Shown in pieces: positions 1-64,000 of a stretch of DNA of 64,000 bases (positions within the stretch are counted from its first letter, which is position 1; every line of letters begins with the position of its first letter). The position numbers and the translations under genes were made by a program. Origin of the DNA: a virus; the IMG/VR virus record IMGVR_UViG_3300023435_000659, positions 1-64,000 of that record. One strand, 5' to 3'. The notes under the pieces are model-generated. The model saw only the letters and a list, made by a program, of their open reading frames with translations, ran no database searches and had not been told where the DNA came from.

Positions 1-188
1 TGTGGGTGATGGTGGCGATGGTGGTTATTTGGACGGTATTTAGTGGGTTGTTGGTTTGCGGTTGATCGTTTCCCGCCGCGTCTCTTCGGCATGTGATAGC
101 CTCGGTCGCTCTTGCACCACCGCTCATCCGATAGCGAGACAATCTCGACGACGATATCGGTGACCTTATTGCGCTCGCTGAATGTCAT
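1..188 (-). CDS. Small basic protein with His-rich tail, partial at window edge
   Basis: This reading frame starts at an ATG (186-188) that overlaps the stop codon of the upstream gene in an ATGA arrangement. It stays open to the window edge, so the C-terminus is missing. The visible 62 codons begin MTFSERNKVTDIVVEI. They then become basic and end in a histidine-rich stretch (NNHHRHHHP). I recognise no family. The tight coupling to the gene before it, as throughout this arm, is the main support that it is translated. Confidence 0.55.
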   Translation of the reverse strand, partial: MTFSERNKVTDIVVEIVSLSDERWCKSDRGYHMPKRRGGKRSTANQQPTKYRPNNHHRHHHP

Positions 189-364
189 TTGTTTTTCTCC
201 ACCCTGTTTCCCTGGATACGCATAATGGCAAACTGTTCGTCACTGCCCTCCACTCGCCGCTCGTAGCCCCAGACGATTGGCAGTCCTGGATTGCGTTGGT
301 AATCGGCAAGCGATAGCAGACGCGCCAAGTAGACTACCGGCGGGCCGAGGGTTGGGTCAGTCAA
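185..364 (-). CDS. Small hypothetical protein, TTG start coupled to the PAPS reductase-like gene
   Basis: This is a 59-residue protein of unknown function. Its TTG start (362-364) overlaps the TGA of the preceding gene by two bases, so it is probably translated by coupling. The N-terminus TDPTLGPPVVYLARLLSLA recurs in two other short frames of this arm (1127-1204 and, in part, 1371-1430), and the DNA around the start is a 30-base exact repeat of 1403-1432. This copy is the only full-length one. The rest of the protein (LPIVWGYERRVEGSDEQFAI) has no motif I recognise. Confidence 0.55.
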   Translation of the reverse strand: MTDPTLGPPVVYLARLLSLADYQRNPGLPIVWGYERRVEGSDEQFAIMRIQGNRVEKNK

Positions 365-366
365 AA
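337..366. repeat. 30-base exact junction repeat (other copy 1403-1432)
   Basis: It covers the stop of the PAPS-reductase-like gene (and at the other site the methyltransferase) and the TTG start of the following short frame. A shortened relative lies at 1176-1189. Confidence 0.85.
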
Positions 367-1122
367 CAGTACCCCTTGCTTGTCCTCTTCCGCGAACCGT
401 CGCTCCAGGTCGTGGACCGTATCGTATTGGTGAAAGCCCCTGTTGTGTCCCGGCCGTATGGCGTCCATTTCGAGCATCCGCTGCCAGTAGTGCGGATAGT
501 GCGTGCGCAACGTGCGGCAATCTCGTAACGACTGGAGCGGACAACAAAAGCAACTCACCCGCTTGAAATGCTTGTACAAACCACTCCAGGTGTACCCGAG
601 GTCGTGGCACATTTTCAGGGCGTCACGCTCGGTAATGCCTGCTTCTATCAACGGATAGCGTACCTTCCCTTTGTCTTGTAGTTTTCGCTGTGATTTGGTG
701 TTGCACCGATGGGCTTCGTCGGCCGCGAACCCGATGCACTTTATGCCGTCCGGGCATATCCGCTTAGCAACTGCGTCTAATCCTCGCGCCTTAATGTCCG
801 TACACCATCGCCCCATGACATTTGGCCAGCCGTAGCCGTGGTAACGCACTTCGCCTTGTTTCACGCCCTCCTTGGGATAGTCTTTGCTTGCTCGAATCGG
901 CATTGACACAAACTGGAAGTCAAGCGGTATCGTCGGCTGCACGGGGATGATAGTCAGTCCCGTCTTTTGTTCGACTAAATCCCGGTGTGCCGTTATCTCG
1001 TCGAACTCCCAGCCGGTGTGAAATTCAATCACTCCCGCAATATCGGCACTTTGATCCAGCAACAGATGTAGCATGGCCGTTGAATCTTTTCCACCGGAAA
1101 ACGACACTACCAATTCACTCAA
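361..1122 (-). CDS. PAPS reductase / DndC-family adenylate alpha-hydrolase-like protein
   Basis: This 253-residue protein opens with the pyrophosphate-binding loop SGGKDST (about residues 9-15) followed by an amphipathic helix. That pattern is typical of the PAPS reductase/ATP sulfurylase/DndC superfamily, whose members bind adenylates. A Cys cluster (RVSCFCCPLQ) lies near residue 190, and may hold metal or sulfur. The start is a TTG about 8 bases after a GGAG signal. Phage members are common and their substrates are mostly unknown. Its neighbours, a DNA methyltransferase and a radical SAM enzyme, make a role in DNA or nucleotide modification plausible, but sulfate reduction is unlikely. It ends in QGVLF, as does the methyltransferase. 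Confidence 0.8.
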   Translation of the reverse strand: MSELVVSFSGGKDSTAMLHLLLDQSADIAGVIEFHTGWEFDEITAHRDLVEQKTGLTIIPVQPTIPLDFQFVSMPIRASKDYPKEGVKQGEVRYHGYGWPNVMGRWCTDIKARGLDAVAKRICPDGIKCIGFAADEAHRCNTKSQRKLQDKGKVRYPLIEAGITERDALKMCHDLGYTWSGLYKHFKRVSCFCCPLQSLRDCRTLRTHYPHYWQRMLEMDAIRPGHNRGFHQYDTVHDLERRFAEEDKQGVLF

Positions 1123-1126
1123 AACA

Positions 1127-1204
1127 TCACTCCTTTACTGAGGCCAGCGACAACACGCGAGCCAGGTAGACGACTGGCGGGCCGAGGGTAAGTTTGCGCT
1201 TCAC
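1127..1204 (-). CDS. 25-residue remnant or leader peptide related to the 185-364 gene
   Basis: A GTG start (1202-1204) overlaps the stop of the preceding gene, and the frame encodes KRKLTLGPPVVYLARVLSLA plus five residues. The middle matches the N-terminus of the protein at 185-364, so it is a shortened paralogue. Its stop lies 4 bases before the TTG of the PAPS reductase-like gene. The GGAG signal for that gene is inside its last codons, so it may mainly serve to carry the ribosome onward. Confidence 0.35.
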   Translation of the reverse strand: MKRKLTLGPPVVYLARVLSLASVKE

Positions 1205-1374
1205 AAGTCCCACTCCAGTTCCTTTATTCTGCCCCGCAGCCGCTCGACTTCATCACACGCGGCCTCCAACAACGCGGGGTCGCCGCGCATCCATACCGCT
1301 TCCGGGAATAGTCCCGCAAGACGCTGGAAATGCGGTTCGCACTCGTCACGAATGTCTCGGTCTGAATTAGTCAT
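1201..1374 (-). CDS. Small hypothetical protein with C-terminal helix
   Basis: This 57-residue protein begins MTNSDRDIRDECEPHFQRL and ends with a charged helix (EVERLRGRIKELEWDL) that looks like a short coiled coil. The ATG at 1372-1374 overlaps the stop of the short frame before it, and a GGAG-like signal lies upstream. It is too short for confident family assignment. Charged-helix proteins of this size are common in phage early regions, where they often bind host proteins or DNA; that is only a general expectation. Confidence 0.55.
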   Translation of the reverse strand: MTNSDRDIRDECEPHFQRLAGLFPEAVWMRGDPALLEAACDEVERLRGRIKELEWDL

Positions 1375-1430
1375 GCTCCCGCTCCAGTTCCTTGTTCCGT
1401 GCCCGGCGGGCCGAGGGTTGGGTCAGTCAA
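1371..1430 (-). CDS. 19-residue peptide, probable truncated copy of the 185-364 gene start
   Basis: A TTG overlapping the methyltransferase stop opens a frame that begins TDPTLGPPG and stops after 19 residues, with its TGA overlapping the next ATG. The first part is encoded by DNA identical to 337-366. It is most likely a relic of a duplicated junction that now only couples translation between neighbours. Expression as a functional peptide is uncertain. Confidence 0.25.
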   Translation of the reverse strand: MTDPTLGPPGTEQGTGAGA

Positions 1431-2728
1431 AATAGCACTCCTTGGCGTAATCGGTTGGCGGCTATCTCGCAGTATTTCTCTTCCCGCTCGATGCCAATTA
1501 CCCGCTCGAACCAGCGGGACGCGGCAAGTAGCGTAGAGCCACTACCGGCAAACGGGTCAAGCAACGTACCGGCGTGCCTTGGTTGCGAGATGAGCTTGCA
1601 TAGGTAGCTCATCAAGTCCAGCGGCTTGACCGTCGGGTGGGTGTTGCCCTTGCCGCGTTCGGCCTTGTCTGCTTTAGCACAGTAAAAAAACCGAGCGGCG
1701 CTGCCGGAGTCGTTGCCGTAGTTGCCAGAAACAACACCCCCGCCACCCGTGAAGCTGTTCCCTGTTCCGTTGCCGCGCTTATGCCCAGCATTTAACGCAC
1801 CGCTCTTCGTGCACGGAAACCCCGCCACCACTTCCTCGCTACCGTCGTGAATCAGATTGGTGGGCCAGCGGCCAGAAGGCGAACCACCACGAGGGCCCGG
1901 CGTAGCCGAGAAGTCGGTCGCCCCGTTGTCTGTGTATCGTTTGTCCGCCGAAGCCTCTCCGTCGCGTCCCTTCTGGTAAGCGTTGGGCCGATAGCTTTGT
2001 TTCTGGTTTGCGGCATTTAGCCGTTCCATTCCGCCCGAATGTGGCTGCGGAGTAAAGTTGCCCACCCGGCACCCATCTACGTTGATCCCCGCCACGCCAT
2101 GCTCAAGCGCGTTGGCAGCGAACGTGCCGTCAAGCGGTTTCATGGCTAGGACAATAATTTCTACTGCAGGTTTCAAAGCAGTACCCCAGCCGTCCCATAG
2201 GCGGGCGGCTTCGGTGGCGGGGACGGTGACAGGTACGCGCTTCGTTTCCTCGGGATGGGATGCAAAGGCCCCGGCCTTCCACGTTTCGCCGGTGCCGTTG
2301 CGCTGGATGCTTGCGCGTTTCGTTTCGCCGGTCGGGACGGGCTCTGCCCCAGCCGCCTTGTCGATGGCCTTGCTGATGTTATGCGACTTCGGAAATCCAC
2401 TACCGTAAACCCACATCAAACAATCACGAATTTCCCAGCCGGCATCCTCGATAGCACACATCAAGCGGTGGTGGGTCCGCGTGCCGCCAAACGCAAGCAG
2501 GTGTGCGCCGGGCAAGCAGGCACCCAAGAGCGGTTCCCATATCGCCGGGATACTCGCGTCCCAAGGCTTGCCCATGAACCCCAGCCCATACGGCGGGTCG
2601 GTTACCACGGCAGAGACACCCGACAGCAGCGGCAGCACGTCGCGACAATCCCCGCAGTACAACGTAATCCCATCCTTGCACTCGCAAGGTTGACAACCAC
2701 AGCGATAACACTTAGGTAGTTCGTTCAT
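1427..2728 (-). CDS. DNA methyltransferase (N6-adenine or N4-cytosine, beta type)
   Basis: This is a 433-residue enzyme. A short Cys-rich N-terminus (CYRCGCQPCEC) may bind zinc. The catalytic motif DPPYG (motif IV) comes near residue 45, a long variable target-recognition region follows, then HPTVKPLDLM and the AdoMet-binding DPFAGSGSTLLA (motif I) near the C-terminus. Motif IV before motif I defines the beta arrangement. DPPY favours N6-adenine as product. It could protect phage DNA from restriction. I chose the ATG at 2726-2728 because it overlaps the stop of the upstream gene; an extended frame reaches further upstream but has no better signal. It has the same GVLF ending as the gene at 361-1122. 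Confidence 0.9.
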   Translation of the reverse strand: MNELPKCYRCGCQPCECKDGITLYCGDCRDVLPLLSGVSAVVTDPPYGLGFMGKPWDASIPAIWEPLLGACLPGAHLLAFGGTRTHHRLMCAIEDAGWEIRDCLMWVYGSGFPKSHNISKAIDKAAGAEPVPTGETKRASIQRNGTGETWKAGAFASHPEETKRVPVTVPATEAARLWDGWGTALKPAVEIIVLAMKPLDGTFAANALEHGVAGINVDGCRVGNFTPQPHSGGMERLNAANQKQSYRPNAYQKGRDGEASADKRYTDNGATDFSATPGPRGGSPSGRWPTNLIHDGSEEVVAGFPCTKSGALNAGHKRGNGTGNSFTGGGGVVSGNYGNDSGSAARFFYCAKADKAERGKGNTHPTVKPLDLMSYLCKLISQPRHAGTLLDPFAGSGSTLLAASRWFERVIGIEREEKYCEIAANRLRQGVLF

Positions 2729-2883
2729 TGATTGTCCCAATAGTCCAAGTAATCCCGAATCTCGCTCAGTGATTTGCCAGCCAGTGGTAACGGCGACTGC
2801 CCGAGCGGCCAACGGTAAATGTGCGTCTGGCCGCCGTCGGTGAAAATTAGTAGCTCATGCGTGGCGGTGGTTATGCGTTGCAT
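2725..2883 (-). CDS. Small hypothetical protein
   Basis: This 52-residue protein begins MQRITTATHELLIFTDGG and has a C-terminal tryptophan/tyrosine-rich patch (IRDYLDYWDN). Its stop codon overlaps the start of the methyltransferase. The first seven residues are the same as those of the radical SAM gene just upstream. The DNA over the start codon (2864-2883) is an exact 20-base repeat of 3702-3721, so this gene seems to have gained its start by recombination with its neighbour. No family recognised. Confidence 0.55.
   Translation of the reverse strand: MQRITTATHELLIFTDGGQTHIYRWPLGQSPLPLAGKSLSEIRDYLDYWDNQ
2864..2883. repeat. 20-base exact start-codon repeat (other copy 3702-3721)
   Basis: GCGGTGGTTATGCGTTGCAT covers the start codon and first residues (MQRITTA) of two neighbouring, otherwise unrelated genes. 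Confidence 0.9.
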
Positions 2884-2887
2884 TGGT

Positions 2888-3721
2888 TCAGCCTCTCACC
2901 TCTAGCGTTCGGTGCTGATAATACCAGCACATCAATTCGCGCCGCTTGCGATTCGTCCACCCGAGCCCCTGTTGGTCGGTGGTGACTTCGTTTTTCCGCA
3001 ATGCGTCCAGTCGGTGATACCACATCGGCAGTGCCATAATGCCGAACGATTCGACATACTCACACCGCTCGCGGTCTTCTTCCGGGCCACCATCGAAGCC
3101 ACACAAGACGTATGACCGTATTCGGCTCTTTGCAATCCCGGCCGTCCGCAATCTATCCACGGCATCAGCCCACGGCTCCCTATCCCGATCGTGGTCCAGG
3201 GCCAATCGGAGGATGGGCTTTCGTAACGTCGCCAATAGCCCCGCGTGAAAAGCGGTCAGCAGGCGGGCATCAAGTCCCTGGTTGAAATCAACCCCCTCGT
3301 GTTTTCGCAGGCGGGTAATGACGCGGGCAATGTGCCCTTCGCTCGCGGCCAGTAAGTTGTTGTCGCACACGATCGGCAGGTCCGGCCAGTCAGCCAATTC
3401 CGCAAACTCGCCTTCTATTTTCCGTACTCCGCAAAATGGGCATCGACGGATGCAGCCGACGGTTGTACGTGTTGCCATCGGATTGGCTCGCTGCAATACG
3501 CCCGGCATATTGTCGCCTACCGAGTCGGCCCCGAGGTCGTAGCTGGGCATCAGCCGCACGGCCGGCCCGCCCACAACCCAGCGTTTTACAAATAGGTCTC
3601 GTTGCTGAATTCTTTGCCTTGCCTTGGGTAGCAGCCACGTAAACGGGATCGACAGATACCCGGTTTCGCCTACGTGCCACTCGATGATGTCTTTAGGCCA
3701 TGCGGTGGTTATGCGTTGCAT
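2888..3721 (-). CDS. Radical SAM domain protein
   Basis: This 277-residue protein has the radical SAM cluster motif C-x3-C-x2-C (CIRRCPFC) near residue 95. Conserved-looking blocks follow, such as VCDNNLL, GVDFNQGLDARLL and LRLALDHDRD, and resemble the barrel of this superfamily. Members use a 4Fe-4S cluster to cleave S-adenosylmethionine and start radical chemistry. The substrate cannot be read from sequence. Placement upstream of a DNA methyltransferase and a DndC-like protein suggests nucleic acid modification, an inference only. Its start is the ATG at 3719-3721, inside a 20-base repeat shared with the next gene. Confidence 0.8.
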   Translation of the reverse strand: MQRITTAWPKDIIEWHVGETGYLSIPFTWLLPKARQRIQQRDLFVKRWVVGGPAVRLMPSYDLGADSVGDNMPGVLQRANPMATRTTVGCIRRCPFCGVRKIEGEFAELADWPDLPIVCDNNLLAASEGHIARVITRLRKHEGVDFNQGLDARLLTAFHAGLLATLRKPILRLALDHDRDREPWADAVDRLRTAGIAKSRIRSYVLCGFDGGPEEDRERCEYVESFGIMALPMWYHRLDALRKNEVTTDQQGLGWTNRKRRELMCWYYQHRTLEVRG

Positions 3722-3915
3722 CAGTCAGCTTCCAAGGCTGTCCGCGCCTGCTCTATGTGCCAATGCCAATCGAGTCCGATAGGCGGGTCGTCGGTGAGGT
3801 TCTCAAGGGCGGTTCGTAGCCGCGCATTGTCCGCTTGCATGTCCTCCACCGCCTGAATAATTTCCTTGGCAACACAACGTCGCCGTAGCTGGGAAATCAA
3901 CTCCTTGTTAGTCAT
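3721..3915 (-). CDS. Small coiled-coil-like hypothetical protein
   Basis: This 64-residue helical protein (MTNKELISQLRRRC...) has a likely coiled coil around AVEDMQADNARLRTALENL. Two adjacent ATGs exist. I prefer the second, because it lies 6 bases from the AGGAGG signal in the 3' end of the upstream gene, the same spacing seen at the three junctions upstream. Its stop overlaps the radical SAM start. Short helical proteins like this are common in phage early operons and have no assigned role. Confidence 0.6.
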   Translation of the reverse strand: MTNKELISQLRRRCVAKEIIQAVEDMQADNARLRTALENLTDDPPIGLDWHWHIEQARTALEAD

Positions 3916-4151
3916 CATTCACCTCCTGCCGCGTCGGCGGCTTTATTGGCTGTCGCCAGCCATATTACCGAACCGCCATCGTCGAAAACATCCTTGTTGA
4001 ATATCTCGCCGAGTAAGGCTGCGATTGACCGCAAGCAGGCGGTATCTATCGTGTCTCCGGCATTTGCCTGCAAGCATAGTTCGTCTCCGTCCAACACCAA
4101 TCCGTCAGCACGTTTTATTTTGGCCTTTAAGCCCTCTTGTTCATCGCTCAC
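3915..4151 (-). CDS. Small hypothetical protein with AADAAGGE tail
   Basis: This 78-residue acidic protein starts at GTG (4149-4151), overlapping the stop of the gene before it. The body (LVLDGDELCLQANAGDT) has no known motif. The last residues, AADAAGGE, are nearly identical to the ends of the next two upstream proteins. The GGAGG encoded by the Gly-Gly codons serves as the ribosome-binding site of the following gene. The tail is thus explained at least partly by a translation signal. Confidence 0.6.
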   Translation of the reverse strand: MSDEQEGLKAKIKRADGLVLDGDELCLQANAGDTIDTACLRSIAALLGEIFNKDVFDDGGSVIWLATANKAADAAGGE

Positions 4152-4519
4152 AACTCACCTCCCGCCGCGTCTGCGGCAGTTTGTCCACGATGGCTTGCAG
4201 CCACTTTAGCATGAAACCATGAGCGAAACTTCACGTCGCAGTGCTCCCAATCGGCTGTTGCCTCGTCACCACCCGCCTCTGCCTCAAAGAAGGATATGAT
4301 GTGGTGCAACCGCTCGATTTCGTCGGCCTGTTTGATAACCATATTGAAAGCCCGACAAAACTCCTCATTGTTGCACCAATGGGTGTACGGCCACTTATGC
4401 GATGCAATCATTTTCTTCTGTCGGACGGCAAAGACTTCGCGGGCCTCACGGGTCGTCTCTAGCGGCTCTCGGCACGATGCCGCGCGCCCTTCGAGCAATA
4501 CTTTTTCTGTTATCTTCAT
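4148..4519 (-). CDS. Hypothetical protein with AADAAGGEL tail
   Basis: This 123-residue protein begins MKITEKVLLEGRAAS and is Trp/His rich in its middle (SHKWPYTHWCNNEEF), with a helical segment KQADEIERLHHII. It ends in TAADAAGGEL, the repeated tail of this cluster. The ATG at 4517-4519 overlaps the upstream TGA and sits 6 bases after GGAGG. I recognise no domain. Confidence 0.6.
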   Translation of the reverse strand: MKITEKVLLEGRAASCREPLETTREAREVFAVRQKKMIASHKWPYTHWCNNEEFCRAFNMVIKQADEIERLHHIISFFEAEAGGDEATADWEHCDVKFRSWFHAKVAASHRGQTAADAAGGEL

Positions 4520-4899
4520 CGCTTCCCTCCCGTCGCGTTTGCGGCCACATGAAATATGTGACTCACGCTAGTCACATAGTCTCCTGTATGGATCGCTTTC
4601 CTTGAGCAATCTACTATGTCCGCCATTGCAGCTTGCAATTCGTGAGCCTGATATAGTTCGCACTGATAATAACTTTCCGGTGCCTCCCAGGCGGAATAGA
4701 CGCTGGCCGGCACGTCTTCCCGGTTGCACTTTCCGACGGCGAAATGAAGCGCTTGCATGGTTTTGTTTTCTGCTTGCAACCGCTCGATCTCACGACGAAG
4801 GCAATGCGGACAATCAGCCGCATGGGCCGTGTACGTTTGCACCCTGTTCGCACCCTTTTCTATGTAGGACACCGTATGATTACATTCGCTGTCACGCAT
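4516..4899 (-). CDS. Hypothetical protein with Cys pair and coiled-coil segment
   Basis: This 127-residue protein begins MRDSECNHTVSYIEKG. It contains HAADCPHCLRREIERLQAE, a possible metal-binding Cys pair leading into a coiled coil. The C-terminus ANATGGKR is a divergent form of the AADAAGGE tail. I start at the ATG 6 bases after GGAGG rather than at the adjacent GTG, whose spacing would be only 3. Function unknown. Confidence 0.6.
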   Translation of the reverse strand: MRDSECNHTVSYIEKGANRVQTYTAHAADCPHCLRREIERLQAENKTMQALHFAVGKCNREDVPASVYSAWEAPESYYQCELYQAHELQAAMADIVDCSRKAIHTGDYVTSVSHIFHVAANATGGKR

Positions 4900-5168
4900 C
4901 ACTCACCTCCCGCCGCTTGTGCGGCTTGGTCGTCAAACAACCCGTCCGACAAATGGCAAAGCGCGGAAATCGCCGGACGCGACGCCTCATAAATGCCAAG
5001 GCAAGCATCGCAATAGTCTCCACGGCACGGCCGGTGAATTTTCTCGGGTTGCCTTTCCGCTTGGAATCCCTGGACTTTTACACCGAGCAACGACTGGCTC
5101 ATCTCGGTCGCCTCGGCCCCACATAATGCCCCGGTGTTTTGCAGTCCTATCCGTAGATGTATTTTCAC
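4899..5168 (-). CDS. Small Cys-rich hypothetical protein with AAQAAGGE tail
   Basis: This 89-residue protein has a GTG start (5166-5168) overlapping the stop of the tiny gene upstream in a GTGA arrangement; a longer frame exists but would cut through that gene. A Cys cluster (HRPCRGDYCDACLGIYEA) near the middle may bind zinc. The end DQAAQAAGGE carries the repeated tail and the GGAGGTGA signal for the next gene. Function unknown. Confidence 0.55.
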   Translation of the reverse strand: MKIHLRIGLQNTGALCGAEATEMSQSLLGVKVQGFQAERQPEKIHRPCRGDYCDACLGIYEASRPAISALCHLSDGLFDDQAAQAAGGE

Positions 5169-5281
5169 GGCAGTGTATCCATTGCTTTTTCGAGTGGTGT
5201 TGGCACATACTCCGGTTCGATTTCCAGTGCGGTCTCTGTTTTGCCAAACAATAAGTCCATTGTTTTCGCGAGTAGACTCAT
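5165..5281 (-). CDS. Tiny hypothetical protein (38 residues)
   Basis: The frame begins MSLLAKTMDLLFGKTETALE and ends in TPLEKAMDTLP. The ATG at 5279-5281 overlaps the preceding stop and the TGA overlaps the next GTG. This exact two-sided coupling makes it more likely a real gene than a chance frame, although it is very short. The N-terminal half could form an amphipathic helix. Function unknown. Confidence 0.5.
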   Translation of the reverse strand: MSLLAKTMDLLFGKTETALEIEPEYVPTPLEKAMDTLP

Positions 5282-5565
5282 GGCAGTTCCTCCTGTGGCT
5301 CACTTAGCTTTTCGTAATTACGATCAACTTCTTCCAGGGTATCGGCCATCGCCGCGAAGGACTCGGCCATTGTGCGCGCGGCCACGGCATTGATGCCCAT
5401 GCGGTAGGTAGACACGCATTCTGTTGGGTGGACGCCATTTAAGGAATCAAATGAATACGCCTTTTCCTCCAGCAGCAGGACTACCTCCGCCACCCCATAC
5501 GATTTAATGTCGCCGCCCGGGTGCATGGACATCATGTTTGTAAGCATCGCCTTGACGTTTTTCAT
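5278..5565 (-). CDS. Hypothetical helical protein
   Basis: This 95-residue protein begins MKNVKAMLTNMMSMHPGGD and is mostly predicted helix (VAEVVLLLEEKAYSF, TMAESFAAMADTLEEVDRNY). A Shine-Dalgarno-like AAAGGA lies upstream within a repeated DNA element (5574-5595, exact copy at 6242-6263). It overlaps the end of the upstream frame by about 60 bases. Function unknown. Confidence 0.6.
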   Translation of the reverse strand: MKNVKAMLTNMMSMHPGGDIKSYGVAEVVLLLEEKAYSFDSLNGVHPTECVSTYRMGINAVAARTMAESFAAMADTLEEVDRNYEKLSEPQEELP

Positions 5566-5839
5566 GGCTTGTTCCTTTCGTTGGTCCTCGTAAAGAAGAT
5601 AACTCCGCTGCCCGCTTGTTCCATACATCTATGTCGCAGTGGCGAAGATCATCTTGCGTACCACCCCAGTGCCCGACTATAATTTCAAGCGGCCAGACTT
5701 CATACCAGCCCCACGACGTTCCATCTGTGGACACATGCCTATTTGTTTTGCGTTTGATTTGCATTACCCAATTCTGGGCATATTTGTTCTGCTTCCGCAA
5801 TTGCTGTAAGTATCCAATGAACGTCTCTGGAGGGTTCAT
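5504..5839 (-). CDS. Hypothetical protein
   Basis: This 111-residue frame begins MNPPETFIGYLQQLRKQNKY and has a Trp-rich middle (DGTSWGWYEVWPLEIIVGHW). Its start lies 7 bases after the preceding stop, with GAGGA about 10 bases before the ATG. The last 20 codons overlap the next gene in another frame, so the natural end could have been extended by insertion of the repeated junction element. I see no known domain. Confidence 0.45.
   Translation of the reverse strand: MNPPETFIGYLQQLRKQNKYAQNWVMQIKRKTNRHVSTDGTSWGWYEVWPLEIIVGHWGGTQDDLRHCDIDVWNKRAAELSSLRGPTKGTSHEKRQGDAYKHDVHAPGRRH
5574..5595. repeat. 22-base exact repeat before gene starts (other copy 6242-6263)
   Basis: The element encodes LYEDQRK in one frame and supplies the purine-rich ribosome-binding sequence for the following start. 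A partial copy lies at 5851-5862. Confidence 0.8.
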
Positions 5840-5846
5840 GTCGGGT

Positions 5847-6602
5847 TTAGTCCTCGTAAAGTAGCCGCACCCATAGCGAGGTTGTTTTGTTTTCGACAAG
5901 TCCCAGTGCCTTGCGGTTACGGAAAAGCATGCCTTCCATGCGGGTGTATAAATCACAATTATCTCGCCGGGTTGATCGACCCCAAGTATATGAAGCGTCT
6001 TCTATCCTGGCAGTCTGCATGTGCGTTCGCACGTAAAGCCTCACGGCTTCCGGTTGCTCTTTTTGGGATGCCTCCAACCAGTACCGCTTTGCCGTTGGTA
6101 TCTCGAAAAGGTCAGACAGAGAGTACCGTCCCTCGGCGCAGACAACTGCCGCTTCTGGATCACTAGCAAGCGACAAAGTAACGGAATAGCGAAACTTCTT
6201 TCGTACTAACGCCGGCGATATTACGGCCATTGTTTCGGCTCCCTTTCGTTGGTCCTCGTAAAGAAGGCGCACCCATAGCGCGGTTGTTTTGTTGTTGACA
6301 AGCCCCAGTGCCTTGCGGTGGTGGTGGAGTAGATTTCCCAGGGTAGGGTGCATGAGAGACATAACCCGACGGGGCTTTCTGCCCCAGAAGTATGTACCCA
6401 CATAAAACCTCACGGCTTCCGGCTGTTCTTTTCGGGACGCCTCTAGCCAATACCGCCTTGCGTCTGGTATCTCGAAAAACTCAGACAGGGAATGCTGCCC
6501 GTAAAGGCAGGCAACGGTGCCGTCCACGTCACTCGCTAATACCAGGGTTTCAAACCCATTATGTTCTCTTTGCACCAGTGCCGGCGACGTTACGGAGACC
6601 AT
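5847..6602 (-). CDS. Tandemly duplicated two-module hypothetical protein
   Basis: This 251-residue protein is made of two homologous modules of about 120 residues in one frame. Both have (M)xxxSPALV, then an LASD segment, SLS-(E/D)-(F/L)-FEIP, RYWLEAS-(R/Q)-KEQPEAVR, KALGLV-(N/E)-NKTT and LWVRLLYED. The second module begins at an ATG near 6232, 8 bases after GGGAG, so it could also be made alone. The first starts at ATG 6600-6602, with AAGGAA upstream. No known family. The module pattern shows a recent in-frame duplication. Confidence 0.65.
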   Translation of the reverse strand: MVSVTSPALVQREHNGFETLVLASDVDGTVACLYGQHSLSEFFEIPDARRYWLEASRKEQPEAVRFYVGTYFWGRKPRRVMSLMHPTLGNLLHHHRKALGLVNNKTTALWVRLLYEDQRKGAETMAVISPALVRKKFRYSVTLSLASDPEAAVVCAEGRYSLSDLFEIPTAKRYWLEASQKEQPEAVRLYVRTHMQTARIEDASYTWGRSTRRDNCDLYTRMEGMLFRNRKALGLVENKTTSLWVRLLYED

Positions 6603-6715
6603 TGTTTCGGTTCCTTTTGGGGTTTCGGTTTTCGTTGGATTACCCAGCGAGTCCAGGCAACTGTGAACAAGCCTGCCAAGGCGAACATTGCGATGTATTG
6701 AATTACTTCGGGCAT
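6590..6715 (-). CDS. Small single-span membrane protein
   Basis: This 41-residue protein begins MPEVIQYIAMFALAGLFTVA, one likely membrane-spanning helix, followed by a basic Pro/Lys-rich tail (RKPKPQKEPKQW). Its end overlaps the start of the next gene by 13 bases, and its start lies inside the upstream gene by 13 bases. Such short membrane proteins are frequent in phages, for example as lysis or superinfection factors, but nothing here decides the role. Confidence 0.5.
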   Translation of the reverse strand: MPEVIQYIAMFALAGLFTVAWTRWVIQRKPKPQKEPKQWSP

Positions 6716-6966
6716 GGTTTTGCCTCTGGTTTAGGTAGCGGATGCCATCGCAACGGCACACGCTCGGTTGCGATGGCTTCGTCGGTAGTCCACTTTCCTC
6801 TGAACCACGTCAGGTCGCCGTAGCATTCGCACCATATCCAGCCATCAGCGTCGGCGTCGTAGATAAAGCTGCCAATAAACGGCCCATCCTCGTCCTCAAG
6901 GATGAGGACTTCATCCATGTTCACGTAGCTATCGCTGACTAATCGCCAGCCGGGATTATTCGTCAT
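6703..6966 (-). CDS. DUF551-like small phage protein
   Basis: This 87-residue protein begins MTNNPGWRLVSDSYVNMDEV and ends near WHPLPKPEAK. The order W-x-V at the start, VLILEDEDG-type strand in the middle and WxPLP at the end resembles DUF551, a small phage family that usually has this start and end. The resemblance is by eye. The start overlaps the upstream stop by 4 bases. No function is known for the family. Confidence 0.5.
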   Translation of the reverse strand: MTNNPGWRLVSDSYVNMDEVLILEDEDGPFIGSFIYDADADGWIWCECYGDLTWFRGKWTTDEAIATERVPLRWHPLPKPEAKPCPK

Positions 6967-7319
6967 GGTTTTGCCCTCGCAATTTCCGCTGCTTCCGTCG
7001 AACTGAAAACCATGTCCCAATCAGCGATGGCGATTTGACTGTTGTGCTGTAGGTGGAGAACATGGCCGACAACACCGACGACGGGACCGTAAGTGTAAAT
7101 GGCTTCTCCGCGAACGACATACACTGTCATCCCAGGCACGATCACTACGCCGTCCTTTGTGTGGCGAAACTTGGCGAGGTCTGCTTTTAGCCGGGCGATT
7201 TCGGCATCGCGTTCGCCGTACATTTCCTGTCCGCACGATTCACATAAGTTTTCGCCGATTCCAATGTCCGGACCAACGAAACTACATTTACATTCACGAC
7301 ACGTTTGATGCTTAGTCAT
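6963..7319 (-). CDS. Zinc-ribbon protein with C-terminal beta domain
   Basis: This 118-residue protein has two Cys pairs near the N-terminus (CRECKCSF and CESCGQE), typical of a zinc ribbon. A short helix (DAEIARLKADLAKF) follows, then a beta-rich domain (GVVIVPGMTVYVV, YGPVVGVVGHVLHL). The start at ATG 7317-7319 overlaps the preceding stop. It may bind nucleic acid or protein; the family is not recognised. Confidence 0.6.
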   Translation of the reverse strand: MTKHQTCRECKCSFVGPDIGIGENLCESCGQEMYGERDAEIARLKADLAKFRHTKDGVVIVPGMTVYVVRGEAIYTYGPVVGVVGHVLHLQHNSQIAIADWDMVFSSTEAAEIARAKP

Positions 7320-7563
7320 CGTCTTCCTCCTTTCGCCCAATCGGAATGCTTATACCGATACGTTGCTTGACAATTTCTATCCCCGCGTCGGCCAGCGTCT
7401 TGGCAGCATACTCGCTGAGCGATCGGACAACGAAGCGACCCAGCGAATTGAAATACGCAACCTCAACGCCGAGAATGCTGACAGTCGGATCGCCGGCGGC
7501 ATCTCGATGCAGATCGAGTTCGATTGCCGGCTTGTCTTTTTCTAGTTTGTATTCAATTGACAT
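7312..7563 (-). CDS. Hypothetical protein, 83 residues
   Basis: The protein begins MSIEYKLEKDKPAIELDLHR. It has a beta-strand-rich middle (PTVSILGVEVAYF), a helix (LSEYAAKTLADAGIEI) and an acidic end (KEEDDD). The start overlaps the end of the zinc-ribbon gene upstream by 11 bases. No family recognised. Confidence 0.55.
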   Translation of the reverse strand: MSIEYKLEKDKPAIELDLHRDAAGDPTVSILGVEVAYFNSLGRFVVRSLSEYAAKTLADAGIEIVKQRIGISIPIGRKEEDDD

Positions 7564-7723
7564 CGTCTTCGTCCTCTGGTTCGATTTCGTGATGGTCGTT
7601 CCACTCGTCAAATTCGCAGAACATTTGTCTTCCGCATTTCGGGCAGCGTTTCTCTGTCTCGGCACCGCGAAACTTTTCACGATAGTCGCACTCGCACTCG
7701 CACACCCAGTCCGCGCAGCTCAT
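7553..7723 (-). CDS. Small zinc-ribbon protein
   Basis: This 56-residue protein carries CADWVCECECDY and CPKCGRQMFCEF, giving enough Cys residues for a treble-clef or zinc-ribbon fold, and an acidic C-terminus (EPEDEDDVN). The ATG at 7721-7723 is preferred to an upstream in-frame ATG that would overlap the neighbour. Role unknown; similar small ribbons in phages bind host or viral proteins. Confidence 0.55.
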   Translation of the reverse strand: MSCADWVCECECDYREKFRGAETEKRCPKCGRQMFCEFDEWNDHHEIEPEDEDDVN

Positions 7724-7727
7724 CGTG

Positions 7728-7949
7728 TTATTCGTCGAGAGCAATTCGGCCTGTCCCGTCGATCTTGAGGCCAAGAGCCTCCAATGTCGCTATCTCCGAA
7801 ACGGTCAAGTGCTGTCGCCACAGCCGGCCGTTGTCTCCAAACAACAGTGCAACTGTTATCCCGTTGATTCTCCAGCGACCGTCGCCATCGGAATCAATAT
7901 CCGTCGAAAGCACGGCCCGTGGCTCGGGCTCTGTAATCATGTCTGGCAT
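7728..7949 (-). CDS. Hypothetical protein, 73 residues
   Basis: The frame begins MPDMITEPEPRAVLSTDIDS. Two short strands (WRINGITVALLFG) and an amphipathic helix (TVSEIATLEALGL) precede an acidic end. It precedes the small zinc-ribbon gene by 4 bases. No family recognised. Confidence 0.5.
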   Translation of the reverse strand: MPDMITEPEPRAVLSTDIDSDGDGRWRINGITVALLFGDNGRLWRQHLTVSEIATLEALGLKIDGTGRIALDE

Positions 7950-8001
7950 GTCAGTTCTCCTCGTGTTCTCGCTGGGGTACATGGACATTCAGCGGGCGGT
8001 T

Positions 8002-8487
8002 TTACACGCCGCCGGTCATTACGCGGGAACGAATATCGACCAGTACGCTGGTGGCCGCACTCGCCTCGCGACGGGCCACGCGGCCGATGGCCAGATGGCT
8101 GGTCGCCACCTTGCCGACCTGCTGGTCCAACAGCGGGCAGCCGTCGACTTCGTCCGGACCGACTCCGACTAAATCGCCAAGCTCGAACGTGCCGCTCGGG
8201 CAATCGAACTCGAACACGCCGGTCGTGGCCACGCGGATCGGCGACGTGTCGCCGTCACGGCTCCGCTGCATGGCCACGCCCAGGAAGTTGTTGGCAAATC
8301 GCTCTTGCATCAATTTAGCAAAAGACATGTTACTGAATTCCCTATCGGGCCTGGGGATCATCGACGCCGGCTTGGCATCATCCGCGTTCTGCCAGACCAG
8401 GTCGCTGATCTCGATTACCGTGGTCGAATCGTTTGCCGCCACCACCGGGTTCGTATCCCCGTATCGCCAACGCATCTTGTCGCTCAT
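8002..8487 (-). CDS. Putative capsid-decoration (DUF2190-like) protein
   Basis: This 161-residue beta-rich protein begins MSDKMRWRYGDTNPVV. Its C-terminal half, with ATTGVFEFDCPSG, ELGDLVGV, VGKVATSHLAIGRV and SVLVDI, resembles by eye the DUF2190 family of trimeric capsid-decoration proteins. If so, it is oddly placed, since the other capsid genes lie 10 kb away on the opposite strand. An alternative is an unrelated beta-barrel protein. The ATG at 8485-8487 has an AGGAGAA signal upstream. Confidence 0.5.
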   Translation of the reverse strand: MSDKMRWRYGDTNPVVAANDSTTVIEISDLVWQNADDAKPASMIPRPDREFSNMSFAKLMQERFANNFLGVAMQRSRDGDTSPIRVATTGVFEFDCPSGTFELGDLVGVGPDEVDGCPLLDQQVGKVATSHLAIGRVARREASAATSVLVDIRSRVMTGGV

Positions 8488-8537
8488 TTTCAGTTCTCCT
8501 TGGTAAATGAAAACCCCGCCGCCGAATTGGCCGGGAA

Positions 8538-8714
8538 TTAGTCCTCAGTTAATTCTTTGTTGTGTCGTTTGCGAGTGCTTATTTTGTTACTGGTGGCACG
8601 AGGCACAGCCACGGAATTCTTGACGTTCCTTGCGTTACAAGAAAGGCAAAGGCGATTTCCTGGTCCGGTACTCTTGAATGGTTTTTGGCATCTAAGACAG
8701 TCGCGCATGGTCAT
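8538..8714 (-). CDS. Small zinc-finger protein
   Basis: This 58-residue protein, too short for many gene finders, begins MTMRDCLRCQKPFKSTGPGN and continues with LCLSCN. The two C-x2-C pairs separated by a loop form a typical phage zinc finger of the kind seen beside HTH or packaging genes. A basic tail follows (SNKISTRKRHNKEL). It likely binds DNA or a host protein; the target is unknown. Confidence 0.6.
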   Translation of the reverse strand: MTMRDCLRCQKPFKSTGPGNRLCLSCNARNVKNSVAVPRATSNKISTRKRHNKELTED

Positions 8715-8735
8715 GGCATCCGTTCCCTAATTGTT

Positions 8736-9122
8736 TCAATATAGCATTTCCTTGATTCGCTGCTGAAAATCACACCGGAACATTCCCGGTTCTTTCACGG
8801 TGTTTGGTACGGGCAGATCGCCATGTTTGGTCTGGGCGACGCTGTAGAGGTCCTCGGCGCCTTTGATTGGAATGTCTCGCCACTCGGCGGTTTCTTGTTC
8901 AGGGTGGATCCAGAGTTGCTGGAGGATGAGTTGCTGTTCCGGGCCCCATGGGAAATGGCTGGTGATATTCTCCCGTGGGTTTGCCTGCTCGATTACGGAA
9001 GCGGCAATGGCTTCTTCGCGAGCGGTGGATCGTGGGTTGTTGTAAATTACCCAGCGGAGCCGCATGGTGGGGATGGCACCATCAGGGTCAGCGATGAATT
9101 GAATGAATTGTTTGAATTTCAT
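8736..9122 (-). CDS. Hypothetical protein, 128 residues
   Basis: The protein begins MKFKQFIQFIADPDGAIPTM and contains Trp-rich segments (HFPWGPEQQLILQQLWIH) and a C-terminal helix. The start at ATG 9120-9122 is 1 base after the stop of the gene before it. An upstream in-frame start would overlap that gene. Function unknown; its position two genes downstream of the integrase is the only context. Confidence 0.6.
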   Translation of the reverse strand: MKFKQFIQFIADPDGAIPTMRLRWVIYNNPRSTAREEAIAASVIEQANPRENITSHFPWGPEQQLILQQLWIHPEQETAEWRDIPIKGAEDLYSVAQTKHGDLPVPNTVKEPGMFRCDFQQRIKEMLY

Positions 9123-9123
9123 A

Positions 9124-9399
9124 TTATTCCTTTTTGTTGTGTTGTGCTTCATCCCGCTTCCGCGCGAACTCCTGTGAGAGATCGTGCTGGACCTGGATGT
9201 AGATTCGGTCATATTCTTCCTGGGTGATTATGCCTTTGTTGATTAGGAGGACGATGAGGGCACCGTAGGCAGTGGCGTGGGTTTGGTTAGCTTCGTTGAA
9301 TTTGCTTCCGAGCAGTTGTATTTGCTGCTTGCTGGTAGCGGTGAGCTCATCCAAGACTTCTAAAATTTGTTTTATCAGTTGAATTCCTTCGTTGTTCAT
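9124..9399 (-). CDS. Small helical protein next to integrase
   Basis: This 91-residue protein begins MNNEGIQLIKQILEVLDELT. It has a long helical region with heptad-like spacing, then GIITQEEYDRIYIQVQHDL and a basic Lys-rich end. The ATG at 9397-9399 is chosen because GGGAG lies 5 bases upstream; the GTG two codons earlier has no room for a signal. It overlaps the integrase stop by 4 bases and so is co-expressed. It may be an accessory factor, but I see no excisionase HTH. Confidence 0.55.
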   Translation of the reverse strand: MNNEGIQLIKQILEVLDELTATSKQQIQLLGSKFNEANQTHATAYGALIVLLINKGIITQEEYDRIYIQVQHDLSQEFARKRDEAQHNKKE

Positions 9400-9974
9400 T
9401 GCCACTCCCTTTTCTTCAATTTGCTATTCATCAAATCCGGCCGCAGCCGGTGCAAATACCGAGACGTGGTTGACGTATGGACGTGGCCAAGTTGACTGGC
9501 GATGGTCGCCAAGTCGAACCCTTCTTCCAGCAGTTCGGACGCCGCGGTATGTCGTAGGCCGTGTAGGTGGCATCGACGATTGATACCGGCTTTCTCGCGA
9601 AGTCGAGCGATCTTGTGTCGGTAGTGGCTGGGATCGAGGTGGTTCCCGCGTGCTTGCTTGTTGGTGGCACAAAAGAACGGATTGTGGCCGTTAATTTCGA
9701 GCGACCTTCGACGTTCTGCCCAAGTCTTGAGGATATCCATAGCCCCGTCATCAAGCACGACCGCACGGCCCTTCCCACCCTTATCGTTGTGGATGATGAG
9801 CATCTTCCGGTCCCAGTTGACGTCGGATGGGCGAATGTGCAAGGTGGCACTGATTCGCGTGCCGCCACGGTAGAGCGTTACGAATACGGCTTTGTCGCGG
9901 ATGCCTGAAGTGGTGTTCGAGCAGGCTGCAAGTAGGGCCTTGGCTTCATCGCGCGAAAGTGGTTGAGGAAACAT
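9396..9974 (-). CDS. int: Tyrosine recombinase (integrase), catalytic domain only
   Basis: This 192-residue protein shows the catalytic set of tyrosine recombinases: Arg in GGTRIS, a likely beta-hairpin Lys in NDKGGKGRAV, His-x-x-Arg in HGLRH, a second His in QLGH, and the nucleophile Tyr in SRYLHRL. Family members are usually 300-400 residues; the N-terminal arm-binding and core-binding domains are missing, so it begins almost directly at the catalytic fold. It could be a trimmed but active integrase, a resolvase-like enzyme or a remnant. It is first in the leftward operon, downstream of the promoter at 10106-10134. A flanking attachment site cannot be identified from one sequence. Confidence 0.85.
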   Translation of the reverse strand: MFPQPLSRDEAKALLAACSNTTSGIRDKAVFVTLYRGGTRISATLHIRPSDVNWDRKMLIIHNDKGGKGRAVVLDDGAMDILKTWAERRRSLEINGHNPFFCATNKQARGNHLDPSHYRHKIARLREKAGINRRCHLHGLRHTAASELLEEGFDLATIASQLGHVHTSTTSRYLHRLRPDLMNSKLKKREWQ

Positions 9975-10105
9975 AATCCAGTGCCTTTCTGGTGCCTAGA
10001 GTGAAAAAGAGGTCGCGCGGCGGGCCGCTAGGCTGGCGGTGTTCGGTGGCTACACCTACGCCGCACGACGTTTGAGGCTGAGGCCCCGTCTTTCTACATT
10101 TCGGC

Positions 10106-10134
10106 ATTCTATGTTCCATCTCAATTCATGTCAA
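10106..10134 (-). promoter_or_regulatory. Sigma70-like promoter for the leftward (integrase) operon
   Basis: On the minus strand TTGACA (10134-10129) and TAGAAT (10111-10106) are separated by 17 bases, matching the sigma70 consensus in 11 of 12 positions. Transcription would start near 10099 and leave a leader of about 125 bases before the integrase. That leader contains a GC-rich hairpin and a run of T (on its strand) that could act as an attenuator. Confidence 0.7.
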
Positions 10135-10146
10135 TATCGTCTTGAC
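10130..10146. promoter_or_regulatory. Dyad-symmetric operator between divergent promoters
   Basis: GTCAA-N7-TTGAC forms a perfect inverted repeat whose arms coincide with the -35 boxes of both divergent promoters. A dimeric HTH protein bound here would block both. The 73-residue HTH protein encoded at 10177-10398 is the obvious candidate ligand. This is inferred from position and symmetry. Confidence 0.55.
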
Positions 10147-10170
10147 CATAATTGCGAGAAGTGCTAGAAT
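10142..10170 (+). promoter_or_regulatory. Sigma70-like promoter giving a leaderless HTH transcript
   Basis: TTGACC (10142-10147) and TAGAAT (10165-10170) are separated by exactly 17 bases. The expected start point, 7 bases after the -10 box, is the A of the ATG at 10177, so the message would be leaderless. No Shine-Dalgarno lies before this ATG, in agreement. An 8-base palindrome AGAATTCT overlaps the -10 box. Confidence 0.7.
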
Positions 10171-10176
10171 TCTGAC

Positions 10177-10398
10177 ATGAACACACAAAATGTTATGGTG
10201 AATGTCCGCGCGCTGGCCAAGAAATCCGGTCTCACCCAGCAGGTAATTGGCGAGCGAATGGGCTATCCTGTAAAATCGGCCCGAAAATCGGTCTCGCAAT
10301 TCCTCAAGGGTGGTAATCCGACACTCAACGTGATTGTAAAATTCGCTGAGGCGATGGAGACAAACGTGGAATCCCTGCTCTCACCGAAAATGAATTGA
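10177..10398 (+). CDS. XRE/Cro-like HTH transcriptional regulator
   Basis: This 73-residue protein is a single HTH domain: LAKKSGLTQQVIGERMGY forms the first helices and VKSARKSVSQFLKG the recognition part, followed by TLNVIVKFAEAMETNVESLL, as in Cro/C1-type XRE domains. It has no effector or protease domain, so it resembles Cro or a minimal repressor. It probably binds the dyad at 10130-10146. The gene lies only 6 bases before the terminase and in the same direction, so its promoter may also feed late genes. Confidence 0.8.
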   Translation: MNTQNVMVNVRALAKKSGLTQQVIGERMGYPVKSARKSVSQFLKGGNPTLNVIVKFAEAMETNVESLLSPKMN

Positions 10399-10404
10399 GT
10401 AACG

Positions 10405-13236
10405 ATGCCAATCTGTGACAAAAAGGGTTCGTCTACCCAGAGCATGGGTGATTACGAATACACTCACCATGAAGTTCCAGATGATCCTGAGTTGAATGTC
10501 TTTTGGCGGGCGGAAACATTAAGACTGGCCGCACAGAGTCATTCCAATGCCATTGTGTTTCGGCAGCAGATCATGGATCACTGCCGCAAGGACTTCTGGT
10601 ATTGGGCTAAGGGGTTTTGTTTCGTTCACGAGCCGCGGATCCTTGATGACGATGCCGAGGAGTTTAATACGAAGGTGTCATTCCTGCCATGGCCGCATCA
10701 GATTCCCGTCGTCGACCGCATTCTGAAAGTGCTGGGGAAACGAGACTTGCGGGTGGTCAAATCCCGTGCCCAGGGTGCAAGTTGGATTCTGGTACTCATT
10801 TTCATTTGGTGCTGGCTGTTTAAGCCGGGATTCAAGGGGAATCTGGTATCTAAAGATGAGGTAGCTGTTGACCGCCGGAACGACATGGATTCACTGTTCG
10901 GGAAGGCCGATTGGCTCCTGGAAAAGCTCCCTGTTTGGATGGTTGGCAAAAAGAACAAGCACTGGCGTCGTGGCTACGGTGAACACTACTTGACGCGAAT
11001 GGATGGCGAAACGGCGATCACAGGTTACGCTTGTACCGCGGATGTGGCTTCGGGCGGACGTGCTATGGTGTTCGGGATGGACGAGCACGCCAAGCACCCC
11101 CGTGGCCCTGACAGGGAGGCTTTGGCTGCGACCCAGCCAATCACCCGCTGCCGGCTATTTATCTCGACCCCCAAAGGCCGAAGCGGTGCGTACTACGAGA
11201 TTATCCACGACGACACAATCGAGGAGCCGGTCCTATACCTCTCCTGGAGGGACAACCCGACGCAGAATCGCGGATTGTACCAGATCGTCAAGGGACAACC
11301 CGTGGTAATGGATGAGGAAAAGTACGGCCCATTGCTTTCTGAGTACCAGAACCACGAGCAGTGGACGAAGTTGAAGGAGCGACTGTCCGAACGAGGATAC
11401 GACCTGACTGGCAAAGCCACTCGTTCGCAGTGGTACGACCAGGAATGCCTGCGTCCAGGTGCCAATCCCGTGCTCGTTGCCCAAGAGTACGACATGGTAT
11501 TCGGCGCGGAGGGGGCACAGTATTTTGCGGAAGCGCTCATCAACCGCCTGAAAAATTGCGTTCGCCGGCCGAAGTTAGGCGAATACCACGTCAACTCGGA
11601 ATCGCTCACGGGAAACTGGACGGAGAACCCAGACGGCCGATTCAGGATGTGGTGTGAACTAGACATCCGCAAGTCCCCACCGATGGGTGAGTACGTGGTG
11701 GGATGTGACATTTCTGCCGGGCTGGGTGGATCGGGTGGTAGCAACTCGGCGATCACGGTGTTCAGCCGGCGTACCGGGCAAAAGGTAATGTCGTTCGCCA
11801 CCCCTTCCGTAAAACCATACGAGTTTGCAGAGATAGCTATTGCGATTTGCAAGTGGTTCTGTAACTACAAAAGCGATCCGGCGTTTTTAATCTGGGAAAA
11901 TCAGGGTCCAGGCAAGGAGTTCTGCCAGCGGCTGGAACGCAGTGGGTTTCAGCACTATTACCGCCGGAAGTCTTCCGAAGAGGCTCCGCTGCACTCTCGA
12001 CATAGCAACAAGCCTGGATACTGGATGAACAAGCGAAGCGCTATTCTGGGGCCATATAGGGAGGCTCTTCTAGAGGGCCATTTCGACAACCCGGATCAGG
12101 ATGCTATCGAGGAACTTAGGCAGTACCAAATGGGCCTGGATGGCGAACCGTATCACGTTGCCAGCAAAGACAAGACCGATCCGACTGGAGCCGGTTCGGC
12201 GCACGGCGATCGTTGCTTTGTCAAGGGGACAATGATTTTGACTGATCGGGGAGAAAGACCTATTGAACAATTGATTCCAGGCGATTTGGTTTGGACTCGC
12301 GATGGACTTCGGCCAGTGTTTGCATGTGGAAAAACAGGCGAAGAACAGGTTTTCAACGCGGATTTGTCGAATGGTCGTTCGCTAATTGGGACTGGGAGGC
12401 ATCCTGTATGGACAGAAAATCGGTCATGGATCGACTTTTCATCGCTGACGTCCCGCGATAGACTACTGGCATGGCAACGTCAACATTCAGACGACGAGGT
12501 GCGTTCATGTCAACAGAATCAGTCAGAGGGCGAGTGTACAAGTGCGACCCAAGCACGGAAACCATTGTGTTTAATGGGAGGAAGTACCACCGAAACTCCA
12601 ATGCCAAGCAAAAGCACCGGCGAAGGTATTTCTGGGGCAGGCGAGAATATGGCAACGGCAAGAAGACCGCACTCCATGTCGCTATTTGGGAGTATCATAA
12701 CGGACCTGTTTCAGAAGGTTATTTGGTACATCACAAAGACAATAGCCAGAGTAATAACGACATCTCCAATCTTCAGTGTATCACCTATTCAGAGCACGGA
12801 AAGATTCACGGAAACGGCAAACACCTGGACGACTACCGACACAAAACGCTTTATTGGCATAAGTGCGAATGGTGTGGCATCAATTACCAGACCTTCCGAA
12901 AATTCAGAACACGGTTCTGTAGCCCCGAGTGCGGACAAAAGCATCTATGCGAGAGCCGTAAAGTCTGTCGCAGGGAAGCACGCTGTCTACAATCTAAGCG
13001 TAGCTAATACGCCGGAATACTTCGCACAGGGCGTTCTTGTGCATAATTGCATTGCCGATGGTCTTGCTTGGCACGCTTGCCTGATGTTCGGAGATCAGCA
13101 CGTAGGGAACGTCTGGAGGAATACAGCGAACGTGATGAGCGCTACCGAAGATAACGTGCCGCGCGAATCGTTCGCTTGGCGGCGGGCTCAGTACCTGAAG
13201 ATGCTGAAAAAAAAGAAGCTGGAAACTACTTGGTAA
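10405..13236 (+). CDS. terL: Large terminase subunit interrupted by an intein
   Basis: The 943-codon frame encodes a terminase of about 665 residues after removal of a 278-residue intein. The packaging ATPase shows a deviant Walker A (KSRAQGASW), Walker B (VFGMDEHA) and the coupling motif STPKGRSGAYY. The RNase H-like nuclease shows Asp in VVGCDISAG, Glu in LIWENQG and the third site in SAHGDR. The last site is where the intein starts, and the extein resumes with CIADGLAWH. It powers DNA packaging into the prohead through the portal. The ATG at 10405 is accepted; MGDYEYTHHE at 10444 is an alternative start. Splicing must occur for a complete nuclease site. Confidence 0.93.
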   Translation: MPICDKKGSSTQSMGDYEYTHHEVPDDPELNVFWRAETLRLAAQSHSNAIVFRQQIMDHCRKDFWYWAKGFCFVHEPRILDDDAEEFNTKVSFLPWPHQIPVVDRILKVLGKRDLRVVKSRAQGASWILVLIFIWCWLFKPGFKGNLVSKDEVAVDRRNDMDSLFGKADWLLEKLPVWMVGKKNKHWRRGYGEHYLTRMDGETAITGYACTADVASGGRAMVFGMDEHAKHPRGPDREALAATQPITRCRLFISTPKGRSGAYYEIIHDDTIEEPVLYLSWRDNPTQNRGLYQIVKGQPVVMDEEKYGPLLSEYQNHEQWTKLKERLSERGYDLTGKATRSQWYDQECLRPGANPVLVAQEYDMVFGAEGAQYFAEALINRLKNCVRRPKLGEYHVNSESLTGNWTENPDGRFRMWCELDIRKSPPMGEYVVGCDISAGLGGSGGSNSAITVFSRRTGQKVMSFATPSVKPYEFAEIAIAICKWFCNYKSDPAFLIWENQGPGKEFCQRLERSGFQHYYRRKSSEEAPLHSRHSNKPGYWMNKRSAILGPYREALLEGHFDNPDQDAIEELRQYQMGLDGEPYHVASKDKTDPTGAGSAHGDRCFVKGTMILTDRGERPIEQLIPGDLVWTRDGLRPVFACGKTGEEQVFNADLSNGRSLIGTGRHPVWTENRSWIDFSSLTSRDRLLAWQRQHSDDEVRSCQQNQSEGECTSATQARKPLCLMGGSTTETPMPSKSTGEGISGAGENMATARRPHSMSLFGSIITDLFQKVIWYITKTIARVITTSPIFSVSPIQSTERFTETANTWTTTDTKRFIGISANGVASITRPSENSEHGSVAPSADKSIYARAVKSVAGKHAVYNLSVANTPEYFAQGVLVHNCIADGLAWHACLMFGDQHVGNVWRNTANVMSATEDNVPRESFAWRRAQYLKMLKKKKLETTW
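12214..13047 (+). mobile_element. Intein in the terminase nuclease domain
   Basis: The element begins at Cys604 of the precursor (block A, CFVKGTMILTDRGE), followed by PGDLVWTRDG and block B (TGRHPVWTENRSW). It ends with AVYNLSVANTPEYFAQG and LVHN followed by extein Cys882 (blocks F and G). These are the ends expected of a class 1 self-splicing intein with Cys at both junctions and a C-terminal Asn. The usual LAGLIDADG region is missing. The middle of this frame is Ser/Thr-rich and low in complexity, because the same DNA encodes an HNH protein in another frame. Confidence 0.88.
12507..13007 (+). CDS. HNH homing endonuclease nested out of frame inside the intein
   Basis: This 166-residue protein is read two bases out of phase from the terminase/intein frame. 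It has KKTALHVAIWEYHNGPVSEG, LVHHKDNSQSNNDISNLQ and a following YSEHGKIHG, the typical pattern of phage HNH_3 endonucleases, and a C-terminal zinc finger (CEWCGINY and FCSPEC). The ATG at 12507 has GAGGTG 5 bases upstream, so it seems independently translated. An in-frame ATG at 12471 lacks a signal. It occupies the place where an intein would hold its in-frame homing endonuclease, roughly intein residues 98-265. It would make the intein mobile by cutting intein-free terminase genes. Confidence 0.85.
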   Translation: MSTESVRGRVYKCDPSTETIVFNGRKYHRNSNAKQKHRRRYFWGRREYGNGKKTALHVAIWEYHNGPVSEGYLVHHKDNSQSNNDISNLQCITYSEHGKIHGNGKHLDDYRHKTLYWHKCEWCGINYQTFRKFRTRFCSPECGQKHLCESRKVCRREARCLQSKRS

Positions 13237-13247
13237 GGAGTGATACG

Positions 13248-13649
13248 ATGATCGAGATCAAGGCGGACGCAGAACTTGACGAAGCCGTGGCTGACGCGAT
13301 TGACTTGCAGTATTTTCCACGAACGGGTCCGTTTAGTGGTTTGCCTTATGTTGCCGTACTCATCACACTGCGTGAATGGGACGAGATTCGCGGAATCGAG
13401 CACATTACCTGCGAAGGGGACATAGCTTGCATTCCGTTTCAACCCAGCATCGACTTGAATGCGGCGTTTGCGGCGGCCGAGAAGGTGGAGTTGTTCGACC
13501 ACGAGACACCGCCAAGCTATCGTCGCTGTCTGTTTGGAGTTGATGACGATACTTGGTGTGTTGGTGGTCCAGGGCTATCAGCGGATGGCCCCACCCCCGC
13601 CCTTGCGATCTGTGCCGCAATCCTAAAACTGAAAGAGGTAACCAAATGA
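13248..13649 (+). CDS. Phage ABA-sandwich domain-like protein
   Basis: This 133-residue protein begins MIEIKADAELDEAVADAI. The C-terminal half, with LNAAFAAAEKVELF, YRRCLFGVDD and TPALAICAAILKL, matches by eye the phage ABA-sandwich domain that typically ends in a TPALAICxAAL helix. The start is the ATG at 13248 with AAGGAG 7 bases upstream; an earlier start would overlap the terminase. Function of the family is unknown. Confidence 0.6.
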   Translation: MIEIKADAELDEAVADAIDLQYFPRTGPFSGLPYVAVLITLREWDEIRGIEHITCEGDIACIPFQPSIDLNAAFAAAEKVELFDHETPPSYRRCLFGVDDDTWCVGGPGLSADGPTPALAICAAILKLKEVTK

Positions 13650-14002
13650 ATAACCGACCCATCAACCCTATTGGTCCCATCAATCCTAACTTCAACATGA
13701 ACGACCCGTCACTCAAAGGTGGCGTCCCGCTCCAGCGGGTTCCTGTAATTCCCTGGGAAGCGTTTGTTGCTTGTGGGCTCCAGGTTTACAAGGATGGTAA
13801 GGTCCAATTATCTCTATTCGACCCCAAGCCCATGGCTACTGCCGATGAGGTACTTCAAGTCATGCTACTCCTCATATCTTCCCAAGGGAAGAAACCGGGC
13901 CCCATTGCCTGGGACACAGTTCCCGAGGAGGTCCATCGCCATTTCAAGTTCAAGGATGAGCCCGTCGACGGCGTACCCCGTCAAGATGGCATGTTCGGCT
14001 AG
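13646..14002 (+). CDS. Hypothetical protein, 118 residues
   Basis: The ATG overlaps the preceding stop (ATGA). The protein starts with an Asn/Pro-rich segment (NNRPINPIGPINPNFNMNDP), followed by VPVIPWEAFVACGLQVYKDG and a helical region (ADEVLQVMLLLISSQG). It lies between terminase and portal, where packaging or head-assembly accessory genes are common. No family recognised. Confidence 0.6.
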   Translation: MNNRPINPIGPINPNFNMNDPSLKGGVPLQRVPVIPWEAFVACGLQVYKDGKVQLSLFDPKPMATADEVLQVMLLLISSQGKKPGPIAWDTVPEEVHRHFKFKDEPVDGVPRQDGMFG

Positions 14003-14057
14003 TGAGTCAATCTGCCAATTCTAGGTTGCCTGGGCAATCTATCTCGGCAAATCTCTA

Positions 14058-14086
14058 TTGACGATTGTGCGCGATCGCCGTATGTT
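14058..14086 (+). promoter_or_regulatory. Candidate sigma70-like promoter upstream of the portal operon
   Basis: TTGACG (14058-14063) and TATGTT (14081-14086) are separated by 17 bases in the 148-base gap before the next gene. Nine of twelve positions match the consensus. It could boost portal and head-gene transcription. Confidence 0.4.
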
Positions 14087-14150
14087 TACTGTGAACGCTC
14101 AATTTATAGGCAGGTGCCTACATTTTAATCAGTCAATGGAGACAGAAGCC

Positions 14151-14309
14151 ATGAAGAACGAAGCCGCAAAGGCAGTCGAGAAGAAAATCTCTCCCGTAGA
14201 GGGGGAGCAAGGCGCGGTCAAAGAGGCCGGAAGCACTCCGCCGCCTTCTTACGGGCATGGCAGTGCCTCATCTGGAGGCACATCGGGCCAGATTCCAAAG
14301 GATGCCTGA
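14151..14309 (+). CDS. Small Gly/Ser/Pro-rich hypothetical protein
   Basis: This 52-residue protein begins MKNEAAKAVEKKISPVEGEQ and ends in a flexible Gly/Ser/Pro region (PPPSYGHGSASSGG). The chosen ATG is about 8 bases after GGAGA; an ATG 15 bases earlier would place that signal inside the gene. It may be a disordered virion or assembly factor. No family recognised. Confidence 0.5.
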   Translation: MKNEAAKAVEKKISPVEGEQGAVKEAGSTPPPSYGHGSASSGGTSGQIPKDA

Positions 14310-14348
14310 CATCGCGCTATGACGCGAATTAAGGAATGAGGAATCCAT

Positions 14349-16247
14349 ATGGTAGCTTCATACCCGGTTTTAGGTGGTGGTGTGCCTGCTGCTGTCGGGA
14401 TGGGGCTTCCTTTGCCAGATCGGATCGGCGAGTCTGCTAAGCAAGCGGATGTCCCTGCCGGCCCCCTCACGCCGGATTTCATCAAGCGTCTCCATGACCA
14501 GATTGCAATGGCCGAAAAGGAGATGGAGACGTTTCGCGAGCAGAACAGGAAACGTCAGTCACTCTATGCCGGTCATGGTTACGGCACAAACGATGAAGAG
14601 GTTGATGCTCCGCTAAACGTCTACAACCTCGCCTTGCGAATCTACCAGCGGCGGCTCATTAGTGGTGACCCCCGTGTCAACATACGGTCACGCTCCCCGA
14701 AGTCGCGACCTGAAGCCTACGAATTGTCCTTGGCTTGCGAACAATTGTTTCGTGAAATCAACCTCAAGGACACCATGAAAGAGGTTGTTCATCAAGGGCT
14801 GGAGAGTGTTGGCATTGTCAAGGTAGCCGTAACGCCTGGCGGCATGAATGAGTCGTTGGGGTTTCTGCATGATGCGTGGCAGCCGTTTTGCGATCCGGTT
14901 TTGCTGGAGAATTTCGCTTTCGATACGAACGCCAAGCGATGGGAAGAGATCGATTGGTGTGGGGACCGATACCGACTTCCGCTCGATGATCTACTGAATA
15001 ACTCGGAGTGGGATCAGAAGATTGTTGCAACACTGGACAAGTCTCAGACTCGTCAGGACGATGACTTGCGACAAAGCCCTGGTGACGAAAGCGTCCAGCG
15101 GATGGGTGTTGAAGATTCAGTGTTCCGCGATGACCTGCGGCAGTACGTTACCGTTTGGGACATCTGGCTTCCGCGGGAGAAGCTATTAATTACCGTCCCC
15201 GACGGTCAGGGGCAACCGCTTCGTGTCAAGAAATGGGAGGGACCGGAAAATGGTCCGTATCATCTGCTGCGGTTCGATCCACTTCCCGGCAACATCATGC
15301 CAGTATCTCCAGGTGGACACCTGGAAAGCCTTGCGAAACTGCTGAACCGAGCGATTCGGAAGCTGGGGAATCAGCTTGACAGGCAGAAGACAAACCCGAC
15401 GATCACGCCTGCCGCTGCCAATGCTGGGGACGACAATACGATTAAGGATTGTCAAGATGGCGATGTCTTGCAACTGATGGATCCGAAGAATACCGGCGAG
15501 ATTCGATCGGGTGGAATTGACCAGCAATCCTACGCATTCACTCAGGGCTTAATCAGTCTGTTCTCCTGGCTAGGTGGCAACCTTGATTCGCTTGGCGGGC
15601 TTGCGAGTAATGCTGGGACTGCCTCGCAACAGGAAATAGAACTGGCGGGTGCGAACAGCCTGATTGATGAGTTGAACGACCGGTTTACTGGATTCTTGCA
15701 GGGGGTTGTGACCGATTTGGCGTGGTACATCTACAAGGATCCCAAGGGGACACGCAGGTTAATCAAACGGGTAGAGGGCACCGATTGGGAAGTGCCGATA
15801 CGCTGGGGGCCCAATCGGAGATCGCGATCGTTCTTTATGTTTGAGTTTGAGATTGATTCGTTCAGCATTCATGCCCGAACGCCGGAACAGCGGTTGCAGA
15901 CAATTATGGAAATTATGCCGCGGATGATGCAAGCGGCGCAGGCCAAGATGATATTTGCCCAGGTCGGGGATGAATTGGATACGGAGGCGCTGTGGCGGTT
16001 GATTACCCGTTACACAGGGCTTACCGAGTTGTCGGAATTGATTCGATCTTCGGGTATACCGATTACGGCTGAACCGGGTGGTGCGGATCGGATGCCCAGT
16101 GCGAACACAGGGATGCCGCACGAGTACATCCGCCGGAATGTTTCGAGCGGCGGTGGCGGCGGGGGGATGGCGCCGGGGCAGCAGGCATTGGCACAGATGA
16201 TGTCGGCGGGCAACAATGGGGGCGGGCAGCAAGGAACACCAGCATGA
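14349..16247 (+). CDS. Portal protein
   Basis: This 632-residue protein lies directly downstream of the terminase block. It has portal-like features: a helical N-terminus (FIKRLHDQIAMAEKEMETFRE), a loop with NVYNLALRIYQRRLISGDPRV, a long beta-rich clip/stem region, YHLLRFDPLPGNIMPVSP, the NRAIRKLGNQLDRQK helix, and a Gly-rich C-terminal tail. Size is close to short-tailed phage portals. It forms the dodecameric ring at one capsid vertex through which DNA is packaged. AGGAA precedes the ATG. The C-terminus overlaps the next gene by 4 bases. Confidence 0.85.
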   Translation: MVASYPVLGGGVPAAVGMGLPLPDRIGESAKQADVPAGPLTPDFIKRLHDQIAMAEKEMETFREQNRKRQSLYAGHGYGTNDEEVDAPLNVYNLALRIYQRRLISGDPRVNIRSRSPKSRPEAYELSLACEQLFREINLKDTMKEVVHQGLESVGIVKVAVTPGGMNESLGFLHDAWQPFCDPVLLENFAFDTNAKRWEEIDWCGDRYRLPLDDLLNNSEWDQKIVATLDKSQTRQDDDLRQSPGDESVQRMGVEDSVFRDDLRQYVTVWDIWLPREKLLITVPDGQGQPLRVKKWEGPENGPYHLLRFDPLPGNIMPVSPGGHLESLAKLLNRAIRKLGNQLDRQKTNPTITPAAANAGDDNTIKDCQDGDVLQLMDPKNTGEIRSGGIDQQSYAFTQGLISLFSWLGGNLDSLGGLASNAGTASQQEIELAGANSLIDELNDRFTGFLQGVVTDLAWYIYKDPKGTRRLIKRVEGTDWEVPIRWGPNRRSRSFFMFEFEIDSFSIHARTPEQRLQTIMEIMPRMMQAAQAKMIFAQVGDELDTEALWRLITRYTGLTELSELIRSSGIPITAEPGGADRMPSANTGMPHEYIRRNVSSGGGGGGMAPGQQALAQMMSAGNNGGGQQGTPA

Positions 16248-16807
16248 ACACAATTACCGATGGAATGCGAGCTACAATGCAGGCGATTACCGCCGGCCTA
16301 AGTTGCGTTCGGGTAAGTTCATCGGCTACTAAGCACTTCCGCCATGACGGCGAAAAAGTCGTGGAAGTTGAGCGGCCTTGTGTAGTTGTTTCGCGGACGA
16401 TGTTTCCGTACAAGTCAGTTGCAATGGCTGTGAATCCAAGCGAAGTGCCGGCAGTGAAGGAGCGATTGAAGAGGGAAGGGCTGTTCACGGAGTTTGATTC
16501 TGAGGGACGACCAGTTATCACAAGCACGAAGCAACAGGATGCCCTAGCCAAAGCGATGGGCATGAAGACTGGTCGGGATGGATATGGGCATACGGACGAG
16601 CACGGCAACTTCCAGAACAGTGGTCGACGTCGATCTGATGAAATAGCAGAGGGACGTGGCCGGGTTCGCAAGGCAATTAAGGAGTTGGAGGCAATGCCCG
16701 AAGAGGTGCCTGCCGGTGTTGTAGCGGGAGTACTTGACGAGTACGATATTGTTCCGGGAGTACTTGACGAGTACAACATTTTCCCAAACGAGGAGAACAC
16801 AGGGTAA
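16244..16807 (+). CDS. Hypothetical protein with duplicated 10-residue unit
   Basis: This 187-residue protein is coupled to the portal by an ATGA overlap. A middle segment (PVITSTKQQDALAKAMGMKTG) and the basic region RRRSDEIAEGRGRVRKAIKE suggest a nucleic-acid- or head-associated protein. The C-terminus carries a tandem duplication, GVLDEYDIVP then GVLDEYNIFP, encoded by a 30-base repeat at 16725-16784. I cannot assign a family; location suggests a head-assembly or packaging accessory. Confidence 0.6.
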   Translation: MNTITDGMRATMQAITAGLSCVRVSSSATKHFRHDGEKVVEVERPCVVVSRTMFPYKSVAMAVNPSEVPAVKERLKREGLFTEFDSEGRPVITSTKQQDALAKAMGMKTGRDGYGHTDEHGNFQNSGRRRSDEIAEGRGRVRKAIKELEAMPEEVPAGVVAGVLDEYDIVPGVLDEYNIFPNEENTG

Positions 16808-16812
16808 ATACG

Positions 16813-16965
16813 ATGGCAAAAAAGGAGAAGGAGAAGATTCGCCAATTGAAGGAAGGGGTTGGCTACGGCATGAAATACACGAAGAAAATGAAAGTGGTTG
16901 CCGTCAAGCCCAAGTCCAAAACCAATCGTGGCGGCTCTAGGAGAATTGGCGACATCGAGAAGTAA
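16813..16965 (+). CDS. Small highly basic protein
   Basis: This 50-residue protein begins MAKKEKEKIRQLKEGVGYGM and is Lys/Arg-rich to the end (KPKSKTNRGGSRRIGDIEK). Such charge suggests binding to nucleic acid or an acidic partner. The stop is 1 base before the tRNA-like RNA, so both are in the same transcript. No family recognised. Confidence 0.55.
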   Translation: MAKKEKEKIRQLKEGVGYGMKYTKKMKVVAVKPKSKTNRGGSRRIGDIEK

Positions 16966-16966
16966 A

Positions 16967-17094
16967 GGCCCGATGGTGCAATGGCAGCACATCTCCGAAA
17001 CACGTCCCACCCTGGGTCAGGGAGGGCGGTAACCGAGAGGTCCGCCTGTGCGGTTGAGGAGAAGACCGCGGGTTCGATTCCCGCAAGGGCCACC
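16967..17094 (+). tRNA. tRNA-like RNA with a branched insert in the anticodon loop
   Basis: The element begins with an acceptor strand GGCCC, a D-arm GTGC-AATGGCA-GCAC, A26 and the anticodon stem TCTCC. It ends with GGAGA, a 5-base variable loop, the T-arm GCGGG-TTCGATT-CCCGC and GGGCC-ACC. Only 5 of 7 acceptor pairs form, and U33 and a clear anticodon are missing. Where a 7-base loop should be there are 61 bases that fold into a three-way junction: CACG/TGTG closing stem, hairpin 17010-17022 and hairpin 17025-17046 with a GAGA tetraloop. It may be a tRNA with a small intron, a tRNA-derived regulatory RNA or a decayed tRNA. Confidence 0.5.
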
Positions 17095-17122
17095 GAGGAG
17101 GACGCGAGGTAATTTGACACAA

Positions 17123-17261
17123 GGAAGGGTCATGCAGCGATGCACGGCCTGAACGGACCAGGCAACCCCCGACTTGATCCCCGGGGGCGTCGGATTCCCG
17201 TTCCAGCGACAGCCTCACGACGGGAGGGTTGTGCGTCGCCGCATGGCCCTTCCGTTTTTTT
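17123..17261 (+). ncRNA. Structured RNA closed by a long stem and followed by seven T
   Basis: Bases 17123-17135 pair with 17241-17253 (13 pairs with one G-U) and, after a one-base mismatch, 17137-17146 pair with 17230-17239 (10 pairs). Inside are three hairpins: 17147-17163 (5-pair stem, 7-base loop), 17166-17187 (6 pairs) and 17197-17224 (5 pairs, extendable). A T7 run follows at 17255-17261, then the ribosome-binding site of the scaffold gene. It looks like an independent non-coding RNA or a large attenuator. No known family is recognised by eye. Confidence 0.6.
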
Positions 17262-17273
17262 GCGAGGCTCACG

Positions 17274-18506
17274 ATGACAACAGAAACAGCAAAACCAACT
17301 TCCCACCAAACGGGCACAACCCCCGACCCGATTGCGTCGAACGCACAGGATTTCAGCGGCAGTGACGATGAAGTCCTCGACAATTTCGCGGAAGTACCTA
17401 GCGATCAGGTTCCGATGGGGTTGGGCGGCGAGGCAGGAAAGCAATCGGAACCAGCAAGTTCTACGCTGGAAGCCGATATTGTAAATGGCACTACGAAACA
17501 ATCCGGCGAGAAACTTCCGTCGGACTATCCCGCAGGCGGGCCCGAACCGGTTCAGGAGCCCGCAGGCGATGAAGGCACGGAGACTACTCCCGAGCCAATT
17601 TCCGAAGAACCGAAAACCCCCGAATTCCCGCCTGCGTTGCTGCAAATGGCGGGATATGCTGATGCCGCAGCGGCACAAAATGCTGGATTTAACAACCCAG
17701 ATGCCTTGCTTGCCGCTGTTCAATGGCGCAGCCAATTGTTGACTCCGGGCACTCAAGTAGTTCAACCTGCTCCGCTTTCTGAGCAAGGGCTGTATCGACG
17801 CCCCGCTCAACCATCAACTCCTTCGGTGTCTCCCGCGCCAGAGCCAGTAGCCAAGCCGGAAGACACTGCCGATTTCAAGGCGTTTCAGTTGCCCACTGAT
17901 AAACGGGACATGCTGGACGATGATTTGGTGGATGTGCTCGATCAAATGAACGAGCATTACCAGCATGAACACGAGCATCACCAGCAGGAACTGAAGTCAC
18001 TTCGCTCTTCTGTTAGCCAGCGGGAAGCTGATATAACCCGCCAGCAAGCACAGGAGGAAAGTGCGAGGTTTGACAAAGTGGTAAATGCTCTCGGCGATGA
18101 GTGGAAGGATGTATTCGGTGAAGGCAGCGGTACGGATTTGGCTCGAATGGGCCAGGACGATCCTGCTGCGATGACTAACTTTAACCACCGGGTGCGGCTA
18201 TTCGAGACTGTCGAAGCAGTGCGGGAAGTCAATGCTAAGCAGCAGTACAAGCCCATGACCGTCGAACAAGAAGTTCAATGGGCCTTGTTGCAGCGATACC
18301 CTGACAAATTTCAACACATGATCTCCGGGAACTCTGATTCCAGCCAAAGCAAGGGAGTCACCGCTAGTCGCCCGACTCAGCGAAAGACACCACCTAAAAA
18401 CCAGAATCAAAAGGTTCTGGCCGACGTGGATGCCATGCTTCAAAAGCGGCATGGCCACTCGTTGGATATGGGCCAGGAGGATGAGTTTGATGGGAGAGAA
18501 ATATAG
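17274..18506 (+). CDS. Putative scaffold protein
   Basis: This 410-residue acidic protein lies immediately before the major capsid gene, the usual place of scaffolds. The first 200 residues are disordered, Pro/Glu/Thr-rich. A predicted coiled coil follows (HYQHEHEHHQQELKSLRSSV), then a helical region ending with Lys-rich KTPPKNQNQKVLADVDAML. These are features of scaffold proteins, which shape the prohead and then leave. There is little sequence conservation in the family, so the call rests on position and composition. The ATG at 17274 has GAGG upstream, directly after the T7 of the RNA before it. Confidence 0.65.
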   Translation: MTTETAKPTSHQTGTTPDPIASNAQDFSGSDDEVLDNFAEVPSDQVPMGLGGEAGKQSEPASSTLEADIVNGTTKQSGEKLPSDYPAGGPEPVQEPAGDEGTETTPEPISEEPKTPEFPPALLQMAGYADAAAAQNAGFNNPDALLAAVQWRSQLLTPGTQVVQPAPLSEQGLYRRPAQPSTPSVSPAPEPVAKPEDTADFKAFQLPTDKRDMLDDDLVDVLDQMNEHYQHEHEHHQQELKSLRSSVSQREADITRQQAQEESARFDKVVNALGDEWKDVFGEGSGTDLARMGQDDPAAMTNFNHRVRLFETVEAVREVNAKQQYKPMTVEQEVQWALLQRYPDKFQHMISGNSDSSQSKGVTASRPTQRKTPPKNQNQKVLADVDAMLQKRHGHSLDMGQEDEFDGREI

Positions 18507-18519
18507 GAGGACATCCTAG

Positions 18520-19569
18520 ATGGCAACCATTCAACCGGCCGATATCCCTGATATTGTGGCCACTACGCGGGTTTCAGAGGGGCGTCTGCGCTTTCAGCAG
18601 ATTGCACAGAATCTGCCCTTCTACGAGGTCTTTTCTCGCTGGTTCAAGCGGGATAAGGTCATGTTTTCCAGCGGGTACAAGATTCAACGAACGCTGATGA
18701 ACAAGTTGAATCGTGCGGCCTCAAAGCATGTTGGGTTTCTACAGCCCGACAAAGTAAACATCATGGACGTCCTGACGACCATGAGTGTCGAGTGGGTTCA
18801 TGCCCAGACCGATTGGGGCATTATCTATCAGACCGATGTTCTGATGAACTCCGGCAAGGACCTGATCCTGAACATCATCAAGCCGCGGCGTGTCGCATCG
18901 CTCTTGGGGCTTGTCGAAGAAATCGAGGAACTGTCCTTCGGGGCCGCTCCCGGCGTAAGCGACAACGTCAATCCGTGGGCATTGAAGTATTGGGTCACAT
19001 ACAATGCGACCGACGGCTTCACGGGTGCCGCTCCGGGCTCCCATACCACGAAGGGTGGTGTGAACACAACGAACGTACCGAACTTCAAGAATTACTCGAT
19101 TACATACACGGATGTGAGCGACAACGATCTGGTGAAAAGCCTGCGAACGATGTTTCGTAAGTGTCGTTTCGTCAGCCCGATTAGTCATCCAGACTACCGG
19201 GGCCAGATTCGCGATCGCTATCGGCTGTACTGCAACGAGGAAACGATCTCCGCGTTCGAGGACATAGTTCGGTCGCACAACGAGAATCTTGGCAAGGACT
19301 TGGCGATGTTTGATGGTGCCGCGTATATCGCTGGCTACCCAATCATCTACATCCCGCAACTCGACGACGATTCGTCGAGCGATCCGGTCTACGTCATAGA
19401 TCACTCGACGTTTTACCCGGTGTGCCTGAAGGGCGATTACCTCCGGGAAACCGGCCCGCTCCAGGGCGAATCCCACAATACGTGGAACTGTTTCACGGAT
19501 TTGACTTACAACTTCCTCAACGTGGACCCGCGGCGCTCCGGCGTAGCGGCCAAGTCTGACCCGTCGTAA
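18520..19569 (+). CDS. Major capsid protein
   Basis: This 349-residue protein has a very strong ribosome-binding site (AGGAGG, 9 bases before ATG), matching high expression. It lies between the putative scaffold and decoration genes. The sequence includes RFQQIAQNLPFYEVFSRWF near the start, long helix/strand blocks, FGAAPGVSDNVNPW and AAYIAGYPIIYIPQLDDDS near the end, in keeping with an HK97-fold capsid subunit of short N-arm type. The family is too diverse to identify closer. It forms the icosahedral shell. Confidence 0.75.
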   Translation: MATIQPADIPDIVATTRVSEGRLRFQQIAQNLPFYEVFSRWFKRDKVMFSSGYKIQRTLMNKLNRAASKHVGFLQPDKVNIMDVLTTMSVEWVHAQTDWGIIYQTDVLMNSGKDLILNIIKPRRVASLLGLVEEIEELSFGAAPGVSDNVNPWALKYWVTYNATDGFTGAAPGSHTTKGGVNTTNVPNFKNYSITYTDVSDNDLVKSLRTMFRKCRFVSPISHPDYRGQIRDRYRLYCNEETISAFEDIVRSHNENLGKDLAMFDGAAYIAGYPIIYIPQLDDDSSSDPVYVIDHSTFYPVCLKGDYLRETGPLQGESHNTWNCFTDLTYNFLNVDPRRSGVAAKSDPS

Positions 19570-19633
19570 CGGTGGGAAATCACTGACCGCGTACCAATAA
19601 TGTTCGCTAACGCGAAAAAGGAGTTCAATACCT

Positions 19634-20497
19634 ATGGGTACTACCAGACTTTCTGCCGAGGGTGCCGTTGGCCGCGGGTTAAGTCCCGCCATTTGGCAAG
19701 CATACGGCTTCATCGGTGGCAACTTCAACGATCCGTCGTTGATTCCGTTTTTCTTTGACGATTTCGCAAACTTTCCAGTGATGGCAAGTGAAACCGCGCA
19801 AGCTGGCTATTACACCTACCAGGATTCTGGTGTGACCGTCCAAGGTTGTGCGGCGGTCGATAACAGCGAAGGTGAGTTCGGAATCGTCGAAATTGCCGGC
19901 AACGATGCCGACAACGATGAAGGGCATCTTGAATTGGGTGCCAGCAAGCATGGGCTGGTTCGCATCGACCCGACTGCCGGGGAACGTGCGGTTGTGGCGT
20001 TCGAGTGCCGCATGAAGCGGACTTCGGTGACAGACAACCACACGGCCTTTGCCTTCGGGATTGGCGAACCGACATTCTGCACAGTCGAGGGCCTAGTGGA
20101 CAACACGGGGGCACTGTATGCCTCCGGGAAGGATTTTGTTGGCTTCCAAACGCTCACCGCGAGCAATGAGGAAATCGACACAATCTACCAGATTGACAGT
20201 ACCGGCACAGTAGTTCAGGTCAAGGATAACGCCGGAACAGCCGTGGCCGATACCTGGATCAAGCTGGGTGGCGTCTACGATCCTGGTGCCGAAGCCGACA
20301 AGAAGATGAAGTACTTCATCGACGGCGTGGAACTAGGTGATTCGGTGACCGATGCGATCATCACCGCCGGAACCGCCTTCCCGACCGATGAAGAAATGAC
20401 GTTGGTTTTGCTGACCAAAAACGGTGATGTCGGCACAACTACTCACGAAGTCTACATGGATTGGTGGGCAATCGGAACCTATTCCGTTGATACATAA
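19634..20497 (+). CDS. Virion surface protein, lectin-like (LamG-type) fold
   Basis: This 287-residue protein follows the capsid gene. It has many beta strands and short turns (FFFDDFANFP, ERAVVAFECRMKR, TAFAFGIGEP, KYFIDGVELGD, HEVYMDWWAIGT), as in concanavalin A/LamG-like domains that bind sugars. N-terminal TRLSAEGAVGRGLSPAIWQ may anchor to the capsid. Its position suggests a capsid decoration or head protein that binds glycans. The fold call is by pattern of strands only. Confidence 0.55.
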   Translation: MGTTRLSAEGAVGRGLSPAIWQAYGFIGGNFNDPSLIPFFFDDFANFPVMASETAQAGYYTYQDSGVTVQGCAAVDNSEGEFGIVEIAGNDADNDEGHLELGASKHGLVRIDPTAGERAVVAFECRMKRTSVTDNHTAFAFGIGEPTFCTVEGLVDNTGALYASGKDFVGFQTLTASNEEIDTIYQIDSTGTVVQVKDNAGTAVADTWIKLGGVYDPGAEADKKMKYFIDGVELGDSVTDAIITAGTAFPTDEEMTLVLLTKNGDVGTTTHEVYMDWWAIGTYSVDT

Positions 20498-20520
20498 CGT
20501 CCACCTCGCGTGGGCCTCCC

Positions 20521-20552
20521 GCCCCCGGCAGTCCGTAGTGACTGCTGGGGGC
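20521..20552 (+). terminator. Strong 13-bp stem-loop without T-tract
   Basis: GCCCCCGGCAGTC pairs with GACTGCTGGGGGC around a 6-base loop, 24 bases after the stop of the lectin-like protein gene. No run of T follows, so factor-independent termination is unlikely. It may protect the 3' end of the capsid transcript or mark processing. Confidence 0.5.
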
Positions 20553-20641
20553 ATTGTTGGATGCCGGCTTCCACGACCGAAGACGCGGCCGGGCTTGTGC
20601 CAACCGGACCATCTTAACCCCCGATGTAAAAGGGAAATTCG

Positions 20642-20790
20642 ATGTCTAACGAAAACGTCATGCGGTTGTTCAATGATGCTGTTACTAACGGCCGAGTTCG
20701 CCCCAGACTGAATGTCATCGTCAAGACAGCCAGCTATACCGTCACATCAGGTGACTTTGGCTCGGTACTTACGACGCGCGGTGCTCAGGC
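20642..20790 (+). repeat. Direct duplication, copy 1 (copy 2 at 21158-21306)
   Basis: The 5' coding segments are nearly identical in DNA, and the upstream leaders (about 20576-20641 and 21092-21157) share blocks such as TGCCAACCGGACCATC and GATGTAAAA. The whole leader-plus-gene unit was duplicated in tandem. Confidence 0.8.
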
Positions 20791-21055
20791 CGCAGTTACG
20801 TTTACGCTGCCGGCAGCCTCGACGCAGAACAAGGGCGAGTGGATGTTGTTCGTCAACGTGGCCAACCAGAACATGATTATTGCCGGTGCCGATGAGGAGC
20901 TAGTTGTGTTCAATGACCTGACAGCCGATAGTATCGCGTTCCAAACCGGCAGCGAAAAAATCGGCGGGGCATTCCTGGCGATCTCGGACGGGACAAGCTG
21001 GACTGTGCAGCCACTTGCAACAGAGACACAAACAGTAACCGTTGCTTCGGCTTAA
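20642..21055 (+). CDS. Small virion surface protein (first paralogue)
   Basis: This 137-residue beta-rich protein begins MSNENVMRLFNDAVTNGRVR. It contains VTFTLPAAS, MIIAGADEELVVFND and AFLAISDGTSW, a pattern seen in small phage decoration or fibre-knob proteins. It is a close paralogue of the next gene; the first 50 codons are almost identical in DNA, and the leader before both genes is duplicated. It lacks the Ser/Pro tail of the second copy. Confidence 0.65.
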   Translation: MSNENVMRLFNDAVTNGRVRPRLNVIVKTASYTVTSGDFGSVLTTRGAQAAVTFTLPAASTQNKGEWMLFVNVANQNMIIAGADEELVVFNDLTADSIAFQTGSEKIGGAFLAISDGTSWTVQPLATETQTVTVASA

Positions 21056-21157
21056 CGCAAAGAAGCAGGGAGTGCCGGTTCTCTTTATGTCCGAAGACGC
21101 GGGCAGGCATGGTGCCAACCGGACCATCGTTAATCCAGATGTAAAAAGGAACTTTCA

Positions 21158-21811
21158 ATGTCTTCTGAAAACATCATGCGGTTGTTCAATGATGCTGTTA
21201 CTAACGGCCGAGTTCGCCCCAGACTGAATATCATCGTCAAGACAGCCAGCTATACCGTCACGTCGGGTGACTTTGGCTCGGTACTTACGACGCGCGGTGC
21301 TAGTGGCGAGGTGACGTTTACACTGCCCGCAGCTTCGTCTGTCAACAAAAACAACTGGGCGTTGTTTATCAACATCGCCGACGAGAACATGATCGTGGCC
21401 GGTGCCGATGAGGGGCTGGTTGTGTTCAATGACCTGACAGCCGACAGCATTGGTTTCGCGACGAACAGTGAGAAGATTGCTGGTGGGTTTTTGGCAATTT
21501 CGGATGGAACAAGCTGGCTGGTTCTGCCGATTGCGACGGAAACCCAGACTGTCAATGTTTTCACGGCTGCATCAACTTCACCTTCGGCTTCACCGTCGCC
21601 GTCGAGTTCACCGTCACCTTCGGCTTCGGTGTCAAGTTCGCCGTCGACCTCAGTATCTGGTTCACCTTCAACCTCACCTTCGGCTTCACCGTCACCGTCG
21701 AGTTCACCGTCACCTTCGGATTCACCATCGGCTTCGCCATCACCATCGACCTCACCTTCGGCTTCGCCTTCTGGTTCGCCATCGGATTCACCGTCAAGTT
21801 CGTCGTCGTAA
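21158..21811 (+). CDS. Surface protein with mucin-like Ser/Pro tail (second paralogue)
   Basis: Residues 1-135 match the preceding protein. After ETQTVNVFTAAS comes an 80-residue tail of Ser-Pro-Ser, Ser-Ala-Ser and Ser-Thr-Ser units, ending SPSDSPSSSSS, almost without charge except some Asp. Such tails in other organisms are O-glycosylated and extended. The gene is directly followed by a glycosyltransferase cassette at 21867-27743, so the tail is a plausible acceptor; this is inference. The same tail type recurs in the protein at 39958-41166. The tail coding DNA is repetitive and may vary in length. Confidence 0.7.
   Translation: MSSENIMRLFNDAVTNGRVRPRLNIIVKTASYTVTSGDFGSVLTTRGASGEVTFTLPAASSVNKNNWALFINIADENMIVAGADEGLVVFNDLTADSIGFATNSEKIAGGFLAISDGTSWLVLPIATETQTVNVFTAASTSPSASPSPSSSPSPSASVSSSPSTSVSGSPSTSPSASPSPSSSPSPSDSPSASPSPSTSPSASPSGSPSDSPSSSSS
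21574..21808 (+). repeat. Ser/Pro-coding low-complexity repeat, tract 1
   Basis: Irregular TCxCCxTCx units of 9-18 bases encode SPS/SAS/STS. It is closely related in DNA to tract 2 at 40587-41163, including the end before the stop codon, which suggests exchange between the two loci. Confidence 0.8.
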
Positions 21812-21820
21812 ACCGCCTTT

Positions 21821-21851
21821 GGCATGGGGTGGCAATGGACCGCCCCATGCC
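21821..21851 (+). terminator. Strong stem-loop after the Ser/Pro-tail gene
   Basis: GGCATGGGG pairs with CCCCATGCC, extended inward by three further pairs (one wobble). It lies 10 bases after the stop codon and has no T-tract, like the hairpin at 20521-20552. Confidence 0.5.
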
Positions 21852-21866
21852 GTGGATGTTAGTACA

Positions 21867-22595
21867 ATGAATGACTTGACCATCATCTACCTGACAGTCA
21901 ATCAGATGCCGAAGTGCTGGGTGGAATTCCAGTTATCGCATCTTCGTCATGCAGCAGAGGGAAGGCCCATCATCTCAATTTCGCGAGAGCCGATGGACCT
22001 GGGGCACAACATCTTGCAAACTGGGCCGTTCGGGTACTGGAACATTTATCGGCAATTGTGTATCGGTGCAAAACTTGCCGAGACGCCTTATGTATCGCTG
22101 GCAGAAGACGATGTGCTGTATCCACCGCATCACTTCAGTGCCTTTCGTCCTCCTGCTGATTCTGTGTCGTACAATCGGGCAAGATGGTCCCTGTTTACTT
22201 GGGACCCGATCTACTGTCTCAGGCAGCGAGTGTGCAATTGCACGCTGATTGCTCCGCGAGCACTTCTGATTGAGGCACTTGAAGAACGGATGGCGAAACA
22301 CCCAGACGGTGATTCTCTTCCGGATACCCATGTAGGCGAGGTTGGTCGTCCGAGAGTGGATCAGCGACTTAGGGTTAAGAGTCGCAAGAGCGTCGAATGG
22401 TGGTCGACTGCACCGGTTGTTCAGCTTAATCACTCAAGTGGAATTGATGTCAGGCAAAACCAACAGCGCAAGGAACACGGTCAACTCAGGGCGCACGACG
22501 TTCCTTACTGGGGTAAAGCCGTAGACATTGCCGCAAAATATCTCGGAAGGCCCGTAGAGGTTCCCAAGAAACACAAGGAAAAAACACTGCAATGA
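21867..22595 (+). CDS. Glycosyltransferase-like protein (GT-A type)
   Basis: This 242-residue protein begins MNDLTIIYLTVNQMPKCWVE and contains PIISISREPMDLG and PYVSLAEDDVLYPPHHF. The acidic EDD resembles the metal-binding DxD of GT-A glycosyltransferases. Later KSVEWWSTAPVVQLNHSSG looks like an acceptor-side region. It is first in the eight-gene cassette, 16 bases after the stem-loop that follows the Ser/Pro-tail gene. The ATG at 21867 is chosen; a longer frame would run through the repeat antiphase. Donor sugar unknown. Confidence 0.65.
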   Translation: MNDLTIIYLTVNQMPKCWVEFQLSHLRHAAEGRPIISISREPMDLGHNILQTGPFGYWNIYRQLCIGAKLAETPYVSLAEDDVLYPPHHFSAFRPPADSVSYNRARWSLFTWDPIYCLRQRVCNCTLIAPRALLIEALEERMAKHPDGDSLPDTHVGEVGRPRVDQRLRVKSRKSVEWWSTAPVVQLNHSSGIDVRQNQQRKEHGQLRAHDVPYWGKAVDIAAKYLGRPVEVPKKHKEKTLQ

Positions 22596-23176
22596 ATCCA
22601 CACGAATGTATTTCAGAGACGTTCAGTACCAAGGAACGTCGTGACAGTATGCCGCGATTGTTACGCCGAGGAACCAGGGATGATCTTGGAAAGGTCTTCA
22701 AGACCCTTGGATACCGGGATGGAGTAGAGGTGGGTACGAGGAAGGGCATTTTTGCCGAGATCCTTTGCCGTGCTCATCCCGACATGCACCTGCGATGTGT
22801 CGATCCGTGGATGGGATACAACAGCGTGAGTCAGAAACGCCAGAATCTCATCTATCCCGAAGCCGTAAAACGGTTGTCGAAGTACAACGCAACCATCATC
22901 CGCAAGACAAGTATGGACGCGGTTGCTGATTTCGAGGATAGGTCACTTGATTTCATTTACATCGACGGGAATCACAAGTTCGATTTCGTGATGCTGGATT
23001 TGATTCACTGGGTGCCCAAGATACGGAAGGGCGGGATTGTGTCGCTGCACGATTACAGGCCGGGACATTGGGCTGGTGTCGTGGAGGCAGTGGACGCCTA
23101 CACGCGGTGCCATGATATTCGTCCGTGGTACGTGACCAGGGAAGGGGAGCCAACGGCATTATGGGTTCAAGGGTAG
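22592..23176 (+). CDS. Class I SAM-dependent methyltransferase
   Basis: This 194-residue protein has the AdoMet-binding motif GVEVGTRKGIFAEIL near residue 44, the acidic CVDPWMGYN and the later DFIYIDGNHKFDFVMLD plus GGIVSLHDY, as in the Methyltransf_24 family that often modifies sugars or small molecules. It overlaps the previous gene by ATGA. Within the cassette it could O-methylate a glycan. Substrate unknown. Confidence 0.8.
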   Translation: MNPHECISETFSTKERRDSMPRLLRRGTRDDLGKVFKTLGYRDGVEVGTRKGIFAEILCRAHPDMHLRCVDPWMGYNSVSQKRQNLIYPEAVKRLSKYNATIIRKTSMDAVADFEDRSLDFIYIDGNHKFDFVMLDLIHWVPKIRKGGIVSLHDYRPGHWAGVVEAVDAYTRCHDIRPWYVTREGEPTALWVQG

Positions 23177-23180
23177 GTAG

Positions 23181-23558
23181 ATGTTGCCAAGTATTGGAAC
23201 ACTGCAAGCTAAGGTTTGGGGTGACACTCGGTTACTCTATGCTGCCAACAACACACACTGCCACCTGATTAGATTTAGGAATGGAGGGTACTGCTCGAAG
23301 CACCGACACCAGCACAAGTGGAATCGCTTTGTCGTCCTCCAGGGGACGTTGATCGTCCGCATCTTTCGGAATGAGAAGATTCACGAGGAAACGACGGTAC
23401 GAGAAGGCCAAATGACTGATGTGCCTCCGGGCGTTTGGCATCAGTTTGAGGCTTCAGAGGATGGCGAGGCGCTGGAATTCTATTGGGCCGAACTGGACGC
23501 AGAAGACATCGAGAGGAAGACGGAAGGAGGCATGGAGTGCGAAGCGTCGAGTCCGTAG
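23181..23558 (+). CDS. Cupin-domain protein
   Basis: This 125-residue protein shows both cupin motifs: HRHQHKWNRFVVLQGTL (metal-binding His plus Glu-equivalent region) and VPPGVWHQFEAS. Cupins include sugar epimerases, isomerases and metal-bound sensors. In a sugar cassette, an epimerase or isomerase of an activated sugar is plausible. The end overlaps the next gene, which has a GTG start and a good signal within this gene. Confidence 0.75.
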   Translation: MLPSIGTLQAKVWGDTRLLYAANNTHCHLIRFRNGGYCSKHRHQHKWNRFVVLQGTLIVRIFRNEKIHEETTVREGQMTDVPPGVWHQFEASEDGEALEFYWAELDAEDIERKTEGGMECEASSP

Positions 23559-23995
23559 AGCACCTGTGGAAATCACGCGCCAAGATCAGGCAGCGCAACA
23601 AGCGACGTCACGTAGAGAAGCTGCACAACACATTCCTGGAAGTGGTGGAGAATCTAGCAAGAGGCGAAGAGTACGATCCAGACCGGATGCGATCTTCGTC
23701 TTTTTTTCAATACATCCGTCGATACTACCAGCACTGGCAAGAGGAGCCGCTATCGGAAAGAGCCGACCGAGAAGTGCGGGAGCGAATGCAAGATGGAATC
23801 GACCTGTTTCACGACATCAAGCAGAGCGGTATGCGTGATCCGCTGGAGATGTTTATGCAAAGAGGCAGGCGGTATTTGGTTCTCGGTAACCGGCGGTTGG
23901 TGATCCTGCACGTTTTGGGCACGCCAGAGGCAGAAGTGTTGACCCACACGAGTTTTGACGCATACTGCAAATCCCAGGAAGCGAAAGCCAGATGA
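23537..23995 (+). CDS. Hypothetical protein in glycan cassette
   Basis: This 152-residue protein has a GTG start 6 bases after GGAGG, within the last codons of the cupin gene. It is charged and helical (KIRQRNKRRHVEKLHNTFLE) and ends with YLVLGNRRLVILHVLG followed by TSFDAYCKS. I recognise no family. Tight overlap on both sides (ATGA with the next gene) ties it to the cassette. Confidence 0.6.
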   Translation: MRSVESVEHLWKSRAKIRQRNKRRHVEKLHNTFLEVVENLARGEEYDPDRMRSSSFFQYIRRYYQHWQEEPLSERADREVRERMQDGIDLFHDIKQSGMRDPLEMFMQRGRRYLVLGNRRLVILHVLGTPEAEVLTHTSFDAYCKSQEAKAR

Positions 23996-24849
23996 AGGTA
24001 TTTGTGCTAAACGATACGTCTTCGGTCAAGCGGCGTGGGAGAACGCATGACCATGCTGGCTCAAATGCCACGATGCGGGAATTGTATTCACTGCTGGCTG
24101 GACACGAGATCGTTGGCAGGCATTACGCCGGGTCGAGGAAGATAAAGAGCACCATTGCTGACAGCGACTTGGTTATCTGCAATGGCGAAGGGACGATGCA
24201 CCACGACCGCTGGCAGGTGCATCTCATTATGGATGCGTTGCGCGAGGCTCAGGAACGAGGGCAAAAGACGGCACTGGTGAATTCAGTATGGCACGAAAAC
24301 GGCAGGCGATATGATGACGTGCTGGACCGATTGGATTTCTTGTCGTTCCGGGAGATAAACAGCCATGAGGCGTCTGGATGTCGTGGCAGGATATACCCGG
24401 ACTTGGTGTTTGGCGGGGCATTTCTTTTGTCGCCGAAAAACAGAAGGTCGGAAATTTGCAAAGGCAACGATGTGGGAGGGATACTGAATTCGCTTCCGTA
24501 CCGTCGCATCCCAGTGGAGGGTAGTTTCCAGGAGTGCATCGACCTGATGGCGGACTGCGCAGTGTACATTACGGGACAGTACCACGGCGTTATCTTGGCG
24601 ATTATGACGAACACTCCATTTGTCGCCATACGGGGGAACACGCCGAAGATCGAAGGGTTGGTAAGAACTGCGGGGGTCAACATTGAGGTGTACGGGGACA
24701 CGAATGACATGGGCGAACGTGTGGAGGCAGCCCGGAAGCGTCAAGACGCATTTGATGTCATTCATGCTTACTACAGGAATGTGTTACTGCTACAGACGTG
24801 TCCTGAATTTTTGGAATTGTTGGGACTTAAACATCGTGAATATGCCTGA
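23992..24849 (+). CDS. Polysaccharide pyruvyltransferase-like protein
   Basis: This 285-residue protein has DLVICNGEGTMHHD (residues about 59-72), LDFLSFREINSHEAS, PDLVFGGAF and YITGQYHGVILAIM. That series is typical of the polysaccharide pyruvyltransferase family (as CsaB/WcaK), which adds pyruvate ketals to sugars or otherwise acts on glycans. Length fits. In the cassette it may decorate a capsid glycan or a copy of a host surface sugar. Confidence 0.75.
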   Translation: MKVFVLNDTSSVKRRGRTHDHAGSNATMRELYSLLAGHEIVGRHYAGSRKIKSTIADSDLVICNGEGTMHHDRWQVHLIMDALREAQERGQKTALVNSVWHENGRRYDDVLDRLDFLSFREINSHEASGCRGRIYPDLVFGGAFLLSPKNRRSEICKGNDVGGILNSLPYRRIPVEGSFQECIDLMADCAVYITGQYHGVILAIMTNTPFVAIRGNTPKIEGLVRTAGVNIEVYGDTNDMGERVEAARKRQDAFDVIHAYYRNVLLLQTCPEFLELLGLKHREYA

Positions 24850-24864
24850 CACAAGGACAGCCAA

Positions 24865-25614
24865 ATGAGAGTTTCCGTTATCATCCCAGTTCTCAACAGC
24901 CACGAAGTGGTACGAAGGCAGATTCTGCACTTCGAGAGGATGAACCTGCCGGATGATGTTGAGATCATCATTATGGATGACGGAAGCGACCCGCCGTTGA
25001 AATTCGATACCGACGTTGTAACAATCCACCAGACCAACGAGACGCGGCCGTGGACGAGTTCCATTGCACGCAATCGGGGTGCGGAGATCGCCAAAGGCCG
25101 CAACTTAATTATGGCCGACGTGGGCTACATCATCCCCAAGAAGATGATAATGGAGGTGCATGAGTTCACGGGTCAGAAGATGCAATGCATCCGCGAGTTC
25201 GGCGTGCTCGACGAAAACGGCTGTTTTACGCAAGATCGCGAAACCCTATTGGATTACGGTCTTTTGCCGGCCCGTTATGAAAGGCGAGGCGCCACGATAC
25301 CACCGCATCCAAACGTCTACGCCATGAATCGTGACATCTTCCTTGAATTGGGAGGTTACAACGAAGGACTTGTTCTTCGACGGCAGTACCCCCAGGGTGA
25401 AGACAATCTCTGGAAACACGTTTGGGCCAAGTGGCAGAAGGCAGGAAAGGGGCAGGTTGATGAGTACCGGCCGACAGTCTATATGTTCCCGCGTGGGCAA
25501 TTTTGCGGGGATGTGGATTACAACCCGCACAATCTGTTCCACGGCTTGACTCGCAAGACCAGGACCAACGTGTTCTGGCACCGGCAATTGCGACGGGAGG
25601 CGAAGGCGAAATGA
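24865..25614 (+). CDS. Family 2 glycosyltransferase
   Basis: This 249-residue protein begins MRVSVIIPVLNSHEVV, the classic GT2 start, with EIIIMDDGSDPPLKF and the likely DxD at IMADVGYI. A ganglioside-type ending with GEDNLWKHVWAKWQ could place the catalytic base. AAGGA precedes the ATG. It should transfer a sugar from a nucleotide donor by inversion; the acceptor is unknown. Confidence 0.85.
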   Translation: MRVSVIIPVLNSHEVVRRQILHFERMNLPDDVEIIIMDDGSDPPLKFDTDVVTIHQTNETRPWTSSIARNRGAEIAKGRNLIMADVGYIIPKKMIMEVHEFTGQKMQCIREFGVLDENGCFTQDRETLLDYGLLPARYERRGATIPPHPNVYAMNRDIFLELGGYNEGLVLRRQYPQGEDNLWKHVWAKWQKAGKGQVDEYRPTVYMFPRGQFCGDVDYNPHNLFHGLTRKTRTNVFWHRQLRREAKAK

Positions 25615-26792
25615 ACATTACGCTTCTCAGATGCCCGTCTCCGTTCCTGATTGACGAGAAGGTCTTTCCACCGCTCGGGTTGCTGACAGTTGGGACTGCG
25701 CTAAAGCGTCAAGGTTGCTGTGTTACCGTGCGTGACGAAGTAGTGCCATGGTCCGACTGGTACGGTGTCGGCCCTACGACAGCAGAATATTCGACAGCGA
25801 AGAAACTGCTGCGTGCGATCAAGCACGATCGGCCGGATGCGAAAGTGATGATTGGCGGCCCACACGCCTCAACCCGCCCTGATAAATGCCTAGAAGACGG
25901 GTTCGACGTTGTTGCCGTAGGGGACGGCGAGAATTTGACAGTAGAGATGCTTACGAGCGGTGTTATTCATTTGCCTGAGTTGTTGCTGGACAGTTATCCA
26001 ATCATCGACAGAGATCTCTTGGATGAGGGCATCCATGGATACCACTACGAGATTAACGGGATTCCGGCAACGAGTATGATAACCTCCAGGGGTTGCCCGT
26101 ATCGGTGCGCCTTTTGTTCCAAATACTCAACAGGCGTGCGGTTCAGAAGCGCTGGGCTTGTCAACGACGAGATTACCCTTTTGCATGAAGTCTTTGGCTT
26201 CAGCGCATTGATGTTCTACGACGACACGTTTATTCTCCGCCCGCAGCGAGTGCTGGAGATTTGTAAGCACCTGAAGACTTTGGGCATTGTCTGGAGATGT
26301 TTTGTACGGGGCGATCTGATCGTGAAACATGGGATGGACTTCGTGAAGCTCATGGCGGATTCTGGCTGTGTGGAAGTGGCGATGGGTGTGGAATCCGGGT
26401 CCGATGAGATACTGAAGGCCATCCACAAGGGAGAAACTGTTTCTGACATTCGCCGAGCGACTGAATGGCTGGATCACTACGGCATTCGCGTCAAGGGCTT
26501 GTTTATCGTCGGCTTACCCGGCGAAAGCTGGGAGACGCTGGAAGACACTACCCGCTTGATAAGCGAGTTGCCTTTTTCGGCATTGGACTTCACGGTCTTC
26601 CAACCCTACGCCGGCAGTCCGATTTACGAAAACAAGCAGGATTACGACATTGACTGGGATGAATTGCCGTGGGATGAGAGTTACTTCAAAAGCCGACCCG
26701 GCGAATACCATTGTCATGTCCGAACTTCTTCGTTAAGCTCCAAGGAAATCGAGTCCGCGAGAAACAAACTAGAATTGACAGGAGCATTGTAG
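25611..26792 (+). CDS. B12-binding-type radical SAM enzyme
   Basis: This 393-residue protein starts MNITLLRCPSPFLIDEKVFP, with an N-terminal Rossmann-like domain (LLTVGTALKRQG, VMIGGPHAS, VVAVGDGE) as in cobalamin-binding domains. The radical SAM core then follows with CPYRCAFC (C-x3-C-x2-C) near residue 162 and GVESGSDEILKAIHKG, KGLFIVGLPGE. This class (often BchE-like) methylates or rearranges unactivated carbons of sugars, lipids or peptides. It overlaps the upstream gene by ATGA. A rare chemistry for a phage virion block. Confidence 0.85.
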   Translation: MNITLLRCPSPFLIDEKVFPPLGLLTVGTALKRQGCCVTVRDEVVPWSDWYGVGPTTAEYSTAKKLLRAIKHDRPDAKVMIGGPHASTRPDKCLEDGFDVVAVGDGENLTVEMLTSGVIHLPELLLDSYPIIDRDLLDEGIHGYHYEINGIPATSMITSRGCPYRCAFCSKYSTGVRFRSAGLVNDEITLLHEVFGFSALMFYDDTFILRPQRVLEICKHLKTLGIVWRCFVRGDLIVKHGMDFVKLMADSGCVEVAMGVESGSDEILKAIHKGETVSDIRRATEWLDHYGIRVKGLFIVGLPGESWETLEDTTRLISELPFSALDFTVFQPYAGSPIYENKQDYDIDWDELPWDESYFKSRPGEYHCHVRTSSLSSKEIESARNKLELTGAL

Positions 26793-27743
26793 ATGACGTT
26801 TGCAAAGGACCTTTCGATTATTGTGCCGGGCAGAAATGAGCAGTTCATGCGGCATACGATTGAAGACGTGCTTTCGCATAGTCGAGGCGACACGGAAGTA
26901 ATCGCAGTCTGCGATGGTAGCTGGCCGGACCCGCCGCTGCAAGATCACCCACAAGTCAAGCTATTGCATACCACTACCCCAGTGGGCCAGCGGGCGGCGA
27001 CAAACCTTGGGGTGCAATTGAGTCGCGCCAAGTACATTATGAAGCTGGACGCTCACTGTTCCACGGACGAGGGTTTCGACATCAAAATGATGGAGAAGAT
27101 GCAGCCCGACTGGACAATGATTCCAAGTATGCACCGGCTGCATATCTTCGATTGGGCGTGTCCTGACTGTGGAGAACGAGTGTACCAGGGAGCCAAGCCG
27201 AAAACGTGCGAAGAATGTGGTGGCACCGAATTCTATATGCACATGGTTTGGGAACCTCGCTTGCAGTTCGATCCAACGGTGTCGTGGCTATTTGACAAAG
27301 CACTGCACTTCCAGTATTGGCGGAAACATAAGCGCCGACCCGAAGTGAAGGAGCAGGCCGAATCGGGCATCATCGAAACGATGTCCTGCATCGGCTGTGC
27401 GTTCCTGATGGAGCGGGAGCGGTTCTGTGAGTTGGGCGGCATGGATGAAGGGCATGGAAGCTGGGGGCAGTACGGCACAGAATTGGCCTGCAAGGCGTGG
27501 CTGTCTGGCGGGAAGATGGTAACGTGTCTCGATACCTGGATTGCACATCTCTTTAGAACAGGGAATTTTTCCAAGGGCAATAACTCAAGTTGGCCATATC
27601 CGATCTCGCAACGAGACATCGACAAGGCCAGGAAGTATTCCAGAGACCTATGGCTAAACGATAAGTGGCCGAAGGCGGTTCGTCCGCTTTCGTGGCTGAT
27701 TGAACACTTTAAGCCAATACCGGCTTGGCATGACAAGAAGTAA
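26793..27743 (+). CDS. Family 2 glycosyltransferase with zinc-ribbon insert
   Basis: This 316-residue protein begins MTFAKDLSIIVPGRNEQFMR, with TEVIAVCDGSWP, GQRAATNLGVQLS and KLDAHCSTDEG (DxH in place of DxD), as in polypeptide GalNAc-transferase-like GT2 enzymes. Two Cys pairs (CPDCGERV and CEECGG) form a zinc-ribbon insert after residue 128. IETMSCIGCAFLMERE and EGHGSWGQYGTELACKAWL resemble the acceptor-binding part. The GalNAc-T likeness makes Ser/Thr glycosylation an attractive idea. Confidence 0.8.
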   Translation: MTFAKDLSIIVPGRNEQFMRHTIEDVLSHSRGDTEVIAVCDGSWPDPPLQDHPQVKLLHTTTPVGQRAATNLGVQLSRAKYIMKLDAHCSTDEGFDIKMMEKMQPDWTMIPSMHRLHIFDWACPDCGERVYQGAKPKTCEECGGTEFYMHMVWEPRLQFDPTVSWLFDKALHFQYWRKHKRRPEVKEQAESGIIETMSCIGCAFLMERERFCELGGMDEGHGSWGQYGTELACKAWLSGGKMVTCLDTWIAHLFRTGNFSKGNNSSWPYPISQRDIDKARKYSRDLWLNDKWPKAVRPLSWLIEHFKPIPAWHDKK

Positions 27744-27754
27744 GGAGAACCCCA

Positions 27755-28093
27755 ATGGCTTTTGCCAGAGAAGACGTTTTCGGAATGTTCTCACTGACTG
27801 CCGCAACGGAAATCTCGTTGCCGTTGGACGTGCGCTATCAGTACAAAATAGCCCACACGGGTGACGATGCGGCTGGAAACGATGACGCGAACTCGGCTAA
27901 GTCCGCATGGTTGTCTACGCTATCGGCCACAATCACCTGTGACGGCACCGTAGAGGACGAGAAATACGAGTTGGTGACCGACACCGATGAAACATTCGGT
28001 CCCGGCATCAGCACGTTGTACGTGAAGTCGACGACCAGTGCGGATGGCGTCATTAAGCTCTTCCGCATCGGCACCCCCACTAACTCCTACTGA
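27755..28093 (+). CDS. Hypothetical virion protein
   Basis: This 112-residue protein begins MAFAREDVFGMFSLTAATEI and is beta-rich, Thr/Asp-rich (SATITCDGTVEDEKY, STLYVKSTTS). A strong AAGGAGA precedes the start. It lies between the glycan cassette and the tail genes and probably belongs to the virion. No family recognised. Confidence 0.55.
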   Translation: MAFAREDVFGMFSLTAATEISLPLDVRYQYKIAHTGDDAAGNDDANSAKSAWLSTLSATITCDGTVEDEKYELVTDTDETFGPGISTLYVKSTTSADGVIKLFRIGTPTNSY

Positions 28094-28101
28094 GACCCAT
28101 T

Positions 28102-28617
28102 ATGAAGTCACGAATGCCTGACGATTACACAATTCCCGATGATCCTGACACCGGCCGTATGGATGCTGCGTATCTTCGATCCTGCCTTGGCCTTCGCGCC
28201 AAGCCCGATGAAGATCCTCCACAATTACCCCTGGCCGTGCGTCAGGTTCATTACGACATGGCCCGATCGCTCTCTATTTTAGGGGCGATCGGGCCAGCGG
28301 GAATGGATCCAACACAACTAGCAACAGTGGTGACACTGGCATTGCGGAACGACTCACTGCAACTGCCGAAACCCGAGAAGTCAGCATACTCGTTCATGCC
28401 TGAAGTGGAGGCGGGCCGTGTCAAGATAGGCCAGAGGGTAGTGGTTCACTGGCGCAACAAAGACCATCCGGCGCATTTTATTGGGATGAACGGGGACCGC
28501 GTGGTATTGCTGCATGATGGGAACGAACGGCGATTCCGCCCTGATCTTGTGCGATACCCCAAGGAAGGTGAATTCCCGGAAGTTGCGGAGAATCTTAACT
28601 CGCCAGCAATAGCATAA
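28102..28617 (+). CDS. Hypothetical protein, 171 residues
   Basis: The N-terminus is Asp/Pro-rich (MPDDYTIPDDPDTGRMDAAY), followed by a helical part and a small beta domain (GRVKIGQRVVVHWRNKDHP, GDRVVLLHDGNERRF) that resembles an SH3-like fold. It lies 8 bases after the previous stop. A structural or assembly role is likely. No family recognised. Confidence 0.55.
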   Translation: MKSRMPDDYTIPDDPDTGRMDAAYLRSCLGLRAKPDEDPPQLPLAVRQVHYDMARSLSILGAIGPAGMDPTQLATVVTLALRNDSLQLPKPEKSAYSFMPEVEAGRVKIGQRVVVHWRNKDHPAHFIGMNGDRVVLLHDGNERRFRPDLVRYPKEGEFPEVAENLNSPAIA

Positions 28618-28627
28618 GGGGGGCACC

Positions 28628-28882
28628 ATGCCTACAAACGTAAACGGCCTGGCTACGTGGATGAAAGTCGCGACAATAGCGGTGGGATTCCTTGCTACCT
28701 CGGTTGCTAGCGGTCTGAGTGGCGCGTACCTGATGGGGTCGAGTCGCTCGGATACGGCAGCGGCAATCCAGCAGAACACGGAATGCCGGAAGGACCACGA
28801 GCAGCGTATCCGGCTGGTCGAATCCACGCTGTCGCGAATGGACGCGAACTTGGAATGGATACGCGAGGCATTGGAGAAGTAG
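28628..28882 (+). CDS. Small membrane protein with coiled coil
   Basis: This 84-residue protein has one membrane span (VATIAVGFLATSVASGLSGA, residues about 14-36) followed by a helical region (QQNTECRKDHEQRIRLVEST) with heptad character. The layout resembles holin-associated or XhlA-like proteins in mirror image. It could help lysis or membrane attachment. The ATG follows a G-rich GGGGGG signal. Confidence 0.5.
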   Translation: MPTNVNGLATWMKVATIAVGFLATSVASGLSGAYLMGSSRSDTAAAIQQNTECRKDHEQRIRLVESTLSRMDANLEWIREALEK

Positions 28883-28936
28883 CTTCGGCCGGTGCGGCTG
28901 CCGGTGCGGGCGTTCACTTTTTGACGAGGTAGTAGC

Positions 28937-30763
28937 ATGGCTGAATTTGCAATCAAGATCGGCGACAGCGATAGCTACGATGACAAGGACATCATCGCCG
29001 CCTTCAGCGACCGGCATATCCAAGCCACGCACATGCAGCACCTTACGCACAAGCGGCTTGCCACGAAGAACGGCCATGGCTTGATGTTGCCCGGCTCGCT
29101 TATCCAGGCTCGGCTGGAGCGGGTAAGTGAGTTCCGATTCGAGCGGATAGACAAACGTATGGTGCAAAGAATCGTCATTGCAACAAGCGAAGTTCAAAGC
29201 CTTAGTCATACGCCGAACGCGGCCGGCGAGTACATGGACGTTGTGGAGTTCGTTGCTCGGCGGTTGCGGTTCGCCAAGAAACCAATGTTTGGCCGCCCCG
29301 GTCGCGAAGTCTGGTACGGCGGCAACACAGACTATAGCCAAGCGGCCGTGGATGACGTTTGGCATCACATTGAAACGCATACCGAACACCGCAAGGCGAA
29401 TTACGATCTATTCCCTGCCGGTACACGCGACCTGATAGATCATTTTTTCATCAAGACCGACGCCTTTGACGATGCGACGGCGGATGAGTTGGTGGCTCCA
29501 CTGCTTGACGACAAGGATGAGTTGGTGGCTCCACTGCTTGACGACAAGGACGAGACAATCAAGAAACGCAAGCACCAGGTCAAGTGGGACGAGTTGCCGG
29601 GTATCTCAGCCAAGTCACGAGACGATATCCGCAACAAGAACAAGAGCGTGGACGGTAGACGCAAGGGCAGTTTCAAGCGTGCTGATATCGTAGTCGTAAA
29701 ATCCCTGATGGCAACAATCACCAAGAGCATCGGCACGTCAGCAGACCCAGCCCGCGACTACAGCACAATAACGTTGTGGGAGGCTGCGTTGGGTGGTGCT
29801 GCCGGTGGTGCTGGTAATGACGCTGATGGCGAGTGCTATGCCGACAGCGATTTTGACGAAGATGTCGTGCTCGATGACGCAACACCAGACAGCATACTAT
29901 TGACTGTACCAGAAGCAGAACGACACGATGGTACAGCCGATTCTGGTGTGAGGGTGCTGTGCAGCACAAGTCGTGGTCTCAATGTCACTACCAATGTCCC
30001 AACTATAGTGGAATGGTTAGAATGGGATGTAAATGGAAATCCACCAGACCATACGACTTATTCTATATTCAAGTCTTCCGGAGATGACCCTACATTTAGA
30101 AACAATATCCTCCATGATGTATATGAAGACCCAAGCGGTTCCAATACAAGGGGAATTCTCATAGGTGACCCCGGAGTAGTCACTAATAATATCATCTATG
30201 ATTTACAATCAGATGGGACTGCCAATAGGCATATGCATGGAATTCTAGTTGGTTCATCGTCTGGCGATGCTGCGTCGATTTACAACAACACTGTTTGGAA
30301 TATCCGTCGAGAATCAACAGCAGGTAACGTGTGGGGTATCAGTATAGATGATGATGTTGTGGTTAAAGTTGCCAAAAATAACATCGCAATGGGTATCTCT
30401 GCTTTCAGTGGCACGGAACTTTGCTTTGAGAATATCTCTGGATACACGAATAGTGTTTTTGATTACAACTTGTCATCCGATGATTCACTTCCAGATGCTT
30501 TACACAATGTCGAAAGCAAAGCAGCAGCAAACCAATTCATTTCAACTGTAGATGGTAGTGAAGACCTGCACCTGAAAGCTGGAGCCGATGCAATTGGAGC
30601 AGGAACAGACCTCGGCACAACGCCAGATGGCGTGCAGTACGACATTAACAATTTCGACAGGCACACGGCGGCTGTGGTCTGGGACATCGGAGCGGATCAG
30701 TACGTTGCGGTCGTTTCCGGCAACCCATGGTATTACTACGCTCAACAAGGGGCAGCGGCATGA
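28937..30763 (+). CDS. Virion protein with right-handed beta-helix domain
   Basis: This 608-residue protein has an N-terminal head-binding-like region (MAEFAIKIGDSDSYDDKDII), a linker with a tandem 11-residue duplication (DELVAPLLDDK twice) and, from about residue 260, short repeated strands (NNILHDVYED, NNIIYDL, YNNTVWNI, KNNIAMGI) typical of a right-handed parallel beta-helix as in tailspikes and pectate lyases. The end (AVVWDIGADQYV) caps the helix. It is a candidate tailspike or fibre that binds or cleaves glycans. The upstream GAGG gives the start. Confidence 0.7.
   Translation: MAEFAIKIGDSDSYDDKDIIAAFSDRHIQATHMQHLTHKRLATKNGHGLMLPGSLIQARLERVSEFRFERIDKRMVQRIVIATSEVQSLSHTPNAAGEYMDVVEFVARRLRFAKKPMFGRPGREVWYGGNTDYSQAAVDDVWHHIETHTEHRKANYDLFPAGTRDLIDHFFIKTDAFDDATADELVAPLLDDKDELVAPLLDDKDETIKKRKHQVKWDELPGISAKSRDDIRNKNKSVDGRRKGSFKRADIVVVKSLMATITKSIGTSADPARDYSTITLWEAALGGAAGGAGNDADGECYADSDFDEDVVLDDATPDSILLTVPEAERHDGTADSGVRVLCSTSRGLNVTTNVPTIVEWLEWDVNGNPPDHTTYSIFKSSGDDPTFRNNILHDVYEDPSGSNTRGILIGDPGVVTNNIIYDLQSDGTANRHMHGILVGSSSGDAASIYNNTVWNIRRESTAGNVWGISIDDDVVVKVAKNNIAMGISAFSGTELCFENISGYTNSVFDYNLSSDDSLPDALHNVESKAAANQFISTVDGSEDLHLKAGADAIGAGTDLGTTPDGVQYDINNFDRHTAAVVWDIGADQYVAVVSGNPWYYYAQQGAAA
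29483..29548 (+). repeat. 33-base tandem duplication in the beta-helix protein
   Basis: Two perfect copies of a 33-base unit encode DELVAPLLDDK twice. It lies in the linker before the beta-helix. Confidence 0.85.
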
Positions 30764-33700
30764 GTACGATATGGATGGATGTGGACGCAGCACTTGCCGA
30801 GGTGCCGGTGAACGTGGCGCCCTTGATTTCCGACAGTGATTTCAAAACTGTTGATGAGGGGATAGCCTACAACGAATCTAATATGGCGTTGTACTGGCAT
30901 TTTACAACCACTGCCGGAGCAACAACCGTAACGGCGGTGACACCCACAACCAGTGGTCTACACGATTGGGCTCATCAAGACCATGGGATGTACGCCATCG
31001 AGATCCCAACAGCCAGTGGAGATATCAACAATACAGAAGAGGGCTTTGGGTACTTCACTGGCGTTTGTGATGCGGTGTTGCCGTGGCGTGGGCCGACGAT
31101 TGGGTTCAGGGCTGCCGCGATCAATAATCTCATGATCGACGACGCCGACCTGCTGACCGAAGTGATGTTCAACGATATCGTCTACGTGGACGACTCTGGC
31201 ACGGCAGGCACGACGTGGCCGACCGGGTTGGCGTTCCAGCCGACGACCACGGTCGCGAGCGGCAAGGACATCGCCGACGCGATCAACATTAGACGACTCC
31301 ACATCCACGGCTCGCATACGCTGGGCGAGGCGATGGAGCACTGGGCGTTCATCGCCGACGGGCACATCGACACAGGCGACCTGTTCACACTGGGCGGTCA
31401 GAGCGTCGAGCATAGCACATTCGCGGGGATGATTATCACCGGGGCGATGGGGAGCACCAAGGGTGTGGCGAACGCCTGCCAGGCCATCGACTCCGCCGTC
31501 TATGCGGTGACGGACATGAACGCCTTGGTTCGCAACGGCTCCATAAGCGGGGCCTGCTCGATCCTTGATGACGGCTGGTTCGAGGCCGTTGATTGCAACT
31601 TCGGCTCACTGCTCGCCTGCACGCTGACAGTGCAAGGCTTGGGGGCAGGGTCGCATCTTCACATCCACGGAATGGGCGGGGAACTGACGCTGGCCGGAAT
31701 GACTGAAGGGTCGGCCCAGATCGACATGAAGGCCGGGGCCGTGCTTATCATTGACAACACCTGCTCGGCTGGTGCGCTAACGGTCACAGGCGACGGCACG
31801 GTCACGGGCACTGGCACTGGCACCTTCGCGTTGACGATCACGAAGCCGGTGGCGAACGCGGTTCAACTGGCGGGCGGAACCCAAAGCCTGACCGACCTGA
31901 AGGACTTCGCTGACACGGGCTATAATCCGGAAACGCACGCCGCAAATGCAGATATGATTATGATTCACGGCTCCAACCTTACGGAAACCCCCGGACAACT
32001 TGCCGGGCGGTTCGTGAATTTCTTCGATCAGTCGGCGGCGGCGTACAATGTCAAAACAGCCCTTGCCGATTTCAAGGCAACAGGCTTTGCAACACCGACA
32101 AACATTACAGCGGGAACCATCACTACCGTTACGACCCTGAGCAACCTTCCGGCGTGCCCCGCCGATTGGCTCGACGCGGCTGGTATTAAAACAGGGGCGT
32201 TTTCCGCAGATGCCTTTGCTGCTGATGCTCTCGTGGCCGCTACGTTTGCTGCTTCTTCGCTGGACGGGAAGGGTGACTGGAGCACGGTAGTTCCTGATGC
32301 TGCGGGCGTTGTAGCGACAGCGCTGGGTAATCTCGAAACGCATGGCGATAGCACATGGGCAACGGCCACGGGGTTTTCTACTCACACGGCTGCCAACGTA
32401 TTGACGGAGTTCGGCACGGGTTCTACGCTTACGGACTGCGCTACCGCAACGGGATTCAATACGACCGTACCTGACGCTGCTGGCGTGGTAGCAACGGCAC
32501 TCGGGTTACTCGAAACGCATGGAGACAGCGACTGGAAAACGGCCACGGGGTTCAGCACACACGCGGCGGCAGACGTGTACACCGCCTTCGGGACCGGGGC
32601 CAATCTCACGACTTGTGCTACGGCAACCAGCACAACGTGCTCGGACAAGACCGGCTTTTCCGTCTCGCAAACCGGACTCGATGCGGTGCTCAAGACGACT
32701 ACCTTCGCGTTGGCAATGGCCGATGCTACGTGGGATGAGGCGATCGCAGGCCACGCCACCGGGACCACGTTCGGCGGGAAGAACCAGAAGGTTGTGCCCT
32801 CAGAGACGATTGACGATTACAAGGCGATCGGGTTCTCGACGCACAACGCGGCGGCGGTATGGACGACAGGCAGTCGGGCACTGTCAACGCCAGCCGATTA
32901 CAAAGCGGACGTATCGGCACTTGCCCTAGAGGCGTCGCTGTCCGACGGCTCGGTTACGCTACACAGCGACTACGATGCAGCGAAGACGGCTTACACCGGC
33001 ACGCCGCCAACAGCCGACGCAATCACTACGGCAGTGTGGGCAGCGGGTACTCGCACGCTTACTTCATTCGGTTCGCTGGTCGCTGACATTGCAACGGCCG
33101 TTTGGGCGGCGACGACGCGCACGCTTACGGCGTTTGGTTTCACTGTGGTTACCGATGCCGCAAGTCGCACGGCAAGCAAGGCAACCGGATTCAGTACGCA
33201 TACCGCGGCGGCCGTCAAGACGGAAATGGAAGCCGACGGATCCAAGCTCGACCATCTGTGGGAGATGACGGAAGACGACGACGGCACGCGACGGTTGACC
33301 GAAAACGCCCTCGAAGAGGCACCGGCGGGCGGCGGTGCTACGGCCGAAGAAGTCAGGATCGAAATGGACAGCAACAGTACGCAGTTTGCAGCCATTGTCG
33401 AGGACACCAACGAACTGCAAACCGATTGGCTCAATGGCGGCCGGTTGGACAATCTCCTGGATACAGCGGCAAGTAGAGGAAGTAGTTCAACCGGCGAGGG
33501 AGCCTACACTGGCACACTGATCGTAGATGATGGCGAGGGGAACGGCCTTGCGGGTGCTGTGGTTGTCGCCCGCCGAAGCGGCATAGTGAAAGCCAGCGGT
33601 ACGACAGACGATGATGGGCAGATTACTGACTGGGTATTTGACGCTTACACTTACGACTTGGCCGTGCGACTAGATAGTTACCAGCCGACAACAGATACTC

Positions 33701-34074
33701 TTGCAGTAAGTGCCGACGACTGGGAAAAGACGATCAGTTTGAGCGCCATGTCCATTACGTCGCCGAGTGCAATTTCGTTGTGTACGGTCCAGTTCCGTGT
33801 AATGCTTTCAGCCACGGCAGTAGAGGGAGCCGTCTGCAAGGCCAAGCTGCAAGGTATCAATCAAGCATCGGATGGAACACTCCTGTCCAATGAAGAATTG
33901 TCCAGCACCACCAGTGCCCTCGGTGTGGCGGAATTGCAATTGGTCCGCAAAGACTCAATCGTCAAGGGCAACGGCATCTACAAAATCTGGGTCGAGATTG
34001 CCGGGAAGCCGGTAGCCAGTGTGGAAACAACCATTCCTGGGCAAAGTGTCATATTGTTTGAAGACTTATTATAG
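30760..34074 (+). CDS. Large fibre-like virion protein
   Basis: This 1,104-residue protein overlaps the previous gene by ATGA. The first 110 residues (PLISDSDFKTVDEGIAYNES, HDWAHQDHGMYAIEIPTA) form a beta-rich module of a type often seen at the N-terminus of phage baseplate/fibre proteins. The middle is Ala/Thr-rich with two 59-residue repeats (PDAAGVVATALG, LETHGDS-x-W, ATGFSTH) at about 510 and 570, and other ATGFSTH units. Near residue 914 a carboxypeptidase-regulatory-like domain begins (GAYTGTLIVDDGEG). Likely a tail fibre. Confidence 0.65.
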   Translation: MSTIWMDVDAALAEVPVNVAPLISDSDFKTVDEGIAYNESNMALYWHFTTTAGATTVTAVTPTTSGLHDWAHQDHGMYAIEIPTASGDINNTEEGFGYFTGVCDAVLPWRGPTIGFRAAAINNLMIDDADLLTEVMFNDIVYVDDSGTAGTTWPTGLAFQPTTTVASGKDIADAINIRRLHIHGSHTLGEAMEHWAFIADGHIDTGDLFTLGGQSVEHSTFAGMIITGAMGSTKGVANACQAIDSAVYAVTDMNALVRNGSISGACSILDDGWFEAVDCNFGSLLACTLTVQGLGAGSHLHIHGMGGELTLAGMTEGSAQIDMKAGAVLIIDNTCSAGALTVTGDGTVTGTGTGTFALTITKPVANAVQLAGGTQSLTDLKDFADTGYNPETHAANADMIMIHGSNLTETPGQLAGRFVNFFDQSAAAYNVKTALADFKATGFATPTNITAGTITTVTTLSNLPACPADWLDAAGIKTGAFSADAFAADALVAATFAASSLDGKGDWSTVVPDAAGVVATALGNLETHGDSTWATATGFSTHTAANVLTEFGTGSTLTDCATATGFNTTVPDAAGVVATALGLLETHGDSDWKTATGFSTHAAADVYTAFGTGANLTTCATATSTTCSDKTGFSVSQTGLDAVLKTTTFALAMADATWDEAIAGHATGTTFGGKNQKVVPSETIDDYKAIGFSTHNAAAVWTTGSRALSTPADYKADVSALALEASLSDGSVTLHSDYDAAKTAYTGTPPTADAITTAVWAAGTRTLTSFGSLVADIATAVWAATTRTLTAFGFTVVTDAASRTASKATGFSTHTAAAVKTEMEADGSKLDHLWEMTEDDDGTRRLTENALEEAPAGGGATAEEVRIEMDSNSTQFAAIVEDTNELQTDWLNGGRLDNLLDTAASRGSSSTGEGAYTGTLIVDDGEGNGLAGAVVVARRSGIVKASGTTDDDGQITDWVFDAYTYDLAVRLDSYQPTTDTLAVSADDWEKTISLSAMSITSPSAISLCTVQFRVMLSATAVEGAVCKAKLQGINQASDGTLLSNEELSSTTSALGVAELQLVRKDSIVKGNGIYKIWVEIAGKPVASVETTIPGQSVILFEDLL

Positions 34075-34084
34075 GAGTGTAATC

Positions 34085-34546
34085 ATGCCGACCGTTCAGC
34101 TATATCAGTATTTTTGCGTGACTATTGACGGCAACCCAATTCGGGGCGGATCACTGTCAGAAGCCAAAAGCATCACCCTGGCCGACGGCGAGATTTCCGA
34201 CCAGATATTCAAGGTGGCTCCGGAAACAGCCGTCAAAATCTGGGACAAGACCGAGAACGAAGCCATGGGAAATTTCGATTTCCTATGGCTGGAGACGGAC
34301 CTGGACGTGTTAGTGCAGTTCACTACTGACGCCGGGACGACAGACGCCTACGACGTGAAAGAACTCAAGGGTTCTGGCAAGGCCGGCCAAATGGGGCCTG
34401 CTCTTAACTTGGGTTCCGATATCACAAAACTCCTCGACGGCTCGATTGATACGTTCGACGGGACCGCCGACACGATTGACGAAATCTGGGTGCATAATTC
34501 TGACGACACGAATACAGCCCGCGTGCGAAGGGTGGTGGCAACATGA
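34085..34546 (+). CDS. Hypothetical virion protein
   Basis: This 153-residue protein begins MPTVQLYQYFCVTIDGNPIR and is made of strands (AVKIWDKTEN, FLWLETDLDVLVQFTTD). Its end overlaps the adaptor gene by ATGA. A small virion or fibre-associated protein is plausible. GGAG precedes the ATG by 8 bases. Confidence 0.55.
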   Translation: MPTVQLYQYFCVTIDGNPIRGGSLSEAKSITLADGEISDQIFKVAPETAVKIWDKTENEAMGNFDFLWLETDLDVLVQFTTDAGTTDAYDVKELKGSGKAGQMGPALNLGSDITKLLDGSIDTFDGTADTIDEIWVHNSDDTNTARVRRVVAT

Positions 34547-35286
34547 GCGAAACAACCGATTACGATTTGGTCAAGACCGAGATCGCCAGTTTTATTGGCA
34601 CCCCTGAACAACGATGGGACAGCCGAACCGCTATCGACGTGGAGTCTGCTATCCGCAAGGGGATTGAGGCAGTGGTCCACAATAGCCTCCATCAATGGTC
34701 GTGGATGCGCCCGACGTACCGGTTCCAAACGGCTGATGGCCAGCGTCGACACACACTGCCCTTGGACTTTGAGCAGTTCATTGATGCGATTTACTTCGAT
34801 GGGGACAACTACACTTATCCGGCAATCAAGCAATTGCCGTCCAGCCGCTTGGCTCAGATGTATGGCGAGTACAACAACACTGGCGTTCCGACAAACTATG
34901 CCCTGGAAGTTCTGGCCCATGACGGATCGACACAGCAGCACCAGCAACTCGTTCTTCACCCGACGCCAGATGGCGAATACACTCTTGTTGGCCCGTATCA
35001 GGTCGGACCGATTCGGAATCTGGATACGGCACGGCCATGGTTTCCCGGCGGGCCGGAGAATCGGGAGCTATTCATCGCAGCATGTTTGGCAGCAGCAGAA
35101 TCAAAGTTCCTGGACGGGCCAGCGACCGACAAGCAGGACCAGTTCCAATCTGCGCTGGTAGCTGCAATCAGCCGCGATCACAAGAGGCAACCGAGAAACC
35201 TCAGCCAGATGGGAAGGCGAGGGCAGGGGCGTGATTCTTACCGATACAAGTTGGGGACAACTTATCTTGGGGACCAAGATGTTTGA
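34543..35286 (+). CDS. Head-tail adaptor (P22 gp4/T7 gp11-like)
   Basis: This 247-residue protein has FIGTPEQRWDSRTAIDVESA, IRKGIEAVVHNSL, then HQWSWMRPTYRF and a beta part (RRHTLPLDFEQFIDAIYF), in keeping with adaptor/gatekeeper proteins of short-tailed phages. It is followed directly by a propeller-like protein as is usual for the tail hub. It probably forms the ring below the portal. Confidence 0.65.
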   Translation: MSETTDYDLVKTEIASFIGTPEQRWDSRTAIDVESAIRKGIEAVVHNSLHQWSWMRPTYRFQTADGQRRHTLPLDFEQFIDAIYFDGDNYTYPAIKQLPSSRLAQMYGEYNNTGVPTNYALEVLAHDGSTQQHQQLVLHPTPDGEYTLVGPYQVGPIRNLDTARPWFPGGPENRELFIAACLAAAESKFLDGPATDKQDQFQSALVAAISRDHKRQPRNLSQMGRRGQGRDSYRYKLGTTYLGDQDV

Positions 35287-35301
35287 TCGAAAGGGCTGCT
35301 G

Positions 35302-36396
35302 ATGCCGCCTAAAGTTAAAACGTGGGAGTTGAGATGGCCGTCCATGGGCGTTGCTAGGCGGCAGGTCCATGAGCGAGTTGCAGCCGCCGTTTCGTATTCG
35401 ACCCCCTGGGCCATGAATTGTCGCTTGGAAGATAGCTTGACCAACCGCCTCCGCGGCGGCTCATTTACTGCGATTGACGCAGGCGATAGGGAAGACCTGG
35501 TGTACCGTGACCGCCTATTGACAATCGACGGCAACGTAATCCAGGTCAGCCGACAGGGAGACCATTCCAACTTTGATTACAGCAAGGACATCTCCGATAT
35601 TATGCGGGCAACCCGGTTTCAATTGTCGGAAGCCGGAGAAATCGGTGATGATGTAGTGGCTCTGATCCCTCACAAGGATTCATTCTTGCTTGGCTTCACT
35701 GCGGGCGAAACATGGGTACAGCGCGGGGATCCATTAACCGGTTCGCAACGAAACATATCCCGCGAAATCGGAATTATCGCTTCCGGGGCGTGGTGTACGG
35801 ATCACGACACGGCGTACTTTCTATCTTCACGCGGGCTGTATTCAGTCAGTGTAGACGGGAGTGGGCTAAAGGCACTGTCTGAAGGCAAGATACCAGAGGA
35901 TTTGGTGGGGCTGGAAGACGATGATTGCACGTTGACCTACAATCATGCTGATCGAGGCGTCTATATTCATTTGTCCGAAGGTGTCTCCTGGTTCTACAGT
36001 ACGGAGGGAGACCAGTTTTGGCCGTTCGATCTGGATACGACAGACAACCATGTGCTAATTGGCCCATTGCGTATCGGAGGGCCAAATCTTTTTGGCATAA
36101 TCCAGACGCTACACGGCATGATGGCAGCCGATAGTGCAACTGTGCGGTGGCGGATAGTCGCAGGCAATACGGCAGAGGAGGTCTGCGATAACGGTAAGGC
36201 TGCTATTACTGCTGCATTGGATGGAAGCAGCTTTGATGAGTATTATGATGCAAGTGGCGCGTGGGAAGCAGGTAGATCCCATACGGCTTGGCCTCGCGTG
36301 AGGGCGCCCTGGGCTATCCTGTGGTTGAGTAGCAGTGATTCGTGGGCCTACGAAGGAATAACAATGGAGTCTGCTCCTTTCGGAAAGTGGAGATAA
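35302..36396 (+). CDS. Tail hub or DNA-stabilisation protein, propeller-like
   Basis: This 364-residue protein consists of repeating blade-like segments (RDRLLTIDGNVIQVSRQ, DSFLLGFTAGETWVQRG, DTAYFLSSRGLYSVSVDG, RGVYIHLSEGVSWFYSTEGD). This is the pattern of beta-propeller proteins found as tail tube or nozzle in short-tailed phages (P22 gp10/T7 gp12 class). It lies after the adaptor. It likely closes or extends the portal channel. Confidence 0.65.
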   Translation: MPPKVKTWELRWPSMGVARRQVHERVAAAVSYSTPWAMNCRLEDSLTNRLRGGSFTAIDAGDREDLVYRDRLLTIDGNVIQVSRQGDHSNFDYSKDISDIMRATRFQLSEAGEIGDDVVALIPHKDSFLLGFTAGETWVQRGDPLTGSQRNISREIGIIASGAWCTDHDTAYFLSSRGLYSVSVDGSGLKALSEGKIPEDLVGLEDDDCTLTYNHADRGVYIHLSEGVSWFYSTEGDQFWPFDLDTTDNHVLIGPLRIGGPNLFGIIQTLHGMMAADSATVRWRIVAGNTAEEVCDNGKAAITAALDGSSFDEYYDASGAWEAGRSHTAWPRVRAPWAILWLSSSDSWAYEGITMESAPFGKWR

Positions 36397-36399
36397 AAC

Positions 36400-39300
36400 A
36401 TGACCGTCCCAACAGTACCATGGCAGCCGCCCGCGCAAAGCGAAATTGTTTTCCCAGATGCGCTAACGCCATATTCAGCATTATGGTGGACTTCTCAATC
36501 TGTCACGCAGATTCCGTCTGATACAGTTGGCTGGCTGGTGGCTCAGGGGTGGCAAATTGTTTCAGTTGATTATGACGAGGCTGCACGTCCCCCTACGCCT
36601 TACTATACACTGCAACGAAACTCGATGCAGAACTGGGGCATACTCCAAACGCTCCTGAACTCATGGACCGTGGCGTACAACGACGCGCGGTGGGCGAATT
36701 CACTTCGCTACAATCAGATCGTGGCAAACTGGAGCGAATTGCTCACCACTAGCCAAACGCAGTTCGAGGCTGGAACAGGACAGCAGAATGCGCATGCGGC
36801 GATCTATATGGGTGACTTGGATGCGTACATGAATCAGGTGGATGCGCTCATTGATGCGAACGAGGCTCAAATTGTAGCCGATGCAGCTACGGCCACAATA
36901 GCCTTGACCGCACTGGACGCCAAGCTCGCTGACCTTGAAGTCAATGTCACCACTAATGTCTCGACGATCAATGGCTTACTAGACAACCAAACACTGTATC
37001 TCGGTAGTTTCCTGACGGATTTTGCCATCAAACTGACGGAGTTGAACACAAACTATTCCACTCATACTATTGCGATCGAATCGTTGCTGACTAATTCGAC
37101 AACGCAGTTGGCGACATTTATCGCAGATCAGACACCAAAGCTCAGCCAGTTGGAAACGGAAGAGTCGAATGCACGCATGGCGGTAGAATCGCTTCTGGCC
37201 GGCGAAGCATCGTCCTTGGCAACGCACCTTATCAGTCACGCGGCAAAAATGAGTGAGGCGGGGCCACATGGCGATGCTACGCGGATAGGCGTGGAAGCAT
37301 TATTGTCGGGTGAGGTTGAGTCCTTGGCGGCACACCTTATCGACTATACCGTGAAGCTGGCAGAGCCGGAACCGCACGGTGATACCACACGAACGGACGT
37401 AGAGGCGATACTGACTGGTGAAGTTTCGTCACTGGCAACACACCTCGTTGATTACGCCGCTAAATTGGCTGAACCGAAGCCGCACGGTGATACCACACGA
37501 ACGGATGTGGAAGCGATATTGGCTGGCGAGGTTTCGTCATTGGCAACACATCTCGTTGAGTATGACGTAAAGCTGGCCGAGCCGAAGCCGCACGGTGATA
37601 CCACACGAACGGATGTGGAAGCGATATTGGCTGGCGAGGTTTCGTCATTGGCAACACATCTCGTTGACCATGCGGCGAAAATGAACGAAGCGGAGCCGCA
37701 CGGCAACATAACGCGAGCGGCGGTAGAGGCGTTAATCACCACGAAATCGGAGGCGATGACTACTTACTTGGCGAATTATGCTGCTGCAATAGCGCTTTTA
37801 GCAACCGATTTTGTTGCACATCATGCAGAATCCATTACGGATCAGGCAGATGCTCTGACCCAACTGAATACGCACATCACGGCCTACGAGTCACATCTGC
37901 CAATCTTGGCTGCCAACTATACCGATCACGCCACCACAGTTGATGGGCTGCTGACTACAGCCAAGAGCGACCTGACAGACTATGCCACACAAACGGAATT
38001 GCTACTAGCAACACTCCTGGACGATTACGCCGGCATCGAAACAGAAATTGACGCTTTGCTGGCCGAAGGTTCATCCACGATTACAGCGCATGCCGCCGAT
38101 TACAATACGGTACTTGGGCTATTGGAGCCAGATCATACCACGCATACGGTTACTGCGACCGCGTTTTTGGATAATCTCGGCGTGACGGAATTGGCGCGAA
38201 TCCACGAAGCATTCAACGCAACGCTATCGACACAAACGCAACAGTTGGTAGACCGGGGCACGTATTCTTCCGATATAGCCGCAGACATTACCGCTAGAAA
38301 CGCACGCGACCGCAACGAAGAGATTGTTGCCCTGAACGATCGGCTAATGCGCGAGCAGTGGGAGAATCAGCACAAGCTGTATGAGCAGCAAGTCGCAATG
38401 CGGGGCCGCACCCTAGACGGGAAGGATCGGGTGTATAACCTTCGGCAGGACGTGCTGCGATACCACGCCACCCAGATAACCGGCGTATATGCCATGCTCC
38501 AGGACGTTCGCAACCGAACCCTCGGCGCTAGGCAGGGAATCTATGGGGCTCGGGACGCCAATTCCCGGCTTAATATCGAAGTGCAGGCAGGGCTTTATTC
38601 CAATCTACAGGATGTGCGGATCAGAACCATGGAGGCAGCGGATCGGGTTTATCAACTTCGAGATGCTTTGTCGAAATGGGCAAACGAAGAATTGCACCGC
38701 CTCTATGGCGAGCAACTTCAAGTGCGGCTCAAAGCAGCAGAAGCAATAGACCGTCAACATGCCGTTCAGCAGGAAATCCTGAACGCAGAGGAATTGTCGC
38801 GAATGCGGTTGCATGAGCAACTGATGGACGAGATTCGCTTGGTACTGGACGGTCTGGATCGCGAGCGGGCAGCCACATCTGACGTCGCAAAGACGGGGAT
38901 AACTACCAAGCAGCAATTGCACGATCAGCTAATGAATGAAGTTCGATTGGTCTTGGACGGCCTTGATCGCGAACGGGCGGCCATATCTGATGTTGCAAAG
39001 ACCGCCATGACCACCAAGCAGCAGTTGCATGAGCAGTTGATGAGCGAAGTTCGATTGATGTTAGACGGCTTGGATCGCGAGCGGGCAGCTACGTCCGATG
39101 TTGCAAAAACCGGGATGACTACCAAACAACAGTTGCATGAGCAGTTGATGAACGAGGTCCGGCTGGTACTGGATGGGCTAGATCGCAAACGGGCAGCTAC
39201 GTCTGATGTTGCGAAAACAGGAATGACCACCAAGCAGCAATTGCACGAACAACTGATGAACGAGGTCCGGCTGGTACTGGATGGGCTAGATCGCGAGCGG

Positions 39301-39900
39301 GCAGCTACGTCCGATGTTGCAAAGACCGGGATGGTCACTCACGAGCGACTGTTTTCAGCGATACAGGGTGTGCTGGCAATGCTCCTCGACAAGCTCGAAA
39401 AGAAGCATGGCCTATCGGTGGACGTGTGGCGGAATGAGGCAAATCAGCGGGATCGCTTGCTGGAACAAATTCAGGCGGTTGTGTCGCAGCATATCGCCGG
39501 TATCGACCGGCAGCACGCGGCTCAACAGGATGTATCTCGCATTGCCATGTCCGAGCGGGATACACTGCTGGGTCAGCTTCAGGATGCCGTAAAGGGTGTG
39601 TTGGCCGGCAAGGAGCGCTATGCAGCTATGACTATGCAGAACGCCCTGGCATTGTCGGAACACCGGCACCGCATGGTGGTCGAGAAGATGAACGAATACG
39701 CAGTTAGGCTGGAGGGGCTGCAAGGGAAACACACCGAAGACATGCAGTTAATGGCCTACCAGTTGGACGAACGAAACAAATTGTTGATCGGTCTCTATGG
39801 CTTCGTCGAAAGGCGAGAAGATGTGGGACCGAGTATTGAAGACCTAGCTAAGATTTGTACTAGCCTCGGCGACAGCGGCGGGGGCTGGTTGACGCCGTAG
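36400..39900 (+). CDS. Very long helical virion protein with two 36-residue repeat arrays
   Basis: This 1,166-residue protein has a short N-terminal domain (residues 1-80, including PWQPPAQSEIVFPDALTPYS) and then almost continuous helix. One array near residues 268-447 consists of five 36-residue units with THL-(I/V)-(D/E)-Y and PHGDTTRTDVEAIL; another near 804-983 consists of five 36-residue units with LHEQLM-(N/D)-E-(V/I)-R, VLDGLDRERAA and SDVAKTG. Such rods occur in fibres, spacers or tape-measure-like proteins. It follows the tail-hub gene, so a side fibre or an extended rod is likely. Confidence 0.65.
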   Translation: MTVPTVPWQPPAQSEIVFPDALTPYSALWWTSQSVTQIPSDTVGWLVAQGWQIVSVDYDEAARPPTPYYTLQRNSMQNWGILQTLLNSWTVAYNDARWANSLRYNQIVANWSELLTTSQTQFEAGTGQQNAHAAIYMGDLDAYMNQVDALIDANEAQIVADAATATIALTALDAKLADLEVNVTTNVSTINGLLDNQTLYLGSFLTDFAIKLTELNTNYSTHTIAIESLLTNSTTQLATFIADQTPKLSQLETEESNARMAVESLLAGEASSLATHLISHAAKMSEAGPHGDATRIGVEALLSGEVESLAAHLIDYTVKLAEPEPHGDTTRTDVEAILTGEVSSLATHLVDYAAKLAEPKPHGDTTRTDVEAILAGEVSSLATHLVEYDVKLAEPKPHGDTTRTDVEAILAGEVSSLATHLVDHAAKMNEAEPHGNITRAAVEALITTKSEAMTTYLANYAAAIALLATDFVAHHAESITDQADALTQLNTHITAYESHLPILAANYTDHATTVDGLLTTAKSDLTDYATQTELLLATLLDDYAGIETEIDALLAEGSSTITAHAADYNTVLGLLEPDHTTHTVTATAFLDNLGVTELARIHEAFNATLSTQTQQLVDRGTYSSDIAADITARNARDRNEEIVALNDRLMREQWENQHKLYEQQVAMRGRTLDGKDRVYNLRQDVLRYHATQITGVYAMLQDVRNRTLGARQGIYGARDANSRLNIEVQAGLYSNLQDVRIRTMEAADRVYQLRDALSKWANEELHRLYGEQLQVRLKAAEAIDRQHAVQQEILNAEELSRMRLHEQLMDEIRLVLDGLDRERAATSDVAKTGITTKQQLHDQLMNEVRLVLDGLDRERAAISDVAKTAMTTKQQLHEQLMSEVRLMLDGLDRERAATSDVAKTGMTTKQQLHEQLMNEVRLVLDGLDRKRAATSDVAKTGMTTKQQLHEQLMNEVRLVLDGLDRERAATSDVAKTGMVTHERLFSAIQGVLAMLLDKLEKKHGLSVDVWRNEANQRDRLLEQIQAVVSQHIAGIDRQHAAQQDVSRIAMSERDTLLGQLQDAVKGVLAGKERYAAMTMQNALALSEHRHRMVVEKMNEYAVRLEGLQGKHTEDMQLMAYQLDERNKLLIGLYGFVERREDVGPSIEDLAKICTSLGDSGGGWLTP
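37201..37740 (+). repeat. Five tandem 108-base repeats (first array)
   Basis: Units begin at 37201, 37309, 37417, 37525 and 37633, exactly 108 bases apart; units 3-5 are most alike. Each encodes a GEVSSLATHLVDY/PHGDTTRTDVEAIL module. Confidence 0.85.
38809..39348 (+). repeat. Five tandem 108-base repeats (second array)
   Basis: Units begin at 38809, 38917, 39025, 39133 and 39241. Each encodes LHEQLMNEVRLVLDGL then DRERAATSDVAKTGMTTKQQ. The sequence is unrelated to the first array but the period is the same. Confidence 0.85.
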
Positions 39901-39957
39901 GGAGGCAAGGGGTTTTGCTTTGGATTTTTAATTTGTCAAGCATATAGGAGATGAATT

Positions 39958-41166
39958 ATGGGCGCAGGTTCACACAGTGAATCTCTCTCGCTGGGTGGCC
40001 GGTCGTTGACTCGGACGGCAACCGTGAGTGGAGAAAATGACACTCTATTGGGCGGAACGAGTTCGCCAATCTCGCTGGCAGCCGGGAACACCGTAACCAA
40101 TTGGGTAAAGACCGATGCCGATACGGCGTCATGCGTTTTGCCTTCCGGTCACGGCTACACAAGCGGAAAGTTCGACGTGTATTCCTTGGCAGGCGTTATT
40201 TACCGTTATGTAGTGCAAGGCACGGTATCCGGCAACAATCTGACGCTGGATGGTGGGTCGGTGCAATGTGGCGGTGCTGGTTTCCCCAACAGCGAAACTG
40301 ATGGGGTTATTGTCTGCAAGCAGCAGCAGCACAATGTTTCCTTGGATGGGGACAATGCGGTTCTGGTGGGCATACTGGCGACGTGTCCGGCGCACCTGGA
40401 TATGCAGGATGCAGATAGTGACACGATTCGGGAAGTAACCTTATCGGCCAGCGAACCTGACCTTTGGGATAGTGGGCAGGCGGTGAACCCCTACACGGGC
40501 GATCCAATCACCAAAATTCGTCTTAGCAACGGTTCGACGACGGCCGGCACGTTCCAGATACTGATTTCCCAGGATTCGGAAGTGTACCTGTCACCGTCAG
40601 AATCACCGTCAGCTTCGGTATCCGGTACGCCGTCGACTTCACCTTCGAGTTCGGTGTCAAGTTCGCCGTCAACTTCGGTGTCTGATTCGCCGTCGGATTC
40701 ACCTTCGACTTCACCGTCACCTTCAACCTCGCCTTCAACTTCGGTGTCAAGTTCGCCGTCGGATTCACCGTCGACTTCACCGTCACCTTCAACCTCGCCT
40801 TCAACTTCGGTGTCAAGTTCACCTTCAACTTCGGTGTCTGATTCGCCGTCGGATTCACCGTCGACTTCACCGTCACCTTCAACCTCGCCTTCAACTTCGG
40901 TGTCAAGTTCACCGTCGGATTCACCATCGGCTTCGCCATCACCATCGACCTCACCATCGGCTTCGGTGTCAAGTTCACCTTCAACTTCGGTGTCAAGTTC
41001 GCCGTCGGATTCACCGTCGACTTCACCGTCACCTTCAACCTCGCCTTCAACTTCGGTGTCAAGTTCACCTTCGGATTCACCATCGGCTTCGCCATCACCA
41101 TCGACCTCACCATCGGCTTCGCCGTCGAGTTCGCCGTCGGATTCGCCATCCAGTTCGTCGTCGTAA
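39958..41166 (+). CDS. Virion protein with long mucin-like Ser/Pro tail
   Basis: Residues 1-205 form a beta-rich domain (SHSESLSLGGRSLTRTATVS, VIYRYVVQGTVSGNNLTLDG, TAGTFQILISQDSEVYLS). The remaining nearly 200 residues are Ser-Pro-Ser, Ser-Thr-Ser and Ser-Asp-Ser units, ending SPSSSPSDSPSSSSS, the same ending as the protein at 21158-21811. The gene is about 2 kb upstream of a second transferase cluster (43159-45814). It is likely a displayed surface protein whose tail may be glycosylated. Confidence 0.7.
   Translation: MGAGSHSESLSLGGRSLTRTATVSGENDTLLGGTSSPISLAAGNTVTNWVKTDADTASCVLPSGHGYTSGKFDVYSLAGVIYRYVVQGTVSGNNLTLDGGSVQCGGAGFPNSETDGVIVCKQQQHNVSLDGDNAVLVGILATCPAHLDMQDADSDTIREVTLSASEPDLWDSGQAVNPYTGDPITKIRLSNGSTTAGTFQILISQDSEVYLSPSESPSASVSGTPSTSPSSSVSSSPSTSVSDSPSDSPSTSPSPSTSPSTSVSSSPSDSPSTSPSPSTSPSTSVSSSPSTSVSDSPSDSPSTSPSPSTSPSTSVSSSPSDSPSASPSPSTSPSASVSSSPSTSVSSSPSDSPSTSPSPSTSPSTSVSSSPSDSPSASPSPSTSPSASPSSSPSDSPSSSSS
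40587..41163 (+). repeat. Ser/Pro-coding low-complexity repeat, tract 2
   Basis: A 577-base tract of TCxCCxTCx units includes longer near-identical blocks of about 60-120 bases (TTCGGTGTCAAGTTC recurs at least seven times). It shares units and the terminal segment with tract 1 at 21574-21808. Confidence 0.85.
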
Positions 41167-41200
41167 ACGTAAGCCAAGTTTCACTTAATGTCACGGCTCA

Positions 41201-42583
41201 ATGCTTCGTAAGCGCAAGCAACCCACTCCAGACTTTCGGCTTCCCCCGCCGTTTCAGCCGATAACAGGGGAACGGGCACCACTTGTAGTGCCTGGGGTGC
41301 ATCCCTATTGCGCACTGATGCAAGTGGCGGACGAGGATACGCATGACAATTACGTGGTATGCCGTGGATTTGACACTCGCATTAAAAAGTTCTTTGATTA
41401 CGACAAGGATGACGCAGAGAATAAGCCGGGAATTTCGGTTGCCAAACCTTACGGGAAACGAGTACAGGGGGCATACCAGTTGGGGCAAGTATTCGCTGCC
41501 TTTCTACCCCTGGGTCGGCTCGGGCAAAATCCGGGTCGGGTTGAGGATGATGGGGAACACTGCCATGGACAACCCTTGAGCCTGGAAGATGAGGTAGTAT
41601 TCCTCCTTGACGATAGTGACCATTACATCAATTGGATGCTCGTGGATGGTGGTCCGCTACTGATGTGGGTGAAGTTACAGGAGAATTTGTACGAATGTGA
41701 AGAAGCCGAAGCACTGGTTGTTATTGCGGACGATGACGGACTGTTTTGCGATACGGGTATAAGCCTGACTGTTTCTGATCCGCATGGGACTGTCCGCGCA
41801 AGTGCTTTGGCTGTGGGCGGGCGGTACATTCGGGCCGGAAATCGAGCACTGGTCATGGCCGTATCGGGCAGTGATTCAGATGGATCGTCTAGCTCTGATG
41901 TCAGTGCGAATTTGTGGGCAGCAATTACGTTTGGAAGTGGCGATTGTTGTGGCAGCGAAAGTTCGTCGAGCGAAGAAAGTTCGTCGAGCGAAGAAAGTTC
42001 GTCGAGCGAAGAAAGTTCGTCGAGCGAAGAAAGCAGCAAAAGTAGTAGTTCATCAGACGAATGTATAAAGTGTTTCACCGGTGTGTGTGCAGATGACATA
42101 CCAATTGCCGATAGCGTTGAAGAAGGCGATTACGTCCTTGGTCTTAGGGACGGTTGCTTATACTGGTTCCCGACTACCGATTGCGAAGACGAATCATCAT
42201 CATCAAGTGGCGGTTTGGATTGTGTGGCGTGTAATGAATCGGGGCCTGAAGCAATGCCATTGACGCTCAGTGGCATTTTGAAGGGAACAGAAGACGACAA
42301 TGATGATCTGAACCAAGAATGGTCACTATCCCAAACCACTGATTGCGAATGGGAAATTACTGGTGGCGACCTACCCTCGGCGGTAACCGGCATCGGACTG
42401 GTGATGGGCGTAGACGAAGAGCTTGCATGGGCGGAACTTACTATTTCCACAACCTCCGGCGAGGCGACATTTACCTATGACCACACCGCGGCAACAATGG
42501 ATTGTCGTGACATTACTTTTGAGTTGGGTGGCGTATCCGACACCTGTTACACATGGACCCAAGCAGGTGCCGCAACCGGATAG
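41201..42583 (+). CDS. Virion protein with SSSSEE repeat
   Basis: This 460-residue protein has an N-terminal domain with LPPPFQPITGERAPLVVPGV and VFAAFLPLGRLG, a beta-rich part, then four exact SSSSEE hexapeptides (about residues 254-277) followed by SSKSSSSSDE. A Cys-rich C-terminal domain (CIKCFTGVCADD, DCVACNESGPEA) follows. Acidic-serine linkers of this kind are common in Planctomycetota and their viruses as flexible spacers. It is probably part of a fibre or capsid surface. Confidence 0.6.
   Translation: MLRKRKQPTPDFRLPPPFQPITGERAPLVVPGVHPYCALMQVADEDTHDNYVVCRGFDTRIKKFFDYDKDDAENKPGISVAKPYGKRVQGAYQLGQVFAAFLPLGRLGQNPGRVEDDGEHCHGQPLSLEDEVVFLLDDSDHYINWMLVDGGPLLMWVKLQENLYECEEAEALVVIADDDGLFCDTGISLTVSDPHGTVRASALAVGGRYIRAGNRALVMAVSGSDSDGSSSSDVSANLWAAITFGSGDCCGSESSSSEESSSSEESSSSEESSSSEESSKSSSSSDECIKCFTGVCADDIPIADSVEEGDYVLGLRDGCLYWFPTTDCEDESSSSSGGLDCVACNESGPEAMPLTLSGILKGTEDDNDDLNQEWSLSQTTDCEWEITGGDLPSAVTGIGLVMGVDEELAWAELTISTTSGEATFTYDHTAATMDCRDITFELGGVSDTCYTWTQAGAATG
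41960..42031 (+). repeat. Four perfect 18-base repeats
   Basis: The unit AGTTCGTCGAGCGAAGAA occurs four times without a mismatch and encodes SSSSEE. Exact identity suggests recent expansion. Confidence 0.9.
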
Positions 42584-42590
42584 GTAAGCA

Positions 42591-43157
42591 ATGGGCGCAG
42601 TTCAATTATGGGGTGGAAAGATACTGTTTCGGCAGGCATACGGCAGCAAGATAGCGATTGATCCGGCGTGCTGCTGTGAGGAATCGTCGGAATCGTCGGA
42701 ATCGTCGGAACTGCATTGTGTTTGCGAAAACCTGACCGACGGCGGGCCGTACACGTACCTCGCGACGTTCACGGGAGTGGTTGCGAAAGACCCGGTTGAC
42801 TGTGCCGACTGCGGCGATTGGAACCAGCAGCATGAAGTTGATTGTGTTACGTCGTGCGTGTGGTCAAGTTACGGTCCTGGTGCGTCACCGCACATTGAAG
42901 GAGCAACTGGCCCAAAGGATACTATGCCGTGCCTTGGGGCGGTTGAAATTACGGCGACAGACATTGGGAACGGCGTCTCACTGAGAGTGGATGTCTACGA
43001 GAATGATGGATTACTGTCGGCGGTGTTTGCCAAGGACTTCTTGGGAGCGACGCCAATGGACCTTGATAACCCCGGTGTAATTCCTCCATACGGAACGCCA
43101 TACCTCAACAACGTAAAGTGTGACTGGACTAATGCAACCTGCACGATGACATCATAA
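42591..43157 (+). CDS. Cys-rich virion protein
   Basis: This 188-residue protein begins MGAVQLWGGKILFRQAYGSK, with CCCEESSESSESSE, then several Cys pairs (DCADCGDWNQQ, DCVTSCVWSS) and a beta-rich end. The Cys run plus acidic-serine linker resembles the preceding protein and indicates a shared surface structure, possibly disulfide-linked. It lies 7 bases after the previous stop. No family recognised. Confidence 0.55.
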   Translation: MGAVQLWGGKILFRQAYGSKIAIDPACCCEESSESSESSELHCVCENLTDGGPYTYLATFTGVVAKDPVDCADCGDWNQQHEVDCVTSCVWSSYGPGASPHIEGATGPKDTMPCLGAVEITATDIGNGVSLRVDVYENDGLLSAVFAKDFLGATPMDLDNPGVIPPYGTPYLNNVKCDWTNATCTMTS

Positions 43158-43158
43158 C

Positions 43159-44685
43159 ATGAAAGCCACAAAGCAGGCTGCTAAAAAACCTGTTCGCAGC
43201 CGTGGGCTTGGAGACACGGTAGCAAAAGTAACCTCTACTATTGGGATTAAGCCGTGCAAAGGCTGCAAGAAACGACAGGCGAAACTGAATAAGTGGTTTC
43301 CGTACAAAAGAGCGACCATGAGCGATCTGAAATCATATTTCGAGCGGTGTTACGTCGTCAATCTGGACCGGCGCCCCGACCGATTGAAGTCGTTTCTCAG
43401 TCAAGTTCCCGCCGATTGGCCGTTTGTGAAGATCGAACGGTTTGCAGCGATTGACGGGAGAAAGTGCCCGCGGCCAACACATTGGCGGGCTGGCGGGGGA
43501 GCCTGGGGTTGCCGGGCCAGTCACTTGGCGATATTGCAGCAGTGCTTGCAGGATGGGGTTAAGTCGGTACTAATCTTCGAGGACGATGCCGTGTTCTGCG
43601 ATGGGTTTGCCGGGAAGGTTGCGAAGTTTCTTCGGAATGTGCCCGACGACTGGGGGATGATTTACCTTGGCGGGCAGCACTTGAAGGCCAAGCAACATCA
43701 TCCCCAGCAAGTCAACAAGCACACCTATATTCCTTACAACGTCAACCGGACACATGCCTTCGCGGTAGGTGAGAATGGAATGCAAGCCGTTTACAAGCAC
43801 CTCAATACCAATGACTGGCGATCCCGTCATCATATCGACCACCATTTGGGGCGTCTTCATATGGCGAAAACTGTTCCGGTGTACTGCCCGCGAGAATGGT
43901 TGATCGGGCAAGCGATGGGCAAGAGTAACATTTCAGGGCGGACGCACCGTAAGCGGTTTTGGTCGCCTGCGGATCAGTCCACGAAGAAAATATCTCCTGC
44001 TGAACATCCGTTTGTTGCTGTTATCGGGCTGCATTCATCTGGATCGTCCGCCTTGGCCGGCGTATTGCATCACTTGGGAATGCACTTGGGAAATAAGCTA
44101 GTCGGATACTACGGCAGCGATCCGAACAAGTCGTGTGGGTTCGAGGCGGCTGGACTTATGAAGCTCTGCGAACGGGCGATGCCATTTCCGCGAGCGACGA
44201 TTGCAATTGCGGCGCAACCCGAGTTTGCCCGTAGACTCAAACGCTTTTGCAACGAGAAGCGCCGGGAAGCAAATGCAAAGGGCACGCTGGCGGCAATCAA
44301 ATATCCGCAACTCTGCCGGGCCGGGGAACATCTTATCAATATCTTTGGTAACAAACTCCGTGTGATTCGGATTGATCGGCCACTGGAAGAATCCATTGCG
44401 TCGATCTGCCGGCGATACCCAAAGAAAGAGCCGCAGCAGTTGCGGCTCCATCAGGAATGGTTGCTTGCCGGTCGAGACGAACTGTATGGGAAATTGACCG
44501 ACAAGCAGCGGATCACAGTCCGATACGCCGATCTGCTGGAAAATCCCAGTCGGGAAGTCGAGCGGCTGATCTCGTTTCTCAGTATCCGGCCGACGGCAGC
44601 CCAAATTGCCAAGGCAGTGGATTATGTAAAGCCGGAACAGCAGCACATTGCATCCGAACTGAAATTGGCGGAGGCAACGGCATGA
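43159..44685 (+). CDS. GT25-like glycosyltransferase fused to a sulfotransferase-like domain
   Basis: This 508-residue protein has three parts. Residues 1-53 (DTVAKVTSTIGIKPCKGCKK) are a short Cys-pair module otherwise seen as a small phage protein. Residues about 60-260 are GT25-like: YVVNLDRRPDRLKSFL, GCRASHLAILQQCLQ and LIFEDDAVF. Residues about 285-500 begin VAVIGLHSSGSSALAGVLHH, a PAPS-binding loop as in sulfotransferases, and contain LRVIRIDRPLEESIAS and VRYADLLENPSREVERL. It may build and sulfate a glycan. An internal ATG at 43318 may make a shorter form. Confidence 0.7.
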   Translation: MKATKQAAKKPVRSRGLGDTVAKVTSTIGIKPCKGCKKRQAKLNKWFPYKRATMSDLKSYFERCYVVNLDRRPDRLKSFLSQVPADWPFVKIERFAAIDGRKCPRPTHWRAGGGAWGCRASHLAILQQCLQDGVKSVLIFEDDAVFCDGFAGKVAKFLRNVPDDWGMIYLGGQHLKAKQHHPQQVNKHTYIPYNVNRTHAFAVGENGMQAVYKHLNTNDWRSRHHIDHHLGRLHMAKTVPVYCPREWLIGQAMGKSNISGRTHRKRFWSPADQSTKKISPAEHPFVAVIGLHSSGSSALAGVLHHLGMHLGNKLVGYYGSDPNKSCGFEAAGLMKLCERAMPFPRATIAIAAQPEFARRLKRFCNEKRREANAKGTLAAIKYPQLCRAGEHLINIFGNKLRVIRIDRPLEESIASICRRYPKKEPQQLRLHQEWLLAGRDELYGKLTDKQRITVRYADLLENPSREVERLISFLSIRPTAAQIAKAVDYVKPEQQHIASELKLAEATA

Positions 44686-45080
44686 GCGTCAAGCAAATGC
44701 GGATTCCAAAGAGTATGAGGCAGCTATTGGAATTGGCTATGGCAATGACCGGCGGCAAAATCGCTAATCAATCGCAGTGGGTAGAAGTAGAGCGTGATTT
44801 CGACCGGATAGCGGGCAGCTTGCCGGGCGTGGAGAAACTAAAGGGCAGTTCGGCGGACATCCCGAAAGACATCGCACCTTTCGACGCCTGTTACATCGAC
44901 GGCGACCATACCGAGGACGGTTGCAGCAGGGATATTCTCACCGTGTTGCCGCTAATGAAACCGCATGCGCTGGTTTGCGGTGACGACTATTGCCGCAAGT
45001 CGGTACGACAAGCAGTGGCAAATTGCCTGCCGACTAAACAAGTACGACGATTCGGAAAGGAGTGGATGGTAAGGCTGTGA
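44682..45080 (+). CDS. Truncated methyltransferase-like protein
   Basis: This 132-residue protein keeps the C-terminal half of a Methyltransf_24-type domain: FDACYIDGDHTEDGCSRDIL, LPLMKPHALVCGDDYC. It matches in order the segment YIDGNHKFD...SLHDY of the enzyme at 22592-23176. The N-terminal glycine-rich AdoMet-binding motif is missing; instead there is RIPKSMRQLLELAMAMTGGK. It is coupled by ATGA to the transferase before it. It may be an inactive remnant, or act with a partner. Confidence 0.5.
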   Translation: MSVKQMRIPKSMRQLLELAMAMTGGKIANQSQWVEVERDFDRIAGSLPGVEKLKGSSADIPKDIAPFDACYIDGDHTEDGCSRDILTVLPLMKPHALVCGDDYCRKSVRQAVANCLPTKQVRRFGKEWMVRL

Positions 45081-45814
45081 CAACTCACCTGTTAATGGTG
45101 CTGGGACTTGAATTCGACTGCAACTATCTGCCGCATCAAGCTAGGTGGTGGCATGATCGCGGCATCGACCAAGTGCATATCACCTTTCACTCACGCAAGC
45201 CCAGATCGCTACCGGACCTGAGTGAGTGGAAGCAGCCGGTAACTACCGCCCTATGGATCGGCACGTTTTACAGCGGGACGAAAGTTGCACACCTTGAGAA
45301 AATGCGACGGCAATATGTTACCAAAGACGATTTGTATGTCGTGGTTGACGCAGATGAATTTCCGGCTATTAGCAATGTTACCGCCTGCTGGAAGAAGCAA
45401 GGCAGATGTGCGCCGGTCATGTATGGGAATAATGTGGATCGCTTTGCGAAAAAACCAGGAGTACTTGGCAAGCTGAACCCCGACGGAAATATCTTGGAGC
45501 AGTTTCCCGTTTCATGTCCTGGCTGGAGCCAGAGCGTGTTGGGTATGACGACATCGAAGGCACTGCTGTTTTGCGGCAATGTGGTTTACAAAGGCATCCA
45601 CCAAAACAGATTCCATTCCCGCGACAGCTACCAAATTGCAGGCGGCAAGATCGCACGTATCTGGCACTGCAAGTGGGTTAAGCAGCGCCGAGCCAAAGCA
45701 AGGGCCCGTATTCGCGATTGGCAAAACACAAAGAAGACAGGCCACGGCCACTGGAAGAAAAGCCGAAAGCTATTGAAGTACATTCGGCGAAAGGAAAGAC
45801 ACAATGGGAATTAG
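45077..45814 (+). CDS. Glycosyltransferase-like protein (GT2/GT92 type)
   Basis: The protein (245 residues from GTG 45077; an in-frame ATG at 45062 would add five) has LMVLGLEFDCNYLPHQARWW, then DDLYVVVDADEFPAI, where DADE fits the metal-binding motif of GT2/GT92-like enzymes, and CGNVVYKGIHQNRFHS. The basic C-terminus is RAKARARIRDWQNTKK. The GTG overlaps the previous stop in a GTGA arrangement. It ends the second glycan cluster. Confidence 0.65.
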   Translation: MTTHLLMVLGLEFDCNYLPHQARWWHDRGIDQVHITFHSRKPRSLPDLSEWKQPVTTALWIGTFYSGTKVAHLEKMRRQYVTKDDLYVVVDADEFPAISNVTACWKKQGRCAPVMYGNNVDRFAKKPGVLGKLNPDGNILEQFPVSCPGWSQSVLGMTTSKALLFCGNVVYKGIHQNRFHSRDSYQIAGGKIARIWHCKWVKQRRAKARARIRDWQNTKKTGHGHWKKSRKLLKYIRRKERHNGN

Positions 45815-47489
45815 ACTCGAACACCAACCGTCAGTCGGCATGGCATCCTATGCGGCCGGTCGTGGTATGTCCCGCGAACGGCAGAAAAAATATATGCTGG
45901 ACCTCCTCAGGGAGCGGCAGAGGCAGCAGGCGCAACAGCAGGCACGACAGCAGGGATTCAACTACCGCACTTGGCTGGAGGGCAAGCGCCAGACGGCAAC
46001 GAACCAGCGGATTGAGGATCAGCAAAAGTTCGGCATGGGGCAGGCGAAATTAGCAGCAGAAGGTCGGGATCGAGCCGAAACAGAGGAGAACAAGCTCGGT
46101 ATGTGGAAGGACCAGTACGAGACGACTATGGGCGAATTTAAGTCGCTTCATACAGAAGGCCCTAATGCGTGGGTAGACCCAGAGAAGAAGGAGGAGTTTG
46201 ATAAGTTGTACCGTGACATACAGACACTCGGTGACGATGACAATTTCGATGCCTTGGATAGCTACAAGATGGCAGCAGAGAAGGGCCAGAAGTTCTTGAG
46301 CGAGTTTGATCGAGAGGCAGAGATTATCCAGTATGATAAGCGGAAGGGAAACACATACACGAGGGATGATGGAGCAAAGTTCCTGAGGGCAACGGAACCT
46401 GATGGAGACGATAAATTCATGGGGATTGAGGGCGACCGGATAGTGACCATTGATGGCCAGAAGTATCGGAAGATATGGAATGGGCGTGACATAGATTTGG
46501 TTCCGCTTGAAAAGGCGGAAGACCCTTCCAAAGCGGCTGCGAAAGCGACTGCGGAGAAGGCTGATACGATTGCGAATCAGAATGCGATGAGAGCTACAAA
46601 TAACAAACAGATAATGGATGCTGCAAAACTGGCAACTGGGGACCGCAAAGACTATGCTAGCGACGAAAAATACGAAGAGACGCTCGCAAGCAACATAGAA
46701 AAAGCAAAGCTCTTATATCCCCTTCCGTTCGAGGATAGCCAGGATGCGCCCGGTGACAGCAAGGATAAGCCCGGTGGAAGGCCAGTAGCGGGACTGAAAT
46801 ACGATGAGGCTACAGGGGATCTTCAGTCAACCGAGCCCACGGGCACACCTGGAGCGCCACCACCGGAAGCACCGCCTCAACCCCAAGCCGTACAACCGGC
46901 ACCTGCTGGTCAACAGCCAGCCCCAATGGACATGAACCTGCTATCAGAAGATGAAAGGCATGATCTGGCCGCACTTCCTCCAGAGCAACGGCAAGCACAC
47001 TACGACTCTCTTATGCAACGCCATGGTAGAACCCCTGAAGATCGAAAGGTTGCTGCCCAACATGAAGAAGAATTCGGTCATTTAAGAGGGGCTCCAGAAC
47101 CAGACTTGGAACCAATGCCAGACTTGGAACCAATGCCAGGAAAGTCAAATCGGGCTAATGTTGATGTTGAAACCGACGAAGAGGTCCAGGCCGATTTCTT
47201 GAGGATGCAAGCCTCCAAAGGGCATGTCGCCCAAAAAATCAACCCGGAAATTGAAGGGGTGGACTTGACAATGCCCGTGCCGACAAAGCAATCTCGGGTG
47301 GGCACAAAGTCTCGCCAGGAACTTGTGACACAACGGGCAAAGCAAAAAGCCGATGCCCGTCGCAATAGGATAGCTGCTCGTCAGGGCAAGTTACCTGCGG
47401 GGCTACAGCGATTGGTAGCCTCGGCTAGGTCCGGCAACCGGAAAGCCCAGCAGGCTCTTACGCAGCGAGGGATTCAATGGCAACAGTAG
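45804..47489 (+). CDS. Internal virion protein, Gln-rich helical
   Basis: This 561-residue protein begins MGIRLEHQPSVGMASYAAGR, followed by a very Gln/Arg-rich helix (RQRQQAQQQARQQ) and charged helices (AEEGRDRAETEEN-like segment near residue 90). A disordered Pro/Glu linker with the duplication PDLEPM follows, and a basic C-terminus (RRNRIAARQGKLPAGLQRLV). It overlaps the next giant gene by 13 bases. In short-tailed phages such proteins are ejected with DNA. Family not identified. Confidence 0.55.
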   Translation: MGIRLEHQPSVGMASYAAGRGMSRERQKKYMLDLLRERQRQQAQQQARQQGFNYRTWLEGKRQTATNQRIEDQQKFGMGQAKLAAEGRDRAETEENKLGMWKDQYETTMGEFKSLHTEGPNAWVDPEKKEEFDKLYRDIQTLGDDDNFDALDSYKMAAEKGQKFLSEFDREAEIIQYDKRKGNTYTRDDGAKFLRATEPDGDDKFMGIEGDRIVTIDGQKYRKIWNGRDIDLVPLEKAEDPSKAAAKATAEKADTIANQNAMRATNNKQIMDAAKLATGDRKDYASDEKYEETLASNIEKAKLLYPLPFEDSQDAPGDSKDKPGGRPVAGLKYDEATGDLQSTEPTGTPGAPPPEAPPQPQAVQPAPAGQQPAPMDMNLLSEDERHDLAALPPEQRQAHYDSLMQRHGRTPEDRKVAAQHEEEFGHLRGAPEPDLEPMPDLEPMPGKSNRANVDVETDEEVQADFLRMQASKGHVAQKINPEIEGVDLTMPVPTKQSRVGTKSRQELVTQRAKQKADARRNRIAARQGKLPAGLQRLVASARSGNRKAQQALTQRGIQWQQ

Positions 47490-50400
47490 CCGATTGGGAT
47501 ACACTGGCAGACGAGATACTTGGCCCGGCGGTAGGCGCCCCTAACTCACCGCCGGACTGGGATTCACTTGCAGATGACATACTCGATCCCGATCAGTCCG
47601 AACCGGAATGGCCAGACGAACCTATTCCCGCAGCCCCCACATCACTACCCCCGATAATACAAGATTTACCGAAAGAAGGTGAACGGCAGGTTGATCGCAA
47701 AGTTCCGCTACAACCGCCTGCACCAAAGCCGCCGATCCAAGTGGAATACGGCGACAATAAGGTTGCTACGTTCCCACACGGCACACCCAAAGAAAGAATT
47801 TTGCGGACACTCCGCAAGCACACCGCCGACCAGCGCACCCTGACGCCCGAACAGGCGGGTGGCCGATCCCAGTGGATCGACTCGGACAAGCACACGGAGA
47901 TGCGGAAGACCACACCCGTCAGTCAAAAAGGGCTGGAGGAATACGCGGAATTCTTTTCTAGTGAAGACGCCGATGGCAAGCCCATCGTAGTGAAGCCTGA
48001 AGACGTTACCCCGCAGATGCTGGAGGGGGTAATCAAGGCCCGTGAGGAATATGCGGCTGATGCAGCAGGAGATCCGATCGACCTAGTAGCACTTCGCGAA
48101 TTCAACGAAGACACCGCGGCGATGAAGCGGGACGTGGACCGCCCGTGGTCGAACGAGACTACAGTGGAGCATTTCGCTAGGTTGATTGACAAGGAAATGA
48201 CACCCGAAGAGATGGTTAAGGCGGCACGGACACAGGGGCTTGAAGGCGACATTACGCCAGAAAAGGCTCGTGCGGCACTTATCGAGAATCGAGCCGCGGC
48301 ACGAATCCCAGAGGTGGTTGCTGCGGATGAGGAGATATTGGGGAAGCGGCCGGGGTATCGTGAACCAGAAGACAAGCCGCACCTTCCCCTACCTACCGGT
48401 ACGCCTCCCACTTGGACTGACACGGATATGGGGGGGCACGCTCCAGCAAACGACAATGAGCGTATGGGGCAATACAAATACACCATTGCAAAATCGTATA
48501 GTGAAATTTGGGCACAAACACATCCGGAGTGGAAAGATAGTAATACTGAAAGCCGATTGGCACTCCTGAATCAGGCAAGAACAACTTACGGCCTACCTGA
48601 ATTCAGGCAATTGCCGGGGCGCTTGGGTTGGAAAGCACATTCTAAGACCCATGCAGGCCGTAGCGGAATAGCTGTTCCGGCAGTCAGTGAACTTTCGGGG
48701 CATATGTATAACGTCCGAGTTCAGCGAGCTATGGAAAGTTTGCAAGCGGCGAAAGAGAAGGGACAGGAACCTCGCATCGGTGATATGTCCATTGCTTCCG
48801 AACACATGGAGGAAATGGCACAACTTGGACGCGGCTTGACTGTAGGAGGCTGGACGCACGCAATTTCGTTGCCAATGCTTAAATTTATGGCTGAGTTTAC
48901 GGTCGGAACTGCGGCAGTAGGAAAAACAGTCAAGGGCGTTCATGCTCTTTCTACCACGGCGCTGGCTAGGCAGACTGGTACACGTGTCGCTCTATTAAAA
49001 CTCGCAACTCAGCTTGGCAGCAAGGCGAAGATGGGTGCCTATATCGGCGCCAAAAAAGGTCTCGTGTCGCGGGCGTCTGGGGCTGTTGGCGGCGGACTTG
49101 TTGCGGGTGTTATTCGTACTCCTGTTTTAGCGCCACGAATTGTTGAACAGACACTTACTGCTATGTCTCCCAGTTACATGCCGATGATAGGCGATGACAA
49201 AGCGGTGGAAGTATATCTAGCCAAATCTCCCGAGTCGTTCCTGAAAGCAGCTACTAAAGCAATGGGTTCTGCATACATCGAGATGTTGAGCGAAACGTCG
49301 GGTTACGGAATGCGGGCATTTAAGACCGCTATGCTTGGCCAAGTAATGAAACGGTTTGGCCTGAAAAGTGTCAAGCAGGGCATTGGGATTCTTGAGCGAA
49401 TGGGTTATCACGGCATAGTAGAAGAGTTTGGTGAGGAACGGGTTTCCGCAACCATGCACGCAGCGTTTGGTCTTGGGGAGTGGTCGGATGTTATTCCGGA
49501 GTCGCAGCAGGCGCTGGGCGAACTTGCATCATTTAGTGTTCCATCAATTGGTGGAGCGTCTTATAGTGCCCTCGTTAATAAAATGAATCCGCGATTGACT
49601 AGCAAGGATGTGCAAGCCATTAAAGACCGTTACAAGTCTGGTATTTCGCCGTCAAGAACTGAGGGCAAACGATGGGGGATGGATGCGAAAGACATCAAGA
49701 ATACGGGCACTCGGCGGCGGTGGCTTAACAAAACCGTTGCTGCAATAGCGGATCATCAGGTCGCTCAAGAGCTAGAAGAAATCGAGCGACAAGTCGCATG
49801 GGAAAAGTACCGCACGGAAGATACTGAAGCACAAGAGGAAGTAGCTGAGGAACAGCCCCAAGCGATCGAGCCGACGGTAGAGCAGCCGACCGCCCCGGAA
49901 CCGCCCCGGGATAATTATCTACGCAGAGGGGCTGCCAAGGCAATCGCCAAGATTCAACAGCAGAGACAGGCCGAAGCGGCTGTCCCTGAAGGCGAGAAGC
50001 AAAAGCCCGTCGTGGCGGAGACACCGGAAGCAGCCGCCGAGGCCGAGACGCCCGCAGAGGAGCAGGAAGCGGCCAAGATAAAACAGCCCGTAAGTGGATA
50101 TGACCCAGGCGGCATACTTCTTTTCCATGGCACAGACGAAGCGGGCCGTACCGCAATTGACGAAAGCGGAATAATACGCGGTCCTGCATACCTTACGTCA
50201 GACGCAGATGCGGCCAACGAGTATGGCGGTGGTGCCGGCGCAACCGTATACGAAGTTCGCGTTAATCCATCAGAACTGCTGGTTGACTTTGATCTCCCCG
50301 GCGGACGACTGTTGGACGTTGCTAGTGCAAACGAATACACAGGAAACGAAGACTGGACTATTGAAGATTACATTGAGTCTGGGCAATCTGTCGGCACGCA

Positions 50401-53400
50401 GGCCAGCGTGGCAATCCGCAAACACTCCGCACCGAAAAAGAAGAGGCCCGACGCGAAGAAGGCACCGGTTGCGGAGGCCCCCGCTAAAGCAGAAGCGGCG
50501 GAGGAAACCGAGGCCGAGGAGAAGAGGATTCGTCGTACTGGTGCTGGGTCCAGGGGGGGTGTTAGCGTCAAGGTTGTGCCTCATCGCACGAGTGAAGGTC
50601 GCTTTGAAGTCGCGGTAGTAAAGGATGGCACCCGTTTTTACACGGGCGACTACGCGGACATTGAGGGTGCCACCGAAGGGGCGATTGATCTCCTGAAGTC
50701 GCCTGGCAAGGTTGAACCGCCTGCGCCCCCGAAGACGAAGCCTGCTGAACCGGCTGCCGAGGTCCCTGCCCGCAAGCCAATTACTGCCAAAGGCGACGAA
50801 ATTGACTTGTCCGGCGTATCCGACCAGCAATTGCGGCACCTATCGAAACAGCACAAAAAGACCTACGACGCGACAGACATCGGAAGTGCAATTGCGTCTG
50901 AGATTCAGAGCCGGGGAATCAAGGACTACCAGGAAGGGCCCCCAGAAGCGGCTCCGCTTCTCGAAAAGAAGACGGCGGCTCGAAACCTTCGCGAAGAGAA
51001 GGAGCGAGCAATCTCAACGGCCCACACCCAAAAGAACGCCGTCGAGCAGAAACTGACGATCCAGAGTGCCCAAGCCCATGGCGTCCCGCTCGGGGGCCGA
51101 GGAGAGTATGGTCTTTCGGCAGCAAAGAAGTGGAAAAAACAGGTCCAGGCCGCCAAAGAGTGGGCGCGTCGCCACGAGGATTACAAAGCGGCTGAGCAAG
51201 CTATTGAGGATGCCGAGGCCGAAGTTGATCGGGTTAAGGCGTTGGAGGGTGAAGCAGAGTTAGCATACAGTCGCGAAGCAGGCAAGGATTTCCCGAAGGT
51301 CCCCGAGGGACAGGTGCGCTATGCGATCGAAAGTCGCGGCCAAGCCAAAGTCGGTAAGTTTGATCCTGAGCGTGGGCAGTATCAAGTCGAGTCGAGTGGG
51401 ATGAAGGGTTGGGTGTCTCCCCAACCGCTTCTCGATAACTATGTTTCCAAGGAAGAACGCGACGAACTGAACAGGATTGAGCAGGAATACCGTGATGCCA
51501 AGGCGAAACTGAATGCCCAGAAAGCTAAAAGGGCAGAGAAGGAACGAGCAAAGGCCGAGAAAACGCAGCTTCAAGAATCACGAAAAAAAGCTCGGCGTGA
51601 TGCGGCAAGCATTAACTATTTCCGCGACCTGAAGGAACGAGCCAAAAGAGTTAAGACAAAGAAGAAGCAAACTATCAAGATCGACGACGACAAGGCAGTT
51701 CGCCCATACACCAAAACGACAGGCGAGACTTGGGGCGATTGGGGAGTAGCGAAGGTTCGCGACAAGGAAGGGCTGCCTGTTTCCCACAAGGAGGATGGTG
51801 GCGTTGACCTGATTCACACGCCAAGTGGCAAGATCGTTCAGACGTTTCGCAACGCACCACTTGCCAAGCAATTTGCCGCAATGATTGACGAATCGGGACT
51901 GGACTATGCCGCTGCACGAATGGAGGGCGAGAAGACCTCGTGGGAGAATCTTCAGCAGATGTTCGATGCGTGGGGCGATGAAAACCTGAGCCATATTGCA
52001 GACGAGGATTTGGCGAGTAAGTTTACCGCTACTCCTATGGAGCCGGGCATTACCGCCGACATCATCCTGGATTCCTACGACCTCGGCCAGCATGGTACTA
52101 CACAAGATATGACCGATCAAGGCGCCGGAACGGTCAAGCAGCTTGTCAAGGATGTGCCCGAGTTTGCCTACGACCCGGTGTTCGTGGTGGACAATGACGG
52201 GATGCTGGTTTTCCGCGATCACTACACATTCAAGTTCCCGCCTGGACTGTTCAATCTTCACCCATCTGAGATTCAGTCGGGTCAGACAGTTGGAATCAAC
52301 CTGCCGGACCTTGGGCTGAAGTTAGAAACGAGTCAGGCCCAGGTTGTTGCGGCCGTGTTGAACAACGAGGGGTACACAGCCAAAAGTAGCGGGACCAGCG
52401 ACCGCCTTACGGTGCGACGGGGTGGCAAGGTGTTCTCTGTCGCCAAGGACCGCGGAAAGGAATGGCGGGTGCAGGGGCCGGATTCGGCGATGGAGAAAGA
52501 CCTGCAACGGCTGGTCGGCCAGATTCGGTGGGACCACCATTCGATGCGAGAGAAGATCGCTGTTGCCAGAGAGGAAGTCCAGCCCGCCCCCGAGCCAGCG
52601 GCACTAGAGGGTGTGGAAGGGAAGAAGACAAAACGACCGCCGGTAAGCGAGCATCGTGCAGCTACTGGTTCTGCGACGATGCGAGTTGGCGGCATTGACG
52701 TAAAACCGTCCGCAATCACGTCAAAGATGGCATCCAGTAAGCAAGGGCGGTCTCTGCTCAAGCAGTTGACAGATGACTCCGCGAAACCTCGCAAGTGGTC
52801 TGTTGGCCGTCGCAGCATATTTGAGTTCATTGCTAAAGCATTACATTCGCGGCTCATCGTGGCGCGATCGCAAGTCAGCCGAAAACACCCGGGCGTATAT
52901 CACGAAAAACCGCATGTCTGGTTTACTAAGTCTGGTCTCGACGCGCCCACGAATCTGCATGAAGCTGGACACGCCCTGCTGGGATTACTGAAAGACTTTG
53001 GCGAGTTGTCGGAAGAGTTTCAAGCAGAACTCACAGCATTTGCCGAAATCAATCAGCCACCGGACGGATTTGCATCTGCCGTCAACCCCCATGAAGGAAT
53101 GGCGGAATTGCTGCGGATCTGGACTACAGACCCGTTATCCATCCCCGATTCGCTTCGCAGTCAGTTCGAGTCGGTTGTGGAAAGCCGAGTACCCGGTACG
53201 CTGGATGCGTTGAAGGATGCCAGATTGGCGTTTCTCTACAACGAATCCCGCCCGCCAGCCCAGAAATTCATTGCCAATATCAACGACCACCGCAAGCGTG
53301 GCGAGCGAACACCAGCTAATCAAGCATCTGCTTACTGGCACGCACTCGCTCAAGAAGTTGTCGGCCCATCGGCCGCGTGGACGTGGCTGGAAAAAGAAAT

Positions 53401-56400
53401 CTGGCGGAACATGCTCGGCACCCAGGGCGTTGGGGCCAAGTTAAAAGGCTGGTTTACTAAGGAAGGCAGCAAGGCCCGTCGCAACGCCAATGCTGTTGTT
53501 CGCGAGGTGATGGCCAGCCTGGAAGACACGCCTGCCGACGTGAAAACTGCTCAGCAACTCACGTTTCACGTTCCCAGTATCGTCAGCAATGCACTCTATG
53601 GGACGGAAGAAGGCACCAAAGGACTTCGGGTCCATCAGGTAGGAAGCGGGTTCCACGGCCTGCCCAATGCAGAGGAAGCTATCGCCCGCTTGCAGGCAGC
53701 CGGATTCGAGATCCCCGAAGCAGAGGGACATGGGGAATGGCTCGCCTTGCATCCCAGTTCACTGGAAGACACAAAGGCTGCCCTGGGCGATAGTTGGGAA
53801 TCGTTCCTTGCATGGGGGCAGTATCGAACCGTTCTTTACCGGCATCGCCATGCTGAGGCGCGTGGCGAAGGATATTCCTACCCCATGATGGATCAACTGC
53901 CTCCAGACGTTCTGGAGAAAACGCTGGATGACATGGCCCGCGAACATCCGACGTGGAATCAGCACTACAAACACTTGCAAACCCTGCAAGACCAAGCGTT
54001 ATTGCTAGATGTGCTTTCCGGCGAACACACTGTTGATGAAGTCATTCGCATGAAGGAAGCCCACGAAGACTACTGGACGCTCCCGCGGCAGATGGAAAAC
54101 CTAGCTATGCAGCAAAAGGCTGCGACTGGAATCCACCCGACATCGGGTGTTCGTGGCCAGCATGGTTCTCGACTGCCGTTCGTCTACGAGCAGGATGGCA
54201 TCGAGCGAAAACTATATCGGCACATTTCTGCCTATTACGACATTATTGCGAAGCAAGCCATGTTGCGGATGCAGCAACAAATGCGGGAGCATTCCAAATG
54301 GAAGCAATTGCCCTTTGCGGGGCGTAAATTTGTTGAAAGCATTATGGTTCCCCTGCGAATGGACACGACTGTTGCGGCAACGCTTACAGAAGAAGAACTT
54401 CAACAGATGGCCGCCGATGCTATCAATGGTTATCTCGAACGGGAAGCAGGAGAGACATTGCCGGAGGAAATGCAGATCAAGCCCAAAGACGTAGTGCTGG
54501 ACGAGAACAACAAGCCCATCTTCCGCCGCACGGCTCCGCGGATGGCCAACGTAATTTCACTGTTCGACCCGAAACACCCTGGAGTCCGACAGTATTTCTA
54601 TATCCCCGACCGAATTATCTTCATGTTGCAATCACAGAAGGGGACAAATCTTTTGGATTGGGCTCTGCCGGCATTGACCATTGGTCGCGAAATTACGGAA
54701 CCGTTCAAGCGCGAATTGGTGCAGAACCTAGCATTCGCTACCCGTAACGTACCTCGCGATATTACTACCGGCGTGGTACTGGCTGAAGACGAACGCTCTT
54801 TGGCTCCTGGTGTGACGCATGTTATTGGCTTGGTCGAAGACACATTAGGCAAGGATGCGGGCGAGCGAATGGCTGCCGAGTTGATTTCACGTAGCATGGA
54901 AGGCGTCCATCACGAACAACACAAGGGTGTGTGGGGAAGTTTTGTGGGGGCTATGTCGGAAGGAGTTGTCATTCATGGCTATGGTGACATGACATTTCCA
55001 CAGCGGCTTGTCAAGGCACCAGGGCAAATAGCTTCTACGGTGTTGAAACCCATCACGTTTATCAACTGGCTCACAGGAGGCCGGTATGCCAGTTCCAAGG
55101 GCGAAACTGCTGGACGAGCCGGAGCGTATCGTATCGCTAGGGACCGTGGATTAAGCGCCGCCTCGGCACAAGCTAGGTTCGATCGGGCTACCGGCAACTT
55201 TACTCAACACACCCGAAACCGAGCCTTCGCCGAGATGTGGCGTATGATGGGATTCCTAAATCCCGCGTGGCAGATTTCTTGGCAGATGTACGATCAGGCG
55301 CTCCATCCCGACCCGAAGGTTCGCCAGCAGTTCTACGCCTATAAGTTACCTATCGTCGCAGCAATGGGGATGGCAATGTCCGCTACGTCGTATCTTGGTG
55401 CAATGGCACTTATCGCCGCAACAAGTGATGACGACGAAGAAAAAAAACGTCGCCAGGAGGAATGGAAGCAACGACAACGAAATCGGTCGAACTGGAGTCG
55501 CGCTAGGTACGTACTCATAGGTCTATTTAAGCTGCCCTATGAGTACGGTCCCATCGGTGCGTTACAAAGCGCGGCTGCCGTCGCGACGATGGATGTATTG
55601 CTCGATGGAAAGGTGCAGCTAAACCGAATCGCAGACATTGCGGCTGCGAGGACATCGGGTGTCGCGGAAATGCTAGGTGACTTATTACCGGTTCCCATGC
55701 AAGTCAAGACTGGCATCGAACTGGCGCTGAACTACAAATTCTTTTTTGAGGAACCGGTCGTTGACCATCGACTGAGGGAAATGTACCCCGATTCGCCAGA
55801 ACTCCAAACATGGCCCGATACGCCAGAACTATACAAGACAGTTGGCCGAACACTCGGCGTAAGCCCCGAGCAGATTCGTCATGCCACGCGGGGGATAATA
55901 ACCTCGCTGGGCGACGATCTGGTGAGCACCCTGTCCAGGGCCGCTGAAGGCAAGCGAGTGCTTGGCGACGAGGCAGCAGACTTGCCACTGATTGGCCGCT
56001 TGATGTCCCGCGAAGCGCGAGGGTTTGCGTCCAAGCCCGTTCAGGATTTGCGGAAACTTGTCAAGGAATACGATGCACTACTCGGCGAAATCAAGGACCA
56101 CAAACGGCGCGGTGTCGATACCAATGAATTAGAAGAACAAGTAAAGCAACTAGCACTGGCAAGAGTAATGAATTCCCTGGTGAAAGATGCTTGGGATGAA
56201 GCAAAGAAAGAACGTGAATCTGCATCGCCCGATCCGGAATTGGCAATGGAACATGAACGGCAGATGACAGACTTAGCGGCTCGGTTCTTCGAGCTAGTCG
56301 ATGGCAAGACAACCAATCCTGAATTACGGGAACGATTGTACTTGTCAATTGTAACGGCAATTAGCCGCATTGGCACACCGTCGCAGAAGGACGATGAAAG

Positions 56401-56785
56401 TAATGCAGACTTTGCTGTTCGTGTGAAAGCTGCCAATACTAGACGCGAGCGTCTATTTGTCGCCCAAGCTACAGTCGCTACCCCCTTGAATCTGCATAAT
56501 CGCACAACCGAGACACAAAAAGCGTTACACAAGATATTGAGAAACGCAGCCCACACCGCTACATCAAAGCCAGATGGCCAAGACGAATGGACAGTTGAAT
56601 GGGGCCGTCAGTCAGGCCAGTATCAACTCCTGCGAAGTTCTGGCATCCCCCTCAAAGACGCCAAGCAGCTACTCTGGGACTATTATCGCTACCAGAAAGT
56701 GGACAAAACTGGCCACCCATACGGCTCTATCCCGGAAACCCACTCAGAACGGGTGGTAAGGCTAAGGAGACTTTATGGCACCTGA
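47477..56785 (+). CDS. Giant polyvalent virion protein (3,102 residues)
   Basis: The N-terminus repeats a short motif (WDTLADEIL, WDSLADDIL). A hydrophobic region near residue 470 (MAEFTVGTAAVGKTVKG) may span membrane. Near residue 881 HGTDEAGRTAIDESG and YLTSDADAANEYGGG resemble an ADP-ribosyltransferase-like fold. Several Lys/Glu coiled-coil stretches follow. HEAGH at 1828-1832 fits a zinc metallopeptidase HExxH. Near 2581, NRAFAEMWRMMGFLNPAW and membrane helices resemble the LPD38 region of large phage polyvalent proteins. Such proteins travel with DNA into the host. The exact domain limits need profile searches. Confidence 0.7.
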   Translation: MATVADWDTLADEILGPAVGAPNSPPDWDSLADDILDPDQSEPEWPDEPIPAAPTSLPPIIQDLPKEGERQVDRKVPLQPPAPKPPIQVEYGDNKVATFPHGTPKERILRTLRKHTADQRTLTPEQAGGRSQWIDSDKHTEMRKTTPVSQKGLEEYAEFFSSEDADGKPIVVKPEDVTPQMLEGVIKAREEYAADAAGDPIDLVALREFNEDTAAMKRDVDRPWSNETTVEHFARLIDKEMTPEEMVKAARTQGLEGDITPEKARAALIENRAAARIPEVVAADEEILGKRPGYREPEDKPHLPLPTGTPPTWTDTDMGGHAPANDNERMGQYKYTIAKSYSEIWAQTHPEWKDSNTESRLALLNQARTTYGLPEFRQLPGRLGWKAHSKTHAGRSGIAVPAVSELSGHMYNVRVQRAMESLQAAKEKGQEPRIGDMSIASEHMEEMAQLGRGLTVGGWTHAISLPMLKFMAEFTVGTAAVGKTVKGVHALSTTALARQTGTRVALLKLATQLGSKAKMGAYIGAKKGLVSRASGAVGGGLVAGVIRTPVLAPRIVEQTLTAMSPSYMPMIGDDKAVEVYLAKSPESFLKAATKAMGSAYIEMLSETSGYGMRAFKTAMLGQVMKRFGLKSVKQGIGILERMGYHGIVEEFGEERVSATMHAAFGLGEWSDVIPESQQALGELASFSVPSIGGASYSALVNKMNPRLTSKDVQAIKDRYKSGISPSRTEGKRWGMDAKDIKNTGTRRRWLNKTVAAIADHQVAQELEEIERQVAWEKYRTEDTEAQEEVAEEQPQAIEPTVEQPTAPEPPRDNYLRRGAAKAIAKIQQQRQAEAAVPEGEKQKPVVAETPEAAAEAETPAEEQEAAKIKQPVSGYDPGGILLFHGTDEAGRTAIDESGIIRGPAYLTSDADAANEYGGGAGATVYEVRVNPSELLVDFDLPGGRLLDVASANEYTGNEDWTIEDYIESGQSVGTQASVAIRKHSAPKKKRPDAKKAPVAEAPAKAEAAEETEAEEKRIRRTGAGSRGGVSVKVVPHRTSEGRFEVAVVKDGTRFYTGDYADIEGATEGAIDLLKSPGKVEPPAPPKTKPAEPAAEVPARKPITAKGDEIDLSGVSDQQLRHLSKQHKKTYDATDIGSAIASEIQSRGIKDYQEGPPEAAPLLEKKTAARNLREEKERAISTAHTQKNAVEQKLTIQSAQAHGVPLGGRGEYGLSAAKKWKKQVQAAKEWARRHEDYKAAEQAIEDAEAEVDRVKALEGEAELAYSREAGKDFPKVPEGQVRYAIESRGQAKVGKFDPERGQYQVESSGMKGWVSPQPLLDNYVSKEERDELNRIEQEYRDAKAKLNAQKAKRAEKERAKAEKTQLQESRKKARRDAASINYFRDLKERAKRVKTKKKQTIKIDDDKAVRPYTKTTGETWGDWGVAKVRDKEGLPVSHKEDGGVDLIHTPSGKIVQTFRNAPLAKQFAAMIDESGLDYAAARMEGEKTSWENLQQMFDAWGDENLSHIADEDLASKFTATPMEPGITADIILDSYDLGQHGTTQDMTDQGAGTVKQLVKDVPEFAYDPVFVVDNDGMLVFRDHYTFKFPPGLFNLHPSEIQSGQTVGINLPDLGLKLETSQAQVVAAVLNNEGYTAKSSGTSDRLTVRRGGKVFSVAKDRGKEWRVQGPDSAMEKDLQRLVGQIRWDHHSMREKIAVAREEVQPAPEPAALEGVEGKKTKRPPVSEHRAATGSATMRVGGIDVKPSAITSKMASSKQGRSLLKQLTDDSAKPRKWSVGRRSIFEFIAKALHSRLIVARSQVSRKHPGVYHEKPHVWFTKSGLDAPTNLHEAGHALLGLLKDFGELSEEFQAELTAFAEINQPPDGFASAVNPHEGMAELLRIWTTDPLSIPDSLRSQFESVVESRVPGTLDALKDARLAFLYNESRPPAQKFIANINDHRKRGERTPANQASAYWHALAQEVVGPSAAWTWLEKEIWRNMLGTQGVGAKLKGWFTKEGSKARRNANAVVREVMASLEDTPADVKTAQQLTFHVPSIVSNALYGTEEGTKGLRVHQVGSGFHGLPNAEEAIARLQAAGFEIPEAEGHGEWLALHPSSLEDTKAALGDSWESFLAWGQYRTVLYRHRHAEARGEGYSYPMMDQLPPDVLEKTLDDMAREHPTWNQHYKHLQTLQDQALLLDVLSGEHTVDEVIRMKEAHEDYWTLPRQMENLAMQQKAATGIHPTSGVRGQHGSRLPFVYEQDGIERKLYRHISAYYDIIAKQAMLRMQQQMREHSKWKQLPFAGRKFVESIMVPLRMDTTVAATLTEEELQQMAADAINGYLEREAGETLPEEMQIKPKDVVLDENNKPIFRRTAPRMANVISLFDPKHPGVRQYFYIPDRIIFMLQSQKGTNLLDWALPALTIGREITEPFKRELVQNLAFATRNVPRDITTGVVLAEDERSLAPGVTHVIGLVEDTLGKDAGERMAAELISRSMEGVHHEQHKGVWGSFVGAMSEGVVIHGYGDMTFPQRLVKAPGQIASTVLKPITFINWLTGGRYASSKGETAGRAGAYRIARDRGLSAASAQARFDRATGNFTQHTRNRAFAEMWRMMGFLNPAWQISWQMYDQALHPDPKVRQQFYAYKLPIVAAMGMAMSATSYLGAMALIAATSDDDEEKKRRQEEWKQRQRNRSNWSRARYVLIGLFKLPYEYGPIGALQSAAAVATMDVLLDGKVQLNRIADIAAARTSGVAEMLGDLLPVPMQVKTGIELALNYKFFFEEPVVDHRLREMYPDSPELQTWPDTPELYKTVGRTLGVSPEQIRHATRGIITSLGDDLVSTLSRAAEGKRVLGDEAADLPLIGRLMSREARGFASKPVQDLRKLVKEYDALLGEIKDHKRRGVDTNELEEQVKQLALARVMNSLVKDAWDEAKKERESASPDPELAMEHERQMTDLAARFFELVDGKTTNPELRERLYLSIVTAISRIGTPSQKDDESNADFAVRVKAANTRRERLFVAQATVATPLNLHNRTTETQKALHKILRNAAHTATSKPDGQDEWTVEWGRQSGQYQLLRSSGIPLKDAKQLLWDYYRYQKVDKTGHPYGSIPETHSERVVRLRRLYGT

Positions 56786-56824
56786 CGATTGAATTACGCG
56801 GCTTTTTCCCTTATACTTCAGAAG

Positions 56825-57424
56825 ATGAGTAACATGCGAACAATGTTGTATTCCGAAGCCCGGCCGCAAATCAGGACCGGCGACCTGCTGCTGTACCGGC
56901 CGACCCGGTGGAATGAGCCGCTAAATAAGCGGATTGCACGCCGCGGGCCGCTCGACAAGCTGGAGCCGTGGCAACGCTACGCACACGCCGGCATGGCTGT
57001 CTGGTGTGAGGACGTCTTGCTTCAAGTCGATATACTCCAGGGTGTCGGCGGCCGTTGCATACGGTTGTCTCGCGAGGTAGAGCGATTCCCTGGGCAGTAC
57101 GACGTTTATCATGTGCTGGTGACGACAATAGCCCGCGAACCGTTGCGCATATTTCCACCGGCACGGCTCATGCTGGAGTTGGCCGGTTCCCGCTACGGCT
57201 GGGAATCACTTGCCTACGCCGCCGCTTCACAGTACGGCCTGGTCCCGACGATTGCCGACGACGATCTGAACGGGTCGGTGCCGCATTGTTCGCAGGCGTT
57301 TTCCCGTGCGTACCGGACCATCGGTTGCGACCCGCTGAAGGGGCTCTCGGATAGATGCACGACGCCGAACCACTTGGCGGTGCCGAGTTTTTCCCGATAC
57401 CAACTCACCCTGATGGAAGGCTAA
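56825..57424 (+). CDS. NlpC/P60-like (YiiX/C92-type) papain-fold hydrolase
   Basis: This 199-residue protein has RTGDLLLYRPTRW near the start and YAHAGMAVWCEDVLLQ (His), then GSRYGWESLAYAAAS and VPHCSQAFSRAYR (Cys). The order His before Cys fits the permuted NlpC/P60 family (YiiX/DUF830). Members cut amide bonds in peptidoglycan or lipids. Located after the giant virion protein, it may be part of lysis or virion entry. Start: ATG 56825; 56834 is also possible. Confidence 0.65.
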   Translation: MSNMRTMLYSEARPQIRTGDLLLYRPTRWNEPLNKRIARRGPLDKLEPWQRYAHAGMAVWCEDVLLQVDILQGVGGRCIRLSREVERFPGQYDVYHVLVTTIAREPLRIFPPARLMLELAGSRYGWESLAYAAASQYGLVPTIADDDLNGSVPHCSQAFSRAYRTIGCDPLKGLSDRCTTPNHLAVPSFSRYQLTLMEG

Positions 57425-57428
57425 GGCC

Positions 57429-58028
57429 ATGCGAACACGTTACTTGGCACTAGCAGTTGCAATTGTGCTGGCTGGTTGCGATGGTGTAATCACATACGAG
57501 CCACCGAACAAACCAAACAAGCCTTGCCCCGACGGTGTTTGTCCAGACGAAGGCAAGTGTCCTTTCGCTCTCGTACCGCCGATGGACTTGCCCATTGACT
57601 TGCGACAACGAAACTACAACGGTGGTTCCTGTTTTCACGCCGGCACAATCTCGGTTCTACGGCATCAAAACTTACACACAGTAGCCGACCACTGGCGGGC
57701 AAACTTCGGTGGCGGTGCTTCGGTTGGTCGGATAGCGGGTGTAGCTGATTCGCTCGGCCTCAAATACGCTTACACGAATATCGGCGACCCCGAATTTCTG
57801 GAGTGGTGTTCCCGCACGAGACGCGGAGCATCCATCGCATACTACAGCAATCACGCGATTACGTTCTGTGGTTACGTTGGTGGTAATGCAATCTTGATGG
57901 ACAACAACCGAGTCGAGAAAGAAATCAAAGTTCCGAAGGCCACATTTCTCCGCAACTGGCGTGGCTATGGTGGGCAGGCGTTTACCGTTGTATACAGCCC
58001 AAATCCACCGAGACCGTGGCGGGGGTAA
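57429..58028 (+). CDS. Lipoprotein with papain-like peptidase domain
   Basis: This 199-residue protein has a signal peptide ending in the lipobox LAGC (Cys18), then a Cys/Pro spacer. NYNGGSCFHAGTISVLRHQ holds a Cys followed by helix as in papain-like enzymes, HAITFCGYVGGNAILMDNN gives His and a possible Asn. It probably sits at the outside of the inner or outer membrane after lipidation. It could be a peptidase for lysis, for superinfection defence, or for surface proteins. Confidence 0.65.
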   Translation: MRTRYLALAVAIVLAGCDGVITYEPPNKPNKPCPDGVCPDEGKCPFALVPPMDLPIDLRQRNYNGGSCFHAGTISVLRHQNLHTVADHWRANFGGGASVGRIAGVADSLGLKYAYTNIGDPEFLEWCSRTRRGASIAYYSNHAITFCGYVGGNAILMDNNRVEKEIKVPKATFLRNWRGYGGQAFTVVYSPNPPRPWRG

Positions 58029-58059
58029 CACGTTTCCTCTTTTACAAGGAGTCCAAGCA

Positions 58060-58764
58060 ATGGACAAGAAAGCGAAGTATGCTTCGGTGTTGCTTTTCGC
58101 GTTGGCATTTCTGGTGCTGACGGGTTGGGTTTACACTCAAACAATTGACGCCGCAAAAGAACGAGCCAAGTTGGACACGTTCAACCGCACCGTCGATCTT
58201 GTTGTCGAAAATGCTCAAGAGCAGATATTCGATCTGCCCGAAGATGGAGGCGCATGGTACACCACTGTTTTCGTTGACGCTGATTGGAGAAGCAAGCCGA
58301 ATCAGCGCAGCCTTGTGGCGTGGTTTGAAACCTCTAATGGACTGCGTTCGCTGAAAGTTCAGACGCATTGGAATTTGTACGTGCCTACCAATCCGCTGTT
58401 TCGGTCACGATGGTCGGCAAAGGTTCCCACCCGCCCGTGCGTGATGGTTCAGAATTCCAAGGGTAAAGTGATTTACAAGGCGAGCGGTGAGAACATTCCG
58501 ACCCATGCCGATCAACTCGTTGTGGATATTCACACGATGATTGAAGGCTGCCCGTGGGTGAACCCAAAACCGAAACCGGATCAGGACGTGATACCAAAAC
58601 CGGATACCGACATAGATGCGTCGGACGTTGTGCCGGACATCGTGCCGGAAGTCGAAACACCAAAGTCAGATACGGCAATCGCAGTGCTTGTGGGCATCAT
58701 CGCCTTGGCTGCCGGCATTCTGATTCCAATCATCGACCATCTTAAGAGTGCTTTCAAGGCGTAA
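58060..58764 (+). CDS. Two-span membrane protein with thioredoxin-like middle
   Basis: This 234-residue protein has an N-terminal span (ASVLLFALAFLVLTGWVYT) and a C-terminal span (TAIAVLVGIIALAAGILIPI). The middle (WYTTVFVDADW, VPTRPCVMVQNSKGKVIYKA) resembles a thioredoxin-like domain without the CxxC active site. A Pro/Asp-rich linker (PKPKPDQDVIPKPDTDIDAS) precedes the second span. It may be a membrane anchor in the lysis region. AAGGA precedes the start. Confidence 0.55.
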   Translation: MDKKAKYASVLLFALAFLVLTGWVYTQTIDAAKERAKLDTFNRTVDLVVENAQEQIFDLPEDGGAWYTTVFVDADWRSKPNQRSLVAWFETSNGLRSLKVQTHWNLYVPTNPLFRSRWSAKVPTRPCVMVQNSKGKVIYKASGENIPTHADQLVVDIHTMIEGCPWVNPKPKPDQDVIPKPDTDIDASDVVPDIVPEVETPKSDTAIAVLVGIIALAAGILIPIIDHLKSAFKA

Positions 58765-58807
58765 GCCCATTGCACTCTGTCACAATTTTTCACAAAGGAA
58801 AAACACA

Positions 58808-59221
58808 ATGATTTCAATTTCAACAACGGTCGTTCTGATTGCAATAGTCCTGTTTGGAGCAGGCTATTGGATCACTCAGAAGGTTCTCAAAAAAGACAAG
58901 CAAGTTGATCTCTGGCAGGAAGACCTTGCCGAACTGTCTGGCTGGCTGGAGAAAATCTGTATGCCGAAAATCGCAAGCATCGCTCGCTCGGCATCGGCAA
59001 TCAACGTCAGTGGGGCGATCACGAAGCTCCGGGAACTGCGGGCACTGTGCCAGAGTCCGGCGGCGATGGTCGAGCTTTTGGCAGAGCATTTTTACTACCA
59101 ACTACCGATTCGCCTCGATAGCGTTGAGGACCGTGCGGAAGTCGTGAAGTTGGTGCTCGGCCACCCGGAAACACGAGCCGCTGTTATCGCCGCTCTTAGT
59201 GACGACCAGTCGTCCCCATAA
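58808..59221 (+). CDS. Small membrane-anchored helical protein
   Basis: This 137-residue protein has an N-terminal span (STTVVLIAIVLFGAGYWI) and a long helical domain (ITKLRELRALCQSP, VEDRAEVVKLVLGHPETRAA). It is last in the plus-strand operon. A lysis (holin or spanin-like) or membrane role is plausible but not proven. The next gene is convergent, 29 bases away. Confidence 0.55.
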   Translation: MISISTTVVLIAIVLFGAGYWITQKVLKKDKQVDLWQEDLAELSGWLEKICMPKIASIARSASAINVSGAITKLRELRALCQSPAAMVELLAEHFYYQLPIRLDSVEDRAEVVKLVLGHPETRAAVIAALSDDQSSP

Positions 59222-59250
59222 GGGGGTTGGTGGCCGCAATGGAAGGACGA

Positions 59251-61050
59251 TCAGAACCCACTTCCGCTGGGTTCTGCCGGGCTTTCCTTGCTATCGTCCG
59301 AGAACAGTGCCATGAAATGGGCCAAATCGAACCGCACGCCGCGACCGTGTACGCCACCAACTCGTTGCCGAGTGGAATCAGCACCTTCGATTCGACGCAG
59401 GTATTGGCTGATCTCCTGCCCCTCCCAGCGAGTGCCGCGGAGCAAATTGGCTTGTATCTGCTGATACTGGAACATGATTGACGAACGCATGGCTCCAATA
59501 TCTACCCGGATCCCAACGCCAGCAAGTACAGATAACCACTCGACATAGTTATCTGGCGCTGGGCCGTTGAGATGTTCGATTACCTGCCCAACGGTCAACC
59601 GGTGGCGTTCAAGCTGGACATGAGCCCCCAGAAGTGCCTTTACTAGAATTGCCTCATCCGCCTCAATCTCCTCGCCGCTGCTACATGCCTCATTCAACAT
59701 CTGCCGCAGCAACCCGGCTGCCTCCTGGTCGCCCATCCCCAATACGGAGGATAGTATCCCAGCAGGCACGGCGTATGACTCCACTTGTCGAGGATCAGCA
59801 CCTTCAACAGACACGCCCTTCAGGTCGATCGCCCGCTGGCGTGCCGCATGCGCAACGGAGAGGGCTACTGCAAGGCTTCGTTGACCAAGTTGGTACAAAT
59901 CATCAGCCGGGGGCAAACAGAGCTTATTTCGCAATTCTGGGGACGCTGGGAGCAAATTGAGGATGATCGCACGATTCCGGTCGGCCTGATCTTCGTAGGG
60001 TAGCGAAATACCAGCTAACCAGCAAAGATGATGGAGTGAAAATGAGGTGGCTTGACCGCCTGGAGTGCCACGAATAGCGACGGCGCCACTTGATCGACTT
60101 GCTGACCGCAGCATTTTCAGGATTTCCCGCTGTTTCTGCACCTCCTTGCGATTTTTCGTATCTACTTCATCGACAATAACTACTTTGGCTGATTTCCGCA
60201 TCTCCTGCCGTAGCCCGGCGGCCGACGCATCGAAAGTCGAGATCGTCATATTGCAAAATAGCCCCATTAGGGCCTCGCAGAAAATGGACTTTCCGGTCCC
60301 CGACGCCCCGAGCATATCAATCCGAGGACGCCAGGGCCAAAGCGTTTGGATCCATGTAGCAAATATCAGGGCGGATACGATGATTGTGTCTTGGCCACCA
60401 CGCCATCGCCAACGACGGAAGAGGTCGACTAGATCGTCGGCAACTGCCCCTCGCCATTTGGGGGATTTAGCCTGTTCGAGCATGACTACCAGATGATCGT
60501 AGTCGTACCATGGCTTCGTGCCGCTGGAAAAATCAAGCAGCAAATCATCATGGCGGGGATGTTCAATCCGTTCGATGCCGGCCGATGACAAGTGCATCCC
60601 CTCCCCTAGATTGACTAGCACTATCTCCTTATTTGAGCAGCTTGGCCAGACCCCAAAGCCTTTCTTCGACTCGTCGCCGATAATTTTCGGTGCCGAGAGG
60701 TGACCGAGCATATTTCGCACATCGCTAACCGAATACATGCTGGGAACATCCTCATTGGCGACGGTCACAGTCTTGCGAACGACTGGCCCACCGAAAAGCT
60801 GGAGCATTCGAGCGTAACGCAACCGATCGTAATCTCGAATAGATACCGTGCGGCGAAAATACAGCGAGTAGACTTCGATGATGCCGTCTTCGCGGTGACC
60901 GAGTACGTCTATTTTCAAGGCTTCGGCTATCTGGCGCTCAGTGAAATCGTCAATATCCTGATCGGTGGGGCGACTGGCTGACGGCTGATTGTCGACCGGT
61001 GGTTGCCATGGTGAAACAAGATCAAGCAAGTCTCGGTAGGCTTTTGGCAT
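59251..61050 (-). CDS. AAA+ replicative helicase/ATPase
   Basis: This 599-residue protein has Walker A GASGTGKS (residues about 245-252) and Walker B KVVIVDEVD, with ASFSLHHLCWLAGISLPYED and an arginine-finger-like region downstream. The N-terminal half (EVYSLYFRRTVSIRDYDRL) is of unknown fold. It is downstream of the TOPRIM primase. A helicase of superfamily 3 or related AAA+ type at the phage replication fork is most likely. ATG 61050 has GAGGA upstream. Confidence 0.75.
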   Translation of the reverse strand: MPKAYRDLLDLVSPWQPPVDNQPSASRPTDQDIDDFTERQIAEALKIDVLGHREDGIIEVYSLYFRRTVSIRDYDRLRYARMLQLFGGPVVRKTVTVANEDVPSMYSVSDVRNMLGHLSAPKIIGDESKKGFGVWPSCSNKEIVLVNLGEGMHLSSAGIERIEHPRHDDLLLDFSSGTKPWYDYDHLVVMLEQAKSPKWRGAVADDLVDLFRRWRWRGGQDTIIVSALIFATWIQTLWPWRPRIDMLGASGTGKSIFCEALMGLFCNMTISTFDASAAGLRQEMRKSAKVVIVDEVDTKNRKEVQKQREILKMLRSASRSSGAVAIRGTPGGQATSFSLHHLCWLAGISLPYEDQADRNRAIILNLLPASPELRNKLCLPPADDLYQLGQRSLAVALSVAHAARQRAIDLKGVSVEGADPRQVESYAVPAGILSSVLGMGDQEAAGLLRQMLNEACSSGEEIEADEAILVKALLGAHVQLERHRLTVGQVIEHLNGPAPDNYVEWLSVLAGVGIRVDIGAMRSSIMFQYQQIQANLLRGTRWEGQEISQYLRRIEGADSTRQRVGGVHGRGVRFDLAHFMALFSDDSKESPAEPSGSGF

Positions 61051-61064
61051 CCGTTCCTCAATCC

Positions 61065-62147
61065 TTAGTCTTGCGTTAGGAAGTCTCGCACATCTTCACC
61101 ATTTTTAGGCTTCACTTCATATGGCAATTTAGCAGTCCGGACATCTTTTGCTACACTGTATAGGGCCCGGCATCGCTTCTCGACCCCAACTTGGCCGGCA
61201 TCGTCTGCATCCCCGATAACCACCACGGACAGCCCCGCTAGAATCTTGGCCTGATGCTGATGGACGTCGGCCGTTGCCCCGGCTGGCGAGGCAATTACAG
61301 CCACTTTATCCCGCTGATCCACTGGAATCGCGGCCCACAGTGCCAACATGCACGTCGGGCCTTCCGGCCACCACACTAATTCCACCTTCTCACGCCGCTC
61401 CGGATCGCAGAGCAACATGAGAGTCGATAGTCCACATAGCGTGCCGGCAGTCGGGCCAATCGACAGGTCCTTCGCCCAGGTTCGTTCTTTGGTTGAGTCC
61501 GTGCCTCGCGGTGTCACGTCGAACGGCTGGCCCGAGCAGTCGAATATCTGCCACGCCACCGGATCGGCGTCGAGAAACCATTGGCCATAGCAGGGGATCG
61601 CAATCACCTGACGACAGCTATGGGTGTGCTTTAGTTCCTTTGTTTTCTTGTCGCGATAGCAGGGGTAGTGGGCCATCTGCCCACCGGCCGCCATGATGCT
61701 TTCGATTGTAATGCCTGGTTTCCGGAGGCACCAGCCCCGGCCAAGCACTTCATTACCGGGATCCGTCCAGCATTGGAAGATGAGTTTTTCCCGCCAATCG
61801 GTTTGTCCTTCCGCTACTCGTTTCTCCCGCCCGAGGGTTACACCAGCTTTTTCGGCGTATGCTTTCCGTGCTGCCTTCCAGTCGGGGAACTTACCTGCAC
61901 GAACTGCGAAGTCCCACAGCGAGCAGGTGAACGATTCGGTGTCCTTGCCGCCCGAGTCCCCGTAATAACCGGTTTTAATGTTGAACCAGGCCGACGGTCT
62001 TCGGTCCTTGCGTCCGAACGCATAACATGAAACCATTCCTGATGCTCGCGGATTACCACTGGCGCGCACACCAAGCGCGGCGTACTCGGCGGCGATGTCG
62101 AGCCCTGCTAGGATTTCTACGTTAATCTCTTGTGGGGTTCTACTCAT
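61065..62147 (-). CDS. TOPRIM-domain DNA primase
   Basis: This 360-residue protein has VSCYAFGRKDRRPSAWFNIK, reminiscent of a degenerate DnaG zinc-binding domain, and the TOPRIM motifs Glu in WWPEGPTCML and Asp-x-Asp in VVVIGDADDAGQVG. It makes RNA primers for lagging-strand synthesis. The chosen ATG overlaps the stop of the upstream gene; an extended frame lacks a better signal. It forms a primase-helicase pair with the gene after it. Confidence 0.75.
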   Translation of the reverse strand: MSRTPQEINVEILAGLDIAAEYAALGVRASGNPRASGMVSCYAFGRKDRRPSAWFNIKTGYYGDSGGKDTESFTCSLWDFAVRAGKFPDWKAARKAYAEKAGVTLGREKRVAEGQTDWREKLIFQCWTDPGNEVLGRGWCLRKPGITIESIMAAGGQMAHYPCYRDKKTKELKHTHSCRQVIAIPCYGQWFLDADPVAWQIFDCSGQPFDVTPRGTDSTKERTWAKDLSIGPTAGTLCGLSTLMLLCDPERREKVELVWWPEGPTCMLALWAAIPVDQRDKVAVIASPAGATADVHQHQAKILAGLSVVVIGDADDAGQVGVEKRCRALYSVAKDVRTAKLPYEVKPKNGEDVRDFLTQD

Positions 62148-62676
62148 TCCTATGGTTCCAAAATTTCCACATGATCCGAAATGCGAGCAGTTCGGCATAC
62201 CGTCGGTCGCCACCAAAATACCAGTGGACACCATATTTCTGCGGCCATGATGCTGCCGCTCCGATCACCATATCGCCAGTCACCCGGCGGCTATCGTCGT
62301 TGTCTAGCTCCTCGCAGATCGCAGATAGTGAGCCCTCGATTACTACGCACGCGAAGCCGCCCGACAACACAATCTCGGCCATGCGCTCATGTTCCCGGCG
62401 GAAACGAGCGTTGCCGCTGGTTATGGAGCCTACTAAGTCAGATGCCGATTTCCGTTCAACGCAAAGCAATTCCTCCATGCCTTTGATCGTATAGTCACCA
62501 GTTTTCAGCCCCTTTACTTCATGTTGAATGACCCACAGCCGCTTCTCAATAACGATACCGGAAAACTGCCATGGCGCTTGTTCTCTAGTATCTCGAAGGA
62601 CCACAAAAGGACAAACAAACAGATCGCGTACCGGGGCAGGCTTTGGTCGTTTCGTTGGTGGGCCACATTCGACCAT
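62140..62676 (-). CDS. ERCC4/XPF-type nuclease
   Basis: This 178-residue protein has VVLRDTREQAPWQF, LKTGDYTIKG and CVERKSASDLVGS, the signature GDx-ERKxxxD of ERCC4 endonucleases. FACVVIEGSLSAI follows. These enzymes cut branched DNA or flaps. In the replication operon it may resolve junctions or trim primers. The ATG at 62676 is preferred to a GTG at 62715 that has no signal. A basic Pro-rich N-terminus precedes the domain. Confidence 0.85.
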   Translation of the reverse strand: MVECGPPTKRPKPAPVRDLFVCPFVVLRDTREQAPWQFSGIVIEKRLWVIQHEVKGLKTGDYTIKGMEELLCVERKSASDLVGSITSGNARFRREHERMAEIVLSGGFACVVIEGSLSAICEELDNDDSRRVTGDMVIGAAASWPQKYGVHWYFGGDRRYAELLAFRIMWKFWNHRNE

Positions 62677-62690
62677 CGTTTTGCCTGAAA

Positions 62691-62957
62691 TCAGTCGAGT
62701 ATTCGGTCGTCGCACAAAGACATGCGCAAGAAGAATTCAGCCACTTCGCCTGGTTTCCGCATGGGCTCTGCTGAGAATCTTTTGCCATGGAAAATTATTG
62801 GTCGTCCACCTGTTGCATGAATCGTTCTTGCGAGTTCCTTACTTGCTTTCTCCATCACTGTTTTCGCTTCTGCCTGCTGCTGTACCAGGCTGTCATACAA
62901 CTCTCTAGAATCCAGAAAGACCTTGATTGCCTTCTGGATTTTCTCATATTCGTTCAT
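62691..62957 (-). CDS. Small coiled-coil protein in replication operon
   Basis: This 88-residue protein begins [20 protein letters not shown] and has a helical region (VQQQAEAKTVMEKASKELAR) with heptads, then GGRPIIFHGKRFSAEP. AGGAG lies 8 bases before ATG 62957, and the ATG overlaps the helicase stop by one base (TAATG). It is perhaps a helicase or nuclease partner. No family recognised. Confidence 0.6.
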   Translation of the reverse strand: MNEYEKIQKAIKVFLDSRELYDSLVQQQAEAKTVMEKASKELARTIHATGGRPIIFHGKRFSAEPMRKPGEVAEFFLRMSLCDDRILD

Positions 62958-64000
62958 TACCAAATCTCCTTTGTGTTTGTGTCTGCCAAGACCAGCCCGG
63001 CATCTGTTGCATAGCGCCGGATTGTCTCGACCATGAATGTTTTACGCCGTTGGATAAATGTCCGCCGGCATATCGAGTCCGCTGTGTGCTTCATGCCAAC
63101 CAGAAAACAGGCTGTCTGCGCCCGGCTGACTCCAGTGTAGAAGTGCGCCCTATCACACACTCCGTATTCCCCACTCGCTCCAGGATATTCATCAAGGCAG
63201 TAGATTATGATTTTCCATTGTGAGCCTTGTGATTTATGGGTTGTCACGGCGTATGCCAAGTCCAGGTCGCACCCCGTATCCGCTTTATTCCCACCGTTCT
63301 CGTCACCCTCTCCGTTTTTGTCTTCGTCCTGCTTTCTGTCAGCGCGAAAGATAATCACCGGCTTCTGGCTGCTTGGGAATTTCACTACAGTCTTCTTCTG
63401 CTCTGCATGGAGAACCCTGCCGATCTCGCCATTGGCTACCATGGCTTTTTCGTCGGCCGATTTCCAAGTGCCGTCTTTCGACTGGGTAGCAAATGGGAGG
63501 AAGCTGTTACGGAGTTGTATAACCTTGTCGCCAAGCCTGAAGGGAGTACGGGTATCGCCATCGCCATCGACCGGGTTCAGCAAATCTTGCAGCCGCCGGT
63601 TCAGCACCGTCCGGCTGAGCGGGCTCCTCTTGTTCACAGCGACCAGAACCTGCGCGTCCCAGACAGGATCATAGGGAGAGTCATCGCGTATTTGCTCCAG
63701 CAGACCGCACACCCTGGCTGGAGCCACCGAGCCACTACAAGTATGCAGCATCAGGTTCTTCGGGTCTTCGGCTTGCAGGTCGATTGTGTCGTCCGGTTCC
63801 CATGGTTGCTGATCCACAATGGCTGTACAGACGCGAACGATCGTGCCGGAATTTCTGTGTATTTCCTTTAATTCGCCGCAGGGCAGCCCGGCCTCGATCA
63901 TGTCTCGTAGCGGAGCCCCGTATTCAACCGGAGGGAGTTGGTTGCAATCTCCGACCAGGAGTAGCCCGCAGCCTTTCGGGATCGCTGCCAATAGCGAGCG
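62957..64000 (-). CDS. RecD/Dda-like superfamily 1 helicase, N-terminus outside window
   Basis: The visible 347 residues include motif III ([15 protein letters not shown]), IHRNSG, an SH3-like inserted domain, motif V ([11 protein letters not shown]) and motif VI (YTGVSRAQ), as in RecD2 and Dda helicases. Walker A and B lie outside the window. A charged insert [14 protein letters not shown] is notable. It unwinds DNA at replication or recombination forks. The frame is open to base 64000. Confidence 0.8.

Follow-up and report, generated by a model that had tools for sequence, protein, structure and literature searches.

The closest described system to the one reported here is the ShiLan domain, or Pacc40 insertion, in which a phage DNA methylase gene contains, out of frame, the coding sequence of an HNH endonuclease that has zinc fingers (Arsenault, Gosselin, Gogarten 2025, Genes 16:178, PMC11855218). 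Its authors concluded that the insertion is neither an intein nor an intron, that its filler stays in the protein, and that there is no detectable ribosome-binding site for the endonuclease (PMC11855218). ShiLan is mobile as judged by its distribution. It shares with the locus analysed here an out-of-frame HNH, a host frame that is open and a start codon belonging to the endonuclease, and by our own arithmetic, from a start at insertion position 18, the register is also the same. However, the family to which our locus belongs differs from ShiLan in having a complete intein, which would remove the filler, and in having Shine-Dalgarno (SD) or -10 signals. The dCTP deaminase intein of cyanophage CL131 combines HintN with an in-frame HNH_3 domain, and its splicing has been shown in E. 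coli (PMC6293099). Inteins of this type resemble ours in carrying an HNH_3-type endonuclease between the Hint splicing halves, but there the endonuclease is within the intein polypeptide, whereas in our locus another frame encodes it as a protein of its own. The TerL inteins of mycobacteriophages splice efficiently, contain in-frame LAGLIDADG endonucleases and are inserted in the ATPase domain, and two of them cut intein-less alleles (Kelley et al. 2016, PMC5050341). The phage TerL host is common to both, but our intein lies in the nuclease domain, and its endonuclease is non-LAGLIDADG and out of frame. In the fractured genes of Dassa et al. 2009, the host gene is reportedly broken in two, and a free-standing endonuclease lies between the two parts of a split intein. 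As in our locus, their endonuclease is separate from the intein; here, in contrast, the host is a single frame and the endonuclease gene overlaps it. We found no description of an endonuclease encoded out of frame inside an intein in open-licence PMC papers; subscription papers and preprints were not covered, and a prior description is not excluded.

The window, that is, the whole 64,000-nucleotide stretch of virus DNA analysed (IMG/VR record IMGVR_UViG_3300023435_000659, a 68 kb contig), contains a terL gene at 10405-13236 (all features given here are on the + strand), which is a single uninterrupted open reading frame (ORF) of 943 amino acids. Since the host gene is one 943-codon ORF, a split intein or fractured gene was ruled out. 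The N-extein (10405-12213, 603 amino acids) matches the phrog_2 terminase large subunit family in a profile search (4e-21) and ends at the nuclease-domain motif AHGDR. The intein (12214-13047, 278 codons, terL frame 1) is inserted in frame inside this motif, and is followed by a C-extein at 13048-13236 (62 amino acids and a stop) that begins CIADGLAWHA. The splicing blocks had been described as intact, and all are present: the Cys1 codon at 12214, block B as TGRHPVWT (with TGRH at residues 60-63), the C-terminal junction VLVHN/C with the last Asn at 13045-13047, and the +1 Cys at 13048. C1, H63 and N278 are invariant across 31 aligned inteins. The intein frame matches the Hint_2 (6e-10) and Intein_splicing (1.7e-5) profiles, and intein_Cterm exceeds its cut-off when the full TerL is used as the query. 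A search of PDB sequences with the intein gave zero matches, and searches for an empty (intein-less) allele of this TerL were negative.

An AlphaFold model of the intein, built with 31 family inteins, predicted a confident Hint fold at residues 1-90 and 241-278 (pLDDT 88-98), with low confidence between the two halves except for a helix at 158-183. The predicted N-terminal splicing subdomain corresponds to 12214-12486 (residues 1-91, pLDDT 88-98) and the C-terminal subdomain to 12934-13047 (residues 241-278, pLDDT 89-98). The stretch between them, at 12487-12933 (residues 92-240), is the -1 reading of the HNH gene, and is a filler loop with pLDDT mostly below 55. Foldseek matched the model best to the gp41-1 intein 6qaz (E 4.6e-6), and also to NpuDnaE and to the Mtu RecA mini-intein (TM 0.79 for the latter). 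By its motifs and predicted fold, the insert is a class-1-type (Hint) intein; its splicing is inferred, without expression data.

The sequence-only reading had proposed that this intein overlaps a 166-residue HNH endonuclease in a different frame, and the coordinates proved exact. The HNH ORF lies at 12507-13007 in frame 3, which is offset by -1 from the intein (166 codons and a TAA at 13005-13007), and both frames are open across the overlap. Direct reading confirmed its own ATG with GAGGTG 5 bases before it; an alternative in-frame ATG upstream, at 12471, would give a 178-residue HNH. Searching the intein and HNH proteins separately, as had been suggested, returned the Hint_2 and Intein_splicing profiles on one frame and HNH_3 (PF13392) on the other (7.5e-15, 56.7 bits, above the cut-off), the HNH frame also matching phage HNH families. 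A profile search of the middle of the intein frame gave no endonuclease match, so that the criterion for an in-frame endonuclease was not met, and the nested ORF is the sole HNH_3 gene on the contig. The HNH_3 domain spans 12669-12800 (HNH residues 55-98). Residues H75/H76, D78, N83/N84, N88, H97 and H101 are invariant in 10 aligned HNH homologs (alignment A2), as are C120, C123, C138 and C142, the cysteines of a putative CxxC...CxxxC zinc finger at 12864-12932 which has a weak match to an FCS-type zinc-finger profile. A search of PDB sequences with HNH gave only weak matches, and single-sequence AlphaFold of HNH was uninformative (pLDDT 34.5). The profile match and catalytic residues identify the nested ORF as an HNH endonuclease; its expression, target cleavage and homing are inferred.

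A profile search of IMG/VR for this HNH found 80 loci; in most of them HNH is nested inside an open frame that has intein motifs, always at an offset of -1. Pooling these profile loci with other loci gave 72 non-redundant nested loci. To avoid bias, we also searched IMG/VR blind to HNH, with an alignment of intein N-termini that contained no HNH sequence (A4). This gave 64 non-redundant inteins, 57 of which had HNH in the -1 frame and none in frame. The other seven comprised three true mini-inteins (128-141 amino acids), two long inteins without this HNH and two truncated sequences. In alignments with the intein of the window, the mini-inteins (L158, L166 and L171) match at 40-43% and are gapped across the overlapped middle, which indicates that the segment carrying HNH is a separable insertion. 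The out-of-frame HNH is real, but the sequence-only reading needs correcting in that it is not peculiar to this phage: -1 is the norm in the intein family. An HNH in the +1 frame is rare, occurring in one TerL (L122) and in a DNA polymerase I at the motif SSPNLQNIP (L150). The host protein is nearly always TerL, with insertions at nuclease and ATPase active-site motifs; one host (L013), named from reading its sequence, is presumably a DegT-type aminotransferase. Sequenced phages with a nested HNH include Tetrasphaera phage TJE1, Acinetobacter phage Highwayman and Rhodobacteraceae LS06-2018-MD07, in each of which terL is annotated as one CDS. Prophage-like loci with the same layout occur in isolate bacterial genomes, for example those of Frankia and Bacteroides, and a nested HNH was also found on an unverified gut scaffold.

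A -1-frame HNH is thus the usual design of a large phage intein family, and one that is apparently undescribed. We consider it fairly probable that tailed phages and prophages harbor a class of mobile inteins that is both large and old, is found mostly in TerL, and has an out-of-frame HNH (-1, rarely +1) that is expressed separately, often through a leaderless promoter hidden in the intein codons. Such a mobile element class may have been overlooked because automatic annotation drops overlapping ORFs. If this is correct, many apparent phage 'mini-inteins' would be fully armed mobile elements with an endonuclease that annotation has missed, which would explain the spread of phage inteins without an in-frame endonuclease. 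Overlap in another frame would represent a third way to arm an intein, besides an in-frame or absent endonuclease, and could allow an intein residing in a late gene, terL for instance, to produce the endonuclease at a time or level other than that of the host protein. The family is, in addition, a source of dozens of natural examples of long overlaps between genes on the same strand.

For the window, our main reading, to which we assign a probability of roughly 0.85, is a TerL intein with an HNH homing endonuclease that is encoded in the -1 frame, made separately and mobilizes the unit. The HNH gene would be encoded across the intein linker in the -1 frame, in place of an in-frame fusion. TerL would be translated straight through the intein, and the Hint domain (about 91 N-terminal and 38 C-terminal residues) would then excise itself along with a mostly disordered loop of about 150 residues, which is merely the -1 reading of the HNH gene. 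HNH would be made separately, in the window from the internal ATG at 12507 with its GAGGTG Shine-Dalgarno, and in many of the relatives from an mRNA that is probably leaderless and whose -10 box falls within the intein codons. The free enzyme would cut terL alleles without the intein, at the insertion site or close to it; the break would then be repaired from the intein-bearing copy, inserting the entire unit (homing). The basis for this mechanism is computational: conserved frames, an open intein frame, selection mainly on the HNH frame, motifs, start signals and one precise insertion. Splicing, HNH expression and target cleavage are inferred, in the absence of transcript, protein, splicing or cleavage data. 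The sequence-only inference of a compact mobility unit with overlapping frames is supported and fits all of the evidence, with cleavage and splicing still inferred.

The precise insertion was found in Highwayman. With the Highwayman region as query, blastn returned 56 records and, among the matches listed, the full query was covered by Highwayman only; 38 of the 40 Acinetobacter phage matches listed align to both flanks (303-304 bp). BP10 was rejected as the empty-site partner as its TerL was too different (47/158), and Acba_21 was used instead. Compared with Acba_21, Highwayman has an insert of exactly 981 bp, or 327 codons, after IDA. The next 15 nt or so are altered, with Cys replacing Leu at the +1 codon, and the other flanking sequence is nearly identical. 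A precise insert with changed adjacent nucleotides matches homing with co-conversion, in which the whole unit moved at once. Distances between HNH sequences and between intein splicing domains were also correlated (Mantel r 0.76, with a null maximum of 0.20), which suggests that the partnership is old. These results bear on a different function for HNH, in which its main task would be competition with co-infecting phages (through terL cutting and marker exclusion) or packaging, and not intein mobility. Free-standing HNH homologs do adjoin an uninterrupted terL in many phages, among them Acinetobacter phage BP10, Sphaerotilus phage SN1 and Brevundimonas phage Poludnitsa, in which HNH of the same family occurs without an intein; the BP10 protein is identical to the nested HNH of Highwayman at 106/207 positions. 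HNH enzymes are also able to exclude co-infecting phages (PMC7468147). However, both the exact 981-bp insert, whose flanks are co-converted, and the way in which HNH and intein have diverged together point to mobility of the unit, and exclusion and mobility roles can coexist. We therefore regard a primarily competitive role as unlikely.

To ask whether the overlap is selected, the null was each HNH recoded with synonymous codons of its host gene. The intein frame across HNH contained no stops in 72/72 nested loci, against 3.64 expected per locus, whereas the third frame contained 15.1 observed against 12.9 expected. In free-standing HNH homologs the corresponding frame was open in only 1/19, with 2.98 stops per 100 codons. 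For the window alone, recoded HNH leaves the -1 frame open 33% of the time (p 0.33, not significant), because codons with T as the middle base are scarce in HNH coding sequences. Chance overlap is hence plausible for the window taken by itself, but is ruled out for the family by the stop counts. Two caveats apply: nested loci share ancestry, so that summed probabilities overstate their independence, and they are defined by having an open intein frame. The -1 register is, as far as codon composition and stop counts can tell, favored by the scarcity of middle-T codons and then held open by selection; this poverty of HNH proteins in codons with T at position 2 offers a simple rule for the register.

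Across 195 pairs, substitutions per site at HNH codon positions 1, 2 and 3 were 0.32, 0.26 and 0.55, and identity was 60% for HNH compared with 36% for the intein frame. This position-3 bias and higher HNH identity indicate that the HNH frame holds the information and that the intein frame there is filler. Selection is, by this comparison, mainly on the HNH frame, and the intein-frame stretch is a poorly conserved filler loop that is predicted to be mostly disordered. The proposed overprinting stands as far as the overlap is concerned, but the younger frame is the intein filler loop, not HNH, since the HNH family is old, has free-standing homologs, and substitutions follow its frame. The same substitution pattern is difficult to reconcile with HNH being a dead relic of a formerly in-frame or separate endonuclease, such that the locus would in effect be a mini-intein with debris. 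HNH has decayed or been lost in L162, L163 and L175, and the mini-inteins show that family members without it exist. Against this stand the invariant catalytic and zinc residues, the presence of a nested HNH in 57/64 family inteins, and the close relative L003, in which HNH is 71% identical and the intein frame over the same stretch 42%. A relic is very unlikely.

In the window, direct reading places the GAGGTG Shine-Dalgarno-like site at 12496-12501, 5 nt before the ATG at 12507, and a TAGACT -10-like hexamer at 12459-12464, exactly 6 nt before the ATG at 12471. A -10 box 6 nt before an ATG would put the transcript start at the ATG itself, the leaderless geometry. With upstream codons recoded within the intein frame as the null, SD matches of at least 5 nt preceded the HNH start in 19 of 70 loci (null 7.3 +/- 2.0) and strong -10 boxes, typically 6 nt before the ATG, in 19 (null 6.3 +/- 1.7); no locus had both. 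Starts in this set were chosen partly by SD strength, a bias avoided in a second, independent set (42 loci), for which SD played no part in the choice of start. Here SD occurred in 6 (null 1.7 +/- 0.9) and a -10 box in 16 (null 4.5 +/- 1.4), 15 of these 16 at 6 nt, and again both signals occurred in none. The 6-nt spacing is partly fixed by a conserved intein protein motif, and the evidence is the excess over recoding. The window's own Shine-Dalgarno is not significant alone (p 0.57), but the SD class is enriched across loci, and by its putative start signals the window is an SD-type member. Its TAGACT is possibly a remnant of the leaderless-promoter class; L153 shares this -10-like site and its spacing, and a sigma70 scan of the window region found no full site. 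No RNA structure was detected at the HNH start (z +1.44). The suggestion that overlap allows separate control of HNH gains support from these start-site statistics, including a promoter or leaderless class that had not been foreseen, while expression itself has not been shown.

Programmed -1 ribosomal frameshifting would dispense with a separate start, producing a fusion of TerL-N, intein-N and HNH. The register is almost always -1, which is the usual direction of frameshifting, but stop density explains this (3.6 stops per recoded locus in the -1 frame versus 12.9 in the other), and +1 cases exist (L122 and L150). Slippery heptamers are not enriched (9/70 loci, with 8.9 expected), the HNH-frame stop lies a median of 4 codons before the HNH start and leaves little room to slip, and SD or -10 signals marking an independent start occur more often than expected. 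Frameshifting is accordingly very unlikely. That HNH is really in frame and was displaced by two compensating indel errors in sequencing or assembly can be set aside: such errors occur, one locus (L011) being a near copy of another (L008) with a broken intein frame, but two would be required every time to join the frames, the HNH ORF is bounded by a start and a stop of its own, and the -1 register is repeated in dozens of independent contigs, in the isolates TJE1 and Highwayman, and in the Frankia (L116) and Bacteroides (L123) genomes.

The sequence-only reading would have been refuted by a frameshift error joining the frames, which the shared layout of independent contigs and isolates makes unnecessary, or by loss of the HNH frame in a close relative, which was not seen. 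One IMG/VR contig (behind L002, L006 and L113) is 100% identical to the window over 6.8 kb, and so represents the same virus and not independent evidence. L003 is distinct, with amino acid identities to the window of 66% for TerL, 76% for the intein N-terminal part (residues 1-97), 75% for its last 32 residues, and the lower value given above for the intein-frame middle. Both of its frames are open in a register identical to that of the window, and it keeps the GAGGTG Shine-Dalgarno-like site and the ATG.

Opposite to the -1 frame usual in this intein family, the HNH endonuclease is out of frame in the +1 register within the open intein frame of TerL at locus L122 (around 3141-4024), and likewise within an open intein frame at the motif SSPNLQNIP of a DNA polymerase I gene at locus L150 (around 3141-4100). 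In L003, the relative of the window, the HNH ORF (4989-5612) has an additional, zinc-finger-like CxxC repeat at its C-terminus (HVCEQCGSEYESWRKTRTRFCSHKC), over which the intein frame stays open.

The inteins of five loci (L162, L163, L173, L174 and L175) hold shortened or decayed remnants of a -1-frame HNH and thereby appear to be intermediate between mini-inteins and armed inteins. Free-standing members of the family to which the nested HNH genes belong adjoin an uninterrupted terL at L068, L109, L112, L028, L029, L030, L232, L233 and L234, and are a possible source, or possible descendants, of the nested genes.

In Lactobacillus phage CL2 (L026; KR905067), where the arrangement spans 1652-2760, a stop codon terminates terL within the N-half of the intein, the HNH ORF follows, and the C-half of the intein and the C-extein then lie in a different frame. 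Either the terL intein is split (fractured) here, or frameshifts introduced in sequencing account for this layout.

One DegT-type aminotransferase gene (L013/L229) contains two inteins, the first with its HNH in the -1 frame and the second with an endonuclease apparently in frame. A single terL frame with two intein C-terminal motifs was observed at L042, L058, L069 and L070, suggesting that the same terL gene holds two inteins.

Follow-up and report, generated by a model that had tools for sequence, protein, structure and literature searches.

Phage head assembly relies on exact protein ratios, and to our knowledge hardly any structured RNA leaders have been described for portal, scaffold or capsid genes. 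The closest described systems are of four kinds. Translational riboswitches and autogenous leaders combine a pseudoknotted core in the 5' leader with an alternative strand over the next ribosome-binding site (RBS), whereas an intrinsic terminator or attenuator consists of a G+C-rich hairpin and a U-run. The pRNA of phi29 is a phage RNA with paired ends, a branched core, loop-loop multimerisation and a link to head function. OLE, GOLLD and ROOL are large RNAs (GOLLD often exceeds 800 nt) that form 2- to 14-mers; GOLLD and ROOL are phage-encoded, and the L9.3 loop of OLE switches from GGCC to GAUC or AGCU, which was read as a symmetric intermolecular kissing loop (PMC12286853). The element described here shares traits with each of these, the multimerisation being predicted.

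The 64,000-nucleotide stretch analysed (the window) comes from a virus record of 68 kb. A folded RNA some 130 nt long (17123-17253, with T7 at 17255-17261) lies in it directly before the scaffold and capsid genes. The coordinates and the T7 end given in a preliminary description of this DNA were borne out, as were the interior hairpins and the 13-pair closing stem (17123-17135/17241-17253); the second stem, then put at 10 pairs, comprises 14 with G-U pairs included (17137-17150/17226-17239). The MFE of the fold was -78.3 kcal/mol in comparison to -58.75 ± 4.53 kcal/mol for 200 dinucleotide shuffles, one of which was equally good (z = -4.3), in agreement with the earlier claim that so long a closing stem would hardly arise by chance. 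The features of the locus are collected in Table 1.

Table 1 Genes around the RNA element and parts of the element, in window positions
Feature	Position	Strand	Remarks
Terminase large subunit (TerL) with intein	10405-13236		Ordinary large terminase
Portal-like gene	14349-16247		
Small gene	16244-16807		
Strand A	17123-17135	+	5' half of the 13-bp closing stem; partner D, or B locally (fold, RNAalifold)
Strand B	17137-17150	+	5' half of the second stem, partner C; or 3' half of the local A-B hairpin
P2 5' strand AGGC	17160-17163	+	Pairs with 17212-17215; invariant among type 1
P3 hairpin CCCCCG-ACUUGAUCCC-CGGGGG	17166-17187	+	Covariation in type 1 and type 2
Loop tetramer GAUC, palindromic	17176-17179	+	Preceded by U17175; putative homodimer kissing site
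P4 hairpin GUCG...CGAC	17189-17210	+	Nearly invariant within type 1
Pseudoknot S2	P4 loop UCCCGU 17196-17201 x ACGGGA 17220-17225	+	Possible pairing; S2 covaries strongly in type 2
AGCCUC	17211-17216	+	P2 3' strand; alternative partner GAGGCU 17264-17269
ACGGGA, S2 3' strand	17220-17225	+	Overlaps the base of the terminator-like hairpin
Strand C	17226-17239	+	3' half of the second stem; or 5' half of the local C-D hairpin
Strand D	17241-17253	+	3' half of the closing stem; or 3' half of the C-D terminator-like hairpin
U-run T7	17255-17261	+	Possible intrinsic terminator
RBS region GAGGCU and scaffold-gene ATG (17274-17276)	17264-17276	+	
Putative scaffold, proposed controlled gene	17274-18506	+	In-frame ATG within ORF 17229-18506; directly precedes the capsid gene
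Putative major capsid protein	18520-19569	+	Weak phrog_1623 match

Several other features of the region were recorded. An ORF in another frame (12471-13007) overlaps the terminase gene and looks like a homing endonuclease; the TerL of locus L050 likewise carries an intein. The gene preceding the element contains the near-perfect tandem repeat GGGAGTACTTGACGAGTAC (16727-16783). The sequence just upstream of the element (16967-17094) is tRNA-like, being called tRNA-Asn(GTT) by ARAGORN only at the 90% threshold with introns allowed; it has a 54-nt insert in the anticodon loop in which two hairpins are possible by eye, and it was not seen at that place in other loci. Positions 20642-21055 and 21158-21811 are duplicated genes whose N-terminal parts are nearly identical (MSNENVMRLFNDAV / MSSENIMRLFNDAV), and the 21158-21811 copy runs on into a Ser-Pro-rich repeat tail.

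Relatives of the window's element (type 1) were gathered via the capsid gene from eight IMG/VR loci. Diverged copies were found just upstream of the scaffold gene in L003, L004 (= L014), L006 and L007, and the element of L002 is identical to that of the window. RNAalifold recovered these closing stems from five sequences, and in 10 pairs both partners had changed; examples from the closing stems are GGAAGGG/CCCUUCC, GGGAUGG/CUAUCCC and GGACGG/CCGUCC. These compensatory changes in homologues bear out the preliminary description: the head operon contains a genuine structured RNA. P3 also covaries within type 1, and the pseudoknot strands are nearly invariant, so that they carry no covariation. 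L008, whose capsid protein is 85% identical, has no element at the site; its start region (4790-4830) reads GAGGCC, not GAGGCU. In L005 both type-1 ends are kept and the interior is replaced, a type-2 element sitting between the two ends (4500-4722; L048 759-978). The sequence TTGACA is kept just upstream of four of the five type-1 elements but is not followed by a -10 box and was rejected as a promoter.

Type 2 was first met in L019 (before the portal gene), in the interrupted type-1 element of L005 and in L035 (4420-4560, before the scaffold gene), where the capsid protein is only 36-37% identical. Further elements were found with DNA patterns, which gave 33 non-redundant type-2 elements in IMG/VR phages; L047, L051, L052, L055, L058, L063, L066, L070, L071 and several others were dropped as chance hits. 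Both types have a closing helix, a three-helix core (P2, P3 and P4), a pseudoknot and a 3' hairpin with a U-run. In type 2, P2 (AGGC/GCCU, a 4-bp helix paired at 94.5% across the 33 elements) encloses P3 and P4 (GAUG/CAUC), and a pseudoknot of 6-7 bp joins the P4 loop to the strand just 3' of P2. In the alignment-free test, matched P4 loops and 3' strands gave -7.77 kcal/mol and mismatched ones -4.52 kcal/mol (0/5000; owing to the relatedness of the sequences, neither this nor the other shuffle counts can be read as true probabilities). The pseudoknot had 52 doubly changed cells in comparison to 16.3 after shuffling, with a covariation of 0.668 versus 0.141. In the alignment the whole core was 96.2% paired with 11 pairs doubly changed (0/500 shuffles; slid controls 28-55%), and P3 covaried at 5/5 pairs; the covariation of P2 by itself was not significant in the alignment-free test (672/5000). 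Search patterns account in part for the invariance seen at GAUGCC, at CAUCG and, for some of the elements, at UAGCUA; the pseudoknot strands and the P3 stem were not selected by them.

The two types have in common their architecture, the AGGC/GCCU helix and a palindromic P3 loop at the same register, and from the architecture we infer that the window's type 1 is kin to the larger type 2. Covariance model R1 matched the type-2 element of L019 at 32 bits, chiefly via the flanking stems. Models R2 and R3 (R3 being the type-2 core) do not match type 1, R3 giving short local matches only, so common descent is not shown at the sequence level.

Nearly all 33 type-2 elements are placed in head-gene clusters of several lineages (TerL|portal, portal|scaffold, protease|capsid). 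Group 1 lies between the TerL and portal genes in most loci where these were recognised, with TerL identity down to about 27%, and includes the scaffold sites (L035, L049). The 10 elements of group 2 were found between the head maturation protease and major capsid genes (L057, L059, L099, L102, L126), in a P22-like head cluster near portal and capsid genes before the scaffold/capsid position (L056), before a T7-like head-tail connector (L061), before a portal-like gene (L094) and near phrog_12240 proteins of unknown function (L095 and L104, 2 of the 33). The clean absence in L008, the type-2 replacement of the type-1 interior in L005 and the patchy distribution would fit a mobile or selfish palindrome inserted between genes and of no use to the phage. 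Such an origin is nevertheless very improbable, given that no record searched held more than one copy of each type, that the operon positions recur, nearly all of them in head-gene clusters, that the pseudoknotted core evolves compensatorily and that there is no coding partner.

All 38 elements, those of type 1 among them, carry a self-complementary tetramer in the P3 loop, always in the register one base ahead of the closing CC (38/38). All 27 elements that were not selected by a loop-containing pattern are palindromic here (GAUC in 16, AGCU in 6, CAUG in 4 and CGCG in 1), and the neighbouring registers hold a palindrome in 0-4 of 33. Within type 1 the tetramer is GAUC in the window and L004, AGCU in L003, CAUG in L007 and CGCG in L006. 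Switching among palindromes is what a symmetric kissing loop predicts, and by analogy with OLE the P3 loop probably mediates homodimer formation.

In most group-1 elements one strand of the core, CAUCGCAGCCU, has its complement in the start region of the gene that follows. Its partner is CUGCGAUG, which includes the start AUG, in L053, L060 and L108, AGGCUGCUGAUG in L054 and L103 and AGGCUGCG in L062, while in L049 the variant strand GCUGUCCUG is matched by a changed start-region partner, CAGGACAGC. In group 1 the complementarity exceeded that of 95% of dinucleotide shuffles in 18 of 21 elements; with 120 other gene starts on the contigs concerned as the control, 16 of 21 surpassed 95%. The type-1 counterpart, ACAGCCUC, is the complement of GAGGCU in the scaffold gene's Shine-Dalgarno region, and all five elements (5/5) stood out from shuffles; in comparison to other gene starts the signal was weak in the window (15/117 equally good) and strong in L003, L004, L006 and L007 (0-3/117). 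No element of group 2 had start-region complementarity (0/10), so the mechanism is not universal. Since one strand forms the 3' sides of P4 and P2 as well as the start pairing, the pairings are mutually exclusive, and the MFE of the L060 element is the start-covering state with the AUG sequestered (z = -6.4). Group 1 and type 1, unlike group 2, thus have two exclusive conserved pairings, one of them over the RBS or AUG as expected of a translational leader.

A small RNA or particle RNA, released by processing or termination, could instead work in trans, serving head assembly or packaging in dimeric or multimeric form, somewhat as the pRNA of phi29 does; were that its sole role, the complementarity to the adjacent start would be hard to explain. 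The closed ends, the predicted kissing loop with its palindrome and the recurrent location amid TerL, portal and capsid genes would suit such an RNA, but a single palindromic loop leads to dimers, not rings, the TerL is an ordinary one and L008 does without the element; we consider this reading improbable. An Rfam search, proposed in the preliminary description as a check, was run and the element matches no family: the scans (gathering and E-value) gave no credible match, no riboswitch family at the gathering threshold and no pRNA. Weak matches to BjrC68, sX12 and Moco are explained by the terminator hairpin and chance, BjrC68 aligning to the terminator part only with 40 nt of the core omitted. 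The earlier suggestion of a particle RNA or a packaging RNA of the phi29 type is therefore not supported, and the predicted kissing loop leaves room for a trans-acting role. No relative was found in cultured phages by blastn with the type 1, L050, L056 and L102 elements, nor in bacterial genome contigs, where the type-2 pattern had 0 matches and the capsid alignment none; literature searches, mostly without subscription papers, found no description of such an RNA. The element belongs to a real, previously undescribed RNA family located before the head genes of many unrelated phages.

Strand A resembles C and B resembles D, therefore two states can form, either closed (A-D with B-C) or with local A-B and C-D hairpins, the latter being a 17-bp terminator-like hairpin at 17219-17256. 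The energies of the closed and local states (kcal/mol) are near equal in L003 (-69.8/-66.8) and L004 (-67.0/-65.4), and the closed state is better in L006 (-73.5/-65.9) and about 14 kcal/mol lower in the window (-77.6/-63.1); the MFE of L007 is the local-hairpin form. Covariation of A x D (0/10000) and of C x D (0/5000) shows that D is contested between two partners. Within type 2, strand A at the 5' side of group 1 is rich in G+C and covaries with D (0/10000), and the bases past the U-run had no convincing covariation with the 5' flank (760/10000). In group 2 the 5' strand is A-rich and its partners are the U-run and bases beyond (0/10000), so there the U-run is not simply the RNA end.

The 17219-17256 hairpin has the stable G+C stem and following U-run of an intrinsic terminator. 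Terminator-like sites across the region occurred in a chance number, the stem at 17219-17256 being by far the longest among those listed, and U-runs occur in most relatives. Together with the contest for D and the overlap of the pseudoknot 3' strand with the hairpin base, this is consistent with a transcription attenuator in which the C-D hairpin and U-run would terminate, A-D or the pseudoknot would antiterminate, and readthrough would be regulated or merely partial. We hold this to be possible but rather unlikely: A-D likewise ends right at the U-run, so there is no obvious antiterminator, the group-2 pairing implies transcripts that pass the U-run, and start-region complementarity requires readthrough transcripts. 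The capsid-expression attenuator of the preliminary description comes close to the probable role, control in cis of the next head gene, but the start-complementary strand points to translation at least as much as to transcription termination.

The explanation that we prefer, with a probability of roughly 0.55, is a new family of structured leaders before phage head genes which would act as a two-fold, cis-acting, riboswitch-like translational switch. In the first fold P2, P3, P4 and the loop-to-tail pseudoknot would form, leaving the next gene's start region accessible; in the second, CAUCGCAGCCU (in the window, ACAGCCUC) would pair with the Shine-Dalgarno or AUG region and block ribosomes. 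Strands A-D contribute either the closing helix or the terminator-like hairpin, and in this way transcription may also be tuned. Two RNA copies probably kiss through their palindromic P3 loops, which would stabilise one fold. As the RNA appears able to knot or to cover the next gene's start, it probably controls the amount of head protein, the switch being probably a dimerising one and the controlled genes portal, scaffold or capsid. Direct support from the sequences covers the conserved structure, the covariation of the type-2 pseudoknot, palindrome switching and start-region complementarity; we infer the ON fold, the action in cis and the trigger, which may be RNA concentration, a head protein, a metabolite or a host factor. 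More tentatively, the leader could be dimer-gated: head-gene transcripts would kiss via P3, lock the pseudoknot and open or close translation, and the phage would sense the concentration of its late mRNA by RNA alone, an extension that we regard as rather unlikely.

The family is compact (33 non-redundant elements and type 1), spans SU10-like, HK97-like, P22-like and T7-like head clusters and could be tested directly as a control device, perhaps as a natural dimer switch made of RNA. A simple terminator, unlike the element, has no long-range closing strand, conserved pseudoknotted core or palindromic loop. From the pRNA of phi29 the element differs in sequence and Rfam assignment, in the ordinary TerL, in its start-region complementarity and in being dispensable (L008). 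Translational riboswitches and autogenous leaders are similar in design, and the element is set apart from them by its position before phage head genes, its palindromic loop and the lack of an Rfam match and a known ligand. In comparison to OLE, GOLLD and ROOL, it is small (core about 60 nt, whole element 100-140 nt) and is located ahead of head genes instead of near tRNA islands, while the P3 tetramer switches as the OLE L9.3 palindrome does; the palindrome-switching evidence for RNA homomers is thereby extended from giant RNAs to a small one.
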